From Myxococcaceae bacterium (GTDB lineage: Bacteria; Myxococcota; Myxococcia; Myxococcales; Myxococcaceae): 35,103 nt of DNA. Under the pieces are notes generated by a model. The model worked only from the letters and a program-made list of their open reading frames with translations. It made no database searches and was not told the DNA's origin. This document shows positions 1 through 35,103 of the stretch, piece after piece (position 1 is the stretch's first letter; the number at the start of each line of letters is the position of its first letter). The stretch lies in the NCBI GenBank assembly GCA_003818285.1, contig RPRB01000031.1:1-35103 (forward strand). The letters run 5' to 3'. A program made the translations under genes and the position numbers.

Positions 1-396
1 CCGGGCCACGGTGAGGTGCGGACGGAAGGGCCGCTCGGGCTCGAGCGCGACCAGCGGCTCCGCCGTCCGGCGAGCGTCGGTGACCAGCGCCTGCAGGGCC
101 TCGACCTCCCCGGAGAGCGTGGTGGCCAGCACCCTGGGGGAACGAGCAGGCCCGAAGGTCTCCACCCCGCCGAGGGTGAGCCGGACCGCACGATGCCGGC
201 CGCACACCGTCCCGAAGGCCGACTGCAGGAGAGGGACCGACGCGTCAGGCACCGAGCCGAGGAACACCAGCGTCAGATGGACGCTCTCCGGGGGCAGCCA
301 TCGCGCCTGCCGCGTCGCCGCACGCACCGGCTCCAGTTGCGCGTGCAGCGTCTGCTTCACCGCATCCGGGACCACGCCGGCGAGGAACAGGCGCAC
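1..396 (-). CDS. thpR: RNA 2',3'-cyclic phosphodiesterase (ThpR/2H family), 3' end cut by window
   Basis: This is a 2H-superfamily phosphoesterase of the ThpR (LigT-like) group, which opens 2',3'-cyclic phosphates at RNA ends in the cytoplasm. The 132 visible residues begin MRLFLAGVVPD and carry both hallmark HxT motifs: HLTLVFLG with H40 and T42, and HLTVAR with H127 and T129. The family is usually about 180-190 residues, so roughly the last 50 lie outside the window. I chose the GTG at 394-396 because the protein then starts at the usual first beta strand. The frame stays open further upstream with no ATG and no clear ribosome-binding site, so the exact start is uncertain. It lies 47 bases downstream of the amidohydrolase gene on the same strand and may be its operon partner. 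The family call is firm from the two motifs and their spacing. Confidence 0.9.
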   Translation of the reverse strand, partial: MRLFLAGVVPDAVKQTLHAQLEPVRAATRQARWLPPESVHLTLVFLGSVPDASVPLLQSAFGTVCGRHRAVRLTLGGVETFGPARSPRVLATTLSGEVEALQALVTDARRTAEPLVALEPERPFRPHLTVAR

Positions 397-443
397 GCGC
401 CGGATGCTAACGCCGAACCACTCGGCGTTGGCTCCGCTCAGGC

Positions 444-2477
444 TCAGCGGCTCGCTGGCCGCGCCACTCCGGGGGGCTGGACCTCGACGTGCCGGCCGAA
501 GGGTGTGACCTGCAGCGCGCCGTGGATCTCGTCCGGGAAGAACAGCGCCCCGTCCTTCACCACCAGTCGCCCCCGCCGGATGGCGCCGATGTCAGTGAGG
601 GGATCGCCGTCCACCAGGTAGAGGCTGGCCCGCTTGCCCACGGCGATGGTTCCCAGCTCCGCGTCACGGCCGAGGAAGCGCGCGCCGCCCAGCGTCGCCG
701 CCCGGAGCACGTCCACCGGAGTCAGGCCCGCGGCCACCCACGACTCGAGCTCACCGTGAAGCACGAGGCCAGCCAGATCGTCGGTTCCCGGAACCAGCGG
801 GATTCCTTCGCGATGGAGCGTCACGAGCACCTGCTCCAGCTTCTTCCAGCTCGCGTCGTACCGGTCGTACTGCTCCGGCTTCAGGTCGAGGACCAGCGTC
901 CTCCGGTCCCGCTGCACCGGGGCGGGCACGTGGTCGATCCATGGGGCGTCGGTGGCAGAACCCTTTCCCGGCCGGGCCACGAACAGCGGAGCGAAGGTGG
1001 CCACGGTCGCGTCGAGTGTCGTCCGGCGCTCCTTCATCAGCTGGACCACGCGGCGAAACTCCGCCCCCTGGAGGTCCAGGTCCGCCAGCCGCTCGCCGAT
1101 CACCGTGAAGCGGAGCGGCGTGCGCGGGTCCTCTCCCGGCCGGAGCACGAACATCAGCAGGAGCTGGTTGATGTGGTTGATCTCGTCGTACCCGTCGCGG
1201 ATGGCCTGCTCGGCGGTCATGAACGCCGGGACGTGCCCCGAGACGTGGAGCCCCAGCCGGTGGGCCTCGGCAGCCATCGGCTTCACGAAGGCAGGCGGCA
1301 TCGAGTTGTAGATCTTGATTCCCCAGAAACCGTGGTCCGCGTACCAGCGCACCCGGTCCACCGCCTCCTCCGCGGTCTGCACCGTGAAGCCGCCCGAGGC
1401 GTTGAAGGCCGATTTCCCCTCCAGAAAGCCGCTGGCAAAGATGCGGGGGCCGATGAGCTCGCCCGAGTCGAAGCGGGGCATCAGGGCCAGGAGCGAGGTG
1501 TTGTCGTTCCCCGCGTCGCGAACGTGAGTCACTCCGGAGGCGATGTCCAGGAGCCCGTCCCAGTCGCCCAGGTGGGCATGGGAATCGATGAGGCCGGGTA
1601 GGAGCGTTCCACCCTTCGCGTCGATCACCGTCGCCCCTGGCGGAGGCGAGTCCGGGCGCAGCCCGACGATGCGATCGCGGAAGACCACCACGTTCTGCCC
1701 CGTGGTGGCGGTGCCCGTGAGGGGGTCGAACAGCCGTGCGCCAGTGATCCAGACCGGACCGTCCACCCGGTGGGTGAGCCGCTTCGCGAGATCCCGGAGG
1801 AGCTCGGCATTCAGCTCCCGCGCCACCCCCGAGAGCTCGGCGAAGCGACCGGCGTGCTCCTCGCGGGTCAGCACCACGTACGGGCTGACCGACGCCACGA
1901 GCGTGGTGCCGCGAACGAGGAGCAGGGTGGGGTTTCCCAGCGAAGTACCCCAGAGGGCGTAGGCCTGGACCCGCTCCCGCGACGGCCCGACGGTCACCTG
2001 CCGAAGCTTCTGGAGACGGAGGGTCCCCGAGGGCAGCGCGGCGCGGGTCAGTCCCTTGCTCCCGAGGAGGACCCGGACGAAGTGCATCAGCGTCCAGGGG
2101 CTTCCACGGTTGTCCACGTACAGCGCCTGGCCCGCTGCCGCCTCACCCTGGTCGTCGAGGCTGGTCCATCGAGCGCGTGTGCCCTCGACCGTGAACGATT
2201 CCTTCACCGGGGCGCCGTACGTCGCGGTTCCCGCGATGGTGCGGGAGGTCGGCAGGCCGTTCGGCCCGAGGACGACATGCTCGCGGATCTTCGGACCGCG
2301 ACCGTTGTCGTCGACGCGCCAGTCCACGTCCACGCTCGTTCCCTGGCTGGTCACGACCAGGGTCCCGATGCGACCGTTGGCCGTCACCAGGGCCATGCGC
2401 TCGGTGGTCCCGGCAACGGCAAGGGAAGGAAGCAGGGCGACGAGTACCCAGGGCCCTCGCGCACGACAGGTGGTCAC
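444..2477 (-). CDS. secreted amidohydrolase family protein with long N-terminal extension
   Basis: This is a 677-residue metal-dependent amidohydrolase of the imidazolonepropionase/prolidase-like group. A signal peptide (about residues 1-22) predicts export. Residues 23-240 form a region without a recognised domain. The amidohydrolase part starts near VWITGARLFDP (242). Its metal-site motifs are visible: DSHAHL with H300 and H302, a candidate carboxylated lysine K388 in GIKIYN, H411 and H415 in HVSGHV, H435 in INHIN, and D566 in PGTDD. The C-terminal strand motif VGKRASLYLVDGDPL (613-627) rebuilds the small beta domain of the fold. The substrate cannot be told from sequence; related enzymes hydrolyse peptides, amidated compounds or cyclic ureides. 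It lies 31 bases after proS and 47 bases before thpR. Confidence 0.88.
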   Translation of the reverse strand: MTTCRARGPWVLVALLPSLAVAGTTERMALVTANGRIGTLVVTSQGTSVDVDWRVDDNGRGPKIREHVVLGPNGLPTSRTIAGTATYGAPVKESFTVEGTRARWTSLDDQGEAAAGQALYVDNRGSPWTLMHFVRVLLGSKGLTRAALPSGTLRLQKLRQVTVGPSRERVQAYALWGTSLGNPTLLLVRGTTLVASVSPYVVLTREEHAGRFAELSGVARELNAELLRDLAKRLTHRVDGPVWITGARLFDPLTGTATTGQNVVVFRDRIVGLRPDSPPPGATVIDAKGGTLLPGLIDSHAHLGDWDGLLDIASGVTHVRDAGNDNTSLLALMPRFDSGELIGPRIFASGFLEGKSAFNASGGFTVQTAEEAVDRVRWYADHGFWGIKIYNSMPPAFVKPMAAEAHRLGLHVSGHVPAFMTAEQAIRDGYDEINHINQLLLMFVLRPGEDPRTPLRFTVIGERLADLDLQGAEFRRVVQLMKERRTTLDATVATFAPLFVARPGKGSATDAPWIDHVPAPVQRDRRTLVLDLKPEQYDRYDASWKKLEQVLVTLHREGIPLVPGTDDLAGLVLHGELESWVAAGLTPVDVLRAATLGGARFLGRDAELGTIAVGKRASLYLVDGDPLTDIGAIRRGRLVVKDGALFFPDEIHGALQVTPFGRHVEVQPPGVARPASR

Positions 2478-2508
2478 GATGTCCAGCCCTCCGGGGGAGG
2501 ACCGGACC

Positions 2509-3936
2509 CTAGTACGCCTTGCTCCAGACCCACGCGCCGGGGCTGGGATTGCCGCAGACCACGCAGCTGCCCGGCTCCTGCTTCAGGGTGAACGGACGGT
2601 TGCGGGAGGTGACGCCCCCGGTCTCCTCCTTGATGCGGGCCTCGCAGGCCGGGGCGAGGCACCACTGGGCGACCAGGAAGCCGTCGTCGGCCCGCTTCTT
2701 CAGCTCCTCCAGGGAGCCCACGACGAAGGTGTTCGCGTCCCGGAAGGCCCTGGCCCGCTCGAACAGCGCCTTCTGCATGGCATCGAGCTTGGCCCTCGCC
2801 ACCGCCACCGCCTGGTCGAGGGGGACGGACTCCTTGCTCCGGTCGTCGCGGCGGACGAGCACGCAGGCGCCCTTCGCCAGGTCCTTGGGACCGAGCTCCA
2901 TCCGCAGGCAGACGCCGGCCAGCTCGTACTCGAAGTACTTGAAGCCCGGGCCCTTGCTCTCGTCGTCGTCCACCAGCACCGAGAGGCCCGCCTTCCGGAG
3001 GTCCTCGGCCACCGCCTGCGCCTTCGCGACCACCGGACCGCGCTCCTCCCCCTTACCGATGACCACGATCACCACGTGCGTGGGGGCCAGCTTCGGAGGG
3101 AGGACCAGGCCTGCGTCATCCGAGTGGGTCATCACCAGGCCGCCGACGAGCCGGGTCGACGCCCCCCACGAGGTCTGCCACACGAAGTGCTGCTGGCCGT
3201 CCCGGCCCTGGAACTGGGTGCCGAACGCGCGGGCGAAGTTCTGGCCCAGGTTGTGGCTGGTCCCCGCCTGGAGCGCCTTCCTGTCCTGCATCATCGCCTC
3301 GATGCTGTAGGTGCGGACCGCCCCGGCGAACCTCTCCGAGTCCGACTTCAGTCCGGCGAGGACCGGCATCGCCATCCACTCCTCGGCGAAGGTCCGGTAC
3401 ACCTCCAGCATCCGGAGCGTCTCCTCCTCGGCCTCGGCGTCCGTCTCGTGGCAGGTGTGGCCTTCCTGCCAGAGGAACTCGGTGGTGCGGAGGAACAGCC
3501 GGGTGCGCATCTCCCAGCGGATCACGTTGGCCCACTGGTTCAGGAGCATCGGGAGGTCCCGGTAGCTCTGGATCCAGCGGGCGAACATCGAGTTGATGAT
3601 GGTCTCCGAGGTGGGCCGGATGACGTAGGGCTCCTCGAGCTTCTTCCCCCCGGCGTGGGTCACCACCGCCAGCTGCGGAGCGAAGCCCTCCACGTGCTCC
3701 GCCTCCTTGCGGAGGAAGCTCTCGGGGATCAGCAGCGGGAAGTAAGCGTTCTTGTGGCCGGTCGCCTTGAACATCCCGTCCAGCCCGCGCTGGATGTTCT
3801 CCCAGACCGCATAGCCGTTGGGGCGAATGACCATGCAGCCCTTGACGTCGGAGTAGTCGGCGAGCTTCGACTTGAGGACCACGTCCACGTACCACTCGGA
3901 GAAGTTCTTCTCCCGAGGGGTCAGCTTCTCGGCCAT
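2509..3936 (-). CDS. proS: proline--tRNA ligase, archaeal/eukaryotic type
   Basis: This class II aminoacyl-tRNA synthetase charges tRNA-Pro with proline in the cytoplasm. At 475 residues it is the short type without the inserted editing domain of the usual bacterial enzyme. Class II landmarks are visible: RPTSE (107-111), the motif 2 region around [20 protein letters not shown] (140-159), and motif 3 in [19 protein letters not shown] (263-281). The anticodon-binding domain follows (about 285-395). The C-terminal domain has four cysteines (C426, C431, C458, C461) that fit the zinc site of this type, and the protein ends in tyrosine, as is typical. The ATG start gives the expected N-terminus. 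A short inverted repeat (CCCTTC/GAAGGG, 3950-3970) sits just upstream of the start. The gene lies 67 bases after the second tandem lipoprotein gene. Confidence 0.97.
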
Positions 3937-4003
3937 GACGGTTCGATCACCCTTCGCTGCGGAGGAAGGGGGTCACGTAGCGGAGAGGGTGGGGGCCGCG
4001 CAA

Positions 4004-4369
4004 CTACCGGGGCTTGGCCGGGGTGAGGATGCCGGGGATCTGCTGCACCGGCTCGAGGGAATGGACCTTCCCCTTGTCCGGGTCCACGGTCACCCGAACC
4101 GGCTCGGGGACGCTCGGACCGAGGTCGAAGTCCAGCTGGAGCATCCCGCTGGGCAGCAGCTGTCTCCGGGCGAGCGTGGGATTCGGCACGTTGGTGCTGG
4201 CAGCCACGTAGTCGCTGCCCGCCTTCACCGCTCCCTCGTAGCCGAGGCTGGTGATGGCGCCGGGAGAGGGAGCGGGACCCGGCGCAGGGGGTCGATCGCC
4301 GTGCCCGGCGGCGGCGCACCCGGCACAGACAAGGAGCACGCCGAGCCAGCCGGAGGAGCGGAAGCGCAC
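4004..4369 (-). CDS. small putative lipoprotein, second of a tandem pair
   Basis: This encodes about 121 residues from a GTG start, MRFRSSGWLG. A hydrophobic signal leads to cysteines at 15 and 18; CAGC at 15-18 is the likelier lipidation site (C18). A Pro-rich linker (RPPAPGPAPSPG) follows, then a compact domain with GSDYV, LQLDFDLGP and PVRVTVDPDKGKV. That domain closely matches the gene just upstream (4411-4752), so the two are tandem duplicates. The function is unknown; the alternating hydrophobic pattern suggests a small beta-rich envelope protein. A longer reading of the frame back to 4789 would overlap its paralogue and lose the signal peptide, so I rejected it. The gap to the upstream paralogue is 41 bases and to proS 67 bases. 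Confidence 0.75.
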   Translation of the reverse strand: MRFRSSGWLGVLLVCAGCAAAGHGDRPPAPGPAPSPGAITSLGYEGAVKAGSDYVAASTNVPNPTLARRQLLPSGMLQLDFDLGPSVPEPVRVTVDPDKGKVHSLEPVQQIPGILTPAKPR

Positions 4370-4410
4370 GAGCCGGGAGCCTGGGACCCCGCCTCCGGCG
4401 CAGTCAAGCG

Positions 4411-4752
4411 CTACTGCGCCGGCTGGGTCACGCCCTGGACGGGCTCCATCGACGTCACCTGGCCGTTGATCCGGTCCACCGTCACCCGGACGGGGAACTT
4501 GCCCGGGCCGAGGTCGAAGGTGAGCTGGAGCAATCCCGCCGGCGTCTCCTGGCTGGCGAGGAGCGTGGCGTCTCCGACTCCCGTCGACTGCCTCACGTAG
4601 TCGCTCCCCATCCGGACCGCCTGGTCGAACCCGAGAGTGGCGATCATCCCCGGCGACGGCGCCGGTTCGGGCGCAGGCGGGCGACTGCCGTGCCCGGCGG
4701 GTGCGCACGCCGTCCACATCCCGAGGAACCCCGCCGCCCAGGCTCGCTTCAT
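4411..4752 (-). CDS. small putative lipoprotein, first of a tandem pair
   Basis: This encodes 113 residues from ATG, starting MKRAWAAGFLGMWTAC. A short positive N-terminus and hydrophobic stretch end at a probable lipidated cysteine, C16. A Pro-rich linker (SRPPAPEPAPSPG) precedes a domain with GSDYV, LQLTFDLGPG, PVRVTVDRINGQV and SMEPVQ. The downstream paralogue shares the linker, the domain and the spacing. I do not recognise the domain and assign no function. The gene heads the minus-strand run that includes proS, and the 243 bases to the receiver gene starting at 4996 must hold its promoter. Confidence 0.8.
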   Translation of the reverse strand: MKRAWAAGFLGMWTACAPAGHGSRPPAPEPAPSPGMIATLGFDQAVRMGSDYVRQSTGVGDATLLASQETPAGLLQLTFDLGPGKFPVRVTVDRINGQVTSMEPVQGVTQPAQ

Positions 4753-4995
4753 CGCCTGGCAGCGTGGGGGCCGACACCGGACAGGTCAAGCCGGACGAGG
4801 CGGGACACCCTCGTCCCGACGCTGGCCGTGCTCACCCGAACGTTCAGGCTGGAATGCCCGTCGGCTGCGAGCACAGCAGCGTTGCAGCGCGTGCCGGCTG
4901 TGCAGTGGCAACGATGTGTCGCAGCGAGTGTGCGCGTCGCCTACGCGTCGGAAATCCTCTCTGGTGAGATGGATTTGTTAACGTCGTCACGACAT

Positions 4996-6312
4996 ATGCC
5001 GCGCCCGCGCCTGCTCGTCGTCGACGACAACCTGGAGCTGCTTTCGCTCCTGACGCACCTGTTCGAGGACGCGGGCTACGACGTGGTGTCGGCCTCGAAG
5101 GCCAAGCAGGCGCTGGACGTCGCCCGGGGCAACGCGCCGGCCCTGGCCGTGCTCGACGTGCTGCTCCCGGACCTGATGGGGTACCACCTCGCCGACCAGC
5201 TCCGGAAGGAGTTCCCCCAGCTCCCGGTCATCTTCGTGACCGGCGTCTTCAAGGGCGGCAAGCACGGGGCGGAGGCGAAGCAGAAGCACGGCGCAGTCGC
5301 CTGGTTCGAGAAGCCGTTCGAGGCGCGGAAGCTCCTCGAGGCGGTGGCCCAGCACGTCCCGGCCGCGCTGCCCAGCGCGTCCGGAGGCACCGAGGAGTTC
5401 GAGGTCGAGCTGGACATCGACATCGAGGAGGACGACCAGCCGGACACGATGGAGCTCACCGGCAAGATCAAGGTCAGCCACGGCAGCGACGACGGCAGCG
5501 CCGAGCTCCACGGGGCCGACCTCCGCGCCAGGCCGATGGAGCGCCTCCCGGACACGCTGGTGCGGACCCGTCCGGTCGGGACCCCTCCGGCGCCGCCCCC
5601 GACGAAGGCCCTCCGCCGCGGCGAGCTCCGCGACAACCTCCCCTCGCTCATCACCGCCTTCTTCCAGACCCGCGAGACCGGCGAGCTCGGCGTGCAGCGT
5701 GGGCAGGTGAAGAAGGTGGTCTACTTCGAGGGCGGGATGCCGGTGTTCTCGCTCTCCAACCTTCTCTCCGACCGGCTCGGGCAGTTCCTGGTGCGGACGG
5801 GGAAGATCCGGCCCGAGCAGCTCGCGGACGTGGCGCTGATGGCCCAGCAGACCAAGCGGCGCACCGGCGACATCCTGGTGGAGCGCGGGCTGCTTCGCGA
5901 CACCGAGCGCCTCTACTACGTGGGGCAACAGGTGAAGTCGATCATCTACTCGCTCTTCGCCTGGGAAGAGGGCACGTACGTCATGTCCTTCGGCGGAAAG
6001 GCCCGGGGCGAGACCCTCAAGCTGGACGTGAACCCGGCCAACCTCATCGTCCGCGGGGTGAAGAAGCTCTACAAGGCCGAGCGGGTGAAACGCATCCTCG
6101 CCCTCGAGGATCGCCTGGTCCCCTCGCGGCAGCCGGTCTATCCGCAGTCGGACATCGAGCTGGAGCGGTGGGAATCGGACCTGCTCGCGCACGCCGACGG
6201 GACGCGCACCGTGGCCGAGCTCATCGCCTTCGCGCGGCGGCCCGAGCCGGTGGTGCAGCTCACCCTGGCGTCGCTCCTCGCGGTCCACGCGCTGGAGAAG
6301 CCGGCGTCCTAG
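4996..6312 (+). CDS. response regulator receiver protein with PATAN (DUF4388) domain
   Basis: This 438-residue protein has an N-terminal CheY-like receiver: acidic pair D10/D11, phosphoacceptor D54 in VLDVLLPDL, T82 and K107 in FEKPF. An acidic linker (about 134-155) and a Pro-rich stretch follow. From about residue 205, a DUF4388/PATAN-type region begins, with GELRDNLPSLITAFFQTRETG, GQVKKVVYFEGGMPVFS and DRLGQFLVRTGKI. There is no DNA-binding helix-turn-helix and no enzymatic output, so signalling is probably by protein contact, as known for PATAN proteins in motility and surface sensing. The cognate kinase is not nearby. I chose the ATG at 4996 (MPRPRLLVVDDN). An in-frame ATG at 4969 has a GGTGAG directly against it, which is too close for a normal Shine-Dalgarno sequence, but that start remains possible. 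Confidence 0.88.
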   Translation: MPRPRLLVVDDNLELLSLLTHLFEDAGYDVVSASKAKQALDVARGNAPALAVLDVLLPDLMGYHLADQLRKEFPQLPVIFVTGVFKGGKHGAEAKQKHGAVAWFEKPFEARKLLEAVAQHVPAALPSASGGTEEFEVELDIDIEEDDQPDTMELTGKIKVSHGSDDGSAELHGADLRARPMERLPDTLVRTRPVGTPPAPPPTKALRRGELRDNLPSLITAFFQTRETGELGVQRGQVKKVVYFEGGMPVFSLSNLLSDRLGQFLVRTGKIRPEQLADVALMAQQTKRRTGDILVERGLLRDTERLYYVGQQVKSIIYSLFAWEEGTYVMSFGGKARGETLKLDVNPANLIVRGVKKLYKAERVKRILALEDRLVPSRQPVYPQSDIELERWESDLLAHADGTRTVAELIAFARRPEPVVQLTLASLLAVHALEKPAS

Positions 6313-6314
6313 CT

Positions 6315-6390
6315 GACTGCGGCCGCCCGGACCTCGCCGACTGCCGCCCACCTGACGACGACCCGACCCGGACCCCGACTGCGGCCGCCC
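6315..6390. repeat. short direct repeat in a convergent intergenic spacer
   Basis: The 14-mer GACTGCGGCCGCCC occurs at 6315-6328 and again, identical, at 6377-6390. A shorter related copy (GACTGCCGCCC) lies at 6339-6349. Each 14-mer contains the 8-base palindrome GCGGCCGC. The spacer separates the ends of two convergent genes. I see no terminator with a T-tract here, so the repeats may act in transcript ends or may simply be simple-sequence drift. Confidence 0.5.
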
Positions 6391-6394
6391 TGAC

Positions 6395-7081
6395 CTAGCT
6401 CAGCAGCTTCGGCAGGAGCGGCCAGCCCCAGAGCAGGCCCATGGCCACGCTCAGCGTCCCCGCGGCGGCGCTGGTCCAGCCCCGCGCACGGGGTGTGCGG
6501 AGCCGATGGGCGAGCGGCCACCCCGCGATGCCGGAGAGCAGCCCCATTCCCAGCACCGAGCCGCCGCCGAAGACCAGCGTGTAGGCCAGCCGCTCGAGGT
6601 TGGTATCGAAGCCGGCGAGCACCAGCGCGGTGAGCGCGCCGCTTCCGGCGAGGCCGTGGACGATTCCCACCACCAGGGGTCGGACCGCGTAGGCACGGCG
6701 ACCGAGGTGAACGTGCGCGCCCGCCCCGGCGTGGACGTGGAGCCGTCCGCCGTGCTCGTGCCGCTGCGGCGCGCCTCCGGCCATCTCTGCGCGCGCCCGC
6801 ACCAGGGCGCGGAGCCCGAGGAAGAGCAGCATCACCGAGACCAGCAGCTCGAAAGCGACGGTCAGACGGTCCGACATCGTGGTGCGCAGCAAGGCAAGCA
6901 CCAGGCCCACCCCCAGAAGCGCGAGGGTGTGGCCGAGCCCCCAGAACGCGCCCAGCCAGAGGCCCGAGCGTGGGTCATCCTCCTCGGTGACCAGGGTGGA
7001 GACCGCCGCGAGATGGTCGGGCTCGAGGGCATGGCGCATGCCAAGAAGCAATCCGAGGAACCAGGCAGTCGCGGTGGTCAG
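6395..7081 (-). CDS. NiCoT-type nickel/cobalt permease
   Basis: This inner-membrane permease imports Ni2+ or Co2+. The signature of the HoxN/NixA (NiCoT) family is present near the N-terminus as RHALEPDH (H-x4-D-H). Several hydrophobic segments surround a central loop rich in histidine (HEHGGRLHVHAG and AHVH), a plausible metal-binding stretch. I extend the gene to a CTG at 7079-7081. GGAGAGG (7091-7085 on the minus strand) lies at ideal distance, and the extension restores the first membrane helix (TTATAWFLGLLLGMRHA). A conservative start is the TTG at 7049-7051, which removes about ten residues of that helix. No ATG or GTG lies between. Cobalt supply would fit the B12 interest seen later in the window, but B12 import and cobalt import are separate needs, so that link is only inference. 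Confidence 0.85.
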   Translation of the reverse strand: MTTATAWFLGLLLGMRHALEPDHLAAVSTLVTEEDDPRSGLWLGAFWGLGHTLALLGVGLVLALLRTTMSDRLTVAFELLVSVMLLFLGLRALVRARAEMAGGAPQRHEHGGRLHVHAGAGAHVHLGRRAYAVRPLVVGIVHGLAGSGALTALVLAGFDTNLERLAYTLVFGGGSVLGMGLLSGIAGWPLAHRLRTPRARGWTSAAAGTLSVAMGLLWGWPLLPKLLS

Positions 7082-7084
7082 GGG

Positions 7085-7091
7085 CCTCTCC
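7085..7091 (-). promoter_or_regulatory. ribosome-binding site supporting a CTG start of the NiCoT permease gene
   Basis: On the minus strand the sequence is GGAGAGGCCC followed by CTG ACC ACC. The GGAG core is six bases from the CTG, whereas no comparable site precedes the TTG at 7051. The site therefore argues for the rare CTG start. Confidence 0.5.
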
Positions 7092-7222
7092 GCCGGGTCG
7101 CTCTACCACGCCTCGCCGCGGGAGGCCCGGCGACCCTCCTGGCGCTGGTCTGTCAACCCCTTCCATCCGGCGTCTGCCGTCGTCACCCCTCGAGGAGCGG
7201 TGTCCGGAACAGGAGGAAGCAG

Positions 7223-7507
7223 ATGAAGAAAGCAATGATCGGAGTCCTGGCAGTGATCAGCGCCCTGGCGCTGGGGGCAGCGTGCGAGCAGCGTCCGGGC
7301 AGCGCCGAGCGTGGTGGCACGACGTCGGCGCCGGGCAGCCGCGGCCCCGGCGGCGACACGTCGTCCCGCCCCGGCTCGAGCGCCTCGGAGCGGGGACCGG
7401 GCGGGATGGCCTCCGGGTCCGCCACGAGCTCGAGCCCGAGCGACCTGTCCGGGACCGGCGGCGCCGGTGATGCCGGCATGGGCGGCCGCGACGCCGGCAT
7501 GCGGTAG
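7223..7507 (+). CDS. small Gly/Ser-rich putative lipoprotein
   Basis: This encodes 94 residues. The start is well supported: AGGAGG (7211-7216) lies six bases before the ATG at 7223. The N-terminus MKKAMIGVLAVISALALGAAC is a classic lipoprotein signal with lipidation at C21. The remainder is low-complexity Gly/Ser/Ala/Pro with several charged residues and ends GMGGRDAGMR; it is probably unfolded. The function is unknown. The gene is divergent from the NiCoT permease gene, and the bases between 7082 and 7222 must hold promoters for both. A longer in-frame reading back to 6506 lies antisense to the permease and is not credible. Confidence 0.75.
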   Translation: MKKAMIGVLAVISALALGAACEQRPGSAERGGTTSAPGSRGPGGDTSSRPGSSASERGPGGMASGSATSSSPSDLSGTGGAGDAGMGGRDAGMR

Positions 7508-7592
7508 CCCGTCGCGCCCCGGCGTGACGAACGCGCAGTGTTGATTCCCGTGAGCGGTCCCGGCGAGTCCGCCAGCCGCGAGCGGGCCGGGG

Positions 7593-7609
7593 CCTTCGTG
7601 TCCCGAAGG
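7593..7609 (+). terminator. weak stem-loop downstream of the small lipoprotein gene
   Basis: CCTTCG (7593-7598) and CGAAGG (7604-7609) form a 6-base-pair stem with a 5-base loop between two convergent genes. There is no T-run, so if it ends transcription it is not a classical intrinsic terminator. Confidence 0.25.
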
Positions 7610-7632
7610 GCGAAGAGGTCCGGCCTCTCGGC

Positions 7633-8739
7633 TTAGCCCGGAGCGCCGGGGCGGGCGGTGGGGTCCCATCCAGCGACGGCGGGAGACGTCGGGCCGAGCG
7701 GCAGGTCCTCGATCATCCGGCGGTGCTCCGACGATCCGAGCTCACCGACCCGATCCTCCGCGGGGCGGACGAATCGTCCGACCAGGGCGTCGATGCGGGC
7801 GTGGGCCTCGCGGAGACGTTCCTCGGTGACGATGCCCTTCCTCGCCGCCGCAACGAGCGCGTCCAGCACCCGGTGCTGTACCGCCGCATGATGGCAGACG
7901 AGCAGCACGTCCACTCCGGCGCGGACCGCGTCCACTGCGGCTGCCGTCGGGTCGGAGATCGCCTTCATCTCCAGATCGTCGCTGACCACCACGCCGTCGA
8001 AGCCGATCCGCTCCCGCAGCAGCTCGGTGATGGAGGCGCGGCTCATCGTCGCGGCGACGTCCTCGCCCAGGGCCGGGAAGCGGACGTGGGCGGTCATCAC
8101 CGAGGCGAGGGCTGCCCGGGCATAGGCCCGGAAGGGGACGAGCTCCACCGCCTCGAGGCGCGCAAGCCCGTGCTCCAGCACCGGCAAGGTCAGGTGACTG
8201 TCCTGCAGGGTGTCCCCGTGGCCAGGGAAGTGCTTTCCGCACGAGGCCACCCCGCCCCGCTCCATGCCCTCCGCCAGCGCCACGCCCAGCCGCGCGACCT
8301 CCGCCGGGTTCGCGCCGAAGCTCCGGTCGCCGATGACTGGATTGGCGGGGTTGCTGTCCACGTCCAGCACCGGCGCGAAGTCCCAGTCGAACCCGGTGGC
8401 TCGCAGCTCGAAGGCCAGGAGCCGCCCCACCTTCCGAGCCGTCTCCGCGTCGGCGCGCTGCCCGATGGCCCGCATCGGGGGCAGCGGGGTGTACGGCGCG
8501 CCGCGCAGCCGGGCCACCCGACCGCCCTCCTGGTCCACCGCCACCGCGAGCGGACGGCCGGCGCGTGACTTCAGCTGCCGCACCAGCAGCGAGGTCTCCG
8601 CCGCGGTTCCCACGTTGCGCCCGAAGAGGATGGCGCCGAGGACTCCGGCATCCACCAGGCCTCCGACGTCACCGTCGACCTCCCGGCCCTGGAACCCCAC
8701 GAGGAGAAGCCGCGCACACGCCTGACGGAGATCGGTCAC
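7633..8739 (-). CDS. nagZ: beta-N-acetylhexosaminidase (GH3), peptidoglycan recycling
   Basis: NagZ removes N-acetylglucosamine from anhydromuropeptides in the cytoplasm during cell-wall recycling. The 368-residue protein carries the NagZ signature loop KHFPGHGDT (169-177) with DSH (180-182). These supply the His/Asp acid-base dyad. The catalytic nucleophile Asp lies in VVSDDLEMKAI (251-261). VDQEGGRVARL (68-78) and GDRSFG (137-142) are further GH3 landmarks. There is no signal peptide, which agrees with the cytoplasmic role. It starts at a GTG (8737-8739) with no strong ribosome-binding site. The last 30 or so residues (PLGPTSPAVAGWDPTARPG) form an unconserved tail. The gene is divergent from the cytochrome b gene at 8873; no other recycling genes are nearby. 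Confidence 0.95.
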   Translation of the reverse strand: MTDLRQACARLLLVGFQGREVDGDVGGLVDAGVLGAILFGRNVGTAAETSLLVRQLKSRAGRPLAVAVDQEGGRVARLRGAPYTPLPPMRAIGQRADAETARKVGRLLAFELRATGFDWDFAPVLDVDSNPANPVIGDRSFGANPAEVARLGVALAEGMERGGVASCGKHFPGHGDTLQDSHLTLPVLEHGLARLEAVELVPFRAYARAALASVMTAHVRFPALGEDVAATMSRASITELLRERIGFDGVVVSDDLEMKAISDPTAAAVDAVRAGVDVLLVCHHAAVQHRVLDALVAAARKGIVTEERLREAHARIDALVGRFVRPAEDRVGELGSSEHRRMIEDLPLGPTSPAVAGWDPTARPGAPG

Positions 8740-8765
8740 CAGAATCCACGGAGTGTATCAGGGGC

Positions 8766-8785
8766 CCGCGCCGCCGCTGGCGCGG
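8766..8785. other. GC-rich inverted repeat between divergent genes
   Basis: CCGCGCC (8766-8772) and GGCGCGG (8779-8785) are perfect inverted repeats around a 6-base loop, within the 133-base spacer between nagZ and the sdhC-like gene. It could be an operator or a transcript hairpin; in DNA this GC-rich it may also be chance. Confidence 0.3.
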
Positions 8786-8872
8786 CTGATGGGACGCAGC
8801 ACCCGGGCCTGCCCCCGGAGGAACAAGCAGCTTGCACGGCGGCCCCCCGGCCTGGAATCTCCCCGGATCGCC

Positions 8873-9517
8873 ATGGCCGACATCGCCCCACCGCTCGCCT
8901 CCACCGGCAGCTTCTACCGCGCGCGCATCGCTTCGCTCCTGGCGATCGCCCCGCTCGGGATCTGGACCGCGATCCACCTGTGGGACAACCTCAGCGCCTT
9001 CGCCGGCGCGCAGGCCTGGGAGCAGGCGGTCACCGGCGCGCGCCACCCGCTCCATCAGACGTTGCTGGTCGTGGTCGTGCTCCTGCCGCTCCTCCTGCAC
9101 ACCGTCTGGGGCATCGTCCGGCTCGCCTCGTTCCGACCGAACAACGTCCGCTACGGCAACTACGACAACCTCAAGTACCTGCTCCAGCGGGTGAGCGCGA
9201 TCGGGCTGCTGGGCTTCATCGGCGCGCACCTCTGGCTCGCCTGGGCGCAGCCCCGGTTCGTGGAGGGACGGCCCGAGCCGTTCGCCGAGATCTCGCGCGA
9301 GATGGCGCACCACACACCGACGCTGGTGGTCTACATCCTGGGAATCCTGGCGGTGAGCTACCACCTGGCCAACGGCATCCAGACCTTCGCCATGGGACAG
9401 GGCCTGGTGGCGAGCGCCGGCGCGCTGCGGCGCCTGGAGTGGGTGGTGTATCTGACCTTCGCACTCCTCCTGGCGATGGGCTGGGGCAGCGTGTTCGCCC
9501 TCTGGCGCGCCGGCTGA
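8873..9517 (+). CDS. succinate dehydrogenase cytochrome b558-type subunit (SdhC family)
   Basis: This 214-residue integral membrane protein resembles the five-helix, two-haem SdhC of Bacillus: FYRARIASLL near the start, LLPLLLHTVWGI, YGNYDNLKYLLQRVSAIGLLG and YHLANGIQTFAMG follow the family order. Four histidines sit where the four haem ligands are expected: H35, H76, H119 and H164. The subunit normally anchors SdhA and SdhB to the inner membrane and passes electrons to quinone. Neither sdhA nor sdhB is adjacent; glutathione synthetase follows after 47 bases. It may serve an Sdh encoded elsewhere or another complex. I chose the ATG at 8873 (MADIAPPLASTGSFY), because the in-frame sequence upstream is Arg/Pro-rich and not conserved-looking. 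The ribosome-binding site is weak. Confidence 0.87.
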   Translation: MADIAPPLASTGSFYRARIASLLAIAPLGIWTAIHLWDNLSAFAGAQAWEQAVTGARHPLHQTLLVVVVLLPLLLHTVWGIVRLASFRPNNVRYGNYDNLKYLLQRVSAIGLLGFIGAHLWLAWAQPRFVEGRPEPFAEISREMAHHTPTLVVYILGILAVSYHLANGIQTFAMGQGLVASAGALRRLEWVVYLTFALLLAMGWGSVFALWRAG

Positions 9518-9564
9518 TCTGTGACGGCACCGGGCCGCAGGCTCGGTTACGGTGGGCCCCGAAC

Positions 9565-10578
9565 GTGGACCGCGCGCCTCTGACCATCGGCTTCCTGATG
9601 GACCCGCTCGAGCAGGTGCTGGTCCACCACGACACCACGTTCGCCCTGATGCACTCGGCGCAGGAGCGCGGACACCGGCTGCTCAGCTTCGGTCAGGAGG
9701 CGCTGCTCCACTCGGGTGGGCAGGCCGAGGCCAGCGTGCGCGAGGTGAAGGTCTTCGACCGGCAGGGGCACCATTTCCGGGTCATCGCCGAGAAGCAGCT
9801 CCCGCTCGCGACGCTGGACGTGCTGTGGATGCGGAAGGATCCCCCGGTGGACGTGACCTTCCTCCACGCCACGCAGCTGGTGGAGGCGACCGGTGGCCGG
9901 GCTCCGGTCTACGTGAACTCGCCCTCCGGTCTGCGCACCGCGAACGAGAAGCTCTGGGCACTCCACTTCCCGGAGCTGACCCCGGCGACTCTGGTCAGCC
10001 GCGACCTGGGGCAGCTCCGGGCCTTCATCGACGACGCCCCGGATGGTGCCATCGTCAAGCCGGTGGACGGACACGGCGGCGCGGGCGTGGTGCTGCTCCG
10101 GCGGGACGATCGCAACGTGAACTCGGTGCTCGAGCTCCTCACCGGCGGCGGGCGGGACTGGGCGGTGGCCCAGGCTTACGTCCCGGAAGCGCGCGAGGGC
10201 GACAAGCGGATCCTGCTGCTGGACGGCGAGCCGCTGGGCGCGATCAACCGCGTCCCGCTCGAGACCGAGAACCGGGCCAACATGGCGGTGGGTGGGCGCC
10301 CGGTGAAGACCGAGCTCACTCCGCGGGACAGGGAGATCTGCGCCAGGCTCGCTCCGTTCCTCCGCCGCGAGGGCCTGGTGTTCGTCGGCATCGACGTCAT
10401 CGGCGACTTCCTCATCGAGGTGAACGTCACCAGCCCCACCGGCCTGGCCGAGCTGGCGCGGCTGGATGGTGGTGACCCGGCGGGCCGGATCCTCGCCCAC
10501 GTGGAGCGCCTCGCGGCCGACCGGCGGGAGGGCGAGCCTGTCCAGGCGTCGACGTCCGGGGTTGGCACCGGCGTCTGA
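9565..10578 (+). CDS. gshB: glutathione synthetase
   Basis: GshB joins gamma-glutamylcysteine and glycine with ATP in the cytoplasm, the last step of glutathione synthesis. The 337-residue product aligns in order with the E. coli enzyme: IGFLMDPLE at the start, LDVLWMRKDPPVD, SPSGLRTANEKLWALHF, GAIVKPVDGHGGAGV (ATP-grasp), EGDKRILLLDGEPLGAINR, and the C-terminal metal/ATP site FVGIDVIGDFLIEVNVTSPTG. The length fits the family (about 315) plus a short tail (EGEPVQASTSGVGTGV). The GTG at 9565 gives the right N-terminus; the next in-frame ATG (9598) would delete the first beta strand. No gshA is visible. The next gene starts 18 bases downstream and may be co-transcribed. Confidence 0.95.
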   Translation: MDRAPLTIGFLMDPLEQVLVHHDTTFALMHSAQERGHRLLSFGQEALLHSGGQAEASVREVKVFDRQGHHFRVIAEKQLPLATLDVLWMRKDPPVDVTFLHATQLVEATGGRAPVYVNSPSGLRTANEKLWALHFPELTPATLVSRDLGQLRAFIDDAPDGAIVKPVDGHGGAGVVLLRRDDRNVNSVLELLTGGGRDWAVAQAYVPEAREGDKRILLLDGEPLGAINRVPLETENRANMAVGGRPVKTELTPRDREICARLAPFLRREGLVFVGIDVIGDFLIEVNVTSPTGLAELARLDGGDPAGRILAHVERLAADRREGEPVQASTSGVGTGV

Positions 10579-10596
10579 CGGGCACAGCCTTCTGCA

Positions 10597-11952
10597 ATGC
10601 GCCTCCGTCCTCTCCCTCTCCTCGCCGCCCTCGCCGTCGCCTGCAGCAACGGGTCCGGGGGAGGGGGTCCGGATGGTGGGTCCAGCGGGATCGGCGGGCC
10701 CGACGGGGGCGGTCAGCCGCCCCCCGGAGCGTCCGCCAGCGTCCCGGTGAGCGTGCCGGCTTCGATGCGGAGCGCTCCGTTCGACGTGCCGCGGTCGCTC
10801 ACCGTGCCCCAAGGCTTCTCGATCGCGGTGTACGCCCGGGTGCCGGGGGCGCGGTTCATCGCCGTGACGCCGGAGGGAAACCTGCTCGTCTCGAGGCCCG
10901 GCGCGGGGAAGGTGTCCCTCGTCCGCGCTGGCTCGGGCGGGGGTGACCCGGTGGTGTCGGACTGGATCAGCGGGCTGAAGAAGCCGCACGACCTGGTCTT
11001 CCATCGCATCGGTGACACGCTCTGGCTCTACGTGTCCGAGTCCAACGGCGTCCGGCGCTTCGCGTGGAACGGCGCCGAGCCCGCCCCGGCGTCCGAGGCG
11101 GTCGTGACGGGGCTGCCCGACAGCAGCACTCCCGAGCTCCAGGGAAGCTACGGCCACGAGCTGAAGAACATCGCGCTCGACAGCCAGGACCGGCTCTTCG
11201 TCGCGATCGCCTCGAGCTGCAATGTCTGCCTGAGCGATGCCGAGGCGGATCCGGTCCGCGGGTCGGTCTACGTGTACCCGGGGACCGGCGGCGCCGGCCG
11301 CCTCTATGCGCGCGGGCTCCGCAACGCGGAAGGGCTCGCCTTCTTTCCGGGCGCCGACGACTTGTGGGTCGCGGTGAACAACCGCGACAACCTCCCGTAC
11401 CCGTTCGACGACGGGACCGGCCAGTACGGACAGATCATCGCCAGCTACGTGGACAATCACCCGCCCGACGAATTCATCCGTCTTCGCGATGGCGGCAACT
11501 ACGGCTGGCCGTACTGCAACCCGAACCCTGACAGCGCGAGTGGCCTGTTCGACATGCCCTTCGACCGCGACTACGACACCAACCGGGACGGGAGCAGGGC
11601 CGACTGCGGCGCGATGGACCGGGTGACGCTCGGGATCCAGGCGCACGCCGCGGCGCTGGGGTTCGTCTTCCTCCAGGGGACCGGCTTCCCCGCGCCCTGG
11701 AGCTCGGGAGCGGCCATCGCGCTCCACGGGTCCTGGAACCGCACCACGCCCAGCGGGGACAAGGTGATCCTGGTGCCCTTCGTGAGCGGGAACCAGCAGC
11801 CGTCGGCGGCGGTCGACCTGGTCACCGGCTGGACCACCTCGAGCGGCAACTACTGGGGCCGCCCGGTGGACGTGGCCGTGGACCCGAACGGGGGCCTGCT
11901 CATCTCCGACGACGGCAGCGGGACCATCTACCGGTTGAGCCGCTCTCCGTGA
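10597..11952 (+). CDS. sorbosone/glucose dehydrogenase-like beta-propeller lipoprotein
   Basis: This 451-residue protein starts MRLRPLPLLAALAVAC, a lipoprotein signal with C16. A Gly/Ser/Pro-rich linker extends to about residue 45. The rest resembles the soluble PQQ-dependent sugar (L-sorbosone) dehydrogenase beta-propeller family: LTVPQGFSIAVYARVPGAR, GLKKPHDLVFH, GSYGHELKNIALDSQDRLFV, ARGLRNAEGLAF, DGGNYGWPYCNP, and a C-terminal GRPVDVAVDPNGGLLISDD. Family members oxidise sugars or aldoses in the periplasm using PQQ and Ca2+; many lipoprotein members have no proven substrate. The gene begins 18 bases after gshB. The fold assignment is good; the enzymatic role is uncertain because PQQ contacts were not checked residue by residue. 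Confidence 0.87.
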   Translation: MRLRPLPLLAALAVACSNGSGGGGPDGGSSGIGGPDGGGQPPPGASASVPVSVPASMRSAPFDVPRSLTVPQGFSIAVYARVPGARFIAVTPEGNLLVSRPGAGKVSLVRAGSGGGDPVVSDWISGLKKPHDLVFHRIGDTLWLYVSESNGVRRFAWNGAEPAPASEAVVTGLPDSSTPELQGSYGHELKNIALDSQDRLFVAIASSCNVCLSDAEADPVRGSVYVYPGTGGAGRLYARGLRNAEGLAFFPGADDLWVAVNNRDNLPYPFDDGTGQYGQIIASYVDNHPPDEFIRLRDGGNYGWPYCNPNPDSASGLFDMPFDRDYDTNRDGSRADCGAMDRVTLGIQAHAAALGFVFLQGTGFPAPWSSGAAIALHGSWNRTTPSGDKVILVPFVSGNQQPSAAVDLVTGWTTSSGNYWGRPVDVAVDPNGGLLISDDGSGTIYRLSRSP

Positions 11953-12255
11953 GTCGAGCTGCGCTGCAGAGCTCCCCGGCCACGCGCCGTGGGGGCCGCT
12001 GCCGGACTGGTCGCTAGAGCTGCTTCAGGCGCAACCGTGTCCTGAACCGAAGGACCGGTGAGCACGGGGCGTTGCCACTTCCTTGCCGAACCCTCGAGCG
12101 CGAAGCCGCGTGCGCGCTCAGGCCAGGGCCGGTCGATGCGGCCGGCGGCGGTCGGTCTCGTCCCCCGCGACCCGCGCGCGGGGCGATTTCTGGACTGGTC
12201 GGCATCCGCCGCACTGGTCTTGGTGCCGGCGCGGACCGCGGGTCAGCGTCGGGGA
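11953..12255. other. intergenic stretch of about 300 bases without a credible gene
   Basis: The space between two plus-strand lipoprotein genes shows a small hairpin just after the stop (CTGC-GCT-GCAG, 11959-11969) and no RNA gene or open frame with recognisable product. Frames that cross it are Arg/Pro-rich. It presumably holds the promoter of the gene at 12256. Confidence 0.5.
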
Positions 12256-12900
12256 ATGTCGATCGCCACCAACTCGTCGGGATGCCTTCTCGTTCTCGCA
12301 GCGCTGGGTCTCGGCTGTGCCGGACTGACCACGACCTCCCGTCAGGCACCCGCGGCTCCCGGACGGGTCGGCCTCGCTCCTCCGACCGGGGACGTGCACG
12401 ACTTCGACTACTTCGCGGGCGGCTGGAGGACCGTGCAGCGCCGCCTCGGGACCCGCGGCGCCGGCGCGAGCGACTGGGAGGAGTTCCCGGCCACGCTGTG
12501 CATGACGCCCTACCTCGATGGGGCAGCCACGGTCGACGAGCTCTTCTTCCCCACCAAGGGCTGGTCGGGCCTCACCCTGCGGACCTTCGACCGCGAGAAG
12601 CACCGGTGGTCCATCTACTGGGTCAGCAGCCGCTCCGGCGCGCTCGGCACGCCGGTCATCGGTGGCTTCCAGGGCGCCCGGGGTGAGTTCTTCGGCGAGG
12701 ACGAGGACGGCGGCCGCCCGGTCGCGGTCCGCTACGCCTGGACCAAGCTCGACGCCGACCACGCCCGCTGGGAGCAGGCCTTCTCCTACGACGGAAGCTC
12801 GTGGGAAACGAACTGGACCGCCGACTTCGTGCGCGCCGACGCCTCGGAGATCTGCGACCACGGCCGCCCGAAGCGTTCGGGTTCATCCGCTTCGGGCTGA
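12256..12900 (+). CDS. DUF1579-like secreted lipoprotein
   Basis: This 214-residue protein starts MSIATNSSGCLLVLAALGLGC, a lipoprotein signal with C21. After a short linker the domain begins VHDFDYFAGGWRTVQRR and continues with EEFPATLCMTPYLDGAATVDE, GLTLRTFDREKHRWSIYWV, FQGARGEFFGEDEDGGRP and WTADFVRAD. This pattern (start WxxxRR, then strands around a Trp-rich core) resembles the DUF1579/lipocalin-like family of small beta-barrel proteins, which has no settled function. The ATG at 12256 was chosen for the signal peptide; upstream sequence in frame is Arg/Pro-rich and unlikely to be translated. It faces the end of the BatA-type gene, 67 bases away. Confidence 0.75.
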   Translation: MSIATNSSGCLLVLAALGLGCAGLTTTSRQAPAAPGRVGLAPPTGDVHDFDYFAGGWRTVQRRLGTRGAGASDWEEFPATLCMTPYLDGAATVDELFFPTKGWSGLTLRTFDREKHRWSIYWVSSRSGALGTPVIGGFQGARGEFFGEDEDGGRPVAVRYAWTKLDADHARWEQAFSYDGSSWETNWTADFVRADASEICDHGRPKRSGSSASG

Positions 12901-12967
12901 CAGTCTGCTTTGTGCGAGTCCGGCGCCGATGAAGGCCGGTGCGTTCCGCGGGAGTTCTTCCGACTGC

Positions 12968-15058
12968 TCAGGGCTTCCGCAGCAGCAGCCCCTCGGCGAA
13001 GAACGCCATCGCCGCGGTCACCACCAGCCAGGTCCAGATGGGCACTCGCCGGTCGGACGTGCCGCTCGGGCCGCGGATCGCCTCCTCGCCGAAGTAGGCC
13101 TGCAGCTGCGACTCGTCCAGCCGGGTGAGGTCGCTGTCCGCCGGATCGAGCGTGACCGCGAACTGCGAGCCAGGGACCAGCTGCGCCCCGGCATCGAAGG
13201 TCCGGTAGAGCCCGGGCTCGGGCAGCGGGCCGACCTTCAGCCCGTGGTCGGGCTCGGTCTGCACCGGCACCGCCGCCCCCGACGGCGACTTGACCGCCGT
13301 GACGTGGGCCTGCGGGTCCGGCCGGAGCGTCACCGTCTGGCCCACGCGCCCCTCGACGACCTCCCGCTCGTCCAGCGCTCCGGCAAGCCACGCGGCTGCC
13401 CGCTGCATCAGCGGCAGGTAGCTGGTCCGGATCGCGAAGTCGCCCCAGTCCCGGTCGAGGGTGCTGGTGAAGAGCAGCACCCTCCCGCGGCCCCGTCGCG
13501 CGGTGACGAAGGCCGGAGCGCCGTCGTCATAGGCCGCCAGCACCTCCGAGCCGTCGGCCCGCGTTCCCCCCTCCACCAGCATGTAGCGCCGGAAACGTGC
13601 CCCCATCAGCCCCTCGCGCCCCCGGCCGGAGAACGGCGCGAACAGCGGGTCGCTCCAGTGCACGTCGCCAAGCTTTGCCGGCCGCCCGTCACCCGCGCCG
13701 GCCTCGGAGCCCGCGGCCTTCACCAGGCGCAAGGGGCGGGGAAGGAGATCGCCCATGCGCTGGGTCCACGGCTCGGGCTCGACCTTGTCGCCCATGGAGA
13801 TGAAGAGCCCGCCGCCGCGCTCCACGAAGGCCTTGAGGCGAGTGACCTCCTCGGGCAGCGGCGCGGGCACGTTCGCCAGCACCACCACGTCGTAGCCGTC
13901 CAGCGGCTCCCGCAGACCGGCGGTGGCGTCCTTCACCACCGGACGGAGGGGCGAGCTCGGCGCGCTCAGGGCGGCCTCGAGGAAGAAGACCTCGTCGCGG
14001 TAGCGCACCGGGCTGGGCGAGCCATCCACCACCAGTGCGCGGAGCTCGCGCGGCACCTGCACCACGAAGTCCCGCCGGTCGTCCTCGGCCAGCCCGTCCG
14101 GGGAGAGGGAGACCGCCCCGGCAACCGGCCCGCCCACCTCGGAGCGGACGGTGAGCGTCTTTTGGGCCGTCCCCCCCGGAGCGAGGGCGAGGAAGGTCTT
14201 TCCCACCACCCGGCCGGCGAGCTCGACCGTCGCCTGGATCTCCCCCGCGGGCGCATCGGAGATGTTCCGGACCGTGAAGCTCACCTGCACCGACCGGGAC
14301 CCTGCCTGGGGCGCGGGTTCAACCTTGAGATCGGCGATGAAGTGGTTGGGGAGGACCTTCCGCCCGCGCGCCACGTCGCGAAGCACCATCTCCGGACGGA
14401 CCCGCTTGTCGCCGGGCACCCGCACCGTGGGAGGCGGCGTTTCCAGGCGGAGCGATCCTGCGGTGAACGCCGAGACCACCACGATGCGCTTGCCGGCGGT
14501 AGGGCTCTCCTCCAGGGCCCGCGCGGCGACCTCGAAGCACCGGCCGAGATCGACGGTGGACCAGGCGGGAACCATCCGATCCAGCGTCTCCCGCGCCTCG
14601 CGGCGGTCGAGGCCGGGCGCGGTGGGCGGCGTCACCTCCGGGCCGCAGGGGAGCACGGTCACCGGATCCTCGGCTCCGAGGCCGGCAATGGCGCTCCGGG
14701 CCTCGCTCCGCGCCTTCTCGAAGAGGCTCTCCCCGTCCACGAAGCGCATCGCCAGGCCGCGATCGACCACCACCACGGTCGCCGCCGGTCCCACCGCCCG
14801 GGACACCGCCGCGCCCGGGCGCCGGAGCTCGGGCCGGGCCAGCGCCACCGGGATGGCGAGGAGGATCAGCGTGCGCAGGGTGTAGAGCAGCAGCCGCTTC
14901 AGCTTGAGCCGGGAGGCCGTGCGGCGCTGACTCCGGAGCACGAAGGCGATCGCCGCGAAGGGATGGGGCCGCGGCTTTCGCCGGTCGAAGAGGTGCACCG
15001 CGAGCGGGATGAGCCCCGCCATCGCGCCGAGCAGCAGCCAGGGCTGGCCGAAGGTCAC
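12968..15058 (-). CDS. BatA-type membrane protein with degenerate von Willebrand A region
   Basis: This is a 696-residue protein. Residues 1-80 match the BatA/aerotolerance-regulator N-terminal domain: a first membrane helix (PWLLLGAMAGLIPLAVHLF), the motif RRKPRPHPFAAIAFVLRS, then a second helix (LLLYTLRTLILLAIPVALA). A von Willebrand A-like region follows (about 92-235), but its metal site reads VVVVDRGLAMRF where DxSxS is expected, so metal binding is doubtful. A CARDB-like beta region (about 255-340) precedes a Rossmann-like segment (LRALVVDGSPSP to LFISMGDKVEPE) typical of large BatA proteins. One helix near the end (IWTWLVVTAAMAFFAEGLLL) anchors the C-terminus. It starts at a GTG that overlaps the DUF58 stop by four bases (15055-15058), so the two are translationally coupled. 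Its function is probably envelope or complex assembly together with MoxR and DUF58. Confidence 0.87.
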   Translation of the reverse strand: MTFGQPWLLLGAMAGLIPLAVHLFDRRKPRPHPFAAIAFVLRSQRRTASRLKLKRLLLYTLRTLILLAIPVALARPELRRPGAAVSRAVGPAATVVVVDRGLAMRFVDGESLFEKARSEARSAIAGLGAEDPVTVLPCGPEVTPPTAPGLDRREARETLDRMVPAWSTVDLGRCFEVAARALEESPTAGKRIVVVSAFTAGSLRLETPPPTVRVPGDKRVRPEMVLRDVARGRKVLPNHFIADLKVEPAPQAGSRSVQVSFTVRNISDAPAGEIQATVELAGRVVGKTFLALAPGGTAQKTLTVRSEVGGPVAGAVSLSPDGLAEDDRRDFVVQVPRELRALVVDGSPSPVRYRDEVFFLEAALSAPSSPLRPVVKDATAGLREPLDGYDVVVLANVPAPLPEEVTRLKAFVERGGGLFISMGDKVEPEPWTQRMGDLLPRPLRLVKAAGSEAGAGDGRPAKLGDVHWSDPLFAPFSGRGREGLMGARFRRYMLVEGGTRADGSEVLAAYDDGAPAFVTARRGRGRVLLFTSTLDRDWGDFAIRTSYLPLMQRAAAWLAGALDEREVVEGRVGQTVTLRPDPQAHVTAVKSPSGAAVPVQTEPDHGLKVGPLPEPGLYRTFDAGAQLVPGSQFAVTLDPADSDLTRLDESQLQAYFGEEAIRGPSGTSDRRVPIWTWLVVTAAMAFFAEGLLLRKP

Positions 15059-15939
15059 GCCGCCCTCCGCTGGCGCCGCCCCAGGAACCGCAGCAGGACC
15101 GCGTCGAGCGGCTCGTCGGTCCGCACCACGGTGTAGTCGACGTCCGCCTCGGTGCAGGCGGCGCGGGTGCGGTCGAGGAAGGCGCGGAACTCCTCCAGGT
15201 AGCTCTCGCGGATCTCCCGCGCGTTCACCTCGATTCGCCGCTCGTCCTCGAGCGAGAGGAAGAGCGTCGGGTCGTCGAAGGGGAACTCGAGCTCGGCGGG
15301 ATCGAGCACGTGGAAGAGGGCGAGGTCGTTGCGGCGCGCGCGCAGGGCCAGGATCCGCCCCAGCGCCTCGTCGCGGTCGTCGAAGAAGTCGGAGAAGACG
15401 GCCACCAGCTGCCCGCGTCGCACCTTCTCGGCGAGGTGCTCTGCCGCGGCGAAGAGGTCCGTCCCCCCAGCGGGCTGCAGCCCGTCGAGGGCGCCGAGCA
15501 CGGTGTGGAGGTGCCCCGCCGCGGCCCGGGGCGGCAGGTCCGCCGCGCCCGCCCGCGTCACCACGCTCAGCCCCACCGCGTCCTGCTGGCGGACGAGAAG
15601 GTAGGCCAGGGTGCCGGCGAGGGTGGTGGCCACCTCGAGCTTGGAGAGCGGCGCGCTGCGGTAGCCCATCGACCCGCTCGCGTCCACGACCAGGGTGGCC
15701 TTGAGGTTGGTCTCGTGCTCGTACCGCTTCACGTAGTAGCGGTCGAACTTGCCGAAGGCCTTCCAGTCCAGGTGGCGAAGCTCGTCCCCGGGCGCGTACT
15801 CCTTGTGCTCGGAGAACTCCACGCTCTGCCCCTGGTGCGGGCTCTTGTGCAGGCCGGAGAGCACGCCCTCCATGACCGCGCGGGCACGCAGCTTCACCCC
15901 GGCGAGCTTGGCCAGCATTGCAGCGTCGAGCGAGGCCAC
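15055..15939 (-). CDS. DUF58 domain protein with intact metal-site motif
   Basis: This 294-residue DUF58 protein is the usual partner of MoxR AAA+ ATPases. The DUF58 signature is GDELRHLDWKAFGKFDRYYVKRYE (51-74), followed directly by a von Willebrand A fold with the MIDAS motif DASGSM (86-91). SDFFDDRDEAL is a further A-domain strand region. No signal peptide or membrane helix is visible, so it should act at the cytoplasmic face. The start is GTG (15937-15939), ten bases after the moxR stop. Its stop overlaps the BatA-type gene. Family members help MoxR load or insert metal or assemble envelope complexes; the client here is unknown. Confidence 0.92.
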   Translation of the reverse strand: MASLDAAMLAKLAGVKLRARAVMEGVLSGLHKSPHQGQSVEFSEHKEYAPGDELRHLDWKAFGKFDRYYVKRYEHETNLKATLVVDASGSMGYRSAPLSKLEVATTLAGTLAYLLVRQQDAVGLSVVTRAGAADLPPRAAAGHLHTVLGALDGLQPAGGTDLFAAAEHLAEKVRRGQLVAVFSDFFDDRDEALGRILALRARRNDLALFHVLDPAELEFPFDDPTLFLSLEDERRIEVNAREIRESYLEEFRAFLDRTRAACTEADVDYTVVRTDEPLDAVLLRFLGRRQRRAA

Positions 15940-15949
15940 GGCGACGGCG

Positions 15950-16974
<1,025 letters not shown>

Positions 16975-16978
<4 letters not shown>

Positions 16979-18717
16979 AGCCGTTCGGAGGCCGTGGGTT
17001 CGGACGTGTTCGGGGGCTTCTTGGGGGCCGGTCGGGGTGGACGGGAAGGCTCGGCCGGGCCGCGTGGGAGCGCGACGTCGGACGGGTCGGACTGGGGGCC
17101 GGGCAGGCGCGCCAGCAGCTCGGAGAGACGTTCGGCGGGCACACCGGTGAGGATGACCGAGGCGCTCCGCGCGCGCTCGAGCATCGCCCCGTCCCCCAGC
17201 GACTGCGCGGACTTGAGGAGCGCCAGGTGAATCTCCGGGTCGAAGGGATCCTGCGCCAGCGCCGCCCGGTACGCCGTCCGCGCCTCGGCCCACTGCCCGC
17301 GGCTCAGGTAGATGCGGCCGAGGTGGACCTGGGTCGAGGCGTAGCCCGGATGTGCCTCGAGCGAGCCCAGGAGCACCTTCTCCGCCTCCTCCAGCCGCTT
17401 CACCGCCATCAGGGCCAGAGCGTACTTGTTGGAGATGGTCTCGTAGGCGTTCCCCACCAGGGCGTGCGCCTTCCCGTACTCCTCGGCCGCGGCCACGAAC
17501 CGGCCTCGCTCACGGAACAGCTCTCCAAGGTGCGCCCAGCGGCGCGCGGCCGGGTTCTCCACCTCGTCGAAGTCGCCGAAGGAGATCTCCCGGCCCTTCT
17601 TTCCTTCCTCGGGCGGGGTGTTCTTCGCCTTGAGCACCTTGCGCTCGGTGGTGACCGGCGCCCTCGTCGCGGGCGGCGGCTGCGCGCGGAGGTAGGCCAT
17701 CCAGCTCTTCTCGAAGGTGGCGAACGGCTTCCCCGTCGCCCTCTCCAGCGCCTGCTGGTCCGTCGCCCCCGCACCCATCGCCTCGACGATGGTCCGCAGG
17801 GACTTCATCCCGTGCTCCTTGTGGAGGAACTCGGCGGCGAAGAAGACCTCCGCGAAGGCGGTCGCGGCGTCCTTCCAGGTGGGCAGCTTGGCCATCGAGG
17901 GGTGCATCTTGGCGAAGGGGATGAGGTCGTTCTTCTGCACCCTCTCGGCGAGCAGGGTGCGCGACGACGGTGGCAATGCCTTGCCCGCCGGGCCACGCCA
18001 GCGGGACTCGAGGTACTTGGCCAGGGCCTCCTGGAGCCAGATGGGAACCGAGTTGTGGCCGGTCTGCGTGACGACCAGGTGCGTGTACTCGTGCGCCAGG
18101 GTGTCCAGCCAGTCGTATCCGCGCAGGACGGCCTTGGGCGAGGTCACCATCAGCTTGTTGAACTTGCAGATGGCGATGGTGCCGGTCTGGTCGATCTCCT
18201 TCTGGGAGAGGGTGGAGACCCGGGCGAGCTCCGCGGCGTCGTTCACCACCTCGACCCGCACCTTCCCCGGGGGCGCGTGGCCCAGGTCCTGCGCCAGCGC
18301 CGCGCGCTGCGCCTCGAGCGCCTCCAGCGCATAGGGGGCGAGGACCGCGTCCTTCCCCTTCGGGTAGAGGAAGATGAAGTGATCGCTCTCCGCGCGCTCG
18401 TGGTCGCGGGTGATGGTCAGCGTGTCCCGGGCGAGCCGGAGGTAGCTCCCGGGCCGGTCCTCGACCCCGGCCAGCTCCAGGGCCGAGACCGCGTCCGCGT
18501 ACCGACCCTCGCCGAAGGCAACGCGTCCGGCGAAGAAGTCGAAGGATTCGTTCTTCTCGTTGCCCTGGCGGAGTCTGTCCAGCTCGGCGCGGGCGCCGAC
18601 GTACTCCTCCTCGTCGAGGAGCTCCTCGAGCGCCCGGACCCGGGCGCGAAGATCCGCGGGGGCGGCCCAGCTCAGGCCGGCCACGAGGAGGAGCAAGGCG
18701 GCCGCGGCTCGCCTCAC
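16975..18717 (-). CDS. exported HExxH peptidase (peptidase MA-like) with TPR repeats
   Basis: The 580-residue protein begins with a signal peptide (to about residue 19, LSWAAPA). A central gluzincin-like domain has HEYTH (209-213) with a downstream glutamate in WLQEALAKYLE (E230), the pattern of the peptidase-MA-like family. From about residue 395 several TPR-type helical repeats follow (AHLGELFRERGRFVAAAEEYGKA; STQVHLGRIYLSRGQWAEARTAYRAAL). The C-terminal 50 residues are Pro-rich and disordered. The GTG start (18715-18717) overlaps the stop of the DUF4175-like gene by four bases; its own stop overlaps the moxR ATG. Whether it cleaves proteins in vivo is unknown; its position between the coiled-coil protein and MoxR suggests a role in the same complex. 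Confidence 0.88.
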
Positions 18718-21700
18718 TTCACCAGCTCCTCGTAGTAGCGCTTCACCTGGTCACGGTAACGCTCCGGGGTGCCCTGCTTCATGGCGTCCAGCAGGTCCTT
18801 GCGGAACTCCCGCGGCGCGCCGTCGGGGTCGGCGTCCGGGACCTCGACCTTCTGCCGGCTCAGCTCGTTGCCCCCCTCCTGCTCGCCGCCGGCGAGCAGG
18901 GGGAGCGGCAGTCCGCCCCGGCCGCCGCCGCGCTGGCTCTGCTGCATCGACTGCTGGAGCTGCTCGAGCGAGTCCAGCGCCGCCTTCTGCTCTCCGTAGC
19001 CCCGCTGGGGGTCCTTGCCCTCCAGCCGCTCGGTGGCACCTGCCATCCGGTCGGAGATCTGCTGCAGCGCCTCCTCGCCCTGCTCGCCGAAGAGCGGCGC
19101 CATCTGCTCGAGCTGACGCATCTTCTGCTGGAGATCCTGCGCGCGCTGGCCGAGCTTCCGCTGCCCCTGACCGAGCTCCTGGAGCTTCTGCCGGTCCGCC
19201 TGCCCCAGCTGTGACGAGAGCGGAGGGAAGAGCTGATCCAGCTTGCGGCGGATGTCGCGCACCGCCTCGGCGTCCTTCTCCAGGCGCTGGGCCAGCCGGC
19301 GCGACTTCTCCCGGACGTCCGGGGGATTCTGGTACGCCTCATCCAGGGCGCGCTGCTGCTCGCCGGCGCGGGCGAGCTCCTCCGCCTGGCGCACCGCACG
19401 CTGCGCCGCCTCGGCGGCGAGGTCGAAGTCCTCCGACTTCAGCGCCGACTTGAGATTCTCCAGCTCGGACTTGGCCTGCTCCAGCGGCTGGTCCGCGCGC
19501 GGGCTCAGGTCGTTCGGTCCCACCCGCAGGTAGTCCTGCTGGACCTGATCGGCCTTCTTCTGCAGCTGCTCCTTGAGCCCGGCGGCGGCCTGCTTCATCC
19601 GCTGGCGCATCTGCTCGCGGTAGCGGTCGCGCACGGCCTTGGTCTGCTCGGCGAGCTGCCGCTGCTCCTCGGTGGTGTTCTTCAGCGCGTCGCTGAACTC
19701 GCGGTAGCGTTTCACCAGCTCGGGGTTGGCGCGACCGCCCATGCTCTCCGCGTTCTCCTCCAGCCGCTTCTGCAGCTCGCTCATCTGGGCCTGCAGCTGC
19801 TGGAGCCGGGCGAGGGCCTCTTCGGTCTTGCCCTCCTTGAGGAGCTTCTCGATGTCGTCCAGACCGCCCTGCATGTCCTGCTGCCGGGCCATCTCCTGGA
19901 GCGCCTCGAGGTTGTAGTGCTCGTCGCGGATGCTCTTCTGGAGCTCGGCCATCCGCCGGGCCAGCTCGTCCATGCGGTTCCGGAGCGCCCCGACCTGGCG
20001 GAGAATCTTTTCCTGGAGCCCAGGATCTCGGGTGCTCTGGAACTGCTCGATGAGCTTGGCCAGCTCCCGCTGCTCCCGGGCCATCTGACCCGCCAGCTCG
20101 CGCAGCTCCTCCAGCCGCTGCTGGTCGAGCAGCGACTCGAGGTAGAGCGCGTCCTTCTCCAGCGCGGAGATCTCCTCCTGGACGACCCTGGTCAGCCGGC
20201 CGTCCATGTCCAGCTCGGTGCGCCGCCCGGAGAGCCGGAGCCAGAGCTTGCGCGCGTCGGCGGTGGCGCGGACCCGCGCGGCGACGTCCGCTCCCACGTG
20301 CTGCAGCGCGGAGACCAGCGCCTCGTTGCGGTCACGCTCGCGCGCCAGCGCCCGGGCGGTGGCCACGATGTCGCCGGACAGCACCAGCCCCGAGGTGTCC
20401 ACCGGCTCCTGGGACCGGACCTTGTCCTCCGATTTGCGCCCGTCGCGGTCAGGCCCCTCCATGCGAGTCGCGAGGTGGGCGAGGAGACGCTCCCAGAGCT
20501 CGGTGGCGCGGCGGAGGGCCTCCCGGCGATGCTCGGCGGCGCTGTAGACCACGAGGATCTGCTGCCGGCTCGAGCCCTTCTGCGGGCCGTCCACGGCGTC
20601 GTTGTCCTGCGCCTCGACCGAATAGCTGACGCGGTCTCCGGCGGAGAGCTTGAGCGGGCCGAGGGGCCAGCGATACTGCCCGGAGCTCTTGCGTCCGTCG
20701 TCGTGGGCCAGCTTCTGCCGGTGGCTCTGCCCATCCGGGCCCGTCCACACCAGCGCCACGTCGGAGAGCCCGTAGTCGTCGGACGCCTCCCAGCGGAGCA
20801 GCACCTCCTGGTCCGGATCCACCTCCAGCTCCGAGCCCGGGAGCAGCACCGTGGCCTGGGGCGGGGTGTCCGGCTCCACGGTGAGCGGGAAGTCGGGGCC
20901 CCGGGCCACCTCTCGTCCGGCGCGGCCGGTGAAGACCACGGAGTAGGTGCCGGTCGTCTGCAGCACCAGGCTGCCGCTCAGGTCGCGACCGTGCTCGACG
21001 CGGAGCGGAACCACGGGCCCGGTGCTGAGCACCAGGTGTGCGCCGCTCACCGCCCGGTCCGCCCGGGTGCGGAGCTGGACCACCGTTCCCTTCGGACCGA
21101 CCAGATCCCCGGTGCTGCTCACCGTCCGGGGAGCGAGGCCGGTGTAGGCCGGATACTGGTACAGCACCTCCAGCTCGCCGGTGATGGGCTCGCGCGCGAG
21201 CTGCCTCCCGGAGGACACGGCCGGCCTGAGCGCGACGAGCAGCGCCCGCATCCGGTCCGGCCAGGCCGCGCAGACCAGGGCCAGGGCAGCGAGTGCGCCG
21301 AGGGCAGCCAGGCCCGCGCGGCGAACGGCTGCGCGGTCCACCACCGCCTGGGCATCGAGGTGGGCGGTCCGCGCGTCCACCGACCGCAGGTGGGCCAGGG
21401 CGAGCTCGGTGGAGAAGGACGGGTCGTGTGCCATCGCCCGCCGCAGCTCGAGGGCGGCGAGGAGGTCCAGCGAGACGCCTGGCATCCTCGCCGCGACCAG
21501 CCGCGCGGTCCGGAAGGGATTCCCCGCCGCGCGCGTCCAGTGCCGCCGGATGCGATCGGCCACCAGCCCGACCGCGACGACCACCGACGCCGCCACCATC
21601 CAGCGCATGCCGCGCGGCCAGGCCCGGGCGAGCAGCCCGGCCAGCGCCATCCCGAAGGCCACCGCGGCCGACCCGAGGAGCGCCGACTCCAGCGCCACGG

Positions 21701-21836
21701 CGCGGGCCTGCCGGCGCCGCACCGACTGGAGGAAGCGTTCGACGGTCGCGCCCGCCGCCGCGTCCGGCAACGGGATGGGGGCGGAATCGGTCTCCGGGGC
21801 GGACTGCAGCAGGTTCACGGCAGAATCGGAGGGCAC
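18714..21836 (-). CDS. large DUF4175-like membrane protein with long coiled coil
   Basis: This 1040-residue protein has two N-terminal membrane helices (about 50-98) and a third around AGLAALGALAALALVCAAW. An Ig-like/beta domain (about 200-400) follows, including LRWEASDDYGLSDVALVW. From about residue 480 to 1000 it is overwhelmingly Gln/Glu/Lys/Arg/Leu heptads, for example ELQKRLEENAESMG and QKLQELGQGQRKLGQRAQDLQ: a very long periplasmic coiled coil. The layout matches the DUF4175 group. It starts at GTG (21834-21836); the ribosome-binding site is unclear and a GTG seven codons in is possible. The gene heads a five-gene operon ending with the BatA-type gene. Family function is unsettled; an envelope scaffold is the plausible reading. 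Confidence 0.82.
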   Translation of the reverse strand: MPSDSAVNLLQSAPETDSAPIPLPDAAAGATVERFLQSVRRRQARAVALESALLGSAAVAFGMALAGLLARAWPRGMRWMVAASVVVAVGLVADRIRRHWTRAAGNPFRTARLVAARMPGVSLDLLAALELRRAMAHDPSFSTELALAHLRSVDARTAHLDAQAVVDRAAVRRAGLAALGALAALALVCAAWPDRMRALLVALRPAVSSGRQLAREPITGELEVLYQYPAYTGLAPRTVSSTGDLVGPKGTVVQLRTRADRAVSGAHLVLSTGPVVPLRVEHGRDLSGSLVLQTTGTYSVVFTGRAGREVARGPDFPLTVEPDTPPQATVLLPGSELEVDPDQEVLLRWEASDDYGLSDVALVWTGPDGQSHRQKLAHDDGRKSSGQYRWPLGPLKLSAGDRVSYSVEAQDNDAVDGPQKGSSRQQILVVYSAAEHRREALRRATELWERLLAHLATRMEGPDRDGRKSEDKVRSQEPVDTSGLVLSGDIVATARALARERDRNEALVSALQHVGADVAARVRATADARKLWLRLSGRRTELDMDGRLTRVVQEEISALEKDALYLESLLDQQRLEELRELAGQMAREQRELAKLIEQFQSTRDPGLQEKILRQVGALRNRMDELARRMAELQKSIRDEHYNLEALQEMARQQDMQGGLDDIEKLLKEGKTEEALARLQQLQAQMSELQKRLEENAESMGGRANPELVKRYREFSDALKNTTEEQRQLAEQTKAVRDRYREQMRQRMKQAAAGLKEQLQKKADQVQQDYLRVGPNDLSPRADQPLEQAKSELENLKSALKSEDFDLAAEAAQRAVRQAEELARAGEQQRALDEAYQNPPDVREKSRRLAQRLEKDAEAVRDIRRKLDQLFPPLSSQLGQADRQKLQELGQGQRKLGQRAQDLQQKMRQLEQMAPLFGEQGEEALQQISDRMAGATERLEGKDPQRGYGEQKAALDSLEQLQQSMQQSQRGGGRGGLPLPLLAGGEQEGGNELSRQKVEVPDADPDGAPREFRKDLLDAMKQGTPERYRDQVKRYYEELVK

Positions 21837-22035
21837 GCGAGCGGGAGCCGGGCGACAACCCGGGACCCCGCTCCGTCCTTCCTCACATGGACACCCAGGA
21901 GCATGGCCCGTGACAGGGTCTCCTGGGAAGTGGCGCTGCCGGACGGGCTGGCAGCCGCTGAACGCCCCAGAAGAAGGGCGGTTCGGTGGGGACCGCTGCG
22001 GGTGGCGCCCCCCGCCCAGGCCCGGCCCCGGCGCC

Positions 22036-22434
22036 TCAGGGATGCGAGGGGGCCGGCCGCTGGCGGGCGCTGGACCTGGATCCGGGGTGCTTCACCCCCA
22101 CCCGGGCGGGGACGAAGCTGCTCGGACCGGTGACCGCGAGGTGCGGGCGGAGCCGCTCGAAGCGCCGCTTGCTCATCCCCCGGACCCGCATCACGTCCTC
22201 GGGACGGCTGAACGGGCGGGCCGCGCGCTCGGCCACCACCGCTGCGGCGAGCTTCGGGCTGACGCCCGGGAGCGCGTCGAGCTGGTCCAGGGTGGCCGTG
22301 TTCAGGTTCAGCACGCCCGTGCCGGGGGCCCGCTTTGCCTTTCCCGTCGTGGCCGAGCCGGGTGGCAGCGGCGCCGGGTGCACGGGGCCGGCGCAGAGCA
22401 GTGCGGCAACGAGGAGGAGTCCGCGCCCGCTCAC
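22036..22434 (-). CDS. ComEA-like helix-hairpin-helix protein
   Basis: This encodes 132 residues. A signal peptide (SGRGLLLVAALLCAGPVHPA, about 2-21) exports it. A ComEA-type double helix-hairpin-helix domain (about 40-105) follows: LNLNTATLDQLDALPGVSPK and the second half FSRPEDVMRVRGMSKRRFERL. ComEA proteins bind DNA in the periplasm during natural transformation, but many short HhH proteins in genomes without a complete competence set are of unknown use. The C-terminal tail is basic and Pro/Ser-rich. The GTG start overlaps the stop of the small gene upstream by four bases (22431-22434), so the two are coupled. No other competence gene lies in the window. Confidence 0.88.
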   Translation of the reverse strand: MSGRGLLLVAALLCAGPVHPAPLPPGSATTGKAKRAPGTGVLNLNTATLDQLDALPGVSPKLAAAVVAERAARPFSRPEDVMRVRGMSKRRFERLRPHLAVTGPSSFVPARVGVKHPGSRSSARQRPAPSHP

Positions 22435-22661
22435 TGCGCACCCCCCACCGCAGCGAGCTTCGTCTCTGCCGCCGCCTCCGTCGACTCTCGGCGGTCACCC
22501 GCCTCACGGACGTGCAGCTTGCCATCGAGCGGTAGCACGTCCAGGAGCACGTTCAGCGAGCCATCGCGGTTCACGAAGGCCGAGCCCGCGCGCACCCACA
22601 CCGTTCCACCCTTTCCCTCGCGGATGGAGAACACCGCCAGCCGCTTTCCTGTCGTCAGCAC
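22431..22661 (-). CDS. small conserved-looking protein of unknown function, coupled to comEA-like gene
   Basis: The 76-residue product starts MLTTGKRLAVFSIREGKGG and contains WVRAGSAFVNRDGSLNVLLD and VLPLDGKLHVREA, a compact beta-rich pattern, then a charged, Ala-rich tail. I do not recognise a named family. The GTG at 22659-22661 is chosen because GGAGG (22668-22672 on the minus strand) lies exactly six bases upstream. The frame is open back to 22802 with an ATG at 22760, but that extension has poorer codon use. Its stop overlaps the comEA-like start by four bases. The DNA just upstream reads as coding-like in a different frame, so a frameshift cannot be excluded. Confidence 0.65.
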   Translation of the reverse strand: MLTTGKRLAVFSIREGKGGTVWVRAGSAFVNRDGSLNVLLDVLPLDGKLHVREAGDRRESTEAAAETKLAAVGGAQ

Positions 22662-22667
22662 CTTCCA

Positions 22668-22672
22668 CCTCC
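22668..22672 (-). promoter_or_regulatory. ribosome-binding site deciding the start of the 76-residue gene
   Basis: The minus strand reads GGGGAGGTGGAAG then GTG. GGAGG with a six-base spacer is near optimal and supports initiation at 22661 over the longer frame. Confidence 0.6.
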
Positions 22673-22943
22673 CCGCCCTGCACCCGGACCGGAATGGCCC
22701 GGCCGTCGGCCCCGCGAAGCGAGACCGAGCACCGCTGCCCGGGAGCAGCGGCCGTGCCATGACCTTCCCCGTCGAGCGCGCGACCGGACGGGGGTCCGCC
22801 ACGCAGGACCGACCTCCGCCGTTCTGGACGGATGTTCAGCCGCTTCACGAGAGGCGTGCCCGGTCCGCTCGCTGCAATGGTCGTTTCGAGGCCGACGAGT
22901 GGCCGGTAGCGTGCCCACCCTCCCTCCCAACGTCAGGACCTCG

Positions 22944-24998
22944 ATGCGACGCCACCTCGTTCCCGTTCTCCTCGTCGGCTGTGCCGTCCTGGCCGCCGAG
23001 CCAGCGGATCGCGACACGCCGCTCCCGACGCTGCCCTACACCCCGGGCCTCGAGCCGCGCTTCATGGACCGGAGCGTGGACCCCTGCGTGGACTTCTATG
23101 CCTACTCCTGCGGCCAGTGGGAGAAGCTCAACCCCATCCCGCCGGACCAGTCCACGTGGAGCGTCTACGGGAAGCTCCAGGACGAGATCCAGCGGCATCT
23201 CTGGGGCCTGCTCCGGACGGCGGCGGACCCGTCCACGGCACGTAGCCCGGTGCAGGCGCAGATCGGCGACTACTTCGCCGCGTGCATGGACGAGGCTCGC
23301 ATCGAGGACCTGGGGGCGAAGCCGCTCCAGCCTGCGCTCTCCGCGCTGGCGAAGGTGAAGGACGGCCGCGGGCTCGCGGCGTGGCTGGCAGGCCAGCACC
23401 TGGCCGCGACCAGCGAGCAGCTGCTCTTCGGGTTCGGCTCGCAGCAGGACGCGAGCGATGCGACCCAGTTCATCGCGGCGTTCTGGGCCGGGGGGCTCGG
23501 ACTCCCCGACCGCGACGACTACCTGGACCAGGATCCCCGATCGCAGCAGGTCCGCGAGAAGTACCGCGAGCACGTGGTGCGGATCCTCCAGCTCCTCGGG
23601 GACGACGCCGCCACGGCGAAGAAGACCATGGCGCTGGTGATGGACATCGAGACCGCTCTGGCGAAGGCGAGCCTCACCCGGGTGGAGCGTCGCGACCCGT
23701 ACAAGGTGTTCCACAAGATGCGGGTGACCGAGCTGCAGCGGCTCGCGCCGGCGTTCGACTGGAAGACCTACCTCGCGGGCGTGGGAGTGCCCGGCACCGA
23801 GGTGCTGAACGTGAGCCAGCCGGCGTTCGCCCAGGCGGTGAACGCCGAGCTGAAGAAGCGGCCACTCGCGGACTGGAAGCGGTACCTGCGCTGGCACCTG
23901 GCCAACGCCCAGGCCCGGTACCTCTCGCGAGGGTTCGTGGAGGAGGACTTCGCCTTCAACGACAGGGTTCTCCGGGGGACGGAGCAGCTCGCTCCGCGCT
24001 GGAAGCGCTGCGTGCGCTGGGTGGACCGCGACCTCGGCGAGGCGCTGGGCCAGGTCTTCGTCCAGAAGAATTTCTCGCCCGAGCTCAAGGAGAAGACGCT
24101 GGCCATGGTCCTCGGCATCGAGCGGGAGATGGAGGAGGACCTCCGGACGCTCGCCTGGATGTCGCCAGCCACGAGACAGCGGGGCATCGAGAAGCTGAAG
24201 ACGATGGCCAACAAGATCGGCTACCCCGACCGCTGGCGGGACTACTCGTCGATCCGGCTCGTCCGTGACGACTTCCAGGGAAACGTCACCCGGGCGGTGC
24301 GCTTCGAGTCCGCGCGGCAGCTAGCGAAGATCGGCAAGCGGGTGGATCGCGGGGAATGGGAGATGACCCCGCAGACGGTCAACGCCTACTACAACCCCAC
24401 GATGAACGACATGAACTTCCCGGCGGCGGTGCTCCTCCCGCCGCTCTACGACTCGAAGATGGACGCGGCTCCGGGTTACGGAAACACCGGGGGCACCATC
24501 GGGCACGAGCTGACGCACGGGTTCGACGACGAGGGCCGGAAGTTCGACGCGAAGGGGAACCTCGCGGACTGGTGGACCAAGGAGGACGCCGCGGAGTTCG
24601 AGCGCCGCGCGTCGTGTGTCTCGGATCAGTACTCGAGCTACATCGCGGTGGACGACATCCACGTGAACGGGAAGCTCACCCTCGGAGAAGACGTGGCGGA
24701 CCTTGGCGGGCTCATCCTCGCCCACCGCGCCTGGAAGGCGGCCACCGCCAAGCAGCGGCTCCAGCCCATCGACGGGCTCACGCCCGAGCAGCGGTTCTTC
24801 GTGGGCAACGCCCAGTGGGCGTGCACCAACGTCCGGCCGGAGGCGATGCGGCTCCGTGTGCGGACCGATCCGCACTCGCCTCCCCGGTACCGGGTGAACG
24901 GGCTGGTCGTGAACATGCCCGAGTTCGCCCAGGCCTTCTCCTGCAAGCCGGGTCAGCCGATGACCAAGCCCCCGGAGAAGGTCTGCAGGGTGTGGTGA
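22944..24998 (+). CDS. M13 (neprilysin/PepO-like) zinc metallopeptidase, predicted lipoprotein
   Basis: This 684-residue M13 endopeptidase is outside the cytoplasm: MRRHLVPVLLVGC looks like a lipoprotein signal with C13. The M13 N-terminal motif CVDFYAYSCGQWEK is present. The catalytic domain has the family signature VNAYYNPTMNDMNFPAAV, the zinc site HELTH (521-525) in GHELTHGFDDEGR, and the third ligand in LGEDVADLGGL (E582, with D586). It ends in the typical CxVW (CRVW). M13 enzymes cleave peptides, usually on the amino side of hydrophobic residues. The ATG at 22944 gives the signal peptide; a GTG 45 bases upstream would add an unlikely leader. The next gene is a close paralogue overlapping its stop. 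Confidence 0.95.
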   Translation: MRRHLVPVLLVGCAVLAAEPADRDTPLPTLPYTPGLEPRFMDRSVDPCVDFYAYSCGQWEKLNPIPPDQSTWSVYGKLQDEIQRHLWGLLRTAADPSTARSPVQAQIGDYFAACMDEARIEDLGAKPLQPALSALAKVKDGRGLAAWLAGQHLAATSEQLLFGFGSQQDASDATQFIAAFWAGGLGLPDRDDYLDQDPRSQQVREKYREHVVRILQLLGDDAATAKKTMALVMDIETALAKASLTRVERRDPYKVFHKMRVTELQRLAPAFDWKTYLAGVGVPGTEVLNVSQPAFAQAVNAELKKRPLADWKRYLRWHLANAQARYLSRGFVEEDFAFNDRVLRGTEQLAPRWKRCVRWVDRDLGEALGQVFVQKNFSPELKEKTLAMVLGIEREMEEDLRTLAWMSPATRQRGIEKLKTMANKIGYPDRWRDYSSIRLVRDDFQGNVTRAVRFESARQLAKIGKRVDRGEWEMTPQTVNAYYNPTMNDMNFPAAVLLPPLYDSKMDAAPGYGNTGGTIGHELTHGFDDEGRKFDAKGNLADWWTKEDAAEFERRASCVSDQYSSYIAVDDIHVNGKLTLGEDVADLGGLILAHRAWKAATAKQRLQPIDGLTPEQRFFVGNAQWACTNVRPEAMRLRVRTDPHSPPRYRVNGLVVNMPEFAQAFSCKPGQPMTKPPEKVCRVW

Positions 24999-27070
24999 GG
25001 CTCGCTCCCGTGCGTTCCCTCCTCCTGCTGGCCGCGCTGCTCGGGACGGCCGCCCCTGCCGCCGAGGCGCCGGCCACCGTCTCCGAGGGGCCGCTCCCCA
25101 CCCTCCCCTACACGCCGGGGCTCGATCCGGCGTCGATGGACCGGACCGTCGATCCCTGCGTGGACTTCTACGCCTTCTCCTGTGGGGGATGGATGGCGAG
25201 GAACCCCATCCCTCCCGACCAGGGCGCGTGGAGCGTGTACGCCAAGCTGGAGGGAGACATCGAGCGGCACCTGTGGGGCCTGCTCCAGGCCGCGGCGGAC
25301 CCCTCGGCGGCGCGGAGCCCGGCGCAGATGCAGATCGGCGACTACTTCGCCGCCTGCATGGACGAGGCGCGCATCGAGTCGCTGGGGAGCAAGCCGCTCC
25401 AGCCCGAGCTGGAGGCGCTCGAGCAGGTGAAGGACCGCCCCGGTCTCGCGGCCTGGGTGGCGCGGCAGCACCTCTCCACCCGGACCGGGCGGCTGATGTT
25501 CGGATTCGACTCCGAGCAGGATGCCGCTGACGCCACCCAGGTGATCGCCGCGGTGTACGCCGGCGGCATCGGCCTCCCCGACCGGGACGACTACCTGGAC
25601 CCCGACCCGAAGGCGAAGGAGACGCTCGGCAAGTACCAGGAGCACGTGGTGCGGACGCTCCAGCTCCTCGGGGACGACCCGTCGACGGCGCGGGCGACCG
25701 GCCGGCTGGTGATGGACATCGAGACCACGCTGGCCAAGGCGACGCTCACCCGCGTGGAGCAGCGCGACCCGTACAAGGTCTACCACCGGCTCTCGCTGCA
25801 GAAGCTGACCGCGATGTCTCCCACCTTCGACTGGAGGGCGTACCTGGCGACCGCCGGCGTCCCGGGAACGAAGGTGCTCAACGTGAGCCAGCCACGATTC
25901 TTCCAGACCCTGGACAGGGAGCTGAAGCGCCGTCCGCTGGCGGACTGGAAGCGGTACCTCCGCTGGCAGCTGGTCAACGTCAGCGCCCGCTACCTCTCGC
26001 GCGCCTTCGTCGAGGAGGACTTCGCCTTCTACGGGAAGGCCCTCGCGGGCACCGAGCAGATCGCCCCCCGCTGGAAGCGATGCGTGCGCTGGGTGGACCG
26101 GGATCTCGGCGAGGCGCTGGGCCAGGTCTTCGTCCAGAAGAACTTCTCTCCCGAGCTCAAGGAAAGGACGCTGGCGATGGTCCTCGGCATCGAGCGCGAG
26201 ATGGAGGAGGACCTCCGTACACTGGCCTGGATGTCACCACCGACGCGGACGCGGGCCATCGAGAAGCTCAAGGCGATGGCGAACAAGATCGGCTACCCCG
26301 ATCGGTTGCGTGACTACTCGTCCATCCGGCTCGCCCGCGACGACTTCCGGGGCAACGTCACGCGCGCGGTGCAGTTCGAGGCGGACCGGCTCCTGGCGAA
26401 GATCGGCAAGCCGGTGGACCGCGGCGAGTGGGAAATGACGCCGCAGACGGTGAACGCGTACTACAGCCCCTCGATGAACGACATGAACTTCCCGGCCGGA
26501 GTGCTCCAGCCGCCGCTCTACGACCCGAAGATGGACGCGGCGCCGGGGTACGGGAACACCGGCGGGACCATCGGCCACGAGCTCACCCACGGGTTCGACG
26601 ACGAAGGGCGGCAGTACGACGCGAAGGGCAACCTCCGGAACTGGTGGACGAAGCAGGACGTGGCGGAGTTCAACCGGCGCGCCGCCTGCGTTTCCGACCA
26701 GTACAGCAGCTACCTCGCCGTGGACGAGGTGCACGTGAACGGCAAGCTCACGCTGGGCGAGGACGTGGCGGACCTCGGCGGGCTCATCCTCGCCTACCGG
26801 GCCTGGAGGACCGCCACCGCCAACCAGCGCCTCATGCCCATCGACGGCCTCACCCCCGACCAGCGCTTCTTCGTGGGCTATGCCCAGTGGGCGTGCGGCA
26901 ACGTGCGGCCGCAGGTCGCCCGGCTGCGCGCCCGGACGGATCCGCACTCGCCGGCGAGGTACCGGGTCAACGGGCTGATGGTGAACATGGCCGAGTTCGG
27001 CCAGGCCTTCGCGTGCCAGACGGGGACGCCGATGACCAAGCCCCCGGAGAGGGTCTGCAAGGTCTGGTAG
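24995..27070 (+). CDS. M13 zinc metallopeptidase, tandem paralogue
   Basis: This 691-residue M13 peptidase is highly similar to its upstream neighbour along the whole length: CVDFYAFSCGGWMARNP, VNAYYSPSMNDMNFPAG, HELTH (528-532), LGEDVADLGGL (E589) and a C-terminal CKVW. A conventional signal peptide (RSLLLLAALLGTAAPAAEA) without a lipobox cysteine predicts a soluble periplasmic or secreted form, unlike the lipidated paralogue. The GTG at 24995 overlaps the previous stop by four bases (GTGA); a GTG at 25010 would also give a good signal peptide. The pair therefore comes from a tandem duplication that diverged mostly in targeting. Its stop (27068-27070) is directly followed by the stop of the convergent gene. 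Confidence 0.94.
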   Translation: MRLAPVRSLLLLAALLGTAAPAAEAPATVSEGPLPTLPYTPGLDPASMDRTVDPCVDFYAFSCGGWMARNPIPPDQGAWSVYAKLEGDIERHLWGLLQAAADPSAARSPAQMQIGDYFAACMDEARIESLGSKPLQPELEALEQVKDRPGLAAWVARQHLSTRTGRLMFGFDSEQDAADATQVIAAVYAGGIGLPDRDDYLDPDPKAKETLGKYQEHVVRTLQLLGDDPSTARATGRLVMDIETTLAKATLTRVEQRDPYKVYHRLSLQKLTAMSPTFDWRAYLATAGVPGTKVLNVSQPRFFQTLDRELKRRPLADWKRYLRWQLVNVSARYLSRAFVEEDFAFYGKALAGTEQIAPRWKRCVRWVDRDLGEALGQVFVQKNFSPELKERTLAMVLGIEREMEEDLRTLAWMSPPTRTRAIEKLKAMANKIGYPDRLRDYSSIRLARDDFRGNVTRAVQFEADRLLAKIGKPVDRGEWEMTPQTVNAYYSPSMNDMNFPAGVLQPPLYDPKMDAAPGYGNTGGTIGHELTHGFDDEGRQYDAKGNLRNWWTKQDVAEFNRRAACVSDQYSSYLAVDEVHVNGKLTLGEDVADLGGLILAYRAWRTATANQRLMPIDGLTPDQRFFVGYAQWACGNVRPQVARLRARTDPHSPARYRVNGLMVNMAEFGQAFACQTGTPMTKPPERVCKVW

Positions 27071-27592
27071 CTAGTCGCCCTGAATGACGTAGCGCTCGAT
27101 GTACTCGCTCTCGAAGGGCTGGCCGTCGAGCTTGGCGGGGGTGAAGCGGTTCCGGAGCAGCGCGTCGATGTAGCTCGCGTTGTATCCGCCGTTCCTGATG
27201 CCACGGCACTTGATGGCCTCGCCCTCCACGGTGACGGTGCATGCCACCTCCCCGTACGAGGTCGAGGCATGGGGCAGGCCGTGGCCGATGTCGTTCGGCA
27301 AGGGGTTGAGCCGCTTCGGCGCGGTGAATCGCGTGTCCAGGGTCTTGCAAGCCCGGTCATCCCCCTGCTCGCACGCCGCGCCCAGGAGCCGGGCCGCCCG
27401 GTCCGGCTCCTTCTGCGTCGCGGTGGGCTCGATGAGCGCCAGCGCCTGGTCGGTGCAGCGGGTGGCACGCTCCCCGGTGCAGAGCTGCTGGGTGTCGGTG
27501 TCCGGGGGCGGGTACCAGTGCTTCACCGAGACCGGGTTGAAGCCCACGCAGCCCGTGGTCGCGAGCAGGAGGAGGAGAGCGCGAGGTCGCAT
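27071..27592 (-). CDS. putative lipoprotein with Sel1-like cysteine region and TonB-C-like domain
   Basis: This encodes about 173 residues from ATG, starting MRPRALLLLLATTGC: a lipoprotein signal with C15. A cysteine-containing helical stretch with CTGERATRCTDQAL and LLGAACEQGDDRACKTL resembles one Sel1-type repeat. The C-terminal 60 residues (ACTVTVEGEAIKCRGIRNG, then YIDALLRNRFTPAKLDGQP) match the beta-alpha-beta pattern of the TonB C-terminal domain. There is no inner-membrane helix, so it is not a conventional TonB; lipidated proteins of this kind are frequent in myxobacteria and their role is unknown. Its start is divergent from the B12 riboswitch leader. Upstream of it, TTGACC (27631-27626) could be a -35 element, but no good -10 accompanies it. 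Confidence 0.75.
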   Translation of the reverse strand: MRPRALLLLLATTGCVGFNPVSVKHWYPPPDTDTQQLCTGERATRCTDQALALIEPTATQKEPDRAARLLGAACEQGDDRACKTLDTRFTAPKRLNPLPNDIGHGLPHASTSYGEVACTVTVEGEAIKCRGIRNGGYNASYIDALLRNRFTPAKLDGQPFESEYIERYVIQGD

Positions 27593-27733
27593 CGGCCCGG
27601 CAGCGTCGGTGAGGCCACGAGCCCGGGTCAACGCAAAAACCTTCAGTCAGGGCGGCCGCGACCGTATCGACAGACGGTATGCGGGGGGCTGCAGTCGGGG
27701 CGCAAAGGCGGCCGCTACCCATTGCGCACGTCG

Positions 27734-27779
27734 CAGCCGCTTGCACCGCGACCGCGGGCTGTGCCAGACAGCCGCTTGC
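27734..27779. repeat. 11-base direct repeat upstream of the riboswitch
   Basis: CAGCCGCTTGC occurs at 27734-27744 and 27769-27779, spaced 35 bases start to start. The second copy overlaps the left edge of the proposed riboswitch P1 helix. GGCTGT (27757-27762) can also pair with ACAGCC (27768-27773), competing with that helix. A protein-binding site or chance are both possible. Confidence 0.35.
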
Positions 27780-28015
27780 CCCCGGGTGCCCATGTCGGGC
27801 CCAACAGGGAAGCCGGTGAGAGTCCGGCGCGGTCCCGCCACTGTGAACGGAGCGGCCCGAGGAACCGGGCCGGTTCGACATCCTCCGTCGGTCACCACTG
27901 CGGAACAGCACGTTCCGCGGGAAGGTGGGAGGACGAACGAGGACGTGAAAGGCGCCATCGGGGCGTCACCCACGCTCCCCAGCCGTGAGCCAGGAGACCT
28001 GCCCGAGGGTGCGGC
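27771..28015 (+). promoter_or_regulatory. cobalamin riboswitch
   Basis: The leader of the btuB-like gene contains the cobalamin riboswitch core. Seen in order: GGTGCC (27785-27790), GGGC then AACAGGGAA (27803-27811), GCCGGTGAGAGTCCGGC, the B12 box CGGTCCCGCCACTGTGAA, a hairpin GCGGAA/TTCCGC (27900-27918), the conserved GGGAAGG (27919-27925), and the 3' element GAGCCAGGAGACCTGCC (27987-28003). Closing helix P1 can form between GCCGC (27771-27775) and GCGGC (28011-28015). Adenosylcobalamin or related corrinoid binding should lower expression of the downstream operon. Outer edges are approximate; the core is unmistakable. Confidence 0.93.
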
Positions 28016-28028
28016 GCCGGAGGCGCCG
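28012..28028 (+). promoter_or_regulatory. hairpin overlapping the 3' side of riboswitch P1
   Basis: CGGCGCC (28012-28018) pairs perfectly with GGCGCCG (28022-28028) across a GGA loop. It shares bases 28012-28015 with the proposed P1 helix, so the two are mutually exclusive. It is a candidate part of the switching expression platform. Confidence 0.5.
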
Positions 28029-28034
28029 GTGAAG

Positions 28035-28066
28035 GCCTTCTCTCTTCGGCGAAGAGAGTGGAAGGC
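28035..28066 (+). promoter_or_regulatory. ribosome-binding-site-sequestering hairpin of btuB
   Basis: CTCTCTTC (28040-28047) pairs with GAAGAGAG (28051-28058), and an outer helix GCCTT (28035-28039) pairs with AAGGC (28062-28066) across a three-base bulge. The outer right arm covers most of the Shine-Dalgarno GGAAGG (28060-28065), which lies six bases before the ATG at 28072. The structure would block translation, as expected for a translational cobalamin switch. There is no T-run after it, which argues against intrinsic termination. Confidence 0.65.
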
Positions 28067-28071
28067 GGACG

Positions 28072-30018
28072 ATGGGCGGATGGCGATGGGCCCGGGCGTG
28101 TCTCGGGCCGGCCTTGAGCGTGGCGTCGATCGCCTGGGGGCAGTCCCCGGCGGTGGTGGAGCTTCCCCCCGTGGACGTGCCGGTTCCGGCCGCGCCGCCA
28201 CCTCCCGAGTCCCCGCTGGTGCGTGATCCGACCGGGCTGACCACGGTGGTGGACGTGGCCTCCCGTCGCTCCGAGGTCTCCACCCTGGGGGTGCTGGTGG
28301 GGGAGGCGCCCGGGGTGGTGCTCCAGCAGACCGGTGGAATCGGACAGGCCGAGCAGCTGAGCCTGCGGGGCGCGTCGAGCACGGGCGTGCTGGTGCTGCT
28401 CGACGGCGTGCCGCTGAACGCGCTCGGAGGCGTCGCCGACCTCAGCCTGGTGCCGCTCCCCGCGGTGCAGCGGGCCGAGGTGCTCCGCGGCGGTGCGGGC
28501 GCCCGTTACGGGGCAGGCACTCTCGGGGGCGTGGTCAACCTCGTCACCCGGAGCGCCGCGGAGCCGGTCATCTCGGGCGACGTCGGAGCGGGCAGCTTCG
28601 GGACGATCCAGGGCAGCGCGAGCGCCTCGGGACCGGTGCTCGGCGGCTCGGGGCTGCTGGAGCTGCACGCCGGGCACAGCGACGGCGACTTCCCCTACCT
28701 CTACGACCCCCTCGCCGGGACGCCGGCCAGCAATCCGAAGACGCTGATCCGCGAGAACAACCAGGCGACGTGGGTCGGCGGGCTGGCCAAGGGAGGCGGA
28801 CGCGTCGGGCAGTGGCGGCTGGACGGGCTCGTCCAGGTGAGCGCGCTGTCGCGCGGGCTGGCCGGCACCGTGGACCATCCCACTCCGGACGCGCACCAGG
28901 ACTTCCTCGGGCTCCAGGCGGGCCTGCGGCTGTCGCGGGCTTGGGCCTCCGGCGCGGACACCTCGCTGCGCCTCGACACGCGGCGAGAGGGCAACACCTT
29001 CCGGGGTGGCGACTTCTCCGACGACACCCGGTGGTGGCAGGCATCGCTCTCCTGGGACGGGACGCTGCCGGTCGGACATCACTGGCTGTCGGCGTCGGCC
29101 TCGGTGGGCCTGTCCTTCGCCGACGCCGACGAGCACGCGCCTCGCTGGGCGGTCACCTCGGCCTCGGTGCAGGACGAGTGGCGGCCGGGAGGGGGAAGCG
29201 TCTCCATCGTGCCGTCGGCGCGCATCGACCAGGGGGGGCCCTTCGTGGGGATCTCCCCCAAGCTCGGCGTCTCCTGGGCCCTGCCGGCCGGCGTCACCCT
29301 CCAGGCAAACGTGGGGCAGTCGTACCGGATTCCCTCCTTCCTCGAGCTGTACATTCCCACCGGCACGACGCTCGCCAACCCGGACCTGGAACCCGAGCGG
29401 GGCGTCTTCGTCGACGCCGGCGCGGGCATCGCCGGCGCCCCGGGGATGCTCCGGGTGGCCGGCTTCGCCGCGCAGTACGAGAACCTCATCGTCTACGAGT
29501 ACCAGCCCCCGGTCCCCACCCGGCCCGAGAACGTCGGCGCGGTGCGCGCCGCCGGGCTCGAGGCGGAGGGTCGCCTGCAGCCGGCGCGGTGGGTGGAGCT
29601 CACCGGGAGCTACGGGCTCCTGTTCACCGAGAACATCCGCGCCATCCAGGCCTACTACCTGAAGGAGGCGCCCTTCCGCCCCCGCCACCGCGGTACGTTG
29701 CGTCTCGCGCTCGGGCCGGAGCGCCTCCGGGTCCACGGCACCCTGCGCGCCCAGTCCCTCATGTGGGTGAACCGGTCCAATACCCAGTCCATCGCCGGCC
29801 GGGTGCTCGTGGACGCGGGCGTGGATCTCACGGTGCTCCGCCGCCCGGAGGTGGTGCTCTCCTTCAACGCCACCAACCTCGGCGACGTGCAGACCCGCGA
29901 CCTCGACGCCTACCCGCTCCCGGGCCGGGCCTTCCTCGCCACCCTGACCATGCGGCTCGACCTGCCGCGCAGTCCTCCTTCCACCCCGCCGTCCGTGTCT
30001 TCCGAGGGAACTCCATGA
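28072..30018 (+). CDS. btuB: TonB-dependent outer-membrane cobalamin receptor (BtuB-like)
   Basis: This 648-residue outer-membrane receptor should carry B12 or another corrinoid into the periplasm. A signal peptide (to about AWGQS, residue 25) is followed by a Pro/Val-rich TonB-box region. The plug domain has the motifs LSLRGASSTGVLVLLDGVPLN and VLRGGAGARYGAGTLGGVVNLVTR. The remaining 500 residues are amphipathic barrel strands (SYRIPSFLELYIP, NPDLEPERGVFVDAG). Its place under a cobalamin riboswitch and before btuFCD makes the substrate B12. The barrel seems to end at FLATLTMRLDL, with a Pro/Ser tail of about 18 residues in place of the usual terminal aromatic. The stop overlaps the next gene's ATG by four bases. 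Confidence 0.93.
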   Translation: MGGWRWARACLGPALSVASIAWGQSPAVVELPPVDVPVPAAPPPPESPLVRDPTGLTTVVDVASRRSEVSTLGVLVGEAPGVVLQQTGGIGQAEQLSLRGASSTGVLVLLDGVPLNALGGVADLSLVPLPAVQRAEVLRGGAGARYGAGTLGGVVNLVTRSAAEPVISGDVGAGSFGTIQGSASASGPVLGGSGLLELHAGHSDGDFPYLYDPLAGTPASNPKTLIRENNQATWVGGLAKGGGRVGQWRLDGLVQVSALSRGLAGTVDHPTPDAHQDFLGLQAGLRLSRAWASGADTSLRLDTRREGNTFRGGDFSDDTRWWQASLSWDGTLPVGHHWLSASASVGLSFADADEHAPRWAVTSASVQDEWRPGGGSVSIVPSARIDQGGPFVGISPKLGVSWALPAGVTLQANVGQSYRIPSFLELYIPTGTTLANPDLEPERGVFVDAGAGIAGAPGMLRVAGFAAQYENLIVYEYQPPVPTRPENVGAVRAAGLEAEGRLQPARWVELTGSYGLLFTENIRAIQAYYLKEAPFRPRHRGTLRLALGPERLRVHGTLRAQSLMWVNRSNTQSIAGRVLVDAGVDLTVLRRPEVVLSFNATNLGDVQTRDLDAYPLPGRAFLATLTMRLDLPRSPPSTPPSVSSEGTP

Positions 30019-31574
30019 CGCCGTCCATCCGAGCGGCCCTGTCCGCGATCCTCCTCGCCGGCCTCGCGCTGCTTCCCGGCTGCCTGTCGTCGAGCGAGAT
30101 CCAGTGCGTCAGCGGCACCGTCCGCTGCGGCGACACCTGCGTCGCCACCCAGACCGACAACAACAACTGCGGCTCCTGCGGCTCGGCGTGCAGCGGCGGG
30201 AACGTGTGCGTGGCGGGGGGGTGCACCTGCCCCGTGGGTCAGGGCGTGTGCAACGGCATCTGCACCGCGGTGGCCAGCGACCCGAACAACTGCGGGGTCT
30301 GCGGCCTGACGTGTGGTGCGGGTCAGGCCTGCAACCAGGGCGTCTGCCAGGACTGCTCGCAGGGCGGGTGCCGGACCGCGCTCATCGCCGGGTGCATCGC
30401 CGCTCCGGGTGGCTACCTGCAGCGCATCCAGGACGCGCCCGGGGGCCTCCTGCTCGAGGCTCCGGCAAACCCACCGGTCGCCACCTTCCCGGACGCGCTC
30501 GGGTTCATCGGGACGGCCCTGCTCTACGGCGACCACGACAGCTCGACCCTGCTCGAGATCCCCGTGGGTTCGCTGGGGAGCGCGAGCAGCGAGCGGCTCT
30601 CCCTGGTGACCGGGACCACCGGCAGCATCGCGGGGACCAGCGACATCTACGTCGAGGCGGCCGACGCCGGCTCGCGCATCTACGCCATGGCGACCCTGGT
30701 CAACACGCTGCGGATCTTCGGTGGGCCGGATCCGGCGCAGGCCGGAGCCCTGCTGGACGCCGGCCCGGGCTCCGTCGGCGCGCTCGGGCTCCAGGACCTG
30801 GGCGGCCATGCCTTCGACCCCGGAAGCTTCCCCGAGCCGTTCGGGAAGATCGGCAACGACGTCTTCGTGCCCCTGAACGCGACCGGCCAGGTGCTCCGGG
30901 TGAACGTGAGCAATCCCGCCGGAACGACGGTGGGGGACACCTACGACCTCCAGCCTCTGGTCGCCGCCCTGCCCGGTGGGGGGGTGCTCCCCGACGGCGG
31001 GGCGTTCCAGGCCTCGCCCACGCAGGCCATCGCTCGCAACGGATACGTGTACGTGGCGGCGAATGTCCTGAGGTTCGACCCGGACCGCTTCGTGAGTGAT
31101 TACGGCCCGCCCCTGGTGGTGCGCATCGACCCCACCAAGTCCGGCCAGGCCGCCCTCTCGGCGGTGCAGGGACTCGACGCGGGGGTGTGCCAGAATGTGG
31201 AGTGGCTCGCCTCGCTCCCGCTGGGCACCGCCGCCCGCCCGATGCTGGTGAGCTGTGCCGGCGTGCGCACCTACGACCAGAACTTCAACGTCACCTCGGT
31301 CGCGAACACCGCGCTCCTGCTCCTCGACGGGAACGACCAGCAGATCACCTCCTGGGCCCCGAGCAACGGCGCCGGTCAGACGCCTCCCAGCGTGGGCCGT
31401 GCGGTGGTCCAGAACACCACGGTGTACGTCGCCGACGAGTCGGCGAGCCGGCTCTACGTCCTCGATTACGGCACGAACTCCTTCGTGGAGCGGGTGGGCT
31501 ACGTGGACGGCGGGACGCCGCCCCAGATCTGCCCCACGTACATCAGTGACCTCGTGGTGTCGCCCGCGCCGTGA
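30015..31574 (+). CDS. cysteine-rich, probable beta-propeller lipoprotein in the B12 operon (BtuG-like position)
   Basis: This encodes 519 residues. MTPSIRAALSAILLAGLALL then PGC gives a lipoprotein signal with C23. Residues 31-127 hold 19 cysteines in repeats of the type CGDTCVATQTDNNNCGSCG, common in myxobacterial lipoproteins. From about 128 to the end the sequence alternates short beta-like strands with Gly/Asp turns, e.g. NGYVYVAANVLRFDP and TVYVADESASRLYVLDYG (469-486), as in YVTN/NHL-type beta-propellers. A propeller lipoprotein directly after btuB recalls BtuG of Bacteroides, which binds B12 at the surface and passes it to BtuB. The fold is inferred from pattern, not shown, and the cysteine region has no BtuG counterpart that I know. 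GAGGGA (30004-30009) is the ribosome-binding site; the start overlaps btuB (ATGA) and the stop overlaps btuF. Confidence 0.85.
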   Translation: MTPSIRAALSAILLAGLALLPGCLSSSEIQCVSGTVRCGDTCVATQTDNNNCGSCGSACSGGNVCVAGGCTCPVGQGVCNGICTAVASDPNNCGVCGLTCGAGQACNQGVCQDCSQGGCRTALIAGCIAAPGGYLQRIQDAPGGLLLEAPANPPVATFPDALGFIGTALLYGDHDSSTLLEIPVGSLGSASSERLSLVTGTTGSIAGTSDIYVEAADAGSRIYAMATLVNTLRIFGGPDPAQAGALLDAGPGSVGALGLQDLGGHAFDPGSFPEPFGKIGNDVFVPLNATGQVLRVNVSNPAGTTVGDTYDLQPLVAALPGGGVLPDGGAFQASPTQAIARNGYVYVAANVLRFDPDRFVSDYGPPLVVRIDPTKSGQAALSAVQGLDAGVCQNVEWLASLPLGTAARPMLVSCAGVRTYDQNFNVTSVANTALLLLDGNDQQITSWAPSNGAGQTPPSVGRAVVQNTTVYVADESASRLYVLDYGTNSFVERVGYVDGGTPPQICPTYISDLVVSPAP

Positions 31575-32407
31575 CCGCCGCCGCTCTCCTCTGCGTGGTG
31601 GTGCTCGGCGCCGGCGCGGACCCCGGTCCGCTCCGGATGCTCGGGCCGGCGCCGAGAGGAGAGGTGCGGCGGGTGGTGACGCTCACCCCGTCCCTGACCG
31701 ACGTGGTGCTGGCGCTCGGTGCCGGGGACCGGCTGGTGGGGGTGTCCCGCTTCGACGAGCGCGCCGAGGTGGCGCGCCTGCCGCGCGTGGGGGGCTTCGT
31801 CGACCCGAGCGTCGAGGCGGTGATGGCCCTCCACCCGGATCTCATCCTGGCCGAGCCCGGGCCCGGCAATCGCCAGGCGGTGGAGCGCATGGCGGAGCTC
31901 GGCGCGCCGGTGCTGCTCCTCCCGCTGGGGACGGTGGCCGACGTGCTCGCCGCCGAGCGCACCGCCGGAAAGGCGCTGGGCAGGGCCGAGCAGGGAGAGG
32001 CGCTGGCACGGGAGCTGGAGGCCACGCGGGCGCGCATCCGCGAACGCGCTCGCGGCCGGACCCCGGTGCGGGTGCTGCTGGTCTACGGCTTCGATCCGCT
32101 GGTGGTGGCGGGACCTGGCGGCTTCGCCGACGAGCTGCTCACGGACGCCGGGGCGCTGAACGTGGCGCGCGACGCCGCGAGCCCGTACCCCGTCTACTCG
32201 GTGGAGCGGGCGCTGCGGAGCCGTCCGGAGCTCATCCTCGACGCAGCGATGGTTCCGGCGGGGCGCGACCGGCTGCAGACCCTTCCCGGCCTGGCCGAGG
32301 CGCGCTGGGCGTCGGTTCCGGGGAAGGCGCTGCTGCACCCCGGTCCGGCGCTCGGACGAGGACTCGAGCAGCTCTTCGCGCTCGTCCACCCGGAGGCGGG
32401 ACGTTGA
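31571..32407 (+). CDS. btuF: periplasmic cobalamin-binding protein of ABC transporter
   Basis: This 278-residue class III binding protein collects B12 in the periplasm for the BtuCD transporter. The N-terminus (MTAAALLCVVVLGAGA) is a signal peptide. The family motifs are present: RVVTLTPSLTDVVLALGAGD, VGVSRFDE, GGFVDPSVEAVMALHPDLIL, VLLVYGFDPLVVAGPGGFADE and a C-terminal helix region GRGLEQLFALVHP. It lacks a lipobox, so it should be soluble. The GTG start overlaps the stop of the lipoprotein gene (GTGA, 31571-31574). B12 specificity rests on the riboswitch and operon; related proteins bind haem or siderophores. Confidence 0.92.
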   Translation: MTAAALLCVVVLGAGADPGPLRMLGPAPRGEVRRVVTLTPSLTDVVLALGAGDRLVGVSRFDERAEVARLPRVGGFVDPSVEAVMALHPDLILAEPGPGNRQAVERMAELGAPVLLLPLGTVADVLAAERTAGKALGRAEQGEALARELEATRARIRERARGRTPVRVLLVYGFDPLVVAGPGGFADELLTDAGALNVARDAASPYPVYSVERALRSRPELILDAAMVPAGRDRLQTLPGLAEARWASVPGKALLHPGPALGRGLEQLFALVHPEAGR

Positions 32408-33429
32408 CCAGCTTGGCCGGACCGCTCCCCGTTCCCTCGGCGGTGCGCTTCACGCCCGCACGGGCGAGCCTCGTCCTCGGAGGCCTCCTGCTGGTCACCC
32501 TCGCGGCGCTGGTCGCCTCGGCGCTGCTCGGCGAGTACCCGGTGCACGTGCTCCGGGCGCTGGCTGATCCCGCGTCGCCGGACGGGCGGGTGCTGTTCGG
32601 GCTGCGGCTCCCTCGCGCGCTCCTCGGGGCCCTGGTGGGTGCGGCGCTGGCGGCGAGCGGCAGCGCGCTCCAGGCGCTGCTCCGGAACCCGCTCGCCGAT
32701 CCCTTCGTCCTCGGCGTCTCGGGAGGTGCGGCGCTCGGGGCGACGCTGGCCCTCGCGCTGGGGCTCCAGGCGCTGGCCGGACCGTCGCTCTTCGCCTTCG
32801 TCGGCGCCGTGGCGGCGATGGCGCTGGTGCTCGCCGCCGGGCGGGCGCGCAGCTCGCCGTACGCGGCGCTCCTGACCGGCGTGGTGTTCAACGCCTTCGC
32901 CGCGGCGGTCATCACCTGCGTCAAGACGCTGCTCACGCCCGACCGGCTCGGCGAGGTCCTGTACTGGCTCGCGGGGAACCTGGGCTACGAGCGGCCGCGG
33001 ACGCTCCTCGTGGGCGGGGGGCTCCAGCTCCTCGCCCTCGGCCTTCTCTGGGCCGAGTCGGCCCGGCTGAACCTCCTCTCGCTGGGCGACGAGGAGGCCG
33101 CCTCGCTCGGGGTGCCGGTGGGGCGGACCCGGGCGCTGGTGCTCCTCGCCGCCTCGCTCAGCGTCGCCGGGGCCGTGGCGCTCGCGGGGCTGATCGGCTT
33201 CGTCGGCCTCATCGTGCCGCACCTGCTGCGGCTCTGGCTCGGACCCGACCAGCGGTTCCTGGTCCCGGCCAGCGCGCTCGGCGGCGCGGCCTTCCTGGTG
33301 CTCGCCGACGCGGCGACGCGGGTGCTGTTCCCGGTCTTTCACGCCGAGCCGCCGGTGGGCGTGGTGACCGCCGTGCTCGGCGGCCCGCTGTTCGTCTGGC
33401 TCCTCAACCGGCGGGACCAGCCGGCATGA
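32404..33429 (+). CDS. btuC: cobalamin ABC transporter permease
   Basis: This 341-residue FecCD/BtuC-type permease has about ten membrane helices. Landmarks are LRLPRALLGALVGAALAASG, LQALLRNPLADPFVLGVSGG, the cytoplasmic coupling region LGDEEAASLGVPVG and GLIGFVGLIVPHLLRLWLG. Two copies with two BtuD ATPases form the inner-membrane importer. It uses a TTG start: TTGA at 32404-32407 overlaps the btuF stop, and GGAGG (32392-32396) sits seven bases upstream. That strongly supports this rare start over the in-frame GTG at 32443. Confidence 0.93.
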   Translation: MTSLAGPLPVPSAVRFTPARASLVLGGLLLVTLAALVASALLGEYPVHVLRALADPASPDGRVLFGLRLPRALLGALVGAALAASGSALQALLRNPLADPFVLGVSGGAALGATLALALGLQALAGPSLFAFVGAVAAMALVLAAGRARSSPYAALLTGVVFNAFAAAVITCVKTLLTPDRLGEVLYWLAGNLGYERPRTLLVGGGLQLLALGLLWAESARLNLLSLGDEEAASLGVPVGRTRALVLLAASLSVAGAVALAGLIGFVGLIVPHLLRLWLGPDQRFLVPASALGGAAFLVLADAATRVLFPVFHAEPPVGVVTAVLGGPLFVWLLNRRDQPA

Positions 33430-34208
33430 CCGCCCCGGCCCTGGAGACCGCCTCGCTCGCCGTGGGGTACGGGGGCTTCCCGGTGGTCTCCGGAGTCTCG
33501 GTCGCCATCGCCCCCGGCTCGCTCTGGGCGGTGCTCGGGCCGAACGGCTCGGGGAAGAGCACCCTGCTCCGGACCGTCCTGGGTCTGCTCCGGCCGCTCG
33601 AGGGCGAGGTGCGCCTCTTCGGAACGCTGCTGGGACGGTGGGAACGTCGCGCGCTCGCCCGCCGCGTGGCCTGGGTTCCGCAGTCGTTCGATGGCGACCC
33701 GGGCTTCACCGGCCTCGAGCTGGTGCTCCTGGGGCGCGCCCCGCACCAGGGCGCGTGGGGGCTCCCCGGCCCAAGGGACCTGTCCATCGCGCGGGCCGTG
33801 CTGTCCGAGCTGGAGATCGCCCATCTGGCAGGGCGCGTCGTCTCGCGGCTGTCCGGTGGGGAGCGGCGCCTGCTCCTCGTGGCCCGCGCGCTCGCACAGG
33901 AGCCGTCGCTCCTGCTGCTCGACGAGCCCACCGCCTTCCTGGACCTCCAGCACCAGGCGCAGGTCCTCGAGCGGGTGCGGGCACGGGTGCGCCGGGGCCT
34001 GGCCGCGGTTGCCGTGCTCCACGATCCGAACCTCGCCGCGGCATTCGCCGACGCGGTGCTGCTCCTCCGCGACGGGCGGGTGCTGGGGCAGGGAGCCTCC
34101 GCCGAGCTGCTCGACGCCGAGCGGCTGGGACAGCTCTACGGGCTCGGCCTCACCGAGGCGCGCACCGAGACCGGCCACCGTCTCTTCGCTCCGCGGGGGA
34201 CGGGGTGA
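33426..34208 (+). CDS. btuD: cobalamin ABC transporter ATP-binding protein
   Basis: This 260-residue ABC ATPase drives the BtuC permease. The motifs are complete: Walker A GPNGSGKST (38-46), Q-loop Q86 in VPQSF, signature LSGGE (142-146), Walker B LLLLDEP (162-168), D-loop and switch histidine H199 in VLHDPN. It belongs to the FecE/BtuD class by length and by partner genes. The ATG overlaps the btuC stop (ATGA, 33426-33429), and its own stop overlaps the TonB-like gene. Confidence 0.94.
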   Translation: MTAPALETASLAVGYGGFPVVSGVSVAIAPGSLWAVLGPNGSGKSTLLRTVLGLLRPLEGEVRLFGTLLGRWERRALARRVAWVPQSFDGDPGFTGLELVLLGRAPHQGAWGLPGPRDLSIARAVLSELEIAHLAGRVVSRLSGGERRLLLVARALAQEPSLLLLDEPTAFLDLQHQAQVLERVRARVRRGLAAVAVLHDPNLAAAFADAVLLLRDGRVLGQGASAELLDAERLGQLYGLGLTEARTETGHRLFAPRGTG

Positions 34209-35103
34209 GCGCGCCCCGGCTCTCGCGCGCGGTGGCCGCCTCGGCCGCGGCGCACCTCATCGTCGTCGCGGGTCTCCTCGCGCTCGCGCATCCCCGAGTC
34301 CCGGCGTCGCCGGCGATGCGGGTCGCTCTGGTGGAGGCGGCGGGCCCGGCCGGGCGGCCTGCGGCGAGCGCCGGCACCGGCGCGGCTCACGGGGCGCCCG
34401 GACGAGGCGCGGTCGGGCTCGCGGAACGCGAGGACTCGCGGGCGGACCCCGGCACGGCTCCGGCTCTCCGGGAGGCTTCGGGCGCGACCGACAGCGTGCC
34501 TCCGCGGGCCACGCCCTCTCCGCCGGCGTCCCGGTCCGTCCGGAGATCCGAGGCGCAGCGGCCCCCCCCGGAAAGTTCCGGAGGCGCGGCGGCCGCGGAC
34601 GCGGTGGCGCTGCTGACGCCGGTGCAGTCGGACCTGTGGGTGCTCGGGGGTCCGGTCACGAAGGCCGCACCCGAGGCGCGCCCTGCGGCGGCCAGCGCGG
34701 ACCGAACGGGCGCCTCCGGCGCATCGAGCCCGGAGGTCGCCGGTGGCGGACCCGCGGCGGCGGCGGCCTCGAGCGCGGGAGGGGACGGCGCGGGGTCCGG
34801 CTCTCCGGGAAGCTCGGGCTCCGGTGGCACGGGTGACGCCTCACTCCTGGCCGTGCTCTCGCAGCGCCTGGCGTGGTCCGCCCAGCGCTGCGCTCCTCCC
34901 TCGGTGGTCCGGACCGCGCGCCACGCGGTCCCGGGGGTCCCGCTGCGCTTCTGTCTCGATGCCGCCGGCCGGCCGAGCGAGGTGGGCCTGCTGGGAACGA
35001 CCGGCTCGGATCAGCTGGACCGGGCGGCGCGGGACTGCGTCATCCCCGGGGCGCTGCCGCTCCCGCCCGTTCCCGGCTGCTACACCGTCGAGGTCCGCTT
35101 CCC
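34205..35103 (+). CDS. TonB-like energy transducer, 3' end cut by window
   Basis: The visible 299 residues start at a GTG overlapping the btuD stop (GTGA, 34205-34208). A single N-terminal helix (SRAVAASAAAHLIVVAGLLA, about 7-26) would anchor it in the inner membrane. A long Ala/Gly/Pro/Ser linker (about 45-210) spans the periplasm. A C-terminal domain begins near SLLAVLSQRLAWSAQRC and includes GVPLRFCLDAAGRPSEVGLL and GCYTVEVRF, matching the TonB/TolA C-terminal pattern. Its place at the end of the B12 operon suggests a TonB dedicated to the BtuB-like receptor. Four cysteines in the C-terminal domain (C229, C250, C278, C292) are unusual for TonB and could form disulfides. The last residues lie outside the window, as do any exbB/exbD genes. 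Confidence 0.82.
   Translation, partial: MSAPRLSRAVAASAAAHLIVVAGLLALAHPRVPASPAMRVALVEAAGPAGRPAASAGTGAAHGAPGRGAVGLAEREDSRADPGTAPALREASGATDSVPPRATPSPPASRSVRRSEAQRPPPESSGGAAAADAVALLTPVQSDLWVLGGPVTKAAPEARPAAASADRTGASGASSPEVAGGGPAAAAASSAGGDGAGSGSPGSSGSGGTGDASLLAVLSQRLAWSAQRCAPPSVVRTARHAVPGVPLRFCLDAAGRPSEVGLLGTTGSDQLDRAARDCVIPGALPLPPVPGCYTVEVRF

Follow-up and report, generated by a model that had tools for sequence, protein, structure and literature searches.

A gene for a lipoprotein lies between the genes of the receptor BtuB and the binding protein BtuF in a B12 uptake operon of a Myxococcaceae bacterium, and the question raised by this locus is which part such a protein plays in B12 uptake. In Bacteroides, femtomolar binding has been reported for the lipoprotein BtuG, which was described as exclusive to Bacteroidetes on the basis of BlastP searches (PMC6143338). 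BtuG acts on BtuB like the lid of a pedal bin, and lipoprotein-assisted uptake has been put forward as a trait common to Bacteroides (PMC10404256). The original prediction assigned the same part to the protein encoded here, which was followed up by computational analysis of the window, i.e. the whole stretch of 35,103 nucleotides, and of related loci.

Operon, riboswitch and B12 supply of the host

The B12 locus comprises the following features:

27767..28020, + strand: cobalamin riboswitch aptamer 5' of btuB (RF00174, 62.8 bits, E 2e-13)
28072..30018, + strand: btuB-like TonB-dependent receptor (TIGR01779 TonB-B12, E 2.5e-33, best NCBIfam match with a score under the cut-off of that model; Plug and barrel domains)
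30015..30083, + strand: lipoprotein signal peptide and lipobox LPGC with lipidated Cys23 (translation; lipobox in nearly all relatives)
30084..30374, + strand: Cys-rich module with STIG1/MXAN_6577-like repeats (NF041328, E 4e-21, 75.4 bits; PF04885, E 2.3e-8)
30375..31571, + strand: predicted YncE/YVTN-type beta-propeller domain (profile matches 1L0Q, E 1.4e-19, and BtuG1 8BLW, E 6.8e-6)
31571..32407, + strand: btuF-like periplasmic binding protein (PF01497, E 2.2e-23; PRK03379 (BtuF) as best NCBIfam match, E 1.3e-23)
32404..33429, + strand: btuC permease (FecCD) with TTG start (PF01032, E 1.5e-78)
33426..34208, + strand: btuD ABC ATPase (PF00005, E 6.5e-30)
34205..35103, + strand: sixth gene of the overlapping series, with a TonB-like layout, truncated at the contig end (GTGA overlap)

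The lipoprotein gene is an unbroken frame of 519 residues (30015-31571, + strand) with a stop codon extending to 31574. As predicted, it overlaps both neighbors by four bases, namely with ATGA at the end of btuB (30018) and with GTGA at the start of btuF (31571). Four-base overlaps are present at every junction from btuB to btuD and again into the sixth gene. The riboswitch that had been postulated ahead of a btuB-FCD operon was recovered with RF00174, and the identities of the neighboring genes were supported by family models. The product of the sixth gene has an N-terminal anchor and an Ala/Pro-rich spacer, and its C-terminal domain is conserved; a Pfam scan of this gene gave no match, and tblastn found relatives in the loci L042 and L045 only. 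Just upstream of the B12 locus, a gene for an M13 (neprilysin-type) metallopeptidase is encoded (25094-27067, + strand), and the stretch of open frame before it hints at a second copy.

The genome of the host, which is estimated to be 100% complete, encodes two matches to methylmalonyl-CoA mutase and further B12-binding domains. CbiC, CobS and the MetH activation domain PF02965 were not found in this genome. These gene contents suggest a B12 auxotroph, and because methylmalonyl-CoA mutase is present while CbiC and CobS are absent, the host is most likely a scavenger that takes B12 from outside. Among the 145 genomes of the order, only 12 encode CbiC, so that these bacteria seem to depend on B12 scavenged from outside.

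The cysteine-rich module and the propeller

The window protein contains 23 cysteines, of which 19 are located within residues 31-127, exactly as counted in the original prediction. This clustering exceeds all of 2000 codon shuffles, which yielded at most 13 cysteines per 97-residue window. Residues ~24-120 consist of STIG1/MXAN_6577-like Cys repeats (PF04885, NF041328). The module had been regarded as a special addition to one protein, a notion that had to be given up: the same repeat is common in deltaproteobacteria, where it forms long arrays in unrelated proteins, it is already covered by NF041328, and it is missing in several lineages. Particularly long arrays were observed in a deltaproteobacterial MAG (M3003; L002, L008 and L001), with dozens of units in L002. 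A search with the whole protein returned relatives that matched only via Cys-rich repeats in unrelated proteins; these were discarded and the searches were repeated with the propeller only.

NF041328 describes the N-terminal 145 residues of the propeller gene family and omits the propeller. Six btuB-adjacent relatives reach 120-167 bits with this model, for which the curated cut-off is 100; with 75.4 bits, under this cut-off, the window protein is a divergent member, and family clades without the Cys-rich module are missed altogether. As regards the statement that no description of such a protein outside Bacteroidota was known, the N-terminal family has a name already, and this name carries no function. 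No paper naming MXAN_6577 or NF041328 was found in the literature searched. A proteome study of Myxococcus xanthus lists MXAN6579, which is two tags from MXAN_6577, as a TonB-dependent receptor (PMC3222651); this would be in keeping with a btuB neighborhood. The Cys-rich module is absent from circularly permuted members and from members outside the class that keep the btuB-linked propeller. Since the module is missing where the btuB-linked ring persists, the common function would reside in the ring.

The fold of the remainder was assigned with family profiles. The A2 profile (36 sequences) matches the surface-layer YVTN propeller 1L0Q in four stretches (E 1.4e-19), followed by NHL proteins, YncE, BtuG1 (8BLW, 6.8e-6) and more propellers; the strong PDB matches of this profile are beta-propellers. 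Two further profiles represent clades without Cys module, A3 from outside the class and A4 with a permuted order. A3 matches 1L0Q, two YncE chains and BtuG1 (YncE-type 8PTF, 3.9e-6; 8BLW, 3.3e-5), and more weakly the BtuG chains 3DSM, 8BMY and 8BN0. A4 matches BtuG3 (8OKV, 6.4e-4; 8P97) and BtuG2 (8BMX, 8BMY, 3DSM) with E-values from 6e-4 to 1e-2, as well as PknD-type chains. BtuG chains make up most of the matches obtained with these two clades. The individual BtuG stretches in these profile comparisons are weak. The chains 8BLW, 8OKV, 8P97, 8BMX and 8BMY (PMC10404256) and 3DSM (PMC6143338) were assigned to BtuG proteins according to the literature. The expectation of a propeller-like remainder, the failure of which had been named beforehand as refuting the original prediction, is thereby borne out at the level of profiles, which support a beta-propeller for residues ~122-519 of the window protein.

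AlphaFold on the single window sequence gave a pLDDT of 33. By eye, and on the consensus only, seven blades can be counted. In an ungapped self-comparison for blade repeats, the best score was 35.3 versus a shuffled-column maximum of 40.5, and no blades are therefore claimed from this comparison. Cys127, Cys392, Cys414 and Cys506 are invariant columns among unpermuted members. Cys127 and Cys506 mark the two ends of the domain in the window protein and are close in sequence in permuted members. From these positions we infer two disulfides in the propeller, one of which would close the ring.

Distribution, linkage to btuB and circular permutation

With propeller residues 131-519 as query, 64 of the 96 family genomes were found to encode relatives. 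A 38-sequence propeller profile matched in 139/145 genomes of the order. A deeper profile matched in 145 of the 147 genomes from the class and in 161 of the 195 from the whole phylum Myxococcota; as weak matches were inspected in part, these counts should be read as upper bounds on the number of btuB-linked members. A search of plasmids for the propeller family gave no match. From the matches, 66 loci with 67 copies were picked so as to cover different genera and families as well as lineages outside the class. In 65 of these 67 copies, the propeller gene is located directly behind a btuB homolog on the same strand, mostly with a 4-base overlap. A lack of conservation next to btuB in relatives had been set beforehand as a refuting test for the original prediction; this position is conserved across Myxococcota. 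Two copies deviate: of the pair in L097, the first directly precedes btuB, and the other deviating copy is that of L045 (7065-9757). The latter is the second Cys-rich propeller copy of one genome and has no recognizable btuB ahead; btuC follows directly, and a relative of the sixth gene of the window is encoded further on.

The propeller gene is followed by btuF in 23 of the 39 Myxococcaceae loci and in most other loci. Among 48 scanned loci of relatives, 37 gave a cobalamin riboswitch; of the 11 loci without a match, five lack the sequence ahead of btuB. A second cobalamin riboswitch is located just downstream of the propeller gene in L059 (7042-7256) and L070 (8915-9131) and just downstream of btuC in L069 (4515-4732). 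In these loci, it apparently leads a transcription unit of its own; in L070, the first long ORF that follows it had no Pfam match.

Profile-profile comparisons (A3-A2, E 1.1e-39; A4-A2, E 5e-33) confirm that the A3 and A4 clades belong to the same family as A2. In L098, L099, L104, L105 and L110, the two halves of the profile are swapped, with the C-terminal half preceding the N-terminal one. When these sequences are doubled, the two halves join into one full-length profile match with gains of 58, 104, 19, 14 and 23 bits, respectively, whereas doubling causes a loss of 2-3 bits in unpermuted members. The rise upon doubling identifies these members as circularly permuted, an arrangement that a closed ring permits and that, next to the profiles, speaks for a beta-propeller. 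In L127-L131, the start of the ring is shifted to the next blade and the AACF blade stands last; the profile matches are split, and doubling gave a gain in L128 only (9 bits). L132 starts near profile position 228. Together, these loci (L098, L099, L104, L105, L110 and L127-L132) display at least three starting points, always behind btuB. Such natural permutations show that selection keeps the ring itself and not the anchoring point, and the series could be useful for studying propeller evolution.

Putative function in B12 uptake and relation to BtuG

A dedicated role of the lipoprotein in B12 uptake can be regarded as nearly certain. In the proposed mechanism, the protein would be an outer-membrane lipoprotein dedicated to work with the B12 receptor BtuB. 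Its ring-shaped beta-propeller would capture corrinoids and pass them to BtuB, with the capture probably taking place at the cell surface. BtuB would import them with TonB energy for transfer via BtuF to BtuCD, and plentiful B12 would turn off the whole gene set via the riboswitch. The propeller would be the functional core, while the Cys-rich repeats may form an optional stalk, stiffened by disulfides, that links the lipid anchor to the propeller. For a riboswitch-controlled propeller lipoprotein tied to BtuB in a scavenging lineage, a capture protein is the best explanation. Corrinoid binding by this putative B12-binding lipoprotein is likely, and BtuG-like surface capture with hand-off to BtuB is, with somewhat less confidence, the expected mode of action.

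The location of the protein bears on this mode of action. A lipobox is present in nearly all members, and no known surface-export signal was recognized in them. Among 58 members, position +2 is occupied by Pro in 32 and by Lys in only two; the window protein has Leu. In Myxococcus, a lysine at +2 marks inner-membrane lipoproteins, and outer-membrane lipoproteins have no conserved sorting residue (PMC3222651). The +2 residues thus fit an outer-membrane location; the leaflet cannot be read from them because such a sorting residue is not conserved in Myxococcus. Members have an acidic propeller part, with a median pI of 4.7, and BtuG2 binds B12 on a negatively charged face (PMC10404256); as an acidic pI is a common property, it is a weak sign of B12 binding.

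The leading rival explanation is a lipoprotein of the inner leaflet that serves as a periplasmic relay, picking up B12 on its exit from BtuB and handing it on to BtuF. The gene order btuB-lipoprotein-btuF in 23/39 Myxococcaceae loci and in most outgroup loci would agree with such a relay, as would a lipobox unaccompanied by a known surface-export signal. However, fold class and btuB link resemble those of the surface protein BtuG, and BtuB and BtuF of E. coli, to our knowledge, manage without any lipoprotein carrier, which makes the relay unlikely. Quite improbable is a BtuB helper without B12 binding, which would assemble, stabilize or anchor the receptor or bind another partner, for example matrix or prey material, via the Cys-rich repeats. 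This reading draws on the long arrays that repeats of the same kind form in unrelated proteins, but permuted and phylum-level members retain the btuB link while lacking the Cys part, which therefore cannot carry the shared function. It is the ring that is conserved, and its few PDB matches include BtuG chains. That a propeller without any role in B12 uptake came into the operon by chance is scarcely credible, as no point in its favor was found and the linkage to btuB holds for 65/67 copies across many families and several permutations, with or without the Cys module.

The putative capture protein resembles BtuG in being a btuB-adjacent lipoprotein under cobalamin riboswitch control with a beta-propeller by profile, the myxobacterial side of this comparison being known from sequence, and BtuG chains (8BLW, 8OKV, 8BMX, 3DSM) are among the few PDB matches of the family profiles. 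It differs in that it occurs in another phylum, mostly with a Cys-rich stalk, and in several circular permutations. In the Pfam scan, the window protein matched neither DUF5074, which we take to be the BtuG family in Pfam, nor DUF4465. Relatives gave few weak matches to DUF5074; in the host genome and relatives, DUF5074 matches were located elsewhere and none at the B12 locus. By sequence-level tests, the window protein is therefore outside BtuG, whose chains are reached by family profiles only. The best overall PDB match is 1L0Q, ahead of BtuG, and 1L0Q and YncE share the same blade pattern; we know of no link of either to B12. These comparisons, made with profiles of the family itself, suggest kinship with BtuG at the level of the propeller superfamily, with a closer relation only hinted at. 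BtuH and BtuJ (DUF4465) are further B12-binding lipoproteins of Bacteroides loci, and some DUF4465 members occur in Myxococcota (PMC13398666). In contrast to the myxobacterial protein, which is a propeller by profile, DUF4465 has a jelly-roll fold. In the literature searched, BtuG was not found linked to myxobacteria, save for a passing mention concerning DUF4465. As far as can be judged, the window protein may play the same part as BtuG, as originally predicted.

The btuB-linked propeller family is widespread in Myxococcota; its N-terminal module is known and named without a function. Chances are about even that Myxococcota possess their own near-universal class of propeller lipoproteins that serve as B12-capturing lids of BtuB apart from BtuG, with an optional stalk and a variously re-cut ring. 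A btuB-linked propeller in nearly all genomes of one class would extend lipoprotein-assisted uptake to a second phylum, and if this is true, such TonB-dependent uptake would not be a speciality of Bacteroidota. A family whose current record describes a cysteine-rich protein with no assigned function would gain a testable role, and predatory bacteria unable to make B12 would harvest corrinoids via propeller lipoproteins.
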